Assembly: GCA_902521615.1 (NCBI GenBank)
Contig: CABYSJ010000002.1
Location: 1-64,000 of the forward strand
DNA: 64,000 nt
Origin: an uncultured Pelagibacteraceae bacterium
GTDB lineage: Bacteria; Pseudomonadota; Alphaproteobacteria; Pelagibacterales; Pelagibacteraceae
Direction: 5' to 3'
Position 1 is the first letter of the stretch. The number at the start of each line of letters is the position of its first letter. Positions 1-64,000 of the stretch are shown piece after piece. A program made the position numbers and the translations under genes. Under the pieces are notes generated by a model. The model saw nothing but the letters and a program-made list of their open reading frames with translations, ran no database searches and had not been told where the DNA came from.

Positions 1-587
1 ATGATGATGTGGAAGATTATGAAAATTTACATAATTTTATTTCAACTCTAAAAGCAACCGGAGTTAAGACTTTTATTATTCATGCAAGAAAAGCAATGTT
101 GGGTAAATTTACACCTAAGCAAAATTTAAATATTCCACCTTTAAAATACGATTATGTTTATAAATTAAAAGAAGATTTTCCTAATGAGGAGATTATTATA
201 AATGGAGGTATAACATCAGTAGATGAAATAAAACCTCATTTAGAAAAAACAGATGGTGTAATGATAGGAAGAGCCGCGTATCATACGCCCTATTTATTAG
301 CAGATATTGAAAGAGAAATATTTAACAATGATGATGTTCCAAGTAGACAAGATGTAATTGAACAACTTATTCCTTATGTTAAAGAAGAATTAAAAAAAGG
401 AACAAGATTAAATCAAATCATGAGACACACTCTAGGTTTATTTCATGGTCAAACTGGAGCAAGTTATTGGAAAAGATATTTAAGTGAAAACATGTGTGTA
501 AGAGATGCTGATGTTAAGAAAATTGATCATATTATGGATAAAATTAAATATAACAATGTAGATACTACAGTAGGACAGTCTGCTTAA
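1..587 (+). CDS. dusA: tRNA-dihydrouridine synthase A, C-terminal part (5' truncated by window edge)
   Basis: Frame open from the window start; FIIHARKAMLGKFTPKQN, GGITSVDEI, DGVMIGRAAY and MRHTLGLFHGQTGAS motifs typical of DusA. Confidence 0.93.
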   Translation, partial: DDVEDYENLHNFISTLKATGVKTFIIHARKAMLGKFTPKQNLNIPPLKYDYVYKLKEDFPNEEIIINGGITSVDEIKPHLEKTDGVMIGRAAYHTPYLLADIEREIFNNDDVPSRQDVIEQLIPYVKEELKKGTRLNQIMRHTLGLFHGQTGASYWKRYLSENMCVRDADVKKIDHIMDKIKYNNVDTTVGQSA

Positions 588-627
588 TTCAATTTTAATA
601 AACGAATACAGTTATATTATTTTATTA

Positions 628-1413
628 ATGGCTTTAACCGCTATACCAGTTGGTTTTGTCGCTGGATTATTTGGTATCGGTGGAGGGTTGATAACTGTTC
701 CTTTTTTATATTTTATTTTTGGTTCTTTAGAAATTGATCCTCAATATGTTATGCACCTTGCAGTAGGAACTTCCTTTGCAATTATAATACCAACGTCTAC
801 AGTTTCAGTTATAACACATCATAAATTTAAAGCGGTTGATTTTGATATTGTTAAGAATTACGGTCTCTTTGTTGTACTAGGAGTTATTGTTGGTACTATT
901 TTTGCAGCTTCTTTAAAAACTAAATCCTTGGTTTTATTTTTTTCTATAATGATCTTATTTTTAGGAATTTACTTACTTTTAATAAAAGAAAAGGAGCAAA
1001 ACATAATTGTTAAAATGAAATTACATTTAAAAGTAATTCTTGGTTTTCTTGTTGGGTTTATATCTGCTCCTATGGGTATAGGAGGAGCTGTAATGAATGT
1101 ACCTATCCTTAAGTTTTTTGGTTATTCAATAAATAAAGCTATAGGAAGTGCGGCAGCTATAGGCTTTTTAATTGCTTTATTTGGAGCAATAGGATTTTTA
1201 ATTTCAGGAAATTATTTAAATGCAAGTCTTCCACTAAGTATTGGTTTTATAAATATCCCTGCTTTTCTAATTTTTATACCAATTACAACTTTCATGGCCA
1301 GGATAGGAGCTAAAACAGTTCATAGTATTGATAAGAATAAAATTAGTAAGTTTTTTGGAATTTTTCTATTAGTGGTGTCGATTAAATTTTTTTACGAATA
1401 CTTAAAATTATAA
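628..1413 (+). CDS. TauE/SafE-family sulfite exporter-like membrane permease (true start may lie upstream)
   Basis: GLFGIGGGLITVP and APMGIGGAVMNVP duplicated glycine motifs, multiple TM segments. Confidence 0.85.
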   Translation: MALTAIPVGFVAGLFGIGGGLITVPFLYFIFGSLEIDPQYVMHLAVGTSFAIIIPTSTVSVITHHKFKAVDFDIVKNYGLFVVLGVIVGTIFAASLKTKSLVLFFSIMILFLGIYLLLIKEKEQNIIVKMKLHLKVILGFLVGFISAPMGIGGAVMNVPILKFFGYSINKAIGSAAAIGFLIALFGAIGFLISGNYLNASLPLSIGFINIPAFLIFIPITTFMARIGAKTVHSIDKNKISKFFGIFLLVVSIKFFYEYLKL

Positions 1414-1418
1414 CAATC

Positions 1419-1456
1419 AAAAAAAAGAGGTGACTTCAGTCTCCCTCCATCACCTC
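1419..1456 (-). terminator. Rho-independent terminator for the minus-strand phosphohexomutase gene
   Basis: Perfect 7-bp stem gaggtga/tcacctc (1427-1433/1450-1456); read on the minus strand it is followed by 8 T (1419-1426 on + are A). Confidence 0.7.
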
Positions 1457-1527
1457 ACATATCTAAATTAAGTGATTCTTTACATGTTTAAGAACACTTA
1501 TTAGTTGAAAATTTACTTTATTAACTA

Positions 1528-2982
1528 TTAAATTTTTTGATCGTATTCACCAATTTTTCCAGTTTTTTGGAGCAAATCATCAATAAAATCAAAGATTCTT
1601 TTCTTTCTTTCATCTGAGGTTGGACTTTCAGTAACAATAACTAAAGATGGTTTGTTTGAAGAAGCTCTAATAAGTCCCCAAGAACCATCTTCAAATGAAA
1701 ATCTAATTCCATTAACAGTTAAAATATCATTAATAATTTGACCATCTATTTCAGTTTTGTTTTCTTTTAAATTTTTAATTTTCTTTACTAGCTCTTCAAC
1801 AACAATATATTTCTCTTCATCTTTGCAAAAAGGGGCCATTGTTGGCGTTTGAAAAGTGCTAGGTAATTCACTAATAATTTCACTCATTTTTTTATTTTGA
1901 TTATCTAATAAGTGACATACTTGAATTGCTGAATTTACACCATCATCATACCCATAACCTAATGGTTGATTGAAGAAAAAATGACCACTTTTTTCAAATC
2001 CAGCTAAAGCTTTTTCAGTGTTCACTTTTCTTTTAATATGAGAATGACCTGTTTTCCAATAAATTGTTTCACATTTGTTTTCTAATAAAATCTTATCTTT
2101 TGAGTATAAACCTGTTGATTTTACATCAACTACAAATTTTGAATTTTTATGTTTCCCTGATAAATTTCTAGCAATTAGAAGACCTATTTTATCTGAAAAT
2201 ATTTCATTACCTTTATCGTCAATAACACCGACCCTATCTCCATCACCATCAAATCCAAAACCTATGTCAGCATTGTTTTCTTTAACTACTTTTGCTATTT
2301 CGTGAAGCATTTCAAGATCTTCAGGATTTGGATTGTATTTAGGAAAATTCCAATCTAGGTTACAATCTAACTCTACTACTTCACATCCAATACCTCTTAG
2401 AATATCTGGAGCAAAAACACCTGCTGTTCCATTTCCACAAGCCACCACTGCTTTTATTTTTTTGTTAATTTTGTTTTTACCAATTAGGTCTTCTTTATAA
2501 ATTTTATCGAAATCTTTTATTTGCTTTTCATTACCTTCACCTTTTGTAAATTTTTCATTTAAGGTAATTTCTTTTAATTCCTTCATTTCTTCAGGTGCAT
2601 GAGTCAGTCCTTTTTTGATACCCATTTTCACACCAGTCCAACCATTTTCATTATGACTTGCTGTAACCATAGCAACCGCATCTGCATCTAAATTGAATTG
2701 TGCAAAATAAACCATTGGAGATAATGACAGACCAATATCTTCTATATTGCAACCTGTAGACAATAATCCTTTTTTAAGAGCTACTTTTATTTCCTCACTA
2801 TAAGAGCGATAATCATGGCCAACTATGATTCTCGGATTTTCTTTTTTAGTTTGAATTTTTATTTGTGTTCCAAGCCCTTTACCAAGATTCTCTATTCCAG
2901 CTGAATTTATGTCTTTCTCATACAACCAACGAGCGTCATATTCTCTGAACCCATAGGGATCTATTTTTATATTTTGGCTCAT
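1528..2982 (-). CDS. Phosphomannomutase/phosphoglucomutase
   Basis: TASHNENGWTGVKMG active-site loop, GFDGDGDRVGVID metal-binding motif, GEKSGH-like AGFEKSGHFFF. Confidence 0.92.
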   Translation of the reverse strand: MSQNIKIDPYGFREYDARWLYEKDINSAGIENLGKGLGTQIKIQTKKENPRIIVGHDYRSYSEEIKVALKKGLLSTGCNIEDIGLSLSPMVYFAQFNLDADAVAMVTASHNENGWTGVKMGIKKGLTHAPEEMKELKEITLNEKFTKGEGNEKQIKDFDKIYKEDLIGKNKINKKIKAVVACGNGTAGVFAPDILRGIGCEVVELDCNLDWNFPKYNPNPEDLEMLHEIAKVVKENNADIGFGFDGDGDRVGVIDDKGNEIFSDKIGLLIARNLSGKHKNSKFVVDVKSTGLYSKDKILLENKCETIYWKTGHSHIKRKVNTEKALAGFEKSGHFFFNQPLGYGYDDGVNSAIQVCHLLDNQNKKMSEIISELPSTFQTPTMAPFCKDEEKYIVVEELVKKIKNLKENKTEIDGQIINDILTVNGIRFSFEDGSWGLIRASSNKPSLVIVTESPTSDERKKRIFDFIDDLLQKTGKIGEYDQKI

Positions 2983-3083
2983 TGGTTATTTACTTACTGT
3001 TTATTATGTTAATTTCTTGAAAAAAATTTAATTTTTTTATTGATTATCATATTGTCGCGTTCTATAAATGTTCTGTTGTCGAA

Positions 3084-3130
3084 ATACTTATTTAGTATAT
3101 TTACAGCAAACGCCTACAACATATAGTTGT
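3084..3130 (+). promoter_or_regulatory. Putative tandem NrdR boxes upstream of nrdA
   Basis: Inverted repeats ataCTTATTTAGtat (3084-3098) and acaaCATATAGttgt (3116-3130), centres 32 bp apart, just upstream of nrdA. Confidence 0.55.
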
Positions 3131-3163
3131 TTTCGTATTAATAACAAAATATATTAAACTTTT

Positions 3164-5101
3164 ATGAATAAGATTCTTTCTCAGGCCCTCAAAAAAGCTG
3201 TCTCTGAATATAGCCCAGCAGTTAAAGAAGTTTCTAAAATAAATAAACCTGATCTTTTCTCATTAAATAATGAAACTGAATTATTTCAAAATGACAAAGG
3301 TATCATAATTAAAATTGATCGTTCTAAAGATGCAAATTTAACTGATTTTGGTAAAGCAACTTTAAAAGATAGATATTTAGGTTTAAATGAATCTTACCAA
3401 GATTTGTTTGCAAGAGTAGCAAGCACTTATGCAGATGACAATTTACATGCACAAAGAATTTATAATTACATAAGCAACCTTTGGTTCATGCCAGCAACAC
3501 CAGTTTTATCAAACGGTGGTACAAAAAGAGGATTACCTATTTCATGTTTTTTAAATGAGGCATCTGATAGCTTAGGAGGTATTCTTGATTTGTGGAGTGA
3601 GAATGTTTGGTTAGCAGCGAAGGGTGGTGGAATTGGAAGTTACTGGGGTAACCTAAGATCTATTGGTGAAAAAATTGGCAGAGTTGGAAAAACTTCTGGA
3701 ATAATTCCTTTTATAAAAGTTATGGACTCTTTAACAATGGCCATAAGTCAAGGATCATTAAGAAGAGGTTCTGCTGCATGTTATCTCCCAATAGATCATC
3801 CTGAGATAGAAGAATTTATTGAAATGAGAAGACCCACTGGAGGTGATCCAAATAGAAAAGCATTAAATTTACATCATGGTGTTTTAGTTTCTGATGCATT
3901 TATGAGAGCCGTAGAAACAGATGAACAATGGGCATTAAAAAGTCCTGCTGATGGAAGTGTTCAACAAACTATTTCAGCAAGAAATTTATGGATAAGATTG
4001 TTAACTGCAAGAATTGAAACAGGTGAGCCATACATAATTTATATAGATACTGTTAATAGACAAATTCCTCAACATCATAAGTTAGCAAATCTTACAGTTA
4101 AAACTTCTAACTTATGTAGTGAAATAACTTTACCAACAGGAATTGATAAAGATGGAAGAGATAGAACAGCAGTATGTTGTTTGTCTTCGTTAAATTTAGA
4201 AAAATATGATGAGTGGAAAGATGATCCAGACATGATTAGTGATGTTATGAGATTCCTAGATAACGTTCTATCTGATTTCATAAACAAAGCACCAGATCAA
4301 TTTAAAGATGCAAAATATTCAGCTGAAAGAGAAAGAAGTGTTGGCTTAGGCGTAATGGGCTTTCATTCTTTTTTACAAAAAAATAGAATTCCACTTGAGT
4401 CTGTAATGGCAAAGTCATGGAATAAAAAAATATTTAAAAACATTCACGAAAAAGTTAATCAAGCTTCTAAAGATTTGGCTGAAGAAAGAGGAGCATGTCC
4501 AGATGCAGCAGAGTATGGTTATAAAGAAAGATTTTCTAATAAGACAGCAATAGCTCCAACTGCTTCAATTTCAATTATATGTGGTGGTGCATCACCAGGA
4601 GTAGAACCAATTGCTGCTAATAGCTACACACACAAAACTCTTTCAGGATCTTTTAATGTAAGAAATAGATATTTAGAGGAAATTCTTCAATCTCATGGAA
4701 AAAATGATGAAGAAACATGGTCTAGTATTACTACAAATCAGGGGTCTGTTAATCATCTAGATTTCCTAACTGACTTAGAAAAAGATGTATTTAAAACTGC
4801 ATTTGAGCTGAACCAAAATTGGATAATTGAGTTAAGTGGTGATAGAACACCATTCATTTCACAGGCACAGTCAGTAAATTTATTTTTACCAGCAGATGTT
4901 CACAAAAAAGAATTACACAAAATTCATTTTGATGCTTGGAAGAAAGGCTTAAAGAGTCTTTATTACTGTAGATCAAAATCAATTCAAAGAGCTGAGAATG
5001 TTAATGATTCAAAATCAACAGATATCTTAGCTAATGTTTACAAAAATAAATCAAACGAAAGTCAAGAACAAGAGTACGAGGAGTGCCTATCATGTCAGTA
5101 G
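3164..5101 (+). CDS. nrdA: Ribonucleoside-diphosphate reductase, alpha subunit (class I)
   Basis: NLCSEITLP, FMPATPVLSNGG, TAPTASIS-like AIAPTASISIICGGASPGVEP, C-terminal CLSCQ redox pair; followed by NrdB. Confidence 0.95.
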   Translation: MNKILSQALKKAVSEYSPAVKEVSKINKPDLFSLNNETELFQNDKGIIIKIDRSKDANLTDFGKATLKDRYLGLNESYQDLFARVASTYADDNLHAQRIYNYISNLWFMPATPVLSNGGTKRGLPISCFLNEASDSLGGILDLWSENVWLAAKGGGIGSYWGNLRSIGEKIGRVGKTSGIIPFIKVMDSLTMAISQGSLRRGSAACYLPIDHPEIEEFIEMRRPTGGDPNRKALNLHHGVLVSDAFMRAVETDEQWALKSPADGSVQQTISARNLWIRLLTARIETGEPYIIYIDTVNRQIPQHHKLANLTVKTSNLCSEITLPTGIDKDGRDRTAVCCLSSLNLEKYDEWKDDPDMISDVMRFLDNVLSDFINKAPDQFKDAKYSAERERSVGLGVMGFHSFLQKNRIPLESVMAKSWNKKIFKNIHEKVNQASKDLAEERGACPDAAEYGYKERFSNKTAIAPTASISIICGGASPGVEPIAANSYTHKTLSGSFNVRNRYLEEILQSHGKNDEETWSSITTNQGSVNHLDFLTDLEKDVFKTAFELNQNWIIELSGDRTPFISQAQSVNLFLPADVHKKELHKIHFDAWKKGLKSLYYCRSKSIQRAENVNDSKSTDILANVYKNKSNESQEQEYEECLSCQ

Positions 5102-6105
5102 CAGAAAAAGTAAAGCAAGAAGCAGTGCAACCAAAAAAAAATAATAATGGTTTATTGGTAGCTAACCCAGTTTATAAACCATTTAGATATCCATGGTGTT
5201 ATGATGCTTGGTTAACACAACAAAGAATTCACTGGTTGCCAGAAGAAGTTCCTCTTGGTGATGATGTAAGAGATTGGCAAAAAAATCTAAGCCCATCAGA
5301 AAAAAATTTATTAACTCAAATTTTTAGATTTTTCACTCAAGCTGATGTTGAAGTAAGCAATTGTTATATAAGACATTACATGAATGTGTTTAAACCAACA
5401 GAAGTTTTAATGATGATGTCTTCATTTGCCTCTATGGAAACAGTTCATATTGCAGCTTATTCTCATTTGTTAGATACAATTGGAATGCCAGAGTCTGAAT
5501 ATTCAGCTTTCATGAAATATAAAGAAATGAAAGATAAGTATGATTACATGCAAGGCTTTGATGTTAAATCTAATCATGACATAGCAAAAACAATAGCAGT
5601 GTTTAGTGCCTTCACTGAAGGTCTACAATTGTTTGCAAGTTTTGCAATTTTATTAAATTTTCCAAGACACAACAAAATGAAGGGAATGGGGCAGATAGTT
5701 ACTTGGTCTGTAAGAGATGAGACTTTGCATTGCAATTCGATGATCAGACTTTTTAAAGATTTTATAAAAGAAAATCCTGAAACATGGAATCCACAATTAA
5801 AAAAAGAAATTTATGAAGCTTGCAGAACTATAGTAGAGCATGAAGATGCTTTTATAGATTTAGCATTTCAAATGGGACCAATGGAAGGATTAACGGCAGA
5901 AGATGTAAAAAAATATATTCGTTTCATTGCAAATAGAAGATTAAGTCAGTTAGGTCTAGAAGGAATTTATGATATTGAAAAAAATCCATTAACTTGGCTT
6001 GATACTATGCTTAATGCAGTTGAGCATATGAATTTCTTTGAAGGTCGTGCAACAGAATATTCTAAAGCATCAACTCAAGGTACTTGGGCAGAAGCTTTTA
6101 GTTAA
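5092..6105 (+). CDS. nrdB: Ribonucleoside-diphosphate reductase, beta subunit (class Ia; start at 5092 or 5083)
   Basis: METVHIAAYSHLLD (Fe ligands plus Tyr radical spacing H-x3-Y), WSVRDETLHCNSM; overlaps nrdA 3' end. Confidence 0.95.
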   Translation: MSVAEKVKQEAVQPKKNNNGLLVANPVYKPFRYPWCYDAWLTQQRIHWLPEEVPLGDDVRDWQKNLSPSEKNLLTQIFRFFTQADVEVSNCYIRHYMNVFKPTEVLMMMSSFASMETVHIAAYSHLLDTIGMPESEYSAFMKYKEMKDKYDYMQGFDVKSNHDIAKTIAVFSAFTEGLQLFASFAILLNFPRHNKMKGMGQIVTWSVRDETLHCNSMIRLFKDFIKENPETWNPQLKKEIYEACRTIVEHEDAFIDLAFQMGPMEGLTAEDVKKYIRFIANRRLSQLGLEGIYDIEKNPLTWLDTMLNAVEHMNFFEGRATEYSKASTQGTWAEAFS

Positions 6106-6113
6106 AAATAAAA

Positions 6114-7238
6114 TTATCTTTGATTTAACTGCATCACTTTTCTGTGCTTGCTACCTTTGTAGCTAGCCAAAGGTCTGATAAGTTTGTTTGCAGCGTGTTG
6201 TTCCATTATGTGAGCAGACCAACCTGTAATTCTTGAAATTACAAATATTGGAGTAAAAAAATCAGTTTCAAAACCCATTAAATGATAAGTAGGTCCTGTT
6301 GGATAATCTACATTAGGGTAAATATTTTTCTTTTTAATCATTACTTTTTCAACAATGTCATAAATTTTTTCAAATTTTTTATCTTTCTTAAGTTTAGCTA
6401 CTTTACCAAAGTATTTTCTCATAGTTGGAACCCTTGAATCACCTGATTTATAAACTCTATGACCAAATCCCATTACTACTTCTTTATTTTTAAGTGCATC
6501 ATTTATCCATTTTAATGCATTTTCTGGTTTTTTAATTTTATTCATCATATGCATTACTTCTTCATTGGCTCCACCATGAAGTGGGCCTTTTAAACTAGCG
6601 ATCGCACCTGTAATTGCTCCGTGTATATCAGATAAGCTACTCGTAATTGTTCTTGCCGTAAAAGTTGAAACATTAAAACTATGCTCTGCGTATAAAATTA
6701 AAGATACATCAAAAGCTTTGACGATTTGTTTTTGTGGCACCTTACCAAAGCACATATAGAAAAAGTTTTCAGCAAAAGTAAGATTTTTTTTAGGTTTGAT
6801 TATTTTTTTTCCTTTTCTAATTCTATAAAAAGCAGCCAATGCAGTAGGGGTTTTAGCAAAAATTCTTAACGCTTTTCTCATGTTTGCTTCAGGAGAAGAG
6901 TCTGTGGTTTCCTTATCCTCAAGCCCCATAACACTTACAGCAGTCCTTGCCACATCCATAGGATGAGATCTTTTAGGCATGTGTTTTATTATTTCATACA
7001 AATTTTTAGTAAGTTCTCTATTATTTCTCTCTTCTTTTTCAAAATTTTTAAGTTCAATTGAGTTAGGAAGGTCTTTATTTAATATTAAATAAGCAACTTC
7101 TTCAAACCTACAATATTCACATAAATCTTGAGCAGCATAGCCTCTATAAGTAAGAGAATTTATTTCTGGCATTACTTTTGAAACTTCTGTTTCATCAACA
7201 ACTATACCTAGTAAGCCCTTTTTTATATCATCACTCAT
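6114..7238 (-). CDS. prpC: 2-methylcitrate synthase / citrate synthase family
   Basis: GPLHGGANEEVMHM, GFGHRVYKSGDSR, TGWSAHIMEQ motifs; co-operonic with prpB and prpD. Confidence 0.92.
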   Translation of the reverse strand: MSDDIKKGLLGIVVDETEVSKVMPEINSLTYRGYAAQDLCEYCRFEEVAYLILNKDLPNSIELKNFEKEERNNRELTKNLYEIIKHMPKRSHPMDVARTAVSVMGLEDKETTDSSPEANMRKALRIFAKTPTALAAFYRIRKGKKIIKPKKNLTFAENFFYMCFGKVPQKQIVKAFDVSLILYAEHSFNVSTFTARTITSSLSDIHGAITGAIASLKGPLHGGANEEVMHMMNKIKKPENALKWINDALKNKEVVMGFGHRVYKSGDSRVPTMRKYFGKVAKLKKDKKFEKIYDIVEKVMIKKKNIYPNVDYPTGPTYHLMGFETDFFTPIFVISRITGWSAHIMEQHAANKLIRPLASYKGSKHRKVMQLNQR

Positions 7239-8134
7239 TATTCATGTCCTTCCGTACTAAAATTATAAATTTTTTCGTCTAACGAATTATACTTTTCATA
7301 ATCAACTAATTTATAAAGTCTTCTTCTAGTTTGCATTTTATCAATTATATTGTTCTGGTGTCCATTCGCATAAATGTCTCTTAATCCATCTTCTACATTT
7401 TTCATAGCCAATCTTTGTGTGGTTACCGGATAAATAACAATATTGTATCCAAAATTTTCTAATTCTTTGTAATTAAATAATTTTGATTTACCAAATTCAG
7501 TCATATTAGCTAATAAATAACCAGTTAATTCTTTACGCACTTTTTCGAAATCTTTTTCATCTTCAAGTGCTTCTGGAAAAATAATTTCAGCACCAGCATC
7601 AATGTAGGCTTTACATCTTTCAATCATTTTATCTATTCCCTCAACACTTTTAGCGTCCGATCGAGCAATAATTTTAAAATTTTGATCTTTTTTTGCTGCA
7701 ACACATTCTTTTATTTTTTTAACCATTGCATCAGTTGAAATAAGTTCTTTATTATCAAGATGGCCACATCTTTTTCTTTCAATTTGATCTTCTAAATGAA
7801 CTCCTGTTATTCCAAATTCTTCAAATGTTTCTATTGTTTCTTTGCATGATTTAAATCCTGTATCTATGTCTACTATTGTTGGTAGATTGGTAACCCTAGA
7901 AATTAAATAAGATCTTGTACTAACATCTTGTAGTGTTGTTAAACCAATATCAGGAAAGCCAAGGTCATTAGCCATCACTCCGCCTGATACATAAACCGCA
8001 TCATATCCAATTTCCTCTATTAATTTTGCTGTCAGCGGATTATATGCACCAGGAACTCTTAATATTCTATTTGACTTTAATTTTTGATCAAAATCTAATC
8101 TTTTTTGGCTTGGTTCTTTTTCCACAAAGTGCAT
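7238..8134 (-). CDS. prpB: Methylisocitrate lyase
   Basis: ICL/PEP mutase family: VPGAYNPLTAKLIEEIGYDAVYVSGG, DIDTGF, LEDQIERKRCGHLDNKEL; overlaps prpC. Confidence 0.93.
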   Translation of the reverse strand: MHFVEKEPSQKRLDFDQKLKSNRILRVPGAYNPLTAKLIEEIGYDAVYVSGGVMANDLGFPDIGLTTLQDVSTRSYLISRVTNLPTIVDIDTGFKSCKETIETFEEFGITGVHLEDQIERKRCGHLDNKELISTDAMVKKIKECVAAKKDQNFKIIARSDAKSVEGIDKMIERCKAYIDAGAEIIFPEALEDEKDFEKVRKELTGYLLANMTEFGKSKLFNYKELENFGYNIVIYPVTTQRLAMKNVEDGLRDIYANGHQNNIIDKMQTRRRLYKLVDYEKYNSLDEKIYNFSTEGHE

Positions 8135-9636
8135 TAAAAAATTCCTTTTTTATTATTTTGTTTTAATCTATTTTTTCTTACTTCAATATTTATTTTATGA
8201 AGTTGGCCAGATTTTAAATTCTTTAAGTTTTGCACTGTTTTTAAAAAACGACCACTCTCTTTTCTGTCTAAAATACCATTAGTTAAAGTTAAAAATTTAT
8301 TTATGTAATTTTCTCTTTTAAATGGTCTAGCTCCATATGGATGTGCATCTGCTCTATCTAGCTCCTCTGTTATTTTTTTTCTATTATTAAGTGTTACAAC
8401 TACTTTTGCACCAAATGCTTTATTTCTAGGATTTGGATCATGATATTTCTTTGTCCATTTTTTATCTTCGTGTGTTTTTATTGATTTCCAAATCTTTATA
8501 GTACTTTTTCTATTTGCTCTAGCTTTCGTGTAAGATTTTATATGATGCCAATCCCCATCTTCCAAAGCTACAGCAAAAATATACATAATAGAATGATCAA
8601 GAGTTTCTCTACTTGCATTAGGGTCCATTTTTTGTGGATCATTAGCACCTGTTCCAATTACATAATGAGTGTGATGACTTGTAAAAATATCAATTTTTTT
8701 AACAAGATTTAAATTAGGGATTTTTGTTTTTAGTTTCTTAGCTAGATCTATTAAAGCTTGTGATTGGTATTCAGCAGAATATTCTTTTGTATATGTCTCT
8801 AAAATAGCTTTTTTACTTTCACCTTTTTTTGGCAATGGGACTTTGTATTTAGCTTTTTTACCATCTAATATTCTTGCTATTACACTATCCTCACCTTCGT
8901 ATATTGGACTTGGCGCACCTTCACCTCTCATTGCTCTATCTACAGCTTCGATAGCAAGCTTGCCTGCATGTGCTGGAGCATAAGCTTTCCAACTTGAAAT
9001 CTCTCCTTTTCTAGATTGTCTGGTAGAAATTGTTGTATGTAGTGCTTGTTGAACAGCTTGATAAATAGTTTCAGTATTTAATTTTAACATTGCCCCTAAT
9101 CCAGCAGCCACACTAGGCCCTAAATGAGCAATGTGATCAACTTTATGTTTGTGTAAACAAATTCCTTTAACTAAATTAACTTGAACTTCGTATGCAGTAA
9201 TTATTCCTCTTAGTAAATCCATTCCACTTTTTTTATTTTGTTGTGCAACACTTATAAGTGGAGGTATGTTATCACCAGGATGACTATAATCTGCAGCTAA
9301 AAAAGTGTCATGAAAGTCTAATTCTCTAACAGCTGTCCCATTTGACCATGCTGCCCATTCGCAATCAAATTTTAATTTTGAGTTTACACCAAATATAGTT
9401 GCACCATTTTTTCTAGAATGCTTTAATGCCATTTGTCTAGATGAGATTACTGGCTTTCTATTTAATGAAGCAATAGCAACAGAAGCGTTATCAATAATTC
9501 TATTTATAACCATTTCAATAGCATCTTCGTTTAATTTGGCATTATCACTAGCTATCTCAGCTATTTTCCAAGCAAGCTGTTTCTTCTTCGGAAGATTAAT
9601 TTTTGATGGATATACTTTAACTGTATGTAATAACAA
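8134..9636 (-). CDS. prpD: 2-methylcitrate dehydratase (MmgE/PrpD family)
   Basis: [65 protein letters not shown]. Confidence 0.93.
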
Positions 9637-9690
9637 AATAACTCCTAATTTGTGATTTTGTTTTTAATAGTTAAAATAAATTAATCAATA

Positions 9691-10371
9691 TTAAAGATAT
9701 TGAGATACAATTTTTTCAATACCTACAAAGTCTTTTATTGAGTGATTATGATAAATTTCATCAATATTTTTTTCAGTATATCCATCTTCTAATAAAATCA
9801 TTGGGATTTCTGCTGCTTTAGCAGCATTTGCATCTGACTCACTATCGCCAATCATAATTGATTTATTTTTACTACCATCTAAAATTTCTATGATTGTTGT
9901 TATGTGCCTTGGATCAGGTTTGCAATAATCAAAAGTATTGTAACCAGCAACATACTCAAAGTAATTATATATCCCAATTTTTTTTAGAAGATCTACAGCG
10001 AGATGTTCTGTTTTATTCGTACATACTGCCATTGATATATTTTCTTTTTTACACCAATTTAAAAAATCTTTTACACCAGGCATCAAAGTACTTTCATTTA
10101 AAATATTATTTCCATAATAAGAAATAAATTCATCTGTCATTTCATTTTTGATTTTCTCATTAATCGAAGTTAATTCTTTTTTGGCCTGGCTCCATATAGA
10201 TCTACCAATCATTGCTCCAGCTCCTTGACCAACAGTATTTTTAAGTTCATCAAGAGATTTTGTGGGGTATCCAAATTTCTTCATAACATGGTTATGAGCA
10301 AGGATTAGATCAGGCGCTGTGTCTACTAACGTACCATCTAAATCAAATAAAACTATAAATTTTTGTTTCAT
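9691..10371 (-). CDS. gph: HAD-family phosphoglycolate phosphatase-like
   Basis: FDLDGTLVDTAPDL, CTNKTEHLA, KPDPRH, MIGDSESDANAAKAA. Confidence 0.85.
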   Translation of the reverse strand: MKQKFIVLFDLDGTLVDTAPDLILAHNHVMKKFGYPTKSLDELKNTVGQGAGAMIGRSIWSQAKKELTSINEKIKNEMTDEFISYYGNNILNESTLMPGVKDFLNWCKKENISMAVCTNKTEHLAVDLLKKIGIYNYFEYVAGYNTFDYCKPDPRHITTIIEILDGSKNKSIMIGDSESDANAAKAAEIPMILLEDGYTEKNIDEIYHNHSIKDFVGIEKIVSQYL

Positions 10372-10440
10372 TTTAAAAGTATTTTAAAGAAATAAATTGT
10401 GAATTAATCAATATATATACTTAATGTAAATCAAATCTAA

Positions 10441-11052
10441 ATGGAAGTTTTAAATCAAAAAAAACTTAGAGAAAAATTTATAAAGTCAGGCGTAAAGATG
10501 ATTGGTCCTGAAACCATTTTTTTTTCAAAAGATACTAAGATTGGAAATAATGTGACTATAGAACCTTATGTTGTTATTGGCTCTAAAGTAAAAATTGGGA
10601 ATAATGTAATTATAAAATCTTTTTCACATTTAGAATCTTGTAAAATTGAAAATAAAGTCGAGATTGGTCCATATGCCAGAATAAGACCTAATACAATTTT
10701 AAAAGAAGGATCTAAAGTTGGTAATTTTGTAGAGATTAAAAAAAGTACTTTAGGAAATAAATCAAAAGTTAACCATTTATCTTATGTGGGAGATACTCAA
10801 ATTGGGAAATCTGTGAACATTGGTGCAGGCACAATTACATGTAATTATGATGGAGTAAATAAAAATAAGACAAAAATTAAAGACAAAGTATTTATAGGCT
10901 CAAACTCTTCTTTAGTTGCTCCAGTTACTATAAATAAAGATAGTATTGTTGGAGCTGGATCAGTAATTACAAAGAATGTTAAAAAAAAATCTTTAGCACT
11001 AACAAGATCGCCACAATTAGAAGTTAAGAATTACAAAAGAAAGAAAAAATAA
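10441..11052 (+). CDS. GlmU C-terminal acetyltransferase domain only (left-handed beta helix); N-terminal pyrophosphorylase domain absent
   Basis: [66 protein letters not shown] is only 203 aa and preceded by a 69-bp gap then gph. Confidence 0.88.
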
Positions 11053-11055
11053 TTT

Positions 11056-12876
11056 ATGTGTGGAATTATTGGAATATCAAGTAACAAACCTGTTTCTGCA
11101 AATATAATTAATTCATTAAAAAAATTAGAGTACAGAGGATATGACTCAGCAGGAATAGCCACACTTTCAGATGGCGAAATCAATGAAGTAAAATCAGAGG
11201 GAAGAGTTGACAACTTAGAAAATAATTTTGATTTAAAAAACTTAAGAGGAAATATTGGTATAGGGCATGTAAGATGGGCAACTCATGGAATTCCCAATAG
11301 TTTAAATGCTCATCCTCATTCTTCTCATAACGTATCTGTAGTTCATAATGGAATTATTGAAAACTCTACAATATTAAAAAAACATTTAATTAACAAAGGT
11401 CATAACTTCAAATCACAGACAGATACAGAAGTAATTGTTCATTTAATAACAGAGCATTTAAAGACTTCAGAATTAGAAGAGGCAATCACAAAAACTTTAA
11501 AACAACTCCATGGAAGTTTTGCTCTTGGAATTGTTTTTAAAGATATGCCAGACTTATTAGTCGGTGCTAGAAGAGGGTCACCCTTAGCTGTTGGTTATGG
11601 TCCAAATGAAAACTATCTAGGATCAGATTCTTATGCTTTAAAATCTATGACAAATAAAATTACTTATCTTGATGATGGTGAATTTTGCATTGTTAAAAAA
11701 GATCAAGTTCTTTTTTTCAACGAAGAAGGAATAAAAGTTAATAAAAAAATATTAGAACTATCATCAGATCAAGCAAATTACGATAAAGGTGACTTTAAAC
11801 ATTTCATGGCAAAAGAAATTGAGGAGCAACCACTAACAATTAAAACTGGAATTAAAGAATATGTAGATAATGTAAATAAAGACATAAATATTCTTAATTT
11901 TCCTTGGAAAACAGAGGAGATTAATTCAATCACCTTAATAGGATGTGGAACAGCTTATCACTCTTGCTTAATGGCAAAATATTGGTTTGAAGAGCTTACA
12001 AATTTAGATGTTAACATAGATATAGCTTCGGAATTTAGATATAGAAAAAATAGATTTAAAAAAGATAGATTATATATCTTTGTTTCGCAATCTGGGGAAA
12101 CAGCAGATACTTATGCAGCTTTAGATATATGTAACAAAAACAGTATGAAAACATGTGCTGTTGTTAATGTAATCGAAAGCTCAATAGCAAGAGATTCTAA
12201 TTTTGTTTTACCAATTCATTGTGGTCCTGAAATTGGAGTAGCATCAACAAAAGCATTTCTAGGTCAAATACTTGTTTTATATATTTTAGCTCTAAAACTT
12301 GGATCACTGAGAAATGAAATTGAAAAAAAAGAATATAAAGAAAAGATTAAAAACTTAAAAGCTTTGCCTGACTTAATAGAGAAAACATTGCTTCATGATA
12401 ATGATATCCAGGCAATTTCTTCAACATTTAACGAAGCTAAAGGTTCAATGTTTTTGGGGAGAGGGTATTCATACCCAATAGCTTTAGAAGGTGCATTAAA
12501 ACTTAAAGAACTTTCATATGTTCATGCTGAAGGATATCCAGCTGGAGAAATGAAGCATGGACCTTTAGCTTTAATAGAAGAGGGCATGCCAGTAGTTGTT
12601 TTGGCTCCTAGAGATAATTATTATAAAAAAACAATTTCAAACATGCAGGAAGTTATAGCAAGAGGAGCAAAGGTATTATTGATTACTAATAAAAGTAAAG
12701 ATGAAGTTGTTTCAGAAAATATTTGGGAAACTATTGAAGTAGAGAACACAAACGATGATTTACTTCCATTTCTTTTAACAATTCCATTACAAAAACTTGC
12801 GTATTACTCTGCTCTTAAAAAAGGGTATGATATAGATAAACCAAGAAATTTAGCAAAATCAGTAACTGTTGAATAA
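11056..12876 (+). CDS. glmS: Glutamine-fructose-6-phosphate aminotransferase (isomerizing)
   Basis: MCGIIGISSNK, LEYRGYDSAGIA, VRWATHG, SIS-domain SQSGETADT, C-terminal KPRNLAKSVTVE. Confidence 0.97.
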   Translation: MCGIIGISSNKPVSANIINSLKKLEYRGYDSAGIATLSDGEINEVKSEGRVDNLENNFDLKNLRGNIGIGHVRWATHGIPNSLNAHPHSSHNVSVVHNGIIENSTILKKHLINKGHNFKSQTDTEVIVHLITEHLKTSELEEAITKTLKQLHGSFALGIVFKDMPDLLVGARRGSPLAVGYGPNENYLGSDSYALKSMTNKITYLDDGEFCIVKKDQVLFFNEEGIKVNKKILELSSDQANYDKGDFKHFMAKEIEEQPLTIKTGIKEYVDNVNKDINILNFPWKTEEINSITLIGCGTAYHSCLMAKYWFEELTNLDVNIDIASEFRYRKNRFKKDRLYIFVSQSGETADTYAALDICNKNSMKTCAVVNVIESSIARDSNFVLPIHCGPEIGVASTKAFLGQILVLYILALKLGSLRNEIEKKEYKEKIKNLKALPDLIEKTLLHDNDIQAISSTFNEAKGSMFLGRGYSYPIALEGALKLKELSYVHAEGYPAGEMKHGPLALIEEGMPVVVLAPRDNYYKKTISNMQEVIARGAKVLLITNKSKDEVVSENIWETIEVENTNDDLLPFLLTIPLQKLAYYSALKKGYDIDKPRNLAKSVTVE

Positions 12877-12911
12877 ACTTTAAACTCTGTTAAAACACCC
12901 TTAGGTTGAAT

Positions 12912-14291
12912 ATGAAAAGTTGGAAAAAAAATAGTTGGAGAAAATATCCTGTAAAGCATATTCCAGAATATCCAGACAAGAAAGAACTGGATAAAGTTTT
13001 GGATAAGATAGGAACATTTCCTCCGTTAGTATTTGCTGGAGAAACGAGACATCTTAAAAGTCAGTTAGCAGATGTTGTAGACGGAAAAGCATTTTTACTC
13101 CAGGGCGGAGATTGTGCTGAAAGTTTTGCAGAATTTAATCCAGACAATATTAGAGATACGTTTAAACTAATGTTGCAAATGTCATTAGTTTTAACTTACT
13201 CAGCTTCATTGCCAGTTGTAAAAGTTGGAAGAATAGCTGGTCAATTTTCAAAACCTAGAAGTGCACCTACAGAAATAAAAGATGGAGTAGAGCTTCCTAG
13301 CTATTTAGGTGACAATATAAATGCCATGGAATTCAATGAGAAGGCTAGAGTTCCAGATCCTAAAAGATTATTTAAAGCATATTCGCAATCAGCTGCAACT
13401 TTAAACTTAATAAGAGCATTTTGTCATGGAGGTTTTGCAGACCTTAAGAATGTTCATAATTGGAATTTAGGTTTCATCAAAAATTCACCTGAATTAAAAA
13501 GATTTAAAGAATTAGAGGATAATATTGCAAATGCACTTGCTTTTATGGATGCATGTGGAATTACCTCAGAATTTAATAGAAGATTAAAAACGGTTAATTT
13601 TTGGACTTCACATGAAGCTTTATTGCTCCCATTTGAAGAGACTATGACAAGAGTAGATTCGACTACTGGAGAAAATCATGACACATCTGCTCACTTTGTT
13701 TGGATTGGGGATAGAACAAGACAATTGGATGGTGGCCATGTTGAGTTTTGTAGAGGTATAGAAAATCCAATAGGAATTAAATGTGGACCTACCTTAAAGG
13801 CTGATGATTTAATTGATCTATGTAATAAAATAAATCCTAAGAATGAAAAAGGTAAAATCACACTAATATCAAGATTTGGTGCAGATAATGTTTCAAAATT
13901 TTTACCAAAACTAATTAGGGCAATAAAAAAAGAAGGTTTAAATGTAATTTGGTCGTGTGATCCTTGTCATGGAAATACAGTCAAAGCAGCAACAGGGTTT
14001 AAAACAAGACCATTTAACAGTGTCTTAAAAGAAGTTAAAAATGTTTTTGCATGTCATCAAAGCGAAGGAAGTTACGCTGGTGGTTTACATATAGAATTAA
14101 CTGGTCAAAATGTAACAGAGTGTATTGGTGGAGCACAAAAGATATCAGAAAAAGACTTATCATCAAGATATCACACGCATTGCGACCCAAGACTAAATGC
14201 AAACCAAGCTCTAGAATTAGCTTTCTTGATTTCAGATGAGATTAAAAAGAATAGCTCTTATTCTAAAAACGCAAATAGAGCGGCATCTTAA
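12912..14291 (+). CDS. 3-deoxy-7-phosphoheptulonate synthase, class II (start 12906 or 12912)
   Basis: FLLQGGDCAESFAEF, KVGRIAGQFSKPRS, WSCDPCHGNT, GGLHIELTGQNVTECIGG. Confidence 0.95.
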   Translation: MKSWKKNSWRKYPVKHIPEYPDKKELDKVLDKIGTFPPLVFAGETRHLKSQLADVVDGKAFLLQGGDCAESFAEFNPDNIRDTFKLMLQMSLVLTYSASLPVVKVGRIAGQFSKPRSAPTEIKDGVELPSYLGDNINAMEFNEKARVPDPKRLFKAYSQSAATLNLIRAFCHGGFADLKNVHNWNLGFIKNSPELKRFKELEDNIANALAFMDACGITSEFNRRLKTVNFWTSHEALLLPFEETMTRVDSTTGENHDTSAHFVWIGDRTRQLDGGHVEFCRGIENPIGIKCGPTLKADDLIDLCNKINPKNEKGKITLISRFGADNVSKFLPKLIRAIKKEGLNVIWSCDPCHGNTVKAATGFKTRPFNSVLKEVKNVFACHQSEGSYAGGLHIELTGQNVTECIGGAQKISEKDLSSRYHTHCDPRLNANQALELAFLISDEIKKNSSYSKNANRAAS

Positions 14292-14329
14292 GACATTGTA
14301 AAATTTTAAATATTTAATACTTTAAAATC

Positions 14330-15067
14330 ATGAAGGCTACAGAAAAAGTAAATTTTATTTCTAATTGGATTAAAGATTATGTAAATAACATGCCAAGTAA
14401 GGCAGAGTCATTAGTTATAGGAATTTCTGGAGGAATAGATTCGTCAGTTTCTAGTACATTAAGCGCAATGACAGGTTTAAAAACTATTGTCTTATCTATG
14501 CCAATCAAACAAAAATCACATCAACATGATTTAAGTTTAAAGCATCAAGAGTGGTTAGTTAAAAATTTTAAAAATGTTGAGGCACATACTATAAATTTAG
14601 ATGAGTTATTTTTGGCCTTTAGTTCCAGTTTATCAAATTTTGACAATGAACATGGAATGGCAAATTCTAGAGCTAGATTGAGAATGACAACGCTTTATCA
14701 AGTTGCAGCTGCGAATAAAGGAATAGTAGTTGGAACTGGAAATAAAGTTGAAGATTTTGGTGTTGGTTTTTACACAAAATACGGAGATGGTGGAGTAGAT
14801 ATATCTCCTATAGCCGATTGTAATAAAACTGAAGTTTGGGAGCTTGGAAAAGAGCTTGGAATTTTAAATGAAATTATAGATGCGGCCCCTACGGATGGTT
14901 TATGGGACGATGGAAGAACGGATGAAGGTCAACTCGGACTAAAATATGAAGAATTAGAAGAAGCTATGGATAATCCTAATTCAGCTAATCGAGCTAAATA
15001 CGAAACTATTAGAAAACAAAATTTGCATAAAATGGAGCCAATTCCTGTATGCAAAATTCCAAATTAA
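14330..15067 (+). CDS. nadE: NH3-dependent NAD+ synthetase
   Basis: GISGGIDSSVSSTL P-loop, GTGNKVEDFGVGFYTKYGDGGVDISPIAD. Confidence 0.95.
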   Translation: MKATEKVNFISNWIKDYVNNMPSKAESLVIGISGGIDSSVSSTLSAMTGLKTIVLSMPIKQKSHQHDLSLKHQEWLVKNFKNVEAHTINLDELFLAFSSSLSNFDNEHGMANSRARLRMTTLYQVAAANKGIVVGTGNKVEDFGVGFYTKYGDGGVDISPIADCNKTEVWELGKELGILNEIIDAAPTDGLWDDGRTDEGQLGLKYEELEEAMDNPNSANRAKYETIRKQNLHKMEPIPVCKIPN

Positions 15068-15070
15068 TCA

Positions 15071-15094
15071 AATAGATTCACAAATCTATTTTTT
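15071..15094 (+). terminator. AT-rich intrinsic terminator after nadE
   Basis: Perfect 8-bp stem aatagatt-caca-aatctatt followed by tttt. Confidence 0.55.
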
Positions 15095-15112
15095 AAGTAT
15101 ATTCCTAAAATA

Positions 15113-16468
15113 ATGAGTAAAGATATTTTTTTAACAAATAATCTAACAAATAAAAAAGAGAAGTTTGTTCCACTAGATAAAAGTAACATTAGAATGTATG
15201 TGTGCGGACCAACTGTTTATGACGATCCTCATATTGGGAACGCAAGACCAATAGTCGTATTTGATATTCTATTTAAAATTTTAAAAAAAAATTATCCTAA
15301 AGTTACTTACGTTCGAAATATTACAGATGTTGATGATAAAATTATTAAATCTTCAAAAGAAAAAAATATTTCAATTTCAGAATTAACGAGCAAAGTAACT
15401 AAAAGTTTTAGTGAAGATTGTAATTACTTAAATTGTGAAGAGCCAACACATCAACCTAAAGCAACTGAAAATATAGATTTGATGATTGAGATGATTTATG
15501 AATTAATAAAAAAAGGATTTGCTTACGAAAATAATAAGCATGTTTATTTTGAGGTTAAAAAATTCAAGGATTATGGTCAACTCTCAAACAAAAAATTAGA
15601 TGAACTTATTGCTGGATCAAGAGTAGAAGTCAGTGGAAATAAAAAAAATTCAGAGGATTTTGTGTTATGGAAACCTTCAGAAGACGATGAACCATCATGG
15701 GAGTCTCCATGGGGAAAAGGAAGACCAGGATGGCATTTAGAGTGTTCGGCAATGTCAAAGAAATTTTTAGGAGATGAGTTTGATGTTCATGGTGGTGGTA
15801 TAGATTTGTTATTTCCTCATCATGAGAATGAAATAGCCCAATCAAGATGCGCAAATGATACTAAAATATTTGCAAAATTTTGGATGCATAATGCATTCAT
15901 CACAATGTCTAATGAAAAGATGGCTAAGTCTCAGGGAAATATTTTAAAAATAAAAGATTTTAGAAATAAGATAAGTGGCCAAGTTTTAAGATTAGCTTTA
16001 ATGAGCGCGCATTATAAACAACCATTAGATTGGAATGATAAACTTTTGGATAACTGTCAAAACACAATAAATAAATGGTACAATTCATATTTAAAAATTG
16101 AAAATAATTCTAAAGTTTCTGATGAAATTCTTCAGCCACTTTACGATGATTTAAACACTCCTGGATATATTGCTAATTTACATCAATTATATGACAAAGC
16201 TCAAAAAGGTAACGATGAGGATAAATCTTTATTTGTTTCTGCTTGTCAATTTGTAGGACTATTAAATGAAAGTAAAGAAAATTGGCTTAAATTTAAAATG
16301 AGCAAAGCCTTAATTACTGAAAAAGAAATTCTACAAAAAATCCAGGAAAGAAATAAGGCTAGAGAGAACAAAAATTACGAAGATGCTGATAAAATTAGAA
16401 AAGAGCTTTTAGACAAAGGTGTTTTAATAGAAGATAAAGATGATAAAACGACTTGGAAATTTAAATGA
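15113..16468 (+). CDS. cysS: Cysteinyl-tRNA synthetase
   Basis: MYVCGPTVYDDPHIGNARP, GWHLECSAMSKKFLG, HGGGIDLLFPHHENEIAQS, KMAKSQGN (KMSKS-like). Confidence 0.97.
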   Translation: MSKDIFLTNNLTNKKEKFVPLDKSNIRMYVCGPTVYDDPHIGNARPIVVFDILFKILKKNYPKVTYVRNITDVDDKIIKSSKEKNISISELTSKVTKSFSEDCNYLNCEEPTHQPKATENIDLMIEMIYELIKKGFAYENNKHVYFEVKKFKDYGQLSNKKLDELIAGSRVEVSGNKKNSEDFVLWKPSEDDEPSWESPWGKGRPGWHLECSAMSKKFLGDEFDVHGGGIDLLFPHHENEIAQSRCANDTKIFAKFWMHNAFITMSNEKMAKSQGNILKIKDFRNKISGQVLRLALMSAHYKQPLDWNDKLLDNCQNTINKWYNSYLKIENNSKVSDEILQPLYDDLNTPGYIANLHQLYDKAQKGNDEDKSLFVSACQFVGLLNESKENWLKFKMSKALITEKEILQKIQERNKARENKNYEDADKIRKELLDKGVLIEDKDDKTTWKFK

Positions 16469-18066
16469 GCAAAGAACAACTTTATATATTTGACACAACA
16501 TTACGTGATGGAGCGCAAACTCAAGGTGTAGATTTTTCAATTGATGATAAGGAAAAAATCTCATCAGCATTAGATAAATTGGGTGTTGATTATGTTGAAG
16601 GAGGTTGGCCAGGTGCAAATCCAACTGATACTGAGTTTTTTAATAAAGATCATAATTTTAAAACAACAAAATTAACTGCATTTGGAATGACTAAAAAGTC
16701 TGAACACAGCGCAGAAAATGACCCTATGCTCTCATCATTAATTAATTCAAACAGTACTTCTGTTTGCTTGTTTGGAAAATCATGGGATTTTCAAGTGGAT
16801 GTCGCATTAGGAATAAGTAATGAGCAGAATTTAATGAATATAAGTGAAAGCACAAAACACATTGTTAAATCTGGAAAAGAGTTCATTTTTGATGCTGAAC
16901 ATTTTTTTGATGGATATAAAGCTAATCCAGAATATGCAATGTCATGTTTAAAAGCTGCTTTTGATAATGGTGCTAGATGGATTGTATTATGTGATACTAA
17001 CGGTGGTACACTTCCACACGAGATAGCAGAAATTGTATCTAAAGTAAGTAAGCAAATTCCTGGAAAAAATTTAGGAATACATGCTCACAATGATACCGAA
17101 AATGCTGTAGCTAATAGTCTTGCAGCAGTTCAAGCAGGCGTTAGACAAGTTCAGGGTACAATCAATGGTTTGGGGGAAAGATGTGGAAATGCTAATTTAA
17201 TGTCATTAATTCCCTCTTTTTTTTTAAAGAAAGATTTTTCAGATAAGTTTGAACTAAGTATTAAAAGAGAAAATTTAAAAAACTTAACTCAATGCTCTAG
17301 GTTGTTGGATGAAATATTAAACAGGAAACCAAACAAACATTTACCTTATGTTGGAGCGTCTGCTTTTTCTCATAAAGGGGGAATGCATGTTTCAGCAGTC
17401 CAAAAAGATCCTAAAACCTATGAGCACATAAATCCAGAAGAAGTTGGAAACTCTAGAAATATAGTTGTTTCAGATCAATCGGGACAATCTAATATTATGT
17501 CGAGATTGAATTTAATAGGAATTAAAGTTGAAAAAAGTGATCCAAAAATTAAAAAACTTTTAGATGAAGTTAAAGATAGAGAATTTATTGGTTATAGTTA
17601 TGATGGTGCTGACGCATCTTTTGAGTTATTAGCTCGAAGATTAATGGGGGAAATACCAAGATATATTTCAATTAATGAATATGATGTTTCAGTAAAGAAA
17701 GACAATGCAGGAGAAATAGTTTCATATGCAAAAGCTCAATTAGAAGTAGATGGAAACAAAATTTTGTGTGAAGGACAAGGAAACGGACCTGTTAATGCTC
17801 TAGATAATGCAATTAGAAAGAATGTTAACAAGCTTGCTAAATATTCTGAATATTTAAAAGATTTAAGACTAGTTGATTACAAAGTTAGAATTTTAAATAC
17901 TGGTACAGAAGCTGTAACAAGAGTTAGTATTGAAAGTACAGATTCGAAAGGTGTTAATTGGTTTACTATTGGAGTATCACCAAATATCATTGATGCATCT
18001 TTCAAAGCTCTTGTTGATAGTTTAGATTATAAGTTATTTAAGGATAAAGCTCCCGGAAGTTCGTAA
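16465..18066 (+). CDS. cimA: Citramalate synthase-like alpha-isopropylmalate synthase family enzyme
   Basis: FDTTLRDGAQTQGVDFS, GIHAHNDTENAVANSLAAVQAGVRQVQGTINGLGERCGNANL; C-terminal LeuA dimer-like domain. Confidence 0.87.
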   Translation: MSKEQLYIFDTTLRDGAQTQGVDFSIDDKEKISSALDKLGVDYVEGGWPGANPTDTEFFNKDHNFKTTKLTAFGMTKKSEHSAENDPMLSSLINSNSTSVCLFGKSWDFQVDVALGISNEQNLMNISESTKHIVKSGKEFIFDAEHFFDGYKANPEYAMSCLKAAFDNGARWIVLCDTNGGTLPHEIAEIVSKVSKQIPGKNLGIHAHNDTENAVANSLAAVQAGVRQVQGTINGLGERCGNANLMSLIPSFFLKKDFSDKFELSIKRENLKNLTQCSRLLDEILNRKPNKHLPYVGASAFSHKGGMHVSAVQKDPKTYEHINPEEVGNSRNIVVSDQSGQSNIMSRLNLIGIKVEKSDPKIKKLLDEVKDREFIGYSYDGADASFELLARRLMGEIPRYISINEYDVSVKKDNAGEIVSYAKAQLEVDGNKILCEGQGNGPVNALDNAIRKNVNKLAKYSEYLKDLRLVDYKVRILNTGTEAVTRVSIESTDSKGVNWFTIGVSPNIIDASFKALVDSLDYKLFKDKAPGSS

Positions 18067-18068
18067 GA

Positions 18069-18932
18069 ATGAAGATTAAAAAATTTTCAGAAAAACCATC
18101 TGATCTAAAAGATAGAATAAGAGCCAAACCAATAGTTTGTTACCCAAATACTAATATTGAAGAAAAAAATTTAAGTATTTTACATTCCGCTCGAGAACAC
18201 TTGGTTAAAAAAGAGGAAGTCATAATACCCCCAAGAGATGCAAAAACTTTTGAAGTTAAATTTGGTGAGTTTTTTAGAATTGAAAGTGTAGAGGGACCTC
18301 AAGTAGGTGATTTAAATTTATTTAATTTAAATAATTTAGAGGAAAAATTCTACTCAGGAAAAACAAGAGCACTCTATGGAACTCATATTTCTGTTGGAGA
18401 TAAAATGTTTAGTAGTTTTCCCTATCTTAGATCTTTAGCAACAATAACTTGGGATACTTTAGACTGGTATGATTATGATAAAGATGGAGGATCAGTTCAT
18501 GATGTAATTGGTACCAGATGTGATCCCTATACATCAAAACTTTTGAGCAATAAAGATTATCATTATTGCTGTCATTCAAACTTAACAAGAGCTTTGGTTA
18601 AAGAAAAAAATATTCAATTAGATCATGCAGAAAAAATAGTTCATGATGTATTAAATGTATTTATGTTAACTGGATTTACCAATGATACTAAACAATACTT
18701 TATGAAAGCAAGTCCTGTAAGACCTGGTGATTATTTAGAATTTTTTGCTGAAACAGATTTGTTAGGTGCACTTTCTGCCTGCCCAGGTGGTGATTGCGGA
18801 TCTGAACACTCTTCCGATGTAGCAAAATGTTATCCTTTAAAAGTTTCTATTTGGACAGTAGATCCTAAATATTTAAAAGATATCAAACCATCAGCTATTT
18901 CCAATTACAACAGAAACCATGGCATGGATTAA
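18069..18932 (+). CDS. DUF1989 / urea carboxylase-associated family protein
   Basis: ALSACPGGDCGSEHS, GDYLEFFAETDLL, VEGPQVGDLNLFN signature. Confidence 0.8.
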   Translation: MKIKKFSEKPSDLKDRIRAKPIVCYPNTNIEEKNLSILHSAREHLVKKEEVIIPPRDAKTFEVKFGEFFRIESVEGPQVGDLNLFNLNNLEEKFYSGKTRALYGTHISVGDKMFSSFPYLRSLATITWDTLDWYDYDKDGGSVHDVIGTRCDPYTSKLLSNKDYHYCCHSNLTRALVKEKNIQLDHAEKIVHDVLNVFMLTGFTNDTKQYFMKASPVRPGDYLEFFAETDLLGALSACPGGDCGSEHSSDVAKCYPLKVSIWTVDPKYLKDIKPSAISNYNRNHGMD

Positions 18933-19645
18933 TGTCTGTTAATAATATTTCTTTCATTTTACACAAACCTCAACTCTCAGAAAATATAGGAGCATGTGCA
19001 AGAGGAATGAAAAATTTTAATTTTAATAAACTTATTGTTATTGATCCCAAACCAATATTTCCAAATGATAAAATTTTAGCAACCTCAGTAGGAGCAAAAA
19101 ATATAATTAATAAGGCTAAAAATTTTGAAAATTTAGAAAAACCTTTAAAAAATATTGATATTGTAATTGCAACATCAGCACGATTTAGAAATAAAAATAT
19201 TAAACACATCCAATTAGAGGATTTAAAAAAAATAAATTATAAAAAGAAAATAGCTTTTTTATTTGGCTCAGAAGCATCTGGTCTATCAAATAATGAAATA
19301 AGCTATGCTAATTATACGCTTCAAATTCCGACTAATCCCGATTTTAAATCATTAAATCTATCTCACAGCTTAATAATAATTGCCCAATATCTATCAAGCA
19401 TAATTAATTCAAAAGCTTCATCTTTTAAGAAATCAAATAAAGTTAAATCAGCATCTAAAAAAGAGATAGTTGCTATGGCAAACCTTTGTATACAGAATCT
19501 TAATGAGATTAATTTTTTCAAATCAAAAGAGAAGAAACCTATAATGCTTGAAAACTTGAGGAATATTTTTTATAGGATGGAATTATCAACCAAAGAAACA
19601 CGTATTTTATCAGGAGTATTTGCAAGTTTAGGTAAAAAACGTTGA
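18932..19645 (+). CDS. trmJ: tRNA (cytidine/uridine-2'-O)-methyltransferase TrmJ-like (SPOUT)
   Basis: FILHKPQLSENIGACARGMKNF, LFGSEASGLSNNE, LNLSHSLIIIAQY. Confidence 0.87.
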   Translation: MSVNNISFILHKPQLSENIGACARGMKNFNFNKLIVIDPKPIFPNDKILATSVGAKNIINKAKNFENLEKPLKNIDIVIATSARFRNKNIKHIQLEDLKKINYKKKIAFLFGSEASGLSNNEISYANYTLQIPTNPDFKSLNLSHSLIIIAQYLSSIINSKASSFKKSNKVKSASKKEIVAMANLCIQNLNEINFFKSKEKKPIMLENLRNIFYRMELSTKETRILSGVFASLGKKR

Positions 19646-19673
19646 TTGACAAAATGATGAGTAAGTTTATAAA
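19646..19673 (+). promoter_or_regulatory. Sigma70-type promoter for rpsD
   Basis: TTGACA (19646-19651), 16-nt spacer, TATAAA (19668-19673); rpsD ATG at 19686. Confidence 0.7.
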
Positions 19674-19685
19674 GCCCACTATCAA

Positions 19686-20303
19686 ATGACAAAAAGATTA
19701 AACTCTAAACATAAAGTAGACAGAAGATTGAAAGTTAACCTTTGGGGAAGACCTAAAAGTCCTTTTAATACTAGAGCTTATGGACCAGGACAACATGGTC
19801 AAACAAAAACATCAAAGCCATCTGATTATGGAATACAGCTTCAAGCTAAACAAAAATTAAAAGCATATTATGGCAACATTAACGAGAGACAATTTAGAAA
19901 TATTTATAAAAAAGCGGTAATGCTTAAAGGTGATACTGGAGAAAATTTAATTGGTCTTCTTGAAAGAAGATTGGATGCCGTTATCTACAGAGCAAAATTT
20001 GCAACAACAATTTTTTCAGCTAGACAATTAATCAATCACGGCCATGTAAAAGTTAATGGTAAAAAAGTAAATATTGGAAGTTATTTAGTTAGAGAAGAAG
20101 ATTCAATTGAGATAAGAGATAAATCTAAACAACTTGCAATAATCGATATTGCACTTGCAAATAAAGAAAGAGAAACTCCAGAATATATTCAGATGGACGA
20201 AAAAAACAAAAAACTAAAGTTTGTTAGAGTTCCAAAGTTTGAAGAAGTTCCATACCCAATTGTTATGGAGCCTAATTTAGTAATTGAATATTATTCTAGG
20301 TAA
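19686..20303 (+). CDS. rpsD: 30S ribosomal protein S4
   Basis: [27 protein letters not shown]4 domain [35 protein letters not shown]. Confidence 0.97.
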
Positions 20304-20642
20304 TTAGCTTTTAGCCTTAAAATTTATATTTTTGTTTTTAAAAAGTTTTGCTAATTCACCACTTTCGTACATTTCTTTAACAATATCACATCCACCTATA
20401 AATTCATTTTTAACATAAAGTTGAGGGATTGTTGGCCAATCACTAAAAACCTTAATTCCCTCTCTTAAATTTTGATTTTCTAAAACATTGATACCTTTAA
20501 ATTTTACTTCAAGGATTTTTAAAATATTTGAAGTAGCCATTGAAAATCCACATTGTGGGGCATCAGGTGTGCCTTTCATAAACAAACATACTTCGTTGTT
20601 TTCAATTTCGTTTTTAATTAAATCATTTGTTTGTTGATCCAT
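20304..20642 (-). CDS. grxD: Monothiol glutaredoxin (Grx4 family)
   Basis: LFMKGTPDAPQCGFSMA, WPTIPQLYVKNEFIGGCDIVKEM. Confidence 0.95.
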   Translation of the reverse strand: MDQQTNDLIKNEIENNEVCLFMKGTPDAPQCGFSMATSNILKILEVKFKGINVLENQNLREGIKVFSDWPTIPQLYVKNEFIGGCDIVKEMYESGELAKLFKNKNINFKAKS

Positions 20643-20873
20643 TTAACTCTCCTTTGTTTTAATTGCTAATGCGTGAAGTTCATTACCCATTCTACCTTTT
20701 AATGAGTTATAAACCATTTTATGTTGCTCAATTTTACTTTTTCCAGAAAATTGTGACGATGTAACTGTTGCTGAATAATGATTTCCATCACCTGCCAAAT
20801 CTTGAATTTCAACAATTGCATCTGGCATTGCCTCTTTTATAAAATTCTCAATTTCTTTTAAATCCATTGCCAT
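20643..20873 (-). CDS. bolA: BolA-family protein
   Basis: DLAGDGNHYSATVTSSQFSGKSKIEQHKMVYNSL; adjacent to grxD. Confidence 0.92.
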   Translation of the reverse strand: MAMDLKEIENFIKEAMPDAIVEIQDLAGDGNHYSATVTSSQFSGKSKIEQHKMVYNSLKGRMGNELHALAIKTKES

Positions 20874-23065
20874 TATTTACTCATATAGTTTGTAAGCCAA
20901 CTTTTATTCGAAGTTGATAATTCGTCAATTGTAACCTTTGTCTTATCGTTAATATATAGTTCATTTTTAATAATTGTGCCAAGTTCATCAAAATGGACTG
21001 CATTTTTGTTCAATATATCCGCTACTTTTTTTAAATCTCTATTGTTTATTTCTATAATATACCTTCCTTGATCTTCAGCGAACAAGTATTCTATTTCATT
21101 AATTAAATATTTAGGTTTTTTAATATTTATTCCTTTATTTCCTTTAATACACATCTTTACAACAGCAGTAATTATGCCACCTAAAGAAACATCGTGTGCA
21201 CTTTTTATTAATTTATTATCAATCAATTTAAGTAATGTTTCTCCATTATTTTTTTCATTAAATAAATTTACTTCTGGTGGAGGTCCATTTTTTTCATCTA
21301 AAATAGTTCTTGCAAATAAACTTTGATCAATATGTCCTTCGGTTTTTCCAATTACTAAAACTAAATTATCAACCTCTTTAAAATCCATAGTAATCATATT
21401 TTTATAATCTTTTATTAACCCAACACCACCAATAGCAGGTGTTGGTTTTATACCTTCCTCTTTTGTTTGGTTGTAGAAAGATACATTTCCAGAAACTACT
21501 GGAAATTTTAAATATTCGCTCGCTTCACCAATACCTTGAACACATTCAACAAACTCACCCATGTTTTCTTCATTTTCAGGACTACCAAAATTTAAACAAT
21601 TAGTAATAGCAATTGGTTTTGCACCAACGGATATAAGATTTCTAAAACTTTCACAAACTACTTGTTTTCCACCAGTTAAAGGGTGGGCCCAACAATAAAC
21701 TGCAGAGGAGTCTACCGAAGCAGCAACAGCTTTATCTGTTCCATGAACTCTCACAACGCCTGCATCTCCTCCAGGTTTTTGTATAGTATCTCCCATTACT
21801 GTGTGATCATATTGTTGCCAAATCCATTCTTTGCTGCATACGTTTGGATTAGCTAAAATTTTCTTTAATACATCAATAATTTTTAAATGTTTAATGTCTT
21901 CTTTTTTAATTTTATTCTTTTTAGGAAGTTTTGTTTTTTTCCATTCACGATCATACATAGGTGAGTTTTCAACCAAAGTATTAACTGGAATATCAGCAAC
22001 TTTTTCTTCATTAAAATAAAGCTCAATTTTTTTTGACCTAGTAGTTTTTCCAATTACTGCAAAATCTAAGTTCCATTTATCAAATATTTTTTTTGCATGC
22101 TCTTCTTTGCCGCTTTCTAAAACAATCAACATTCTTTCTTGGCTCTCAGAAAGCATAATTTCATATGGTGTCATCTTGGATTCTCTACAAGGCACTTTGT
22201 TTAAATTAATTTCAATACCAAGGTTTCCTTTTGAAGCCATTTCAATACTTGAGGAAGTTAGACCAGCAGCACCCATATCTTGAATGGCTATAATTGAGTC
22301 TCCTGCCATTAACTCTAAACAAGCTTCAAGTAAAAGTTTTTCTGTAAACGGATCTCCTACTTGAACAGTTGGTTTCTTTTCCTCGATTTTTTCATCAAAA
22401 CTAGCTGAAGCCATACTAGCACCATGTATTCCATCTCTACCAGTTTTAGACCCGACATAAATAACTGGTTTATTTAAACCTGCAGCTTTAGAGTAAAAAA
22501 TCTTGTCTTTTTTGACCAATCCTAATGTCATAGCGTTAACCAAAATATTTCCATTATAGGAGCTATCAAAACTTGTTTGGCCTGCAATTGTAGGAACTCC
22601 CATACAATTTCCATAACCACCTATTCCATTAACAACACCTCTTAATAAATTTTTCGTTTTTTTATGTTGTGGTGATCCAAAATGAATAGAGTTTAAGTTA
22701 GCTATTGGTCTTGCACCCATTGTAAATACATCTCTCATTATTCCTCCAACACCGGTAGCAGCACCTTGATAAGGTTCAATAAATGAAGGGTGATTGTGAC
22801 TTTCTATTTTAAAAATTATTGCATCATTATCCTCAATATCAATAACACCTGCATTTTCTCCAGGACCTTGGATAACTTTTTTTCCTTTAGTGGGTAGTTT
22901 TTTTAAATGTAATCTTGATGATTTATATGAACAATGCTCGTTCCACATTGCAGAAAAAATACCTAACTCTGTGATATTAGGAGTTCTTTTTAATAGCTCA
23001 CAAATTTTTGCGTATTCATCTTTTTTTAAACCGTGATCAACTGCTACTTGTTCGTTTACAATCAT
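20873..23065 (-). CDS. purL: Phosphoribosylformylglycinamidine synthase II
   Basis: SAMWNEHCSYKSSR, KIESHNHPS, QDMGAAGLTSSSIEMA. Confidence 0.97.
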   Translation of the reverse strand: MIVNEQVAVDHGLKKDEYAKICELLKRTPNITELGIFSAMWNEHCSYKSSRLHLKKLPTKGKKVIQGPGENAGVIDIEDNDAIIFKIESHNHPSFIEPYQGAATGVGGIMRDVFTMGARPIANLNSIHFGSPQHKKTKNLLRGVVNGIGGYGNCMGVPTIAGQTSFDSSYNGNILVNAMTLGLVKKDKIFYSKAAGLNKPVIYVGSKTGRDGIHGASMASASFDEKIEEKKPTVQVGDPFTEKLLLEACLELMAGDSIIAIQDMGAAGLTSSSIEMASKGNLGIEINLNKVPCRESKMTPYEIMLSESQERMLIVLESGKEEHAKKIFDKWNLDFAVIGKTTRSKKIELYFNEEKVADIPVNTLVENSPMYDREWKKTKLPKKNKIKKEDIKHLKIIDVLKKILANPNVCSKEWIWQQYDHTVMGDTIQKPGGDAGVVRVHGTDKAVAASVDSSAVYCWAHPLTGGKQVVCESFRNLISVGAKPIAITNCLNFGSPENEENMGEFVECVQGIGEASEYLKFPVVSGNVSFYNQTKEEGIKPTPAIGGVGLIKDYKNMITMDFKEVDNLVLVIGKTEGHIDQSLFARTILDEKNGPPPEVNLFNEKNNGETLLKLIDNKLIKSAHDVSLGGIITAVVKMCIKGNKGINIKKPKYLINEIEYLFAEDQGRYIIEINNRDLKKVADILNKNAVHFDELGTIIKNELYINDKTKVTIDELSTSNKSWLTNYMSK

Positions 23066-23745
23066 TTTAAGTTGTTTATTAAGTTTTTAAAAAATAAAGA
23101 TCCATCTTCACCAGATAAAGATGTATCAATCATTCTTTCAGGGTGGGGCATCATTCCTAGAACATTTTTTTCTTTATTAAAAATACCAGCAATATTTTTT
23201 ATGGATCCATTAGGATTAAATTGATCTTCTATTTTTCCATTTTCATCACAATAGTTGATAGCTATTTGATTATTGTCCTCAATTTCTTTTAATTGATCTT
23301 GAGTGCAAAAATAATTTCCTTCATTATGAGCTATATGAAATTCTAAAACTTTGTTATTTAAATTTTTAAAATATTTATTTTTTTTATCATTAATTTTTAC
23401 AAAAACATTTTTACAAATAAATTCTAAATATTTATTTCTAAGCAAAATACCTGGAACCAAACCAGTTTCTACCAATATTTGAAATCCATTACAGATACCC
23501 ATAACCATACCTCCTGAATTTGCAAAATTGATTACAGACTGCATTATTTTTGACTTAGATGCCATACTTCCACATCTCAAGTAATCACCATATGAAAATC
23601 CACCTGGTAATACTACTAAATCACTTTTTGGTAATTCAGCATCAGCATGCCAAATCATTTTATTTTTAAATCCAAATTTTTTTAGAGCAACATCCATGTC
23701 TCGATCGCAATTTGAGCCAGGAAAAGTAATAACAGATGATTTCAT
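23062..23745 (-). CDS. purQ: Phosphoribosylformylglycinamidine synthase I (glutaminase)
   Basis: FPGSNCDRDMDVAL, LPGGFSYGDYLRCGSMA, GICNGFQIL, MPHPER. Confidence 0.97.
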   Translation of the reverse strand: MKSSVITFPGSNCDRDMDVALKKFGFKNKMIWHADAELPKSDLVVLPGGFSYGDYLRCGSMASKSKIMQSVINFANSGGMVMGICNGFQILVETGLVPGILLRNKYLEFICKNVFVKINDKKNKYFKNLNNKVLEFHIAHNEGNYFCTQDQLKEIEDNNQIAINYCDENGKIEDQFNPNGSIKNIAGIFNKEKNVLGMMPHPERMIDTSLSGEDGSLFFKNLINNLK

Positions 23746-23748
23746 TAA

Positions 23749-23991
23749 TTACTTTGGATCAATAATTTTATAATTTTCTATTACAAGATTTGCTAAAAGT
23801 TTTTTACACATTTCTTTAACTTTTGCTTTTGCTTTGTCGTTATCAGTTTCTTTAGTGTCTATTTCAAAATATTTACCTTGCCTAACTTCATTAACATCAT
23901 CAAAACCCATTCCATCGAGAGTTTGATGAATAACTTTTCCTTGTGGATCAAGTACATCTTTTTTTAAAGTTATAATTACTGAAATTTTCAT
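23749..23991 (-). CDS. purS: Phosphoribosylformylglycinamidine synthase, PurS subunit
   Basis: [32 protein letters not shown]; between purC and purQ. Confidence 0.95.
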
Positions 23992-24773
23992 TTTTTCTTT
24001 CTTTTAATTGAAGATAATTTAGTTACATTTACTGCTGAAACATTAGATTGTTCATGAAGTATGCCTAATCTTCTAGCAACTTCAGTATATGCTGGAATTA
24101 AATCTCCTAAATCTTTTCTAAATCTATCTTTATCTAATTTTTTTTCTGTAATACTGTCCCATAACCTGCACGTATCAGGACTAATTTCATCTGCTAAAAT
24201 AACTTCATTTTTTTCATCAATTTTAATTCTTCCAAATTCTAATTTAAAATCAATAAGTTTAATTCCAACACCTCTAAACATTCCAATCATAAAATCATTA
24301 ATTCTTAAAATCATTTTTTTAACTTTATCTATTTCGTTTTTTGATGCCCAATCAAATGCTAAAATATGATCTTCAGATATTAATGGATCTCCAAGTTTGT
24401 CATTTTTTAAACAGTATTCAATTAGAGGTTCTTTTAAAACAGTACCATCTTCAATACCCAATCTTTTAGTAATTGAACCTGTTGCAACATTTCTCACAAT
24501 AAATTCGATCGGAATTATTTCTACAAGTTTTATAATTTGCTCACGCATATTTAATCTTTTAACTAAATGATTTTTAATTCCTATTTGAGAGAGGTTAGAG
24601 AGTATGTGTTCTGATATTCTATTATTTAAAACACCCTTACCCTCAATAGTAGTTTTTTTTTGATTATTGAATGCTGTTGCATCGTCTTTAAAATATTGGA
24701 TAACTAAGTTTTTATCATTGGTTGCATAAATGATTTTAGCCTTTCCTTCGTATAATTTTTTACCTTTTTTCAT
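23988..24773 (-). CDS. purC: SAICAR synthase
   Basis: [35 protein letters not shown]. Confidence 0.96.
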
Positions 24774-26065
24774 TATTTAAAAACTCTTCTAAAGATAAAA
24801 TTTACATTTTTAAAGTGTTTAGAATAATTAAATATAGACTTTAGTTTTTTTTGTGAAATTTTATTCATTATAAATTTATCAGATGAAATTACGTCAATTA
24901 AGTTTAAATTTTCTGCAAAACATTTTTTTGCATAAGTTTGAACCATTTTGTATGATTTTTCTCTGCTCAATCCTGTTTTAGTTAATTCCAACATAACCTC
25001 TTGAGAAAAAATTAAACCTTTTGTTAAATTTAAATTTTCTAACATTTTTTTTGGATAAACAATCAAGTTATCTAAAATATTTGCAAGTCTAATTAATGCA
25101 AAATCAGTTGTTATATTAGCATCTGGTCCAATATTTCTTTCAACACTTGAATGAGAAATATCTCTTTCATGCCAAAGAGCTATGTTTTCAAGAGCTGGTA
25201 CAACTGAACTTCTAACCATTCTAGCTAAGCCAGTAAGATTCTCACTCAAGATAGGATTTTTTTTATGTGGCATTGCAGAAGATCCTTTTTGATTTTTAGA
25301 GAAATATTCTTGTAATTCATAAACCTCAGTTCTTTGTAGGTGTCGTATTTCAACTGCTACTCTCTCTATTGAACCCGCAATAATTCCTAAAACAGAAAAA
25401 TAAAATGCATGCCTATCTCTTGGAATTACTTGTGTCGATATTGGTTCAACTTTTAGACCTAATTTTTTTGCCACATGTTTTTCAACATTTGGATTAATGT
25501 TAGCAAATGTTCCAACAGCGCCAGATATTGCACATGTTGATACTTCATCGATCGCATCTTTTAGTCTTTTTCTATTTCTTTTAAATTCTTCGTAAAAAGA
25601 AGCTAATTTTAATCCAAAAGTAATTGGTTCAGCATGTATACCATGGCTTCTTCCCATACACGGTGTAAATTTATATTTTTTGGCTTGTCTTTTTAAAACT
25701 TTTAAAATTTGATCTATATCTTTTAAAATGATTTTACCTGATTGAACTAATTGAATATTAAAACTAGTATCCAAAACATCTGATGATGTCATTCCTTGAT
25801 GTAGGTAGCGTGCTTTAATTCCAGCTTTTTCAGTTATAGACGTAAGAAATGCTATTATGTCGTGTTTTACCTCAGATTCTATTTTATGAATTCTGCTTAC
25901 ATTAATTCTAGCTTTTTTTCTAACGATTGAAGCAACACCCCTTGGAATTTGACCAATTTTTTCCATTGCTTCAGCTGCTGCAACTTCAACATCTAACCAG
26001 ATTTTGTATTTATTTTCTTCAGACCAAATATCAGTTAATTCTTTTCGCGAGTATCTTTTAATCAT
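24773..26065 (-). CDS. purB: Adenylosuccinate lyase
   Basis: [35 protein letters not shown] signature. Confidence 0.97.
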
Positions 26066-26068
26066 TAA

Positions 26069-26839
26069 TTATAAGTATGGAGGCTTTGAATAACCTTTAG
26101 CAGATTCTGTAAAGATTTCATAACCATTTTCAGTAATTCCTAACGTATGTTCAAATTGTGCAGATAAAGATTTATCTTTTGTAACAGCTGTCCACCCATC
26201 ATTCAACATTTTAACATCATATTTACCTGAATTAATCATTGGTTCTATAGTAAATGTCATTCCAGGACTAAGTTCCATGCCAGAATTTTTAGTTCCATAA
26301 TGCAGAATATTTGGTGGTTCATGAAAAGTTGTGCTAATTCCATGACCACAAAAATCTCTCACAACTGAAAAACCTTTTTCTTCCACAAAAGATTGAATTT
26401 CATATCCAATATCTCCTAATTTAATTCCAGGTTTTAAAATTTTAATTGCACTCATCATAGACTCGTAAGTAGCATCTATAAGATTCATTAACTTAACAGG
26501 AGTTTTTCCAATACAAAACATTCTACTTGTGTCACCGTAATGTTCGTCAACGATTGCTGTAACATCAACATTTACAGCGTCACCTTCTTGTAAAATTCTA
26601 TCAGAAGGTATTCCATGACACACAACATGGTTTAAGGATGTACATAAAGATTTTGTAAACCCTCTATAATAAAGTGGGGCAGAGTACCCACCATTATCCC
26701 TTATAAATTCGTATCCTAATTTATCAATATAATCAGTTGAGATGCCTTCTTTAATATTTTCAGTTAACATGTCCAATGTTCTTGCAGCTAAATTTCCTGC
26801 AACTCTCATTTTTTCAAACTTCTCTTTATAATCAGTCAT
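26069..26839 (-). CDS. map: Methionine aminopeptidase type I
   Basis: NHVVCHGIPSDRILQEGDAVNVDVT, DFCGHGISTTFHEPPN, MTFTIEPMIN. Confidence 0.96.
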   Translation of the reverse strand: MTDYKEKFEKMRVAGNLAARTLDMLTENIKEGISTDYIDKLGYEFIRDNGGYSAPLYYRGFTKSLCTSLNHVVCHGIPSDRILQEGDAVNVDVTAIVDEHYGDTSRMFCIGKTPVKLMNLIDATYESMMSAIKILKPGIKLGDIGYEIQSFVEEKGFSVVRDFCGHGISTTFHEPPNILHYGTKNSGMELSPGMTFTIEPMINSGKYDVKMLNDGWTAVTKDKSLSAQFEHTLGITENGYEIFTESAKGYSKPPYL

Positions 26840-27530
26840 CGATAATTTTTAATTTTTTGTTTATAAAAATTCTTTTAGAACTTATATCACATCTATAAGC
26901 TAAAAAATTAACACCAGCTTTTTTAGCTATTAAATAGCTTTTATAATATTCTTCATCTATATCTTTAGCTATTTTAAAATATTTCATATTTTGAATTTGA
27001 ACTAAAAATATTAAATATGTTTTATAACTTTTTTTTATGGCATCAATAAGGGTCAATAAATGCTTAATTCCTCTAGTTGTTGGCGCATCTGGAAATTCAG
27101 CAGTATCTTTATTTCTAAATAAAGTAACATTTTTTACCTCAACAAAGGTTTTTTGACCCTTTTTTGCTAATAAAAAATCAAATCTAGTTTCCTTGTTAAA
27201 AAAAACCTCTGGTTTTATAGAGTCATTATTTTTAAGCTCATTTATAAGATTGTTGCTAAGTCCATGCTCAACTATTTTATTTGCCATGTGAGTATTCACC
27301 CCAACTAAATTTTTTCTGGATTTAATAATTTCCAATCCATATTTAAGTTTTCGTTTTGGATCGTTATTAGGGAGTAAGTAAACCTCATTACCTTCATCCA
27401 ACAAACCTTTCATTGATCCTGTGTTAGGACAGTGTGCTGTGACAATTTCTTTTCCTAGCTGCACATCGGTGAAAAACCTTTTATAACGTTTGATTAGTTT
27501 GCCTTTTATTAAAGACTTGGTAAATTCCAT
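26832..27530 (-). CDS. sfsA: Sugar fermentation stimulation protein homolog
   Basis: AHCPNTGSMKGLL, RFDFLL, FVEVKNVTL, FPDAPTTRGIKHL. Confidence 0.93.
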   Translation of the reverse strand: MEFTKSLIKGKLIKRYKRFFTDVQLGKEIVTAHCPNTGSMKGLLDEGNEVYLLPNNDPKRKLKYGLEIIKSRKNLVGVNTHMANKIVEHGLSNNLINELKNNDSIKPEVFFNKETRFDFLLAKKGQKTFVEVKNVTLFRNKDTAEFPDAPTTRGIKHLLTLIDAIKKSYKTYLIFLVQIQNMKYFKIAKDIDEEYYKSYLIAKKAGVNFLAYRCDISSKRIFINKKLKIIDD

Positions 27531-27550
27531 TAGTAAATTATATATTTCAT

Positions 27551-28300
27551 ATGAATAAAAAAGTAAAAGTTAATGCTTCAATTTTAATAATAGGTAATGA
27601 AATTTTATCTGGAAGAACCCAAGATACCAATACATCTACTTTAGCAATCTGGCTAAATTCAATCGGTGTTAATGTTGGTGAAGTTAGAGTAATACCTGAT
27701 GTTGAAGATATTATTGTAGATACTTTAAATTTGCTTAGGTCAACATATGATTACGTTTTTACAACTGGTGGTATTGGTCCGACACATGATGATATTACAG
27801 CTCAGTCAGTATCAAAGGCTTTTGGAATAAAATACGAAGTCCACAAGGAAGCTTTTAAAATTTTAGAAAAATATTATCAACCAGGTGAATTTAATGATGG
27901 GAGGCAAAAAATGGCATGGATGCCAGAGAATGCAAAATTAATTTTAAATCCAACAAGTGGTGCCCCAGGATTTAATGTTGAAAATGTTTTTTCTTTACCT
28001 GGCGTTCCTTCTATTTTGAAATCTATGTTAGGTGGTTTAACAAATAAAATTGTTGGTGGAGAACCAATTAAAAGTCTTACAATAAGTTTAAAAACAGTAG
28101 AAAGTGAAATAGCAAATTCTTTAACTAAAGTACAAAATGATAATAAAGATGTTGAAATTGGTAGCTACCCATTTTTTCATGCAGGAAAATTAGGAGTTTC
28201 AATTGTAATTAGATCTGAGGATCAAAATAAAATTGATAATTGCAATTCTCAAATTTTAAAATTTGTAAATGAGAAAAAAATTGAGGTAGTAGATAGATAA
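27551..28300 (+). CDS. CinA N-terminal-like / molybdopterin-binding domain protein
   Basis: IIGNEILSGRTQDTNT, FTTGGIGPTHDDITAQ, LPGVPSILKSML. Confidence 0.87.
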   Translation: MNKKVKVNASILIIGNEILSGRTQDTNTSTLAIWLNSIGVNVGEVRVIPDVEDIIVDTLNLLRSTYDYVFTTGGIGPTHDDITAQSVSKAFGIKYEVHKEAFKILEKYYQPGEFNDGRQKMAWMPENAKLILNPTSGAPGFNVENVFSLPGVPSILKSMLGGLTNKIVGGEPIKSLTISLKTVESEIANSLTKVQNDNKDVEIGSYPFFHAGKLGVSIVIRSEDQNKIDNCNSQILKFVNEKKIEVVDR

Positions 28301-28701
28301 TGCTGTATTTTGCCTATGGAAGTAATCTTCATCATTTTCAAATGAAGCGTAGATGTAAAGATAGTATTTTCTTAAAAAAAATAAATTTAAAAGATTTTAG
28401 ATTAACTTTTAGAAGCAAATATAGAGCTGCAGATATCGAGCCTAAAAAAAATTGTATAGTTCCAGGAGCTTTATTTGAAATTTCAAAAAGTGACGAAAAA
28501 AAATTAGATGTATATGAAGATTTTCCAATTCTTTATAAAAAATACTACTTTTATTATTATGGAAAAAAAGTGATGACTTATACAATGGTAAAAAAATCAC
28601 CATTTAAATTTCCAACCGAAAGATATTTAAATGTTGTAAAAAGAGGTTATAGAGATTGTAAACTTGATAAAAGTTTTTTAATAAAAGCATTACAAACATA
28701 A
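28300..28701 (+). CDS. Gamma-glutamylcyclotransferase-like (AIG2/GGCT fold) protein
   Basis: N-terminal YFAYGSNLH, VPGALFEIS, LDVYEDFP. Confidence 0.75.
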   Translation: MLYFAYGSNLHHFQMKRRCKDSIFLKKINLKDFRLTFRSKYRAADIEPKKNCIVPGALFEISKSDEKKLDVYEDFPILYKKYYFYYYGKKVMTYTMVKKSPFKFPTERYLNVVKRGYRDCKLDKSFLIKALQT

Positions 28702-28707
28702 TTTAAA

Positions 28708-30000
28708 ATGTTTTTACACACAAAATTAGAGACCAGAACTGATCCAATTAGAATAGCTTTTATTGGATGTGGAAAATTTGTCAGCATGTTTTTGGCACAA
28801 TATAATCATTTAAACAAAATACAAATTGATAGCATTGTTGATATTAATATAAATCAAGCTAAAAAAAATTGTTTAAATAGCGGTCTAAGTTCTGAAAGCA
28901 TAGAACAAATTAATTTTTCAAACTCATTAGATGAAATTTTAGAAAGAAATATAGAAATCTTTATAGAAGCTACAGGAAATCCAATTATAGGCACAGTGCA
29001 TGCAGATAAAATAATTAAAAATAATAAGAATATAATTTTAGTGAATGTTGAAGCTGATATTACATGTGGAAAATATCTTTCAGATCTAGCTAAAAAAAAC
29101 AATGTTATTTGTTCAATGGCTTATGGTGATCAACCTTCATTAATTTTAGAACAAATTGAGTGGGCAAGATTAAATGGGTTTGAGGTTATTTGTGCAGGAA
29201 AAGGTACCAAATATCATCCAACATTTGAATATTCTACACCCGATACAGTTTGGGGGCATTATGGTTTATCTAAAGAAAGAGCAGAAAATGAGTCTGGCAT
29301 GAACCCAAAAATGTTTAATAGTTTTTTGTGTGGAGATAAATCTGCTATAGAAATGTGCGCTGTAAGTAATGCTGCAAATCTAAAATGTCCTAGTAATGGT
29401 TTAACTTTTCCCCCTGTTAGTGTTTACGATATTGCTAAGAAAATGATTCCTAAAAAGGATGGAGGATTAATTGATAGTGAAGGGCAGGTAGAGGTAATTT
29501 CAAGTATTGATTTAGAAAAAAAAGATATTGAAAATGATTTAAGATGGGGTGTTTACATTGTTTTAAAAGCAAAGAATGAATACGTAAAAAATTGTTTCAA
29601 AGATTACGGAATGGTCACAGATTACTCAGGTAATTATTCTGCTATCTGGAGACCTTATCATTATATAGGATAAGAACTTGCTCAATCTATCTATTCAATA
29701 GCTTTAGATAATAGAGCAACTGGTTTTACAAAAAATTACAATGCTGAAGTTGCTAGTATTACAAAAAAGGATTTAAAAAAAGGTCAAAAACTTGACGGTG
29801 AGGGTGGATTTTGTGCAAGAGGTAGACTGATAACTTCAGAAAAATCAAAAAAAGAAAAAATATTGCCGTTAGGTCTTACTGATAATGCTATATTAAAAAA
29901 AGATATTAGTAAGGATGAAATAATTAAATTAGAGGATGTAGACCTTAATTTACCAAAAGAGGTAGTAGAGGCTAGAGATTATCAATACAATTTAATATAG
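28708..30000 (+). pseudogene. NAD(P)-dependent homoserine dehydrogenase-like / SAF-domain oxidoreductase, interrupted by in-frame TAA at 29671-29673
   Basis: 28708-29673 encodes a Rossmann N-terminal part ending ...WRPYHYIG*; the same frame continues 109 codons (ELAQSIYSIALDNRATGFTKNYNAEVASITKKDLKKGQKLDGEGGFCARGRL...) to TAG at 29998-30000. Confidence 0.8.
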
Positions 30001-30029
30001 TTGAGTTATAAATAATTGAATATATAACA

Positions 30030-30088
30030 ATGAAATTCATAAATGCCCTCGTGGTGAAATTGGTAGACACAAAGGACTTAAAATCCTT
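30030..30088 (+). repeat. Left 59-bp direct repeat: orphan 5' half of tRNA-Leu(UAA) with 13 bp of upstream sequence
   Basis: atgaaattcatAaatgccctcgtggtgaaattggtagacacaaaggacttaaaatcctt; matches 32206-32264 with a single mismatch; no 3' half follows. Confidence 0.95.
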
Positions 30089-31308
30089 TAAAGATAAAAT
30101 TTATTATCTTCGTTAACAGCTTTTTCTAATCTTATTAAAAAATCTGGTATAGCGCTCTTAACTCTACTCCAAGTTGGTATAAATGGAGCATCCATTGGAT
30201 TTAAATAAAAATCTTCTCCTGCTTTAATTATATTTTTAGAAAATAATTCTACAGCCTTTTCTTCAGAATGAGAGTCAAATTTCAAACCATTCATTTCAGC
30301 ATCGCCACGATAAGCGTCAATTAAATCAAGTGCTGACCTATAGTAAGTTGCTTTAAGTGATCTTAATTGCTCTCTACTAAATGAGTGACCTTGTGTAGCA
30401 AGTTTTTTTATAAAGGTTTTTATTATATCAATGGACATTCTTGAAAGACCTTTATTTTCATCATCAGAAGATAAATCCTGATGTTTATGGTCATAAGTAT
30501 CAGCTAAATCAACCTGACAAATATTTTGAGGAGAAAAGTTTCTTTGCATTTCCGACAAAATTCCAATTTCTATTCCCCAGTCTGATGAAATTCTTAATTC
30601 GGGTAGAATATTTCTTCTAAAAGAAAATTCTCCAGCTAGTGGATATTTAAATGATTTCATAAAATCTAAATATTCACTTTTTCCAATAGTTTTTTCTAAA
30701 GCGTTTAATAATGGAAATACTAAAAGTCTTGCTACTCTTCCGTTCATTTTATTATCAGCAACTCTTGGATAGTAACCTTTGCAAAATTCAAAATTAAATA
30801 AGGGATTTACAACTGGATAAAATAATTTTGCCAACATTCTACGGTCATATGTTTTTATATCACAGTCGTGTAAAGCAACAGATCTAGCGCTGTTTCTTGC
30901 TATAGACATTCCAATACAATACCAAACGTTTCTTCCTTTACCTTTTTCATTCGGTGCTAATGATTTTGTTTGTAATTCTTTATCCAATTTTTTTAAATTA
31001 GGACCATCATTCCATAATATTGTAAACGGAGTTTCTAATTTTTCAAAAAAAGTCCAGGCCTTTCTCGCCTGTTTTTCATTAGCCTGATCTAACCCTATAA
31101 TAATATGATGCAGGTAATTAGTTTTAGAAATTTCAGAAACTATCCTTGGTAAAGCATCACCGTTTAATTCACTATAAAGACACGGTAGTATCAGTTCCAT
31201 TTTTCTTTCTTTTGAAAAACTCAAAAGTTCTTTTTCTATTTGCTTTGTTGACTTTGTTCCAAAATCGTGAAGTGTTGAAATAATACCGTTTTGAGAAAAA
31301 TCACTCAT
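30088..31308 (-). CDS. Glucosyl-3-phosphoglycerate synthase-like glycosyltransferase
   Basis: LPCLYSELNGDALPRIVSEI, IIIGLDQ, ALHDCDIKTYDRRMLAKL, WGIEIGILSEM, QVDLADTYDHKHQ; paired with an MPGP-like phosphatase. Confidence 0.8.
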   Translation of the reverse strand: MSDFSQNGIISTLHDFGTKSTKQIEKELLSFSKERKMELILPCLYSELNGDALPRIVSEISKTNYLHHIIIGLDQANEKQARKAWTFFEKLETPFTILWNDGPNLKKLDKELQTKSLAPNEKGKGRNVWYCIGMSIARNSARSVALHDCDIKTYDRRMLAKLFYPVVNPLFNFEFCKGYYPRVADNKMNGRVARLLVFPLLNALEKTIGKSEYLDFMKSFKYPLAGEFSFRRNILPELRISSDWGIEIGILSEMQRNFSPQNICQVDLADTYDHKHQDLSSDDENKGLSRMSIDIIKTFIKKLATQGHSFSREQLRSLKATYYRSALDLIDAYRGDAEMNGLKFDSHSEEKAVELFSKNIIKAGEDFYLNPMDAPFIPTWSRVKSAIPDFLIRLEKAVNEDNKFYL

Positions 31309-31319
31309 ATTATATTTTA

Positions 31320-32126
31320 TTAATTTTTATTTATTTTAACTAGAGCCATTTTAATCACATCTGTCCAGCCCTGAGGTGATGGCTTGTTAGTTGCAATCAA
31401 ATTATTTATAGGAATTTCATCTAAAGTGAATTCATCATTAAATACCAAGCAGGGATAATCACTTATTTTAAGCATTTCTAGGTCATTATAATTATCCCCC
31501 ACAGCTATTGTTTTTACATTTTTATGATATTTTTTATAGAATCTAACAAATACTTGAAGAGCTTTAGCTTTGTTTGTTCTGTCTGTTAAATTAATCACTC
31601 TTCCACCTTCTTGTAAGAAAAGACCTTCTGTTCTTATAATTTTCGATAATTGATTTTTTTCAGTTTTGGTTCCGTTAAATATAAATGGAATTGTGTATTT
31701 ACGATTTAAAGCTAAATTCAATTTTTCATCATCTAAACCAAAAATTAAGCTTTGCCTTTTCTTTTCCATACTAGAGACCCACATGCATTTATTTTGTAAA
31801 TTTATTGGAACAATTTTTTTAAAAATATTTAAAAGATTATCTTTTTCTCGACTTAGAATTAATTCCTTTGGTAAATCTGAATTTAATAAGTTCAAACCAT
31901 TTATTGCTGCTCCATTTTCTGAAATAAAAGGCAAATTTGAACCTAACTCGTAATTAAATTCTAAAATTTCTTTCTCCGTTTTGCTAGTGTTAGGTATAAT
32001 ATAAATACCTTTAGAGATTATTTCTCTCAAATAATTTTTTATTTCATCAAATTTGAATGTATCTCGATGAAGAAGTGAACCATCAAGGTCAGTAAATATT
32101 AAAACTTTGAATATTCTTTCCATCAA
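31320..32126 (-). CDS. Mannosyl-/glucosyl-3-phosphoglycerate phosphatase-like HAD hydrolase
   Basis: FTDLDGSLLHRDTF, NTSKTEKEILEFNYELG, FISENGAAI, AVGDNYNDLEML. Confidence 0.82.
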   Translation of the reverse strand: MMERIFKVLIFTDLDGSLLHRDTFKFDEIKNYLREIISKGIYIIPNTSKTEKEILEFNYELGSNLPFISENGAAINGLNLLNSDLPKELILSREKDNLLNIFKKIVPINLQNKCMWVSSMEKKRQSLIFGLDDEKLNLALNRKYTIPFIFNGTKTEKNQLSKIIRTEGLFLQEGGRVINLTDRTNKAKALQVFVRFYKKYHKNVKTIAVGDNYNDLEMLKISDYPCLVFNDEFTLDEIPINNLIATNKPSPQGWTDVIKMALVKINKN

Positions 32127-32205
32127 TTAATATTTATAAAAATATTCAAAAATAACAATTTTACATATTAAGCTTGTTGAAATATAAATAATAGCATAAA
32201 TACTC

Positions 32206-32264
32206 ATGAAATTCATTAATGCCCTCGTGGTGAAATTGGTAGACACAAAGGACTTAAAATCCTT
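32206..32264 (+). repeat. Right 59-bp direct repeat, includes the 5' half of intact tRNA-Leu
   Basis: One mismatch (A30041 vs T32217) to 30030-30088. Confidence 0.95.
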
Positions 32265-32306
32265 GCCGCTTGCGGAGTGCCAGTTCGAGTCTGGCCGAGG
32301 GCACCA
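32221..32306 (+). tRNA. tRNA-Leu(UAA)
   Basis: gccctcg...cgagggc acceptor stem, anticodon loop cTTAAAa, variable arm, GTTCGAGTC T-loop, encoded CCA. Confidence 0.96.
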
Positions 32307-32310
32307 CTAA

Positions 32311-33081
32311 ATGAGTAAACTTCATATTATTTCAGATAAAAATAAAAAATCTTCAAAGATTAAAAATTTATTAATAAAAAAAATTAAGTCTAATAATTTT
32401 AAAAAAGAAAATCTGATTATTGTAATTGGTGGTGATGGTTTCATGCTTCAAACCCTTAAAAAGAATAAAAATTCTAACAAACATTTTTATGGGATTAATT
32501 CTGGAAATTATGGATTTCTTATGAATAAATTTTCATCTAAAGATATTATTAAAAATTTATCGAAAGCAAACTTGGTTACAATTTCTCCTCTAGAAATGGT
32601 AGTTAAAACTAGAAATAATCAAATTAGAAGATCTATAGCAATTAATGAAGTGTCTGTTCTTAGACAAAGTAGACAAGCGGCCTCGTTATCTATTAAACAA
32701 GGCTCAAGACAAGTGATTAAGAATTTAGTTTCAGACGGAGTATTAGTATCAACACCTGCAGGAAGCACAGCTTATAATCTTTCAGTACATGGACCTATCT
32801 TAAGCCTTCATTCAAAAAAATTATCAATATCACCAATAAGTGCATTTCGACCAAGAAGATGGAAGGGTAAAATTGTTAACGATAAAACAAAAATAGTTAT
32901 AAACAACTTAAACCCAATTAAGAGACCTATTAGTGCTGTTGCAGATAATTTAGAAGTAAGAAATGCTAAATCAATTACAGTAAAAACTAACAATAAAATA
33001 AAGTTTAATCTTCTTTATGATAAAAATAGAAGTCTACAAAAAAAAATTAAACTTGAACAAATAAGAAGAGAAACTAGTTAG
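32311..33081 (+). CDS. nadK: NAD kinase
   Basis: VIGGDGFMLQTLKK, NSGNYGFLMN, DGVLVSTPAGSTAYNLSVHGPI. Confidence 0.94.
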   Translation: MSKLHIISDKNKKSSKIKNLLIKKIKSNNFKKENLIIVIGGDGFMLQTLKKNKNSNKHFYGINSGNYGFLMNKFSSKDIIKNLSKANLVTISPLEMVVKTRNNQIRRSIAINEVSVLRQSRQAASLSIKQGSRQVIKNLVSDGVLVSTPAGSTAYNLSVHGPILSLHSKKLSISPISAFRPRRWKGKIVNDKTKIVINNLNPIKRPISAVADNLEVRNAKSITVKTNNKIKFNLLYDKNRSLQKKIKLEQIRRETS

Positions 33082-33084
33082 ATA

Positions 33085-33222
33085 ATGAAAAAACTTAATC
33101 CAGTGATGCTAGTAGTAATTATATTAGTTGGGGGTTTTTGTGCTTTTAAAATTATGTCTTTTCTTGGTTGTTATGTTCGAATTGAAGATGTTGATGAGTG
33201 TTGGAAATTAACAGCCTGGTGA
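33085..33222 (+). CDS. Small single-TM protein (45 aa), hypothetical
   Basis: ATG-initiated ORF immediately after nadK: MKKLNPVMLVVIILVGGFCAFKIMSFLGCYVRIEDVDECWKLTAW*. Confidence 0.5.
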   Translation: MKKLNPVMLVVIILVGGFCAFKIMSFLGCYVRIEDVDECWKLTAW

Positions 33223-33239
33223 AATTTAGTTTCGCGACT

Positions 33240-33258
33240 TATTGGTTACAAATCAATT
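33240..33258 (+). repeat. Partial copy of tRNA-Thr(UGU) anticodon arm (candidate att half-site)
   Basis: tattgGttacaaatcaatt vs tattgAttacaaatcaatt at 34035-34053, same orientation (18/19). Confidence 0.6.
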
Positions 33259-33313
33259 ACCTAAGTTTAAATAATCCATTTTTTGCAAGATAAATTTAAA
33301 AATTTTTAAAAGT

Positions 33314-33335
33314 TGGCAACAATCTGGTAACAATG
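33314..33335 (+). repeat. Tandem 11-bp repeats upstream of prepilin gene
   Basis: TGGCAACAATC / TGGTAACAATG head-to-tail. Confidence 0.75.
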
Positions 33336-33348
33336 TTAGTGTTTTTAA

Positions 33349-33843
33349 ATGAAACGAAATGGTTTCACGCTTATAGAACTCTTAGTCGTTGTAGCAATCA
33401 TTGGCATTCTAGCTGCAGTAGGAGTTGTCGCTTATGGTGGGTATACGAGTAGTGCCAAAGTAACTGTAACAAAATCTAATCACGCAAATGTTGCTAAAAT
33501 TATTCAAGCAGAAATTATGAGATGTAGCTTAGGTGAGGATCCAAGATTGTCAAAAGGTATTAATCTTACATGCAATGAAATTAGAGTTAAAGCAATATCA
33601 GATCCTTGGTATTTAGCAACAAAGTTCGCTCAGCATTTTTCAATTATACACAATAATACAGGAGAATGGAAAAATGTATTTGACGATGGAGCAGGAGTGC
33701 AACCTACAAAGAATACACAGTGTAATCTTAATACTTTTGGTCAATCAAGTATCGCAGGGAGGCAAAATAAAATAATTGTTATTACTAGATATGGAACAGG
33801 AAATAGTGATTGTCTCAGTACAGATGTATCTACTGAGTTTTAA
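33349..33843 (+). CDS. Type IV pilin-like prepilin
   Basis: KRNG^FTLIELLVVVAIIGILAAVGVVAYGGY prepilin peptidase site plus hydrophobic helix. Confidence 0.93.
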   Translation: MKRNGFTLIELLVVVAIIGILAAVGVVAYGGYTSSAKVTVTKSNHANVAKIIQAEIMRCSLGEDPRLSKGINLTCNEIRVKAISDPWYLATKFAQHFSIIHNNTGEWKNVFDDGAGVQPTKNTQCNLNTFGQSSIAGRQNKIIVITRYGTGNSDCLSTDVSTEF

Positions 33844-33917
33844 ATTCAAAAACTTTTAGGGATTGTGGTTATGTTCTGAAATAAAATTTAAACAATTATT
33901 TAATTTGACTACAAAAG

Positions 33918-33948
33918 TGGTAGCACCATGGTAACACTTATTGCTACC
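33918..33948 (+). repeat. Tandem plus inverted TGGYARCA motifs downstream of prepilin gene
   Basis: TGGTAGCACCA / TGGTAACACTT at 11-bp spacing, then TTGCTACCA (inverted copy, overlapping end). Confidence 0.75.
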
Positions 33949-34002
33949 AAATTACTTATCTTAAATTTTGAAAAAATAATAAGTGTTGATTTAGTTGAGT
34001 GA

Positions 34003-34078
34003 TGGTGCCCCCGCACGGATTCGAACCGCGGACCTATTGATTACAAATCAATTGCTCTACCAGCTGAGCTACAAGGGC
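34003..34078 (-). tRNA. tRNA-Thr(UGU)
   Basis: Minus strand GCCCTTGTAGCTCAGCTGGTAGAGCAATTGATTTGTAATCAATAGGTCCGCGGTTCGAATCCGTGCGGGGGCACCA; anticodon TGT. Confidence 0.96.
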
Positions 34079-34111
34079 ATGCGCAATAATTATTAACTAT
34101 TTCTTAAATAA

Positions 34112-34855
34112 TCAACTCTTTTTTTTTATATAACTTAGGTGATGAAACACAATTGCAGCACTATTTGAGATATTTAAACTTTCAATGTCTTCATTCATAT
34201 TAATTTTTACAAAAAAATCTGCATATTTACCTGTATGTTGTCTCATGCCAAATCCTTCAGATCCAAATAGAAGAATATTATTTCCTTCCCATTTGATATC
34301 AGTGAAATCTTTTTGACCTTTTGCATCAAATCCGTAAACCCAGAAATTTTTTTCTCTTAAATTTTTAAGTGTTGAATTAATGTTAGAGACTTGAAATATA
34401 TTCATATGTTCCATGCATCCACTAGCTGATTTATACATTAATTTACTATCGCGTGGAAAATGTCTTTCTTTGATTATCAATCCATCAATATCAAATGATG
34501 CAGCACTTCTGATTAGTGAACCAATATTTCTTGGATCAGTAACTTCGTCGAGACAAATAAATGTTAAATTATTTTTATCTTTTATAAACTGTTTTAGGTC
34601 TGGTTGATCTAGATGTTCAATTTCAGCAACATAACCATTATGCATTAATTGTTCTTTAGAAGTATATTTGTCTAATTCTTTTTTAGATTTAAAATAAACT
34701 TTGACATCCTCTAAAATGTTTTTATTAGGGTTTTTTCTATGAATATTTTTTTTAGATTCTTCTGTTAAAAAGACCCTTAAAACTTTTCTTTTTGGGTTTC
34801 TTAAAGCTTCAATTACCGCATGTTGGCCAACAATGAAAAAAGATGATTTATTCAT
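34112..34855 (-). CDS. rlmB: 23S rRNA (guanosine-2'-O)-methyltransferase RlmB-like (SpoU/TrmH)
   Basis: GQHAVIEALRNPKRKV, LDEVTDPRNIGSLIRSAASF, LFGSEGFGMR, LNISNSAAIVFHHL. Confidence 0.9.
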   Translation of the reverse strand: MNKSSFFIVGQHAVIEALRNPKRKVLRVFLTEESKKNIHRKNPNKNILEDVKVYFKSKKELDKYTSKEQLMHNGYVAEIEHLDQPDLKQFIKDKNNLTFICLDEVTDPRNIGSLIRSAASFDIDGLIIKERHFPRDSKLMYKSASGCMEHMNIFQVSNINSTLKNLREKNFWVYGFDAKGQKDFTDIKWEGNNILLFGSEGFGMRQHTGKYADFFVKINMNEDIESLNISNSAAIVFHHLSYIKKKS

Positions 34856-34909
34856 AAATTATTAAGTGTTTTACACGTTTTTTTTAATATTTACTTATTA
34901 AATCACGTG

Positions 34910-34937
34910 TTGCATTTGCATAAATAAAATATATAAA
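34910..34937 (+). promoter_or_regulatory. Candidate sigma70 promoter upstream of tRNA-Tyr/Gly-tuf
   Basis: TTGCAT, 16-nt spacer, TATAAA (34932-34937). Confidence 0.5.
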
Positions 34938-34984
34938 ACGCATGTTATTTGAAGCTTTATTGAACAAGGGGACACTTCCCCAAA

Positions 34985-35070
34985 GGAGGGGTTCCAGAGC
35001 GGTCAAATGGGGCGGGCTGTAAACCCGTTGACTTCGGTCTTCGAAAGTTCGAATCTTTCCCCCTCCACCA
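34985..35070 (+). tRNA. tRNA-Tyr(GUA)
   Basis: ggagggg...ccctccacca, anticodon loop ctGTAaa, long variable arm, CCA encoded. Confidence 0.96.
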
Positions 35071-35114
35071 TTTAATAAAATTTAGATAACATGGAGTGTT
35101 ACTCTTGGGGTTGT

Positions 35115-35188
35115 GCGGGTGTAGTTCAATGGTAGAACGCTAGCCTTCCAAGCTGGATGTAAGGGTTCGATTCCCTTTACCCGCTCCA
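35115..35188 (+). tRNA. tRNA-Gly(UCC)
   Basis: gcgggtg...acccgctcca, anticodon TCC. Confidence 0.96.
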
Positions 35189-35237
35189 AGAAATTAAAAT
35201 TAGAAGAAACAAAAAATAAAACTGAGGTAAAAACGTA

Positions 35238-36428
35238 ATGTCAAAAGAAAAATTTGTAAGAAATAAACCCCACTGTAACATTGGGACTATTGGTCATGTC
35301 GACCATGGTAAAACAACTCTTACTGCCGCAATTACAAATGTATTAGCACAAGCGGGCGGCGGAACAGCTGTTGCTTATGATCAAATTGATAAAGCACCTG
35401 AAGAAAAAGAGAGAGGTATAACAATTTCAACAGCACACGTAGAGTATGAAACTGAAAAAAGACACTATGCACACGTAGATTGTCCTGGACACGCTGACTA
35501 TGTTAAAAACATGATTACTGGTGCTGCACAAATGGATGGTGCAATCTTAGTTGTTAACGCAGCTGATGGTCCAATGCCACAAACAAGAGAACACATTCTT
35601 TTAGGAAGACAAGTTGGTATTCCTGCAATTGTTGTTTACTTAAATAAAGTAGATCAAGTTGATGATAAAGAAATGATTGAACTTGTTGAAGAAGAAATTA
35701 GAGAGCTTTTAACTTCATACAAATACCCAGGTGATAAAACACCAATCGTAAAAGGTTCAGCTTTAGCAGCAGTTGAAGGAAGAGATGATGAAATTGGAAA
35801 AAATTCAATTTTAGAATTAATGAAAGCTGTTGATGAACACATTCCGCAACCAGCTAGAGAAGTTGATAAACCTTTCTTGATGCCAGTTGAGGACGTATTT
35901 TCAATTTCTGGAAGAGGAACAGTTGCAACTGGAAGAGTTGAGTCAGGTGTAATTAAGACTGGTGAGGAAGTTGAAATAGTTGGAATTAGAGAAACTAAAA
36001 AATCCGTTTGTACTGGAGTTGAAATGTTTAGAAAACTTTTAGATTCTGGTGAAGCTGGTGATAACGTTGGAATTTTATTGAGAGGTATTGAAAGAACTGA
36101 TATCGAAAGAGGTCAAGTTCTTTGTAAGCCTGGTTCAATTACTCCTCATACTAAATTTGAAGCTCAAGCGTATGTACTTAAAAAAGATGAAGGTGGTAGA
36201 CATACTCCATTCTTTACTAAATACAGACCACAGTTTTATTTTAGAACAACAGACGTTACAGGTGAGGTAGAATTACCAGCTGGTACAGAAATGGTTATGC
36301 CAGGTGATGATGCTAAATTTACTGTTAAACTAATTACACCAATTGCAATGGCAGAGAAATTAAACTTTGCAATTAGAGAAGGTGGAAGAACTGTTGGAGC
36401 AGGAGTAGTAACTAAAATTATAGAGTAA
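35238..36428 (+). CDS. tuf: Elongation factor Tu
   Basis: [35 protein letters not shown]-terminal [14 protein letters not shown]. Confidence 0.99.
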
Positions 36429-36438
36429 CTCTATAAAT

Positions 36439-36514
36439 AGGAGTGTAGCTCAATTGGTAGAGCGCCGGTCTCCAAAACCGGAGGCTGAGGGTTCGAGTCC
36501 CTCCGCTCCTGCCA
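36439..36514 (+). tRNA. tRNA-Trp(CCA)
   Basis: aggagtg...cgctcctgcca, anticodon loop ctCCAaa. Confidence 0.97.
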
Positions 36515-36531
36515 ACTTGAGCTTATAAATT

Positions 36532-36723
36532 ATGAGAAACCCGATTAAATTTATACAAGAAGTCAAACAAGAGGCTTTCAAAGTTACTTGGCCAACATGG
36601 AAAGAGACATTACAAGGTGCTTTAATGGTTTTTATTATGGCAGTTGTTATGTCTTTATTTTTTCTTCTTTTAGATCAGGTTTTAAAATTTTTCTTAGAAC
36701 TTTTACTTAAAGTGAGTATTTAA
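36532..36723 (+). CDS. secE: Preprotein translocase SecE
   Basis: FIQEVKQEAFKVTWPTWKETLQ; between tRNA-Trp and nusG. Confidence 0.95.
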   Translation: MRNPIKFIQEVKQEAFKVTWPTWKETLQGALMVFIMAVVMSLFFLLLDQVLKFFLELLLKVSI

Positions 36724-37253
36724 TGAAAAATTGGTACATTGTTCAATCACATTCTAGTTTTGAGAATAAAGTTGCCTCATTAATTAAAGAGGAGGCAGAT
36801 AAAGCTAAAATTGCTGATAAGTTTGAAGAAATTATTGTACCTACTCATGATGTTACTGAGGTCAAGAGAGGTAAAAGAATTCAAAGAAAGAAAAAATACT
36901 TTCCTGGTTATGTACTAATTAAGAGTGAGATGGATAACAATATTTATCACATGATAAAGAGCATAAAGAGGGTAAGTGGTTTCTTGGGCACAAAAGGTAC
37001 TCCTGTTCCAGTTTCAGACAAAGAAGTAGAGAAAATTTTAGGTCAGATCAAAGATGGTGTTGCTCAGCCTAAATCTGGCGTAGATTACAGTGTTGGTGAA
37101 AAAGTTCAGGTTGTAGACGGTCCATTTGCTTCATTTACTGGAATGATTGAAGAAATAGATGAAGAAAAAGCTAGACTTAAGGTGTCAGTTTCTATATTTG
37201 GTCGTCCTACACCAGTAGATTTAGAATATAATCAGGTTGAGAAGGTAAGTTAA
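36723..37253 (+). CDS. nusG: Transcription termination/antitermination protein NusG
   Basis: [42 protein letters not shown] motif. Confidence 0.97.
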
Positions 37254-37678
37254 TGGCAAAAGAAATAAGTGGATTTATAAAACTACAAATCAAAGGTGGT
37301 CAAGCTAATCCAGCTCCCCCAGTTGGCCCTGCATTAGGTCAACGTGGTGTAAATATTATGGAGTTTTGTAAAGCTTTTAACGACAAAACTAAATCAATGG
37401 CAGGAAAACCTGTTCCAGTTGAAATTACAGTCTATAAAGATAAAAAATTTGATTTTAAAATTAAATCACCGCCAGCATCTTTTTATATAAAAGAAGCGGT
37501 AAAACTTAAAGGTGGTTCAAAAGAACCTGGAAGGAACATTGTTGCTTCAATTTCTAAAAAACAACTTGAGAGTATAGCTAAAGAAAAAATGAATGATTTA
37601 AATGCTCATGATATTGAAGAAGCTATAAAAATTATTGCAGGATCAGCAAGATCAATGGGTATTGAGGTAAAAGAATAA
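37253..37678 (+). CDS. rplK: 50S ribosomal protein L11
   Basis: [32 protein letters not shown]. Confidence 0.98.
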
Positions 37679-38367
37679 TGGCATCAAAAAGATACAAAAA
37701 ATTACCTGAAAATACAAAAGACTTGAGTGCCGAATCTATCGAAAAATTATTACCTCAAATTAAAAAAAACTGTACAACTAAATTTGACGAGTCTTTAGAT
37801 TTAAGTTTTCAAATAAACAACAAACAAAAAAAGAGTGAAATAAACATCAGAACAGTAGTTAATTTACCTGGCGGAACAGGTAAGAAAGTTAAAGTTGCTG
37901 TAGTATGTGAAGATAATAAAGCACAAGATGCAAAAGATGCTGGTGCAGATATTGTGGGTGGTGATGAATTTGTTGAGAGCATTAAAGGTGGAGAATTAAA
38001 CTTTGAAAAATTAATTTGTACACCTGGAATGATGATTAAACTTTCTAAATTAGGGAAAGTCTTAGGACCAAAAGGTTTAATGCCTAATCCTAAGCTAGGT
38101 TCAGTTTCTGAAAATATTAAAGAAGCTGTAACTAATGCTAAATCTGGTCAAGTAGAAATCAGAAATGATAAAGACGGAAATATTGGAGTTAGTATTGGTA
38201 AAAAATCTTTTAGTGATGATCAATTACTTAAAAACTACAATGCAATTTTAGATGCTTTAGAAAAAGAAAAATCAAATAACACTTTAAAAGGTGATTTAAT
38301 TAGAAGTGTATTTGCTACGTCAACAATGGGTGTTTCATATAAAGTTAAATTAGGGAAATCGATATAG
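37678..38367 (+). CDS. rplA: 50S ribosomal protein L1
   Basis: LGKVLGPKGLMPNPKLGSV. Confidence 0.97.
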   Translation: MASKRYKKLPENTKDLSAESIEKLLPQIKKNCTTKFDESLDLSFQINNKQKKSEINIRTVVNLPGGTGKKVKVAVVCEDNKAQDAKDAGADIVGGDEFVESIKGGELNFEKLICTPGMMIKLSKLGKVLGPKGLMPNPKLGSVSENIKEAVTNAKSGQVEIRNDKDGNIGVSIGKKSFSDDQLLKNYNAILDALEKEKSNNTLKGDLIRSVFATSTMGVSYKVKLGKSI

Positions 38368-38369
38368 TT

Positions 38370-38891
38370 ATGATGAACAAAGAACAAAAGAAAAATTATA
38401 TTGAAGAAATGACTAGTAAGTTTGAAAACAGCAAGGCTGTAATGGTTACCCATTATCAAGGTTTAACAATGACACAATTGGATGAATTGAGAGCTAAAAT
38501 GAGAGAACATGGAATCATTTTTAAAATAACAAAAAATAGAATTACAAAATTAGCTTTAGAAAAAACAAAGTGTAAAGATTTATCAAATTTATTTACTGGC
38601 CCTACCGCAGTTGCATTTGGAGAGGATGCCATAATGTCTGCAAGGATTCTTTCAAAATTTGCAAAAGATAACGAAAACTTAAAATTAATTGGTGGAATCA
38701 TGGATAACGAGGTCTTAGATCAGGCCGGTGTCCAAAATGTAGCTAGTTTACCTACATTGGATGAAGCAAGAGCCAATATTGTGGGGATTTTGAACGCTTC
38801 TGCATCTAAATTAATCAGTATTTTGCTTGCACATTCAGAAAAAATGAGTAGTTTGACGGCAGAAAATTCTGAAACACAACCCAAAGAGTAA
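38370..38891 (+). CDS. rplJ: 50S ribosomal protein L10
   Basis: Position and sequence ([33 protein letters not shown]). Confidence 0.96.
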
Positions 38892-38896
38892 TACAT

Positions 38897-39262
38897 ATGC
38901 CTGACCTAAATAAAATTATTGAAGACTTATCAAGTTTGACTGTCGCAGAGGCGGCTGAACTTTCAAAACAATTAGAAGAAAAATGGGGTGTAACTCCAAT
39001 GGCAGCAGCAGCTCCAGCAGCAGCAGGTGGTGCAGCTCCAGCAGAAGATAAAGATGATTTCACAATCATGCTAGTATCTGCAGGTGATAAAAAAATTAAT
39101 GTTATCAAAGAAGTAAGAGCAGCTACCTCATTAGGTTTAAAAGAAGCTAAAGATCTTGTAGAAGGAGCACCAAAAGAAGTTAAATCTGGTGTAAATAAAA
39201 AAGACGCTGAAGAGATCAAAGCTAAGTTAGAAGCTGCTGGCGCTAAAGTAGAACTTAAATAA
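38897..39262 (+). CDS. rplL: 50S ribosomal protein L7/L12
   Basis: Ala-rich hinge; [31 protein letters not shown]. Confidence 0.98.
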
Positions 39263-39281
39263 ATTAAATAGAAAGAATTCG

Positions 39282-39307
39282 AATACTGATTATTTTTAAT
39301 CAGTATT
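39282..39307 (+). promoter_or_regulatory. Perfect 11-bp hairpin in rplL-rpoB intergenic (attenuator or RNA-processing site)
   Basis: aatactgatta-tttt-taatcagtatt; no following T-tract. Confidence 0.65.
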
Positions 39308-39318
39308 TATAAACTTAA

Positions 39319-42300
39319 ATGCAATTATCTTTTACTGAAAAGAAAAATATAAGAAAAAGTTTTGGTAAACTTAAAGAAAGTTTATCTATCCCTAATTTAA
39401 TTGAAGTACAAAAAAATTCTTATAAAGAATTAACAGAATTTAATGCTGAAGCAGCTGAACTGACCAAAGGTTTTGATAGGGTATTTAAGAGCATATTTCC
39501 AATTGAAGATTTAAATGATAAAGCAACTTTAGAGTATGTTTCATACAGGTTAGAAAAACCAAAATTTGATGTTGAAGAGTGTATAGCGAGAGGTCTTACA
39601 TATTCATCAGCTCTAAAGTGTACTTTAAGGTTAGTAGTATATGAAATAGATCAAGAAAATAATACAAAAGATATTTTATCAGCTAAAGAACAAGAAGTTT
39701 ATATGGGTGAAGTTCCTATGATGACGAATAGTGGAACTTTTATAACTAACGGTGTTCAAAGAGTTGTAGTAAACCAAATGCATAGAAGTCCAGGTGTATT
39801 TTTTGATCACGATAAAGGAAAAACTCATGCAAGTGGTAAGCTTTTATTTAATTGCAGAGTAATACCTAATAGAGGTTCTTGGTTAGATTTTGAGTATGAT
39901 GTTAAAGATTTTCTATATTTTAAAATTGATAGAAAAAAGAAAATTTTTTCATCTACTTTATTGTTAGCTTTAGGTTACACAAAATCAGAAATAGTAGATG
40001 AGTTCTATGAAAGTGAACAATATAATTTTGATCCAAAAACAGAAAAATGGAAAACTAAATTTAATCCAGAAAACTATAAGGCAAAAAATTTCTCAGAAGA
40101 AGTAATTGATGCAAAAACTGGTGAAGTAGTAATTAAATTAGGTGATAAGATCAACTTTTTAAGTGCAAAAAAACTAGCAAATGATGGTTTGAAAGACATA
40201 CTGGTTTCTAGAGAGTCTTTGTTTGGTAAATTTTTACACAGAGATATAAAAGTTAATGAAGAAGAAGATGGTGTTTTTAAAATTGGGACTGAATTAAATG
40301 ATACAATTATTCAACAAATTTTAGATGCAAATATACATACACTTCAAATTTCTGTTACAAATTCTATTAATAAAGGACCTTATCTACTTACAACTATTTT
40401 AGCTGATAAAAATAATACTAAAGACGAAGCTATCACGGAAATCTATAAAATGTTAAGACCTGGAGAACCGCCAACAATAGAGATTGCAACTCAAATATTT
40501 AACAATCTTTTCTTTAGCTCAGACAGATATGATTTGTCTGATGTTGGAAGAGTAAAAATGAACTCAAGATTAAATCAAGAATGTTCTGATAAAATTACCA
40601 TATTAAGAAATGACGATATCATAGCAATTATTCACAAAATGTTGGATTTACGTGATGGTAAAGATGATGTTGATGATATTGATCATCTAGGAAATAGAAG
40701 AGTTCGTTCTGTTGGAGAGCTAGTTGAGAACCAAGCTAGAATTGGTGTTTATAGAATGGAAAGAGCTATTAAAGAAAAAATGACAACTTTAGATGTTGAA
40801 TCAGCAATGCCACAAGATCTAATTAATGCAAAACCATTAACAGTTTCATTAAAAGATTTTTTTGCAAGCTCACAACTATCTCAGTTTATGGACCAAACAA
40901 ATCCTTTATCTGAAATTACTCATAAAAGAAGAGTTTCAGCACTAGGTCCGGGTGGTTTAACAAGAGAAAGAGCAGGTTTTGAAGTAAGAGACGTACATCC
41001 AACACACTATGGAAGAATTTGTCCAATTGAGACACCTGAAGGTCCAAATATTGGTTTGATTAATAGTTTATCAACTTATGCAAAAATTAATAAGTATGGC
41101 TTTATAGAAAGCCCATACAAAAAAGTCAAAGACGGTGTTGTTCAAGATAAAGTTGAATACTTATCAGCAATGGAAGAAACAAAATTCACTATTGCTCAAG
41201 CAAATACAAAACTTGATAAAAATGGAAAAATTACTGAAGAACTAGTTTCATGCAGACAAAACCTTAACTTTCTTTTAGCAAAACCGGACTCTATTGATTA
41301 TATTGACGTATCACCAAAACAATTAGTTTCAGTTGCAGCATCTTTAATTCCATTCTTAGAAAATGATGATGCAAACAGAGCCTTAATGGGCTCGAACATG
41401 ATGAGGCAAGCAGTTCCATTATTAAAACCCGAGTCGCCACTTGTTGGCACAGGAATTGAAAGTGATGTTGCTCTAGATTCTGGTGTAACAATTGTAGCTA
41501 AGCGTGATGGAATTGTTGATAAAATAGATGGTAAAAGAATTGTTATAAAAGTAACCGAGGAAACAGACTTTAGTAAGTCTGGGGTAGATATCTATAACCT
41601 TCAAAAATTTAAAAGATCTAACCAAAACACTTGTATAAATCAAAGACCACTAGTTAGAGTTGGTGATAAGGTTAAATCTGGAGATATTATTGCAGATGGT
41701 CCTTCAACAAAATTAGGTGAACTTGCTTTAGGTAAGAATGTTACTGTAGCATTTATGCCGTGGCAAGGTTATAACTTTGAAGACTCAATTTTAATTTCAG
41801 AAAGGTGTGTTACAGATGACGTTTTTACATCTGTTCATATTGTTGAATACGAAATAATGGCGAGAGATACAAAGCTTGGTGAAGAAGAAATAACAAGAGA
41901 TATACCAAATGTAAATGAAGAAGCTTTAAAAAACCTTGATGAGTCAGGAATAGTTTATATTGGCGCAGAGGTAAATGCTGGAGATATTTTGGTTGGTAAA
42001 GTTACTCCTAAAGGAGACTCAGCATCAGGCCCTGAAGAAAAATTATTAAGATCAATTTTTGGAGAAAAAGCCATCGATGTAACAGATACATCTTTAAGAA
42101 TGTCTAGAGGATCAAGTGGAACCGTAGTTGATGTAAGAGTATTCAATAGACATGGAATTGAGAAAGATGAAAGATCAATAACAATTGAAAGAGCTGAAAT
42201 TGAACAAGTTCAACAAGATAAAATTGTTGAGGAAGAAATATTAGAAAGAAGCATTAAACAAAGAGCTTCACAATTCCTGTCAGGGTCATCTTTAACTAAA

Positions 42301-43407
42301 AAATTAAAAGATTTATCCGAAGGAACTAAATTAGATTTTGATAAAATTAATAAACTATCAATTAATGATGTCTTCAAAATCACAGTAGGAAATGTAAATG
42401 ACGAAGCAACATTAGCTCAATTAAAAGATCAATATAATAAAGCAAAACAAGACATAACCGAGAGATTTGAAGATAAAGTTTTAAAAATTAGAAGTGGTGA
42501 TGATTTGTTACCAAGTGTTATGAAAATGGTAAAAGTATTCGTTGCTATCAAAAGAAGATTAAGACCTGGTGATAAAATGTCTGGAAGACATGGAAATAAA
42601 GGTGTTGTAAGTAAAATTATACCTGTTGAAGACATGCCATACAGAGAAGACGGCAGACCAGTTGACATTGTATTAAATCCTCTGGGTGTTCCAAGCAGGA
42701 TGAACGTTGGACAAATTTTAGAGACACATTTAGGTTGGGCATGTAAAGAATTTGGTGAACAAGTTAAAAATTTAGTAAACGAAAATAACAAAAAAATTGA
42801 AAGAACAGAAAAAATCGAAAAATTCTTAAAATCTGTTTATGGAGAAGAAATTTTTAACGAAAAAGTAGACAAATTGAGCAAAAATGAATTTAAAGATCTT
42901 TGTGAAAATTTACAAAATGGTATCGCAATTTCAACACCTGTTTTCGATGGTGCTAAAGAAAAAAATGTTACTGAGATGCTTGAACTAGCAAATCTACCAG
43001 GATCAGGACAAACTTATTTATGGGATGGAAGAACAGGAGAGAAATTTGATAGACCGGTTACTGTTGGAATAATCTATATGCTAAAACTTCATCACTTAGT
43101 TGAAGATAAAATTCATGCAAGATCTACAGGACCTTACAGTTTAGTTACACAACAACCACTTGGTGGTAAAGCACAGTTAGGTGGTCAAAGATTTGGTGAA
43201 ATGGAAGTGTGGGCTCTTGAAGCATATGGTGCGTCATATACTTTACAGGAAATTTTAACTGTTAAATCTGATGACGTCGCAGGAAGAGTTAAAGTTTATG
43301 AGACTATAGTTAAAGGTGAAGAAAACTTTGAGTCAGGTATACCAGAGTCATTTAACGTTTTAGTTAAAGAGATTAAATCATTAGCATTAAATGTGGAGCT
43401 TAATTAA
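39319..43407 (+). CDS. rpoB: RNA polymerase beta subunit
   Basis: Full-length; [61 protein letters not shown]. Confidence 0.99.
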
Positions 43408-46400
43408 TGAAAAAAGAATTAACAGATCTATTTAAGGGCAGCGAAATTTCAGAAGCTCAAAATTTTAATAGCATTAAAATTTCACTTGCTAGCCCAGAGA
43501 AAATAAAATCTTGGACATTTGGTGAAATTAAAAAGCCTGAAACAATTAATTATAGAACGTTTAGACCTGAAAAAGATGGTTTGTTCTGTGCAAGGATTTT
43601 TGGACCGATAAAAGATTATGAGTGTTTATGCGGTAAGTATAAACGAATGAAATTTAGAGGAATTATATGTGAGAAATGTGGTGTTGAGGTTACAAAATCA
43701 AATGTAAGAAGAGAAAGAATGGGCCACATTAACCTTGCTACACCAGTAGCACATATTTGGTTCTTAAAGTCTCTTCCAAGCAGAATTGCTTTGGCTGTAG
43801 ACATGAAATTGAAAGAAATAGAGAGAGTTCTTTATTTTGAAAACTTTATAGTAATAGAGCCTGGTTTAACTGGTTTACAAAAAAATCAACTCTTAAATGA
43901 GGAAGAATTAGCAAAATACCAGGATGAGTTTGGTGAAGAGAGTTTTACAGCAGGAATAGGAGCAGAAGCTGTTCTTGAGATGCTGAAAAATTTAGATTTA
44001 GAATTAGAAAGAAAAAATCTTGTTAGCTTTATTAAAGAAACTAAATCAAAAGTTAACGAAGAAAGAGCAATTAAAAGATTAAAATTAATAGAGTCATTTA
44101 TTGAAACAGGTCAAAAACCAGAGTGGATGATTATGACCGTGGTACCAGTTATACCGCCAGAATTAAGACCATTAGTTCCTCTAGATGGCGGCAGATTTGC
44201 TACTTCAGATCTTAACGATTTATATAGAAGAGTAATTAACAGAAATAACAGATTAAAAAGATTAATGGATCTTAAAGCTCCAGATATCATTGTAAGAAAT
44301 GAAAAAAGGATGCTTCAAGAGTCTGTAGATGCTCTATTTGATAATGGTAGAAGAGGCAGGGTAATAACAGGAACTGGTAAGCGACCACTTAAATCTCTTG
44401 CTGAAATGTTAAAAGGTAAACAAGGAAGATTTAGACAAAATTTATTAGGTAAACGAGTTGATTATTCTGGAAGATCAGTAATAGTTGTCGGTCCTGATTT
44501 AAAACTACATGAATGTGGTTTACCAAAAAAAATGGCTCTTGAGTTATTTAAACCATTTTTATATGCAAGATTAAATAAATTAGGCTTAGCTTCAACGATT
44601 AAACAAGCTAAAAAATTAGTTGAAAAAGAAACAAATGCAGTTTGGGACGCTTTAGAATTGATAGTTAGAGAGCATCCAGTACTTTTAAATAGAGCACCAA
44701 CACTTCATAGACTTGGAGTTCAAGCATTTGAGCCAAAATTAATTGAAGGAGACGCAATTGAATTACACCCTTTAACTTGTGCAGCATTTAACGCTGACTT
44801 TGATGGTGACCAAATGGCAGTGCACGTGCCGTTAAGTTTAGAAGCACAATTAGAGGCAAGAATTTTAATGTTATCTACAAATAATATTCTTTCTCCATCA
44901 AACGGTAAACCAATTATTGTTCCGAGTCAGGATATGATTTTAGGAATTTACTATCTATCACAAGAACCTATATCTGATAAACCGGCAGGATACTTTACAA
45001 ACTCAGATCAAATTGAATTTGCATTATCATCTGGCCAAATAAATGTACATAGCACTATCATTTCAAGATTTGAGACTGTAGATGATCAAGGTAATAAAAA
45101 AATGGAAAAATATACTTCTACAGCTGGAAGATTTTTATTAGCAAATTTATTACCTAAAAATAGTAACATTAAGTTCTCTTTAGTAGATAGATTATTACCT
45201 AAAAAAGTAGTTTCAGAAATAATTGATGTTGTATTTAGATTTTGTGGTCAAAAAACAACTGTAATTTTCTGTGATAAGCTTAAAGATTTAGGATTTAAAC
45301 ATGCATTTAAAGCAGGAATTTCGTTTGGAAAAGACGATCTTGTAATACCTGAAAATAAAACTCAATTAATTGATGATACTAAGAAATTAATTGCAGATTA
45401 TGAAACTCAATATGCTGAAGGTTTAATTACAAGAGGTGAAAAATACAACAAAGTTGTTGATGCTTGGTCTAAGTGTACAGATAAAGTTGCTGGAGAAATG
45501 ATGAAAGGTATTTCAGCTACAGAAAAAACAGACGAAGGATTGAAAATAAATTCTGTATTTATGATGGCAGATAGTGGAGCTAGAGGATCTGCTGCTCAAA
45601 TGAAACAATTAGCTGGTATGAGAGGTTTGATTGCTAAACCTTCAGGTGAAATTATTGAAAGTCCAATTATCTCAAACTTTAAAGAAGGATTAACCGCTTT
45701 GGAGTATTTCAACTCAACACACGGAGCTAGAAAAGGTTTAGCAGATACAGCGCTGAAAACAGCTAGTTCTGGATATTTAACGAGAAGACTTTGCGATGTA
45801 GCTCAAGATTTAACTGTCACTAAAAAAGCTTGTGACTGTAAAAATCCAGGATTTATCGAACTCTCTGAAATTTTAGAAGGTGGTAATGTAGTAGTTAGCC
45901 TTTCTGAAAGAGCGCTTGGTAGAGTTACATTTGATGAGATTAAACATCCTTTAACTGGTGAAGTAATAATCAAAAAACAAACCATGATCGATGAGGCTGG
46001 ATGTGATAAAATTGATGCTGCAGGGGTAAAATCAATAAAAGTTTACTCGGTAATGACTTGTGGTTCAAAAGAAGGTGTTTGTGCTACTTCTTACGGAAGA
46101 GATTTGTCTAGAGGTAAAATGGTTCACGTTGGTGAAGCTATTGGAATGATTTCTGCACAGTCAATCGGTGAACCAGGAACACAGTTAACAATGAGAACTT
46201 TCCACGTAGGTGGAACTGCTTCTGTTAAACAGGATTCACAAATTGTAACTAAAAATGAAGGAACATTAAAAATTATTAACTCAAATATATTAGAGGACTC
46301 TAAAAAGAATTTAATTGTAATGGGTAGAAATACTCAGCTTTCAATTGAGGATGATAATGGAGTTCAAATTGCAGTTTATAAAGTTGCATATGGATCAAGA

Positions 46401-47585
46401 TTATTTTTTAATAATGGTGATAAAGTAAAAGCGAATACTAAAATATGTGAATGGGATCCTTACACAACACCAGTTATAGCAGAGAAGAGTGGTACAGCTA
46501 GTTATGTAGATTTAATTGACGGTGTTTCAATTCAAGAAACTACTGACGATGCAACAGGAATTTCTTCTAAATCAGTAATTGATTGGAGAGGTCAATCAAA
46601 AAGCACTGATTTAAAACCTAGAATTACTTTAAGGGATGAAAAAGGAAATGTGATTAAAAAAGCGGATGATAATGAAGCTAGATATTATTTAGTACCGGAT
46701 TCGATTTTATCAATTAAGGATGGTCAAAAGGTTTATGCAGGTGACGTAATTGCAAGATTACCAAAAGAAACTACAAAAACAAAAGATATTACCGGAGGTC
46801 TTCCAAGAGTTGCCGAGTTATTTGAAGCTAGAAAAGCTAAGGACAGTGCAATCATTGCTGAAAATGATGGTAGTGTTGTTTTTGGTAAAGAGGTAAGAGG
46901 TAAACAAAGAGTATCTATTGTTCCTGAAGATGGATCAGAACCTTCAAATTATTTAATTCCAAAAGGTAAACACATCAATTTCAACCCTGGTGAAAAAATT
47001 CAAAAAGGAGAGTATCTTCTAGATGGTCAACCATTGCCACATGATATTTTAAGAATTTTAGGTATTAAAGAATTAACAGAATACTTTGTTAACCAAGTTC
47101 AAGAAGTTTATAGGTTACAGGGTGTAATCATAAATGATAAGCATATTGAAACTATTTTAAGACAAATGCTTAAAAAGGTTGAAGTAAAAGTGTCAGGTGA
47201 CTCAAGTTATTTACCTGGTGAAGTGATTGATAGAATTAAGTTTGATAATACAAACGAAAAATTAGTTGCTGAGGGCAAAACACCAGCTGTTGGTGAAAGA
47301 GTTCTAATGGGTATCACTAAAGCCTCACTTCAAACTGAGTCATTTATTTCAGCTGCTTCGTTCCAAGAAACAACAAGAGTATTAACCGATGCTGCAATTA
47401 AAGGAAAAATTGACCCATTAAATGGGTTAAAAGAGAATGTAATCGTTGGAAGGTTAGTTCCTGCAGGTACCGGTAATATTAAAAATAGATGGAACAATAA
47501 AGCTCTAGAGGATGATAATAATTTTTTAGCGGAGCAGGATAAAATAGAAGCTTCAGAACTTGAAGAAACACAGACAAATCAGTAA
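43407..47585 (+). CDS. rpoC: RNA polymerase beta' subunit
   Basis: [16 protein letters not shown] catalytic motif; zinc-binding [22 protein letters not shown]. Confidence 0.99.
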
Positions 47586-47614
47586 AAAAATCGCCTAAAA
47601 ATTGCAGTTTTAGT

Positions 47615-47642
47615 TTGACAAAGGTCTATTAATAAGTAATTT
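47615..47642 (+). promoter_or_regulatory. Candidate promoter for rpsL (str) operon
   Basis: TTGACA (47615-47620), 16-nt spacer, TAATTT (47637-47642). Confidence 0.5.
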
Positions 47643-47693
47643 GGCGGTGTTTTTGGTTGGAATGTAGTACTTCTAACGGTACTAAACGCTGCC
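47643..47693 (+). promoter_or_regulatory. Structured 5' leader upstream of rpsL
   Basis: ggcggtgttt (47643-47652) pairs with aaacgctgcc (47684-47693), 10 bp including 2 G-U; nested agtac (47666-47670)/gtact (47679-47683). Confidence 0.6.
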
Positions 47694-47752
47694 ACAAAAT
47701 AACCTGTCAGTTATTTTCATCTAAAAATAAATTAATTAATTTTAAAAAATTT

Positions 47753-48124
47753 ATGCCAACTATTAATCAGTTGTTAAGAAAAAAAAGAGTGAAACCAGCA
47801 TCAAGGAATAAAGTTCCTGCTCTACAAAAACAACCCTTAAAGAGAGGTGTTTGTGTAAAAGTTTATACAACAACTCCAAAGAAGCCAAACTCTGCATTAA
47901 GAAAAGTTGCTAGGGTTAGATTATCAAATGGATTTGAAGTTACAGCTTACATTCCTGGTGAAGGTCACAATCTACAAGAACACTCAGTAGTACTGATTAG
48001 AGGTGGTAGGGTAAAAGATTTACCAGGAGTTCGTTATCATATTCTAAGAGGTAATCTAGATACGCAAGGTGTTGCAAACAGAAAACAAAGAAGATCTTTA
48101 TACGGAACAAAAAAAGGTAAATAA
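47753..48124 (+). CDS. rpsL: 30S ribosomal protein S12 (start at 47753, not the longer ORF start at 47657)
   Basis: [40 protein letters not shown]. Confidence 0.98.
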
Positions 48125-48594
48125 TGTCTAGAAAAAAAACTCAACCAAAAAAAAATGTAGTTCCAGATCCAAAATTTAAATCAACTATCATTCCAAAATT
48201 AATCAACAATATCATGTATGACGGTAAAAGAGGTATTGCTGCTAAAATAGTTTATGACGCTATAGACAAAATTAAAACAAAAACAAAAGATGAGCCAATT
48301 AATATTTTTAATGAAGCAATTAATAATATCAAACCAACTGTAGAAGTTAGATCTAGAAGAGTAGGTGGTGCAACTTATCAAGTTCCTGTTGAGGTAAAAA
48401 GTAAAAGAGCACAAGCCTTAGCAATTAGATGGTTAGTAGAGTCAGCAAGAAAAAGAAAAGATAAACATATGGCAGATAAAATTTTTAATGAGCTTTATGA
48501 TGCTTATGAAAAAAAAGGAGCTGCTGTTAAAAAAAGAGAGGATGTACATAAAATGGCAGAGTCTAACAAGGCATTTGCTCATTTTAGGTGGTAA
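48124..48594 (+). CDS. rpsG: 30S ribosomal protein S7
   Basis: EVRSRRVGGATYQVPVEVKSKRAQALAIRWL. Confidence 0.98.
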   Translation: MSRKKTQPKKNVVPDPKFKSTIIPKLINNIMYDGKRGIAAKIVYDAIDKIKTKTKDEPINIFNEAINNIKPTVEVRSRRVGGATYQVPVEVKSKRAQALAIRWLVESARKRKDKHMADKIFNELYDAYEKKGAAVKKREDVHKMAESNKAFAHFRW

Positions 48595-48600
48595 TAAGAT

Positions 48601-50679
48601 ATGGCTAGAACTCATTCATTAGATAAATATAGAAATATTGGGATCATGGCCCATATAGACGCTGGGAAAACAACTACTACAGAAAGAATTTTATATTACA
48701 CAGGTAAGAGCCATAAAATTGGTGAAGTGCATGATGGTGCAGCAACCATGGATTGGATGGAACAGGAACAAGAAAGAGGTATTACAATTACTTCTGCTGC
48801 AACAACTTGTTTTTGGAATGATCACAGAGTTAACATTATTGATACACCAGGCCACGTAGACTTTACTATTGAAGTAGAGAGATCTTTAAAAGTTTTAGAT
48901 GGTGCCGTCGCTGTTTTTGATGGTGTAGCAGGTGTAGAACCACAATCTGAAACAGTATGGAGACAAGCAGATAAATATAAAGTTCCAAGAATTTGTTTTG
49001 TAAATAAACTAGATAGAACAGGTGCTGATTTCTTTAGATGTGTTGACATGATTAAAGATAGATTAGGCGCAAAGCCATTAGTGTTACAAGTTCCTATTGG
49101 AATTGAGGCCTCTTTAACTGGAGTTGTTGATTTAGTTAAAATGAAAGCTCAAGTTTGGAAAAATGAGGCATTAGGTGCTGAATGGGAATACAAAGATATT
49201 CCTGATGATCTTAAAGAAATTACTGAAAAATATAGAACAGAATTAGTCGAAACTGCTGTAGAGCAAGACGAAAAATTAATGGAGTCTTATTTAAATGGAG
49301 AGGAAATTAAAGAGGAAGATTTAGTTAAGTGTATAAGAAAAGGAACATTGAATTTTAGTTTTGTTCCTGTTTTAACTGGATCTGCCTTTAAAAATAAAGG
49401 TGTTCAGCCTTTACTAGATGCAGTTGTGAACTACTTGCCAAGTCCAGTTGATATTGGTTCAATTAAAGGAACAAAAGTTGGATCAGAAGATGAAATTGAA
49501 ATGAAATTTGATGATGGTTCTTCTTTTTCTGGTTTAGCATTTAAAGTTGCAAACGATCCTTTTGTAGGTTCTTTAACATTTGTTAGAATTTATTCTGGTA
49601 CAATTAAGTCTGGAACTGCGGTATATAACTCTTCATCTGATAAGGAAGAAAGAGTTGGTCGTATGCTTTTAATGCATGCTAATTCAAGAGAAGATATTAA
49701 AGAGGCTAATGCAGGCGATATTGTTTCACTAGCAGGATTAAAAAATACTATGACTGGTCACACTTTATGTGACAAAGAAAATCCAGTTTTATTAGAGCCA
49801 ATGGAATTCCCAGAGCCAGTAATTGAAATTGCCGTAGAGCCGAAAACAAAAGGTGACCAAGAAAAAATGGGTGAAGCATTAGCAAGATTAGCTAAAGAGG
49901 ATCCATCATTTAGAGTTTCTTCAGACGAAGAATCAGGTCAAACAATCATTAAAGGTATGGGTGAACTTCACTTAGATATTATTGTTGATCGAATGAAAAG
50001 GGAATTTAAAGTTGAAGCAAACGTAGGTGCTCCACAAGTTGCTTACAGAGAAACTATAGAAAAATCTGCTGAGTACGAATACATACATAAAAAACAAAGC
50101 GGTGGTGCTGGTCAGTTTGCTAAGGTTAAATTATTTGTTGAACCTCAAGAACCAGGAAAAGGAAGAGAAGTTGAAAGTGCTATTAAAGGTGGAGCTATTC
50201 CAAAAGAATTTATTCCTGGTGTTGAAAAAGGTATTGAAACTGTCTCTGATAGTGGAATTTTGGCAGGTTTCCCAATGATTGATTACAAAGTAACTATTGT
50301 TGATGGTTTACATCACGATGTTGACTCAAGCGTTTTAGCTTTTGAACTTGCAAGTAGGGCATGTTTCAAAGAAGCTTGTGCTCAAGGTGGATTAAAACTT
50401 CTAGAACCGATTATGAGAGTAGAAGTTGTTACACCCGAAGATTATATGGGAGATGTTATTGGTGATTTAAACAGTAGAAGAGGGCAAATTAGCACTCAAG
50501 AACAAAGAGGAAATGCAACTGTAATTACAGCTATGGTTCCTCTAGCCAATATGTTTGGTTACATTAATAATCTTAGATCAATGTCACAAGGAAGAGCACA
50601 ATATTCAATGTTCTTTGACCATTATTCTAAAGTTCCTCAAAACGTTCAAGACGAAGTAACTAAAAAGGTAGCAGGATAA
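48601..50679 (+). CDS. fusA: Elongation factor G
   Basis: [24 protein letters not shown], full-length EF-G. Confidence 0.99.
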
Positions 50680-50987
50680 TGGAAAAGCAAAACATAAGAA
50701 TAAAACTAAGAGCGTACGATAATAAGGTTCTCGATGCCTCTACAGAAGAAATTGTAAATACAGTTAAAAGAACTGGGGCTACAATTAAAGGTCCTATTCC
50801 ATTACCTACAAGAATTGAAAGATACACTGTATTAAGATCTCCTCATATAGATAAGAAAAGTAGAGAACAGTTTGAGTCAAGAACACACAAAAGATTAATA
50901 GATATCATTGAACCAACTCCACAAACTGTAGAAGCATTGATGAAACTTGATTTAGCTTCTGGTGTAGATGTGGAGATAAAAATTTAA
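50679..50987 (+). CDS. rpsJ: 30S ribosomal protein S10
   Basis: [45 protein letters not shown]. Confidence 0.98.
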
Positions 50988-50989
50988 TT

Positions 50990-51700
50990 ATGAGCGAGAT
51001 AGCTTTATTAGGAAAAAAAATAGGAATGACGAGAGAATTCTATAAATCTGGTCAGTTAGTTCCTGTAACTGTGCTTAAGGTTGAAAAAGCTAGAGTTATT
51101 CAGGTTATAGAAGAAGAAAAAAGAGGATACAAAGCTGTTCAGCTTGGATATGGAAAAATTAAAAATTCAAAATTAACAAAAGCTATGAAAGGTGTTTTTT
51201 CTAAAAAAAATACAGAAGCTAAGAAAAAATTAAAAGAATTTAGAGTAAATGATACATCTGTTTACAAAGAGGGAAACGAGTTTGGTTTAGAAATATTTAA
51301 AGATATTAAATTTGTAGACACAAGATCAAAGACAATTGGTAAAGGTTTTGCAGGTGCAATGAAAAGACATAATTTTGGTGGTTTAAGAGCCAGTCACGGT
51401 GTTTCAATATCTCACAGAGCACATGGTTCAACTGGGCATAGTCAAGATCCAGGAAAAGTTTTTAAAGGAAAAAAAATGGCTGGTCATATGGGTGACAAGC
51501 TAAGAACAATGCAAAATATTGAAATAATAAAAACGGACTTAGAAAACGAACTTCTTTACTTAAAAGGATCAATACCTGGTTCAAAAAATTCTGAAGTAAT
51601 GGTTAAAAAATCAGTAAAAAATATAAACAAAATGACAATTGGTGAGAAACAAGCTGCTGCTGAAGAGGCTAAAAAAACACCTGAGAAAAAGAAAAAATAA
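50990..51700 (+). CDS. rplC: 50S ribosomal protein L3
   Basis: LLGKKIGMTREF; FGGLRASHGVSISHRAHGSTG. Confidence 0.97.
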   Translation: MSEIALLGKKIGMTREFYKSGQLVPVTVLKVEKARVIQVIEEEKRGYKAVQLGYGKIKNSKLTKAMKGVFSKKNTEAKKKLKEFRVNDTSVYKEGNEFGLEIFKDIKFVDTRSKTIGKGFAGAMKRHNFGGLRASHGVSISHRAHGSTGHSQDPGKVFKGKKMAGHMGDKLRTMQNIEIIKTDLENELLYLKGSIPGSKNSEVMVKKSVKNINKMTIGEKQAAAEEAKKTPEKKKK

Positions 51701-52323
51701 TGAAATTAGATAAAATTAGCATAGACGGGAAAAAAGATAGTATTGAAGTTTTGGATAAGATTTTTTCTGCTAAAATTAACCATAAATTAGTTAGCGCTGT
51801 TCTTTATAAAACAAATGCTAATTACAAAGGAAGACATGCCAAAACTAAACAACAAAATGAAGTAAAAGGACCAACTTCAAAAATATATGCTCAAAAAGGA
51901 ACTGGTGGCGCAAGGCATGCTAGTAGAAAAGCTCCTATATTTGTTGGTGGAGGTATTGCTCATGGACCAAAAGGTGAATTAGCATACAAAAAAAGAAAAT
52001 TAAATAAAACTGAGAAAAAACAGAGCGTAGCTTCATTAATTACTGAAAAAAATAATAATAAAAATTTATTAATCTTAAATGATTTTAGTTCTGAAATTAA
52101 AAAAACAAAAGAAATGAATTCAATTATTAATAAACTTGAAATTACAAATTCACTAATAATTTTGGATAAAAATTCTAAAGAAAAAATTGAAAAATCAGTG
52201 AGAAATATTCCAAATGTTAAAGTTACTGATGTAAATCATTTTAGTGCTTACGATATTATTAAATTTAAAAAAGTTGTTTTCACAGAAAGCTCAGTGAAAG
52301 AATTAGAAAAGAGATATTCATAA
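51700..52323 (+). CDS. rplD: 50S ribosomal protein L4
   Basis: QKGTGGARHASRKAPIFVGGGIAHGP. Confidence 0.97.
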   Translation: MKLDKISIDGKKDSIEVLDKIFSAKINHKLVSAVLYKTNANYKGRHAKTKQQNEVKGPTSKIYAQKGTGGARHASRKAPIFVGGGIAHGPKGELAYKKRKLNKTEKKQSVASLITEKNNNKNLLILNDFSSEIKKTKEMNSIINKLEITNSLIILDKNSKEKIEKSVRNIPNVKVTDVNHFSAYDIIKFKKVVFTESSVKELEKRYS

Positions 52324-52324
52324 A

Positions 52325-52618
52325 ATGGAAAAAATTCATTTATACGACAAAATTCTATCACCTGTGGTTACTGAGAAATCAACTAACTTGTCTGAACTGA
52401 ATAAAATTGTTTTTAAAGTTCCAGATGGTGCAAATAAAAAAAATTTAAAAAAAAATATTGAAAAAATATTTAAAGTTAATGTGACTAAGATAAATATTAT
52501 AAACAAACAAAACAGAACAAAAGTTACCAGAGGCAAAAAAGTAAAAGTATCTGGATATAAAAAAGCAATAATTACTTTAAAAAAAGGTCAGAGCATTGAT
52601 CTAACAACAGGAATTTAA
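52325..52618 (+). CDS. rplW: 50S ribosomal protein L23
   Basis: ILSPVVTEKSTNL; position. Confidence 0.96.
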   Translation: MEKIHLYDKILSPVVTEKSTNLSELNKIVFKVPDGANKKNLKKNIEKIFKVNVTKINIINKQNRTKVTRGKKVKVSGYKKAIITLKKGQSIDLTTGI

Positions 52619-52621
52619 TTA

Positions 52622-53461
52622 ATGGCATTAAAAACTTTTAAACCATATACAAAATCTACAAGAGGTACCATTTTAGTTGATAGAACTGGTTTATGGAAAG
52701 GTAAACCATTTAAGACACTAGTTTCACCTAAAAATGCAATGAAAGGTAGAAATAATAATGGTCATATCACCTCTATTAATAGAGCTGGTGGACATAAAAA
52801 AATGTACAGACATGTGGATTTTTATCGAAAAAAATTCGACATGGAAGCCACAGTTGAAAGAATTGAATATGATCCAAATAGGTCATGTTACATTATGTTA
52901 GTTAAATTTGAGGATGGTACTCACTCATATTTCTTAGCACCACAAAAAATTAAAGTTGGAGATAAAGTTGAAAGCGGTTCTAAAAAAGAAATTAAAGTAG
53001 GTAATTGTATGCCATTGCAAGACATTCCAGTAGGTATCAATATACATAATGTCGAGATACAGCCAGGTGGTGGTGGAAAAATTGCTAGAGCAGCTGGTTC
53101 ATCAGTTACTATTAGTGGTCTAGATGGAAACTATAGTTTAATAAAACTAGCCTCAGGTGAAGTGAGAAAAATAGATTCAAGAGCTTTAGCCACAATTGGA
53201 ATTTTAAGTAATCCAGATCAAAAAAATATTAAAATTGGAAAAGCAGGTAGATCAAGATGGCTGGGTAGAAGACCTCATACTAGGGGTGTTGTTAAAAACC
53301 CAGTTGATCACCCACATGGAGGTGGAGAAGGAAAATCTGCTGGAGGAAGACATCCAGTTTCACCTACAGGACAATCTGCTAAAGGTTTAAAAACACGAGA
53401 TAATAAAAGAACAGATAAATTTATAGTTAAGAGAAGAAATAAGAGAAAGGATACTAAGTAA
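52622..53461 (+). CDS. rplB: 50S ribosomal protein L2
   Basis: [49 protein letters not shown]. Confidence 0.98.
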
Positions 53462-53757
53462 TGGCTAGAGCAGTTTGGAAAGGTCCTTTTGTAGAAGAAA
53501 GCTTGATGAGGAAAGTTGACAAGTATAAAGACGATCCAAAGAAAATTCCTATTAAAACTTGGTCAAGAAAATCTACAATTTTACCAGATTTTGTAGGGGT
53601 AAGTTTCCAAATTTATAATGGTAAAAAATTTATACCAATAACTGTTTCAGAAGATATGGTTGGACATAAATTAGGTGAGTTTGCACCAACAAGAACGTTC
53701 TTTGGTCATACACCGGCTGATAAAAAAGCTAAACCAGCAACAGCAGAGAAGAAATAA
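53461..53757 (+). CDS. rpsS: 30S ribosomal protein S19
   Basis: [29 protein letters not shown]. Confidence 0.97.
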
Positions 53758-53759
53758 TT

Positions 53760-54158
53760 ATGGGCAAGAAAAAAAAAATAGATAAATCTAACGAAAAAAC
53801 AGTGAAGTCTGTTAATAACGGTATTAGATCAAGTGTTAGAAAGTTAAATCCAATACTTAGAAGTATCGTTGGTAAAAAAGTTGATGTTGCAATTAGAGAT
53901 TTACAGTTTTCAGAAAAAAGAGTTACTAGAGATGTTAGAAAAACAATTAGTTCTGCAGTTGCCAATGCTGAAAATAATTTTCAATACGATATTGATAAAT
54001 TAATAGTTAAAGAAGCATATTGTGGAAAAAAAATAGTTATGAAAAGATTTAGACCAAGAGCCAAAGGAAGAGCAGCACCAATATTAAAACCTTGGTCAAC
54101 TGTTACAATAATTTTATCAGAAGCAAAACAAATGGAGAAACATGGGACAAAAAGTTAA
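53760..54158 (+). CDS. rplV: 50S ribosomal protein L22
   Basis: Position; [24 protein letters not shown]. Confidence 0.96.
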
Positions 54159-54822
54159 TCCGGTAGGTTTTAGATTAGGTGTCAACAGAGGATGGGACTC
54201 TGTATGGTATGCTAAGAAAAAAGATTTTGGAAATTATTTAATCGAAGATTTTAAGATTAGGGAATATATCAAGAAAAATGTAATTAATTCAGGTGTTTCC
54301 AAGGTAATGATCGAAAGAACATCTAATAAGTGTTATGTCACAATTTATACTTCTAGACCAGGATTTGTGATTGGTAAAAAAGGAAGTGATATAGACAAAA
54401 TTAAAAACAATCTTTCAAAATTAACTTCAAATGAAGTTAATCTAAATATTAAAGAAGTTAAAAAACCTGAAACTAATGCTTATTTAGTAGCTGAAAACAT
54501 AGCTCAACAGCTTGTAAAAAGAATTTCTTATAGAAGAGCTATGAAAAGAGCAATGCAATCATGTATTAGACTAGGAGCAAAAGGAATTAAAGTATCAGTG
54601 AGTGGAAGACTTGGTGGAAATGAAATAGCTAGAACAGAGTGGTTAAGAGATGGAAGCATTCCATCACATACTTTAAGAGCTGATATAGATTATGCAGAGG
54701 CAGAGGCTCTTACAACATATGGAATTATTGGTATTAAAGTTTGGATTTATAAAGGTGAAGTTTTTGCTAGAGAATTTAGCCAAGAGACAAACAAGGTAAC
54801 ACCAAAGGAAGGTAAACAATAA
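54142..54822 (+). CDS. rpsC: 30S ribosomal protein S3
   Basis: [26 protein letters not shown] domain. Confidence 0.98.
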
Positions 54823-55232
54823 TGCTTCAACCAGTAAGAACAAAGTGGAGAAAAGCGCATAAAGGTAGAATTCATGGTAATGCTACTAGAGCAAGTACTA
54901 TAAATTATGGTGCTTACGCATTAAAAGCTTTACAGCCTGAAAGAGTTACAGGAAAACAGATTGAAGCTGCAAGAGTAGCTTTAACAAGACATATGAAAAG
55001 ACAAGGAAGAGTTTGGACAAGAATATTTCCAAATATTCCAGTTTCAAAAAAACCAATTGAAGTCAGAATGGGTAAAGGAAAAGGTTCACCAGAGTACTTC
55101 GCGTGCAGAGTAAAACCAGGAAGAATATTATTTGAAGTTGATGGTGTTTCTGAGCAAATTGCAAAAGAAGCTTTATACAAAGCATCAGCAAAATTACCTA
55201 TAAAGACCAAAACGATTAAGAGATTTGCATAA
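54822..55232 (+). CDS. rplP: 50S ribosomal protein L16
   Basis: [41 protein letters not shown]. Confidence 0.98.
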
Positions 55233-55423
55233 TGAAAAAACAAGAAATTAAAAAATTATCAAAGGACGAAATTGTGAAGAATATTGATAAACTTAAAAAA
55301 GATCTTTTTAATTTCAGATTTCAAAAAATGAATTCACAAGTAACAAACCCATCTAAAATTGGGGAAACTAGAAAAACAATAGCAAGATTAAAAACAATTT
55401 TAAAAGGGAAAGCAAATGCCTAA
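55232..55423 (+). CDS. rpmC: 50S ribosomal protein L29
   Basis: Position; [35 protein letters not shown]. Confidence 0.95.
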
Positions 55424-55652
55424 AAAAATACTTACAGGTGTAGTTATAAGCGACAAACCAAATAAAACAGTTACTGTTATGGTAGAACGTAAATATTCTC
55501 ACCCAGTTCTAAAAAAAGTAATCAGAGTTAGAAAAAACTATAACGCTCACGATGAAAATAATAAATTCAAAACCGGTGACAGAGTTTCAATTATTGAGAG
55601 CAAACCCTTTTCTAAAAATAAAAAATTTCAAGTTATGGAGAATACAAAGTAA
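55416..55652 (+). CDS. rpsQ: 30S ribosomal protein S17
   Basis: [25 protein letters not shown]. Confidence 0.96.
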
Positions 55653-56020
55653 TGATTGGTGTTCAAACAGAATTACAAGTAGCTGATAATACTGGTGCAA
55701 AAAGAATTGAGTGCATTAAAGTTCTAGGTGGGTCAAAAAGAAGATACGCTAGTATTGGTGATACAATTGTAATTGCAGTTAAAGAGGCGATACCTAAAGG
55801 AAAAGTTAAAAAAGGATCTGTCCACAAAGCTGTAGTAGTAAGAGTTAAAAAGGGAATCCACAGAAATGATGGTTCTAAAGTAAGATTTGATAATAATGCT
55901 GCTGTCTTAGTTGATGACAAAGGGGAGCCAGTGGGGACAAGAATTTTTGGTCCAGTTACTAGAGAATTAAGAAGTAGAGGTCAAATGAAAATTATTTCTT
56001 TGGCACCGGAGGTTTTGTAA
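55652..56020 (+). CDS. rplN: 50S ribosomal protein L14
   Basis: [37 protein letters not shown]. Confidence 0.98.
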
Positions 56021-56265
56021 TGATTAAAAAAGGTTTGAAAGTAAGAGTTTTAACTGGAAAAGATAAAAAAAAAGAGGGTGAAGTTATTGAAATAGATAGA
56101 GTTAATAACAGAGCTAAAGTTAAAGAAATAAACATGGTTAAAAAACACGTTAAAACAACAAAAGAGAAAAAAGGTGGAATTTTTCCAAAAGAAAGCTTTA
56201 TTCATATTTCTAACTTAAAACTAATCGATGAAAAAGCGGCTAAGAAAAAAGAGGCTAAAAAATAA
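56020..56265 (+). CDS. rplX: 50S ribosomal protein L24
   Basis: [27 protein letters not shown]; position. Confidence 0.95.
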
Positions 56266-56819
56266 TGACACCAAGATTAAAAGAAATATTCAATAAAGAA
56301 ATTCAGCCTGCATTAAAAGATAAGTTTGGTTTTAAAAATATTTATATGGCTCCAAGAATAGAGAAAGTTGTTTTAAATATGGGTCTTGGTTTAGATGCTA
56401 CAGATTCTAAGATTTTAAAATCATGCGAAGAAGATATGGCTAAAATTACTGGACAAAAACCAGTTACAACTAAATTTAAAAAATCAGTAGCAAATTTTAA
56501 AACCAGAAAGGGATCAAATGCTGGTTTAAAGGTAACATTAAGAAAAAATAGAATGTATGAATTCTTAGACAGATTAGTGAATATTGCATTGCCAAGAATT
56601 AAAGATTTTAGAGGTTTGTCACCAAAAGGCTTTGATAAATTTGGTAATTATACTTTTGGAATTAAAGAGCATATAATTTTCCCAGAAGTAAGCTTTGATA
56701 GAGCAGACAAAGTTAGAGGTTTAGATATAGTAATAGTAATTAAAGCAATAAATAAAGAACATAGTTTTGCATTACTAGAAAAAATGAATTTTCCATTTAC
56801 TAAAAAAGGAGATAATTAA
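56265..56819 (+). CDS. rplE: 50S ribosomal protein L5
   Basis: APRIEKVVLNMGLG; GSNAGLKVTLRKNRMYEFLDRLVNIALPRIKDFRGLSPKGFDKFGNYTFGIKE. Confidence 0.98.
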   Translation: MTPRLKEIFNKEIQPALKDKFGFKNIYMAPRIEKVVLNMGLGLDATDSKILKSCEEDMAKITGQKPVTTKFKKSVANFKTRKGSNAGLKVTLRKNRMYEFLDRLVNIALPRIKDFRGLSPKGFDKFGNYTFGIKEHIIFPEVSFDRADKVRGLDIVIVIKAINKEHSFALLEKMNFPFTKKGDN

Positions 56820-56821
56820 AC

Positions 56822-57127
56822 ATGGCAAAGTTAAGCGCTGTTAATAAAAATAAAAAAAGAATTAAGCTTTCAGATAGGCTTTATAAGAAAAGACAAGCAT
56901 TAAAGAAGATTGTAATGGATAAAAAGATTCCATTAGAAGAAAGATTTAAAGCGCAACAAAAATTATCTAAACTGCCAAGAAACTCCGCTAAAACAAGAGT
57001 TATGAATAGATGTGAGATTACTGGAAGACCTCATGGTGTTTACAGAAAATTAAAGATTTCAAGAATTGCATTAAGACAATTAGGATTACAAGGAAAGATA
57101 CCTGGCTTGGTTAAATCTAGCTGGTAG
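56822..57127 (+). CDS. rpsN: 30S ribosomal protein S14
   Basis: RVMNRCEITGRPHGVYRKLKISRIALRQLGLQGKIPGLVKSSW. Confidence 0.97.
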   Translation: MAKLSAVNKNKKRIKLSDRLYKKRQALKKIVMDKKIPLEERFKAQQKLSKLPRNSAKTRVMNRCEITGRPHGVYRKLKISRIALRQLGLQGKIPGLVKSSW

Positions 57128-57138
57128 AAAGGAAAATT

Positions 57139-57534
57139 ATGAGTTTAAGCGACCCAATAGGAGATATGATTGCAAGAGTGAAGAATGCTCAAGCTAGAAA
57201 TCATAAAAAAGTTGAATTACCTTCATCTAATTTTAAAACAAAAATTGCAGATATACTTAAAAATGAAGGTTTTATAAAAGATTTTAAAGTGAGTTCTGAG
57301 GAGAAAAAACCAATTTTATCATTAGAGCTTAAGTACCATTCAGGTAATCCAGTAATTAGTGCTTTTGAAAGAGTGTCAAAACCTGGAAGAAGAATTTTTT
57401 CATCTGCTGATAGCTTACCTAAAATAAATAATGGTTTAGGAATTGCTATTGTTTCAACTCCAAAAGGAGTTATGACAGACATAGATGCAAGAAAACAAAA
57501 AGTTGGTGGCGAAATAATTTGTAAGGTATTTTAA
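57139..57534 (+). CDS. rpsH: 30S ribosomal protein S8
   Basis: DPIGDMIARVKNAQ; GLGIAIVSTPKGVMTD. Confidence 0.97.
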   Translation: MSLSDPIGDMIARVKNAQARNHKKVELPSSNFKTKIADILKNEGFIKDFKVSSEEKKPILSLELKYHSGNPVISAFERVSKPGRRIFSSADSLPKINNGLGIAIVSTPKGVMTDIDARKQKVGGEIICKVF

Positions 57535-58073
57535 TGTCTAAAATAGGAAAAATTAACATATCAATCCCTGAAAAAGTAAAAGTTGCTTTAGCTGGAAATA
57601 TTATAAATATAGAAGGACCTCTAGGGAAAAAATCAATCAATGTTGATCTAGATATGTTTAATTTAGATATAATTGAGGGTAAAGAAATTTCTATTAAACC
57701 AAAAAAAGTAGATCAAAACTCAAAAAGACTTTGGGGAATGAATAGAAGTTTAATCAATAACGCTGTTATTGGATCCAGCACAGGTTATGAAAAAACCTTA
57801 GAATTAGTTGGTGTTGGTTATAGAGCAGCGTTAAAAGGAAATCAGTTAAACTTACAATTGGGTTATAGTCATGATATCAATTTTGACATACCAGAAGGCA
57901 TTAAAATTGCCGTAGAAAAACAAACAACATTAAAAATTACAGGCTCTGATAAGCAGCTAGTTGGAGAAGTTGCTTCTAAAATCAAAACATTAAGAAAAAT
58001 CGAGCCATATAAAGGAAAAGGTGTTCGAGAAAAAGGACAGTATGTTCTTAAAAAAGAGGGTAAGAAAAAGTAA
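57534..58073 (+). CDS. rplF: 50S ribosomal protein L6
   Basis: [45 protein letters not shown]. Confidence 0.97.
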
Positions 58074-58429
58074 TGAAATTAAACACTAGTATAAGAAAAA
58101 GATTTAGAGTTAGTAATAAAGTTAAAAAAGTTGCTCCAAAAGATAGATTTAGATTAAGTATCTCTAGATCATCAAAAAATATTTCAGCTCAAATAATTGA
58201 CGATACAAAAAAAGTAACCTTGTTATCAGCTTCATCTATAGAAAAAGACCTTAGATCAGCAGACAAAGTTAATAAAACTGAGCTATCTAAATTGGTTGCT
58301 CAAAAATTAGCTAAAAAAGCTCAAGAGAAAAATATTACCAAAATTTACTTTGATAGAGGTTCTTACAAATATCACGGTAGAATTAAAGTTTTTGCAGAAA
58401 CTTTAAGGGAAAACGGAATGGAATTTTAA
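58073..58429 (+). CDS. rplR: 50S ribosomal protein L18
   Basis: [46 protein letters not shown]. Confidence 0.97.
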
Positions 58430-58431
58430 TT

Positions 58432-58947
58432 ATGGAAAATTTAAAAGATAAAAAAACAGACGATATATTAGAAAAATTAGTCCACATAAATCGAATTACT
58501 AAAGTTGTTAAAGGTGGAAGAAGATTTGGATTTTCAGCGCTTGTAGTTGTTGGAAATCAAGCAGGTAAAATTGGTATAGCTCACGCAAAAGCTAAACAAG
58601 TACCTGATGCTATAAAAAAAGCAAATGAGATGGCAAGAAGAAAACTTACTCATATACCATTAAGAGAAGGCAGAACGATACATCATGATGTTAAGGCAAA
58701 AGATGGCTCGGGTAGAATAGTTCTAAGAGCTGCTTCAAAAGGAACAGGTATTATTGCGGGTGGTCCTGTTAGGGCAGTGTGTGAAGTTTTAGGAGTAAAA
58801 GATATTGTTGCAAAATCTATGGGAACTTCTAACGCACACAATGTTATTAGAGCTACAATGAAAGCATTAATGAAACAAAGTTCACCAAAACAAATATCAG
58901 CGATTAGAAATAAAAAAATTTCTGAAATAATTGAAAAAAGAGGATAA
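58432..58947 (+). CDS. rpsE: 30S ribosomal protein S5
   Basis: [34 protein letters not shown]. Confidence 0.97.
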
Positions 58948-59399
58948 TGATTACTTTAAACAATAGAGAAAAAATCAATAAATCTAAAATAAGAGTTGGA
59001 AGAGGAATTGGCTCGGGTAAAGGAAAGACATCAGGTAGAGGTGTAAAAGGTCAAAAATCAAGATCTGGTGTAGCTATAAAAAGTTTTGAAGGTGGCCAAA
59101 TGCCATTATACAGAAGACTTCCAAAAAGAGGTTTTAATCCAATATCAAAAGAGAATGTTGCAATTTTAAATCTAGATAAAATTCAATCTTATATAGACAA
59201 GAAAAATATCAATCCAAATGAAGTATTAAACTCTGAATTATTAAAAAAACTTAAACTAATAAATAAAAACTCAAAAAAATTAAAAATTTTAGGATCTGGG
59301 GAAGTAAAAGATAAAATTAATATTGAAGCTGACCTGGCCTCTAAATCAGCAATAGAAAAACTAGAAAAAATTGGTGGATCTATTCAATTAAAAAAATAG
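58947..59399 (+). CDS. rplO: 50S ribosomal protein L15
   Basis: [41 protein letters not shown]. Confidence 0.97.
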
Positions 59400-59408
59400 T
59401 TTGTTTAA

Positions 59409-60689
59409 ATGAGTGCATCATCATCAACAAATGATTTAAGAAATAGAATTATATTTACTATTTTAATATTAGCCGTTTATAGATTTGGAACTTTTGTACC
59501 TTTACCAGGTATAGATCCTGAACAATTAAAAATCATGATGGAAGGTAATCAAAAAGGATTATTAGGTATGTTTAATGTTTTTGCAGGAGGCGCAGTTAGT
59601 AGAATGGCGATATTTGCATTAGGTATAATGCCTTACATTTCTTCTGCAATTATAGTACAGCTTTTAACAGGGGTTTCTGATTATTTTAAAAATCTAAAAG
59701 CTCAAGGTGAGACAGGAAGAGCCAAAATTACACAAATCACTAGATATGGAACAGTATTACTTGCAACAGTTCAAGGATATGGTCTATCTGTTGGTTTAGA
59801 GTCATCGGCAGACTTAGTAATTAATCCAGGGGCTTTTTTTAAAATAACTACGGTTACAACCATTGTTGCAGGAACAATATTTTTAATGTGGTTAGGAGAA
59901 CAAATCACTCAAAGAGGTATTGGTAACGGTATATCGTTAATAATTTTTGCTGGTATCGTTGCAGAAATTCCAAGAGCTTTGGTTACAACTTTCGAATTAG
60001 GTAGAACAGGTGCGGTTTCAACATTTATGATCCTAGCTATATTTGTTCTATTAATAGTTACAATTCTTTTTGTAGTTTTTATGGAAAGAGCACTAAGAAA
60101 AATTCTTATTAATTATCCAAAAAGACAAATGGGAAATAAAATGTATGGTGGAGAGTCATCACATTTACCTTTAAAAATAAATCAGGCTGGAGTAATTCCT
60201 GCAATTTTTGCTTCTGCACTTTTATTACTACCAGTAACATTCTCAAATTTCTCATTTTCTAACAATGAAACATTTTTAAACTTGAGCTCTTATTTTACTC
60301 AGGGACAACCTCTTTATATGTTGCTTTATGCATCGGGGATAATATTTTTCACTTTTTTTTATACTTCTATAACATTCAATCCAACAGAAACTGCTGAGAA
60401 TCTTAGAAAGTATGGAGGATTTGTGCCAGGAATTAGACCAGGTGAAAGTACTGCGATGTATATTGAAAATATTTTAACAAAATTAACTACGATTGGTGCT
60501 CTATATTTAACTCTAGTTTGTTTGATGCCAGAATTTTTAATTGCAAACTATCCAATACCTTTTTATTTAGGTGGTGCATCCATATTAATTGTTGTTGTAG
60601 TAGCTATTGATACTGTAACACAAATACAAACAAGATTAATGAGTTCACAATACGAACAACTGATTAAAAAAACAAAATTTGGTAAGTAA
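59409..60689 (+). CDS. secY: Preprotein translocase SecY
   Basis: TGVSDYFKNLKAQGETGRAKITQITRYGT; GNGISLIIFAGI; 10 TM pattern. Confidence 0.98.
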   Translation: MSASSSTNDLRNRIIFTILILAVYRFGTFVPLPGIDPEQLKIMMEGNQKGLLGMFNVFAGGAVSRMAIFALGIMPYISSAIIVQLLTGVSDYFKNLKAQGETGRAKITQITRYGTVLLATVQGYGLSVGLESSADLVINPGAFFKITTVTTIVAGTIFLMWLGEQITQRGIGNGISLIIFAGIVAEIPRALVTTFELGRTGAVSTFMILAIFVLLIVTILFVVFMERALRKILINYPKRQMGNKMYGGESSHLPLKINQAGVIPAIFASALLLLPVTFSNFSFSNNETFLNLSSYFTQGQPLYMLLYASGIIFFTFFYTSITFNPTETAENLRKYGGFVPGIRPGESTAMYIENILTKLTTIGALYLTLVCLMPEFLIANYPIPFYLGGASILIVVVVAIDTVTQIQTRLMSSQYEQLIKKTKFGK

Positions 60690-61253
60690 GTGAATATAAT
60701 TTTATTTGGACCTCCTGGTGCTGGAAAAGGTACTCAGTCTAAATATCTTGTAAAAAAATTAAAAGCTTTTCAAATTTCAACAGGTGATCTTTTAAGAGAA
60801 GAAATCAAAAAAAATTCACATATTGGTAAAGCAATAACCAATGACATGAAGAATGGAAAATTTATAAGTGATGAAATTGTTAATAAACTTATAGAAAATT
60901 TAATATCTGATCCCCAAAAAAAAAATAAATTAATCTTTGATGGATATCCTCGATCATTAAGTCAGGCTAAAAATTTAGAAGTGTTACTAAAAAATTCAAA
61001 TCAAAACATAGATTTAATTTTATTTTTAAGCGTAGATAAAGAAACAATTCTCAAAAGGCTTGAGAGGAGAAAAATTATAGAAAATAGGTCTGATGATGAT
61101 ACTCATACGATAGTTTTAAGGTATGAAAAATACATGGAAACAACCCAACCAGTTCTAAATTTCTACTCTAAGAATCCAAATTTTAAAGAGATTGATGGAC
61201 GCTTAGAAATTGAGGAAATAACAAGGAAAATAGACGCTTTTATCAATGTATAA
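60690..61253 (+). CDS. adk: Adenylate kinase (GTG start)
   Basis: NIILFGPPGAGKGTQSKYL; FDGYPRSLSQA. Confidence 0.97.
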   Translation: MNIILFGPPGAGKGTQSKYLVKKLKAFQISTGDLLREEIKKNSHIGKAITNDMKNGKFISDEIVNKLIENLISDPQKKNKLIFDGYPRSLSQAKNLEVLLKNSNQNIDLILFLSVDKETILKRLERRKIIENRSDDDTHTIVLRYEKYMETTQPVLNFYSKNPNFKEIDGRLEIEEITRKIDAFINV

Positions 61254-61257
61254 GACG

Positions 61258-61285
61258 TTGACTTTGATTAATCTTCTTATATAAA
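61258..61285 (+). promoter_or_regulatory. Candidate internal promoter driving rpsM-rpsK-rpoA-rplQ
   Basis: TTGACT (61258-61263), 16-nt spacer, TATAAA (61280-61285). Confidence 0.6.
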
Positions 61286-61308
61286 AGGCACAATTTATCA
61301 CAAAAATT

Positions 61309-61692
61309 ATGGCTCGTATCGCAGGTATAAACATTCCACAGAATAAACTTGTTCATATAGGTTTAACTTATATTTATGGAATTGGTGATAAATTCTCTCA
61401 GAAAATTTGTTCATCTCTTGAAATTCCAAGAGCTAAAAGAGTAAATGAATTAACAGATGAAGAGATTTTAAAAATTAGAGAGTACATAGATCAAAACTTT
61501 AAAGTAGAAGGTGATTTAAGAAGAGATTATTCATTAAGTATTAAAAGATTAATTGATCTTGCTTGTTACAGAGGAACAAGACATAGAAAAAAACTACCAG
61601 TTAGAGGGCAAAGAACTAGATGTAACGCTAGGACAAGAAAAGGAAAAGCAATCGCTATTGCTGGAAAAAAATTAACACCAACTAAAAAATAG
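61309..61692 (+). CDS. rpsM: 30S ribosomal protein S13
   Basis: [52 protein letters not shown]. Confidence 0.98.
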
Positions 61693-61694
61693 TT

Positions 61695-62144
61695 ATGGCT
61701 AAGACTGATAAGATTGAGAATAAAGATCAGAAAGTAGAAAAATCTACCAAGAAAAGTTTAAAAAGCTCTTATTCAAAAAAAAAAAAAGTTAAAAAAAATA
61801 TTTTAAATGGAATTGCTTATGTGCAATCAACATTTAATAATACCATCATCTCTATTGCTGATACAAATGGAAATGTAATTTCATGGGCATCTGCTGGACA
61901 AAAAGGGTTTAAGGGATCAAGAAAATCAACTCCTTACGCTGCTCAGGTAGCAGCTGATTCTGCAGCTTCGAAAGCTCTTGAGTACGGAATGAAAACTTTG
62001 TCCGTTGAAGTTAAAGGACCTGGATCAGGTAGAGAAACAGCTTTAAGAGCATTGCAAGCTAGAGGATTTAAGATTTTGTCAATCAAAGACACTACGCCTA
62101 TGCCTCATAATGGAACTAGACCACCAAAGAAAAGGAGAGTTTAA
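61695..62144 (+). CDS. rpsK: 30S ribosomal protein S11 with Lys-rich N-terminal extension
   Basis: [47 protein letters not shown]; ~35 aa Lys/Ser-rich prefix. Confidence 0.97.
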
Positions 62145-63172
62145 TGGAAGTCGAAAATGTTAATGTAAAAAATTGGAAGTCATTAATTAAGCCATCTAAA
62201 TTAGATGTTCAAATAAGTGATGATTTAACTCATGCAAAAATTGTAGCTGAGCCTCTAGAGAAAGGTTATGGATTAACTTTAGGAAATTCTCTAAGAAGGA
62301 TTTTATTATCATCTATAAGAGGAGCTGCTGTAACATCAATTCAAATTGATGGAGTTTTACATGAATTCACCTCAATAAAAGGTGTTAGAGAAGATGTGAC
62401 CGATATCGTTTTAAACGTAAAATCTTTAGCATTGAAAAGTAATTCTGATGGTACAAAAAAATTAATTTTAGACGCAAAAGGACCTGGAGAAATTAAAGCT
62501 TCAGATATAACTCCAGTTACAGATGTTGAGATTTTAAATCCTGATTTAGTTATTTGTAATCTAGATGAAAAAACTACTTTTCATATGGAGATGAATGTTA
62601 ATACAGGTAAAGGATATGTTCCTGCGGAGCTAAATAAACCTGAAGAGCCACCATTAGGTCTTATTGCAATAGACTCACTTTATAGTCCAGTTAAAAAAGT
62701 TTCATACTCAGTAAGTACTGCTAGAGAAGGTAAAGCATTAGATTATGATAAATTAATAATGGAAGTTGAAACTAATGGATCAATTTCTGCTGAAGATGCT
62801 GTAGCTTATTCAGCTAGAATTTTTCAAGATCAGCTTAAAATGTTTATAAACTTTGATGAGCCAGTTGAAGCCCCTGTAAAAGAAGTTTCTACTGAACCTG
62901 AATTTAACAAAAACTTACTAAGAAAAGTAGATGAGTTAGAGTTATCAGTTAGATCAATGAACTGCTTAAAAAACGACAATATTATTTATATCGGTGACCT
63001 AGTTCAAAAATCTGAAGGTGAAATGTTGAGAACACCTAATTTTGGAAGAAAATCATTAAATGAAATTAAAGAAGTTTTGACAGGTATGTCTCTATATTTA
63101 GGAATGGAAATTCCTAACTGGCCACCAGACAACATTGCAGAAATGTCTAAGAAATTAGAGGAAGCAATTTAA
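62144..63172 (+). CDS. rpoA: RNA polymerase alpha subunit
   Basis: [43 protein letters not shown]; alpha-CTD. Confidence 0.98.
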
Positions 63173-63615
63173 TGAGACATGGTTTAGCAAATAAGAAGTT
63201 AAATAGAACATCAGAGCACAGAAAAGCTTTACTTAAGAATATGCTTAATTCTTTGATTAAGTATGAGCAGATTAAAACTACTTTACCAAAAGCTAAATTT
63301 TTAAAACCTCAAGCTGATAAAATAATAACATTAGGAAAAAAAGAATCTTTACAGACAACTAAAATTTTAGTTTCTAAACTACAAGATATTAAATTAGCTA
63401 ATAAAGTCAAAACAACACTTTCTAAAAGATATCAGAATAGAAAAGGTGGTTACACAAGAATAATTAAAGCTGGATTTAGATATGGAGATAATGCTCCAAT
63501 GGCAATAATTGAATTTGTTGATAGAGACGTTGAAGCAAAGAGAGTTGATAAACCAAAAAAAGATACAACTAAAGAATCTCCTAAGACTGAAGAGAAAAAA
63601 CAAGCTACAGCTTAA
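63172..63615 (+). CDS. rplQ: 50S ribosomal protein L17
   Basis: [51 protein letters not shown]. Confidence 0.97.
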
Positions 63616-63625
63616 ATCTTAAATC

Positions 63626-64000
63626 ATGAAGAAATCTTACATCGTTGAGTCAACGTGTAATGATATGCGTTTGGACAGATGGTTAAGATTAAAAATTGGT
63701 AAGATTCCACAAGGACTTGTTGAAAAATATTTAAGAACAGGAAAAATAAAATTAAATAGAAAGAAAGTTAAAAGCTCTTTTAAAATAAAAACGAAAGATG
63801 AAATAAATATATTTAACATTGAATTTAAAGAAACAATTCAACAAAAAAAAATTAAGTTTTTACCGTCGAAAGAAATTATAAAATCAAATGAAGATCAAAT
63901 TATTGACAATAATGACAATTTTATTGTTATAAACAAAGCATCAGGCATATCAGTGCAAGGTGGAACTAAATCAAAAAAAAATCTAGTTGATATTTTTGCT
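63626..64000 (+). CDS. RluC/RluD-family 23S rRNA pseudouridine synthase, N-terminal part (runs off window end)
   Basis: S4-like MRLDRWLRLKIGKIPQGLVEKYLRTGKIKLNRKKV then NDNFIVINKASGISVQGG. Confidence 0.85.
   Translation, partial: MKKSYIVESTCNDMRLDRWLRLKIGKIPQGLVEKYLRTGKIKLNRKKVKSSFKIKTKDEINIFNIEFKETIQQKKIKFLPSKEIIKSNEDQIIDNNDNFIVINKASGISVQGGTKSKKNLVDIFA

Follow-up and report, generated by a model that had tools for sequence, protein, structure and literature searches.

We found that the 2.1-kb segment between a half and a complete tRNA-Leu(UAA) gene in an uncultured Pelagibacteraceae genome was best explained as one allele of a hotspot of integrase-less cassettes at the Pelagibacter tRNA-Leu(UAA) gene, serviced in trans and also subject to homologous recombination (a probability of roughly 0.7). 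The window, that is, the whole stretch of 64,000 nucleotides that was analyzed, had the following features at this locus:

28,708-30,000, plus strand: DRL-type oxidoreductase gene, the left neighbour (PF21135, E 1.3e-47)
30,001-30,044, no strand: native DRL-type tRNA upstream region, aligning with the DRL-tRNA intergenic sequences of L066/G082 and L090/G131
30,030-30,088, plus strand: left direct repeat, the tRNA-Leu(UAA) 5' half (30,045-30,088 = tRNA positions 1-44) with 15 bp upstream
30,088-31,308, minus strand: gpgS-like glucosyl-3-phosphoglycerate synthase gene, 406 aa (NF040724 GpgS_Meth)
31,320-32,126, minus strand: mannosyl/glucosyl-3-phosphoglycerate phosphatase family (HAD-IIB) gene, mpgP, 268 aa (TIGR01486)
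32,127-32,220, no strand: cassette-type tRNA upstream region, now upstream of the complete tRNA
32,206-32,264, plus strand: right direct repeat, the 5' half of the complete tRNA (attR-like)
32,221-32,306, plus strand: complete tRNA-Leu(UAA), the reconstituted attachment site (ARAGORN)
32,311-33,081, plus strand: NAD kinase gene, the conserved right flank of the hotspot (NF003406, E 2.5e-93)

The first-pass annotation, made from the letters of the window alone, had described a 59-bp direct repeat with a single mismatch at 30,030-30,088 and 32,206-32,264. This was confirmed: the copies were identical at 58 of 59 positions, a match beyond chance, and the draft genome (31 contigs, 1.2 Mb) had no other copy. 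The repeat covered tRNA positions 1-44, namely the 5' half, the anticodon loop and the 3' side of the anticodon stem, and ended at position 44, the last base of this stem. Its annotated extent through the anticodon stem was correct, but the 13 bp of upstream sequence measured 15 bp. Upstream of the two copies, the sequences diverged. As had also been annotated, only the right copy ran into a complete tRNA (the one tRNA-Leu(TAA) found by ARAGORN), and the ~2.1 kb between the copies consisted of two minus-strand genes, with no integrase or transposase between 30,089 and 32,205; the single PF00589 match of this genome was on another contig (contig 1). We inferred that the left repeat was an attL-like scar of the interrupted original tRNA. 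With partial tRNA repeats around the cargo and one intact tRNA, the locus met a criterion for additive islands, and it failed the criterion for phages and satellites that an element should carry its own tyrosine integrase.

The flanks pointed to different sources. The DRL gene marked what we called the DRL-type attachment site, since the tRNA came directly after it in G082 and, in G131, it was followed by a tRNA half. The native upstream region (30,001-30,044) did not align with the window's own right-copy upstream region. The latter (32,127-32,220) had the same layout as the sequence upstream of the tRNA in the gpgS-mpgP alleles L059, L061 and L071 and, for L064 and L081, upstream of the half, and judging from these comparisons it would have arrived together with the cargo. 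Since the left junction matched the G082 and G131 alleles and the right upstream region matched other gpgS-mpgP alleles, the segment was incoming rather than a local duplication. The NAD kinase gene, which adjoined tRNA-Leu in most relatives, was located 4 bp to the right of the tRNA and was G213-like over its whole length. The DRL-type left side, the cassette-type right side and the G213-like NAD kinase together implied that the joining of the segment took place precisely inside the tRNA. As a separate observation, the DRL gene of the window had an in-frame stop at codon 322 (29,671-29,673), whereas its copies were uninterrupted in the four relatives examined; a real nonsense mutation and an assembly error could not be distinguished.

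Of the 250 genomes of the genus, 186 had a match to the tRNA query, and the flanking sequence was read at 110 loci including the window's own. These loci were a non-random sample with a preference for a good tRNA match and enough flanking sequence, and the cassette counts were lower bounds because contig ends cut many loci on the left. A tRNA-Leu 5' half preceded every one of the one to three segments present at 59 of the 110 loci; in total there were 75 segments of 0.2-10 kb, three of which had an integrase. An empty allele was present in G082 (L066; one contig, 99% complete), with the DRL gene, 47 bp, the intact tRNA and the NAD kinase in this order. Another one (L037), with 123 bp from GGCT to the tRNA, was found in G161, a genome that core genes placed among the nearest to that of the window. 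In G131 (L090), the DRL gene, which was the closest to that of the window (92%), was followed by a tRNA half and then by 1.0 kb of other cargo that included a MORN-repeat gene. No gpgS was present in G213, to which the window's genome was closest by core genes. The closed genome G284 contained gpgS-mpgP, a half, a 15-kb segment, a second half, a 1.8-kb segment and the tRNA, and thus arrays were not an artefact of draft genomes.

Accordingly, cargo and cassette number varied among close relatives and empty alleles existed (from the tree and occupancy), as was required of an additive island. The first-pass annotation had suggested aligning the locus across SAR11 for empty sites or other cargo, and its inference would have been refuted if all close relatives had carried the same two genes and the same half with no such alleles, which was not the case. 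It had read the segment as a minimal tRNA island whose mobility gene was lost or acted in trans, or which was exchanged by homologous recombination. The alleles described above and the autonomous elements at the same tRNA supported this reading, although the genus-wide cassette array, the mosaic nature of the window cassette and its missing leader had not been foreseen. We also considered identity with the hypervariable regions HVR1-4 of HTCC1062 (Wilhelm 2007) and rejected it since their gene content differed; without direct mapping, the tRNA-Leu hotspot seemed to be another locus.

The cassettes had a common format. In 60 of the 75 segments, at least two iteron-like AGTCY motifs were located within 80 bp of the half, and in an alignment nearly all of the integrase-less ones among these (~57 cassettes) shared a conserved leader of ~170 bp. 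This leader followed the half tRNA and contained three AGTCY iterons, which matched the att arm of satellite elements. When a strict threshold was applied, leaders were found in 2 of the 14 genera of the family. At its end, the leader carried two near-identical repeats of ~8 bp exactly 11 bp apart and then a AGAGAGATAATATAAT-like box (e.g., L064:7792-7960, L082:10144-10312 and about 50 further cassettes). Such a pair, matching at 7 or more of 8 positions with the 11-bp spacing, was present in 54-55 of 60 segments, compared to 0-3 cassettes for other spacings, and its sequence varied between cassettes. The leader end resembled, as far as sequence alone can tell, a promoter with cassette-specific operators. 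A structured RNA was not supported (four pairs, no compensatory change), and no Rfam family was found in the leader. Two ORF-less segments of 228 and 236 bp (L083:11788-12015 and L187:7706-7941, tRNA-forward orientation) consisted of the leader and the tRNA upstream region alone and were minimal, MITE-like cassettes. At L070:9948 and L090:10993 the half tRNA was followed by other repeats (CTCGTGTAGT or CTAGTGTAGT, twice), which may suggest a second integrase family at the same site. The cargo was diverse: 128 of 215 ORFs had no relative among the rest, and the matches included type IIG and other DNA methylases, an Mrr nuclease, a caspase domain, an autotransporter, trypsin and M16 peptidases, an ABC permease and an ion channel.

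In three relatives (G202, G120 and G168), the same locus was occupied by autonomous elements of 7.7-10 kb, in each case between a half and a complete tRNA-Leu(UAA). These integrase-bearing segments were satellite-like elements, and all three had a RusA-like gene. Namely, G120 and G168 contained intact int-primase-RusA elements, and G202 contained an int-RusA element with an unidentified 768-aa ORF at the place corresponding to the primase. In G120 and G168, the iteron block of the cassettes made up the first ~50 bp after the half. Their primase was related to that of L123, a 7.7-kb circle from IMG/VR with a 99-bp terminal repeat. Besides the half tRNA (attP) and three AGTCTC iterons, L123 had genes for an integrase of 545 aa (phrog_1, E 4e-20), the primase and a RusA-like protein. 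In the cassettes of relatives, a tblastn search detected no integrase or phage genes at the first 60 loci and three integrases in the larger set. The PF00589 matches in 60 genomes were located elsewhere and mostly represented an Xer-like core gene of ~307-325 aa.

The half tRNA was also found in phages. An exact 31-bp part of it without the 3' half was present in 21 of 23 virome contigs, and podophage-like contigs had an integrase-sized ORF (282-297 aa), the half tRNA and a large RNA-polymerase-sized ORF in this order. In the cultured pelagiphage HTVC105P, the half (93% over 58 bp) was located between the annotated integrase and the RNA polymerase. Thus, the criterion that the attachment half should be the attP of known elements was fulfilled by HTVC105P and the virome contigs. 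It is known that T7-like cyanophages use a half tRNA-Leu as attP (PMC8776855), that tRNA-Leu is a pelagiphage target (PMC3861242, PMC6811365), and that group III pelagiphages use tRNA-Leu(TAG). Separately, two virome contigs each had a complete tRNA-Leu(UAA)-like gene (L125:3748 and L136:6216, oriented); in L125 it adjoined a putative family A DNA polymerase gene, like the tRNA-like match in Chosvirus KM23C739.

We proposed that the crossover would occur at the 7-nt anticodon loop. Upon each insertion, the old tRNA 5' half would stay on the left as a scar, and on the right a new 5' half would be brought in along with a promoter of its own, so that the tRNA would remain functional and usable for the next insertion. 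The cassettes might be moved in trans by the tyrosine integrases of satellite-like elements, and perhaps of pelagiphages, that use the same half-tRNA. Since most cassettes lacked an integrase but had the att arm of the satellite integrases, movement in trans was most likely; this was a strong inference, and there was no demonstration of it. In the window, the gpgS-mpgP cassette would have been placed into the DRL-type tRNA-Leu site that was empty in G082, and homologous recombination would also have replaced or exchanged a part of it. The precise insertion layout, the empty and alternative alleles, the arrays, the autonomous elements at the same site, the shared iterons and the mosaic were direct observations.

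The window cassette itself was atypical. It failed the criterion for a leader cassette, since no iterons followed the half and the sequence there was the end of gpgS, whose stop codon started at the last base of the half tRNA. No clear leader copy was found in the window's own genome. The junction between the half and gpgS was present in 7 of 399 genomes; the window-type junction occurred in G093, G122, G022, G050, G092 and G238, and decay of the half had advanced to a varying extent among them. Among G022, G093, G122 and G050 the nucleotide identity was 95-97% for gpgS, 93-97% for mpgP and 97-100% for the intergenic sequence, compared with 79-87% for the NAD kinase, and thus the cassette had spread laterally among these genomes. 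In a sliding comparison, the window was 94-99% identical to G093, G022 and G122 (92-98% to G050) at ~30,110-30,710, and to the right of these left ~700 bp the identity of its cassette dropped to ~75-94%. The window cassette was therefore a homologous-recombination mosaic, which ruled out vertical inheritance of the whole cassette as one unit.

This mosaic also fitted an unlikely alternative, namely that homologous recombination alone formed the locus. In that case, a DRL-tRNA chromosome would have recombined with donor DNA carrying half-gpgS-mpgP-tRNA, by way of the 44-59 bp of identity at the tRNA, and no integrase would have been involved. The sharp identity drop within gpgS near 30,700-30,800, the left end without an iteron leader and the heavy recombination of SAR11 (PMC7542561) were all consistent with it. 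However, this would require two crossovers inside the ~86-bp tRNA, since the NAD kinase was G213-like and the left flank was DRL-type, and dozens of other cassettes were located at the same point with integrase arm sites. We inferred that the left junction of the window arose by site-specific recombination and not by RecA-mediated exchange, but this was not demonstrated and there was no evidence of excision. Because the leader was missing there, no trace of an integrase arm was left at this junction. In G088, gpgS-mpgP directly followed GGCT and the left half was absent, suggesting that the pair may once have been an ordinary chromosomal segment. The leader-less junction, the mosaic, the G088 allele and the lack of gpgS in virome contigs and (for two patterns) of the leader junction in IMG/VR counted against the trans-serviced cassette hotspot. 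The leader-junction pattern likewise had no match in GTDB genome contigs, but this collection probably does not contain the records concerned, as leaders were found by another genome search.

It was improbable that the segment was a decayed satellite or prophage, i.e., an integrase-bearing element that had lost everything except two cargo genes. Such decay would fit the autonomous elements at this tRNA in three relatives and the tendency of streamlined genomes to delete non-coding DNA, but the window cassette contained no phage or satellite remnant, the scarcity of integrases among the segments was not accompanied by any partial integrases at the loci, and no allele combining the gpgS-mpgP cassette with an intact or broken integrase has been found so far at the loci of relatives. 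Moreover, the leader was common to most cassettes, whereas the autonomous elements had only its first ~50 bp, suggesting a separate non-autonomous lineage rather than decay. Finally, one could invoke the 31 contigs of the draft and the different closest relatives of the left and right flanks for an origin without any mobility, either by an assembly artefact or by local duplication of the 5' half of the tRNA. This was hardly credible given that the sequences upstream of the two copies differed and each matched another allele in other genomes, that the independent genome G093 had the same 110 bp across the left junction, and that the closed genome G284 had the same kind of array. A chimera of two strains was also rejected because there was no single switch of the closest relative along 22-37 kb, although read-level proof was lacking.

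With respect to the cargo of the window cassette, the 406-aa product matched NF040724 GpgS_Meth with E 1.2e-109 and 367 bits, below the 700-bit cut-off, and the 268-aa phosphatase matched TIGR01486 MPGP with E 1.6e-45 and 155.4 bits, just below the cut-off of 164.75. Thus, both genes failed the criterion for a GpgS and GpgP/MPGP pair that requires scores above the curated family cut-offs. Their PDB relatives were weak but consistent (3f1y and 7p5l for gpgS; 1wzc, E 2.7e-13, for mpgP). The products appeared to belong to families homologous to these enzymes, their exact substrate being unproven, and from family membership the pair likely makes glucosylglycerate, which was also unproven. The gpgS protein was far more conserved than that of mpgP between the window and G093, G022 and G122 (98-99% versus 82-83%), partly because the cassette was mosaic. 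The gpgS gene was present in ~78 of the 250 genomes of the genus and was located outside the tRNA-Leu locus in some of them (e.g., G077, G054 and G004). Glucosylglycerate is a cell-protecting sugar compound, and its synthesis is reported to be an offshore-specific trait of SAR11 genera (PMC12636525), found here on an exchangeable cassette. The locus represented a concrete and testable route by which one tRNA gathers niche genes (osmolyte synthesis, restriction-modification, transporters, surface proteins and proteases) via a non-autonomous format with a probable phage-satellite helper.

A broader reading, to which we gave even odds, was an integron-like SAR11 cassette system on a phage attachment site, where standardized non-autonomous cassettes that are captured and moved in trans by satellite integrases would account for much of the gene-content variation of the genus at this locus. 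The format would then comprise the half tRNA, the ~170-bp leader with iterons, the repeat pair with a -10-like box, the cargo and the tRNA promoter. Similar to integrons, small gene cassettes formed arrays at one site; in contrast, the window cassette had no integron integrase, the site was a tRNA, and the cassettes had a leader and a tRNA promoter. Cis-mobilizable elements (CIMEs) consist of att-flanked cargo without an integrase and undergo tandem accretion with an integrase-bearing element. By analogy, the SAR11 cassettes would resemble them in these respects, but no conjugative partner was present at the SAR11 locus and the presumed helper was satellite- or phage-like.

The locus also resembled the additive flexible genomic islands of streamlined plankton, where small cassettes are added at a tRNA with a partial tRNA repeat each. 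Such tandem tRNA additions with partial repeats are known from fGI-2 at tRNA-Lys of Ca. Methylopumilus (PMC10872708) and from Ca. Actinomarinales (PMC7771536). However, the SAR11 locus repeated the tRNA 5' half rather than the last 20 bp, integrase-type iterons were present in a ~170-bp leader shared by its cassettes, and the site was also occupied by autonomous elements that had the same arm. HTVC019P-type pelagiphages and T7-like cyanophages likewise carry a part of tRNA-Leu beside the integrase (PMC6811365, PMC3861242, PMC8776855), in the latter the first half, but the window cassette and 72 of the 75 cassettes had no integrase, and the tRNA was TAA rather than the TAG of group III pelagiphages. 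Tycheposons of Prochlorococcus are 4-200 kb and have a tyrosine recombinase inside (PMC10872708, PMC11389934). Like them, the SAR11 cassettes were marine, carried cargo, used tRNA genes and had a proposed relation to phage satellites (without a homology comparison); unlike them, they had no recombinase and were 0.2-6 kb in the main sample, with one of 15 kb in G284. No prior description of this SAR11 locus, the shared leader or the integrase-less majority was found in the open-access papers that were searched, subscription papers not being covered; the standard leader and the missing integrases thus appeared to be new features, although priority was not certain.

Several minor observations concerned the right side of the locus. 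In G180, the NAD kinase was adjoined by a 3' tRNA-Leu fragment (L070:13201-13256, positions 31-86), and the complete tRNA was located 1.1 kb upstream; here the insertion was on the opposite side of the anticodon loop. Extra DNA between the tRNA and the NAD kinase was present in several genomes. Additionally, type IV pilin-like genes occurred as variable repeated copies around tRNA-Leu and the NAD kinase in the window (33,349-33,843) and in L067, L078 and L240.
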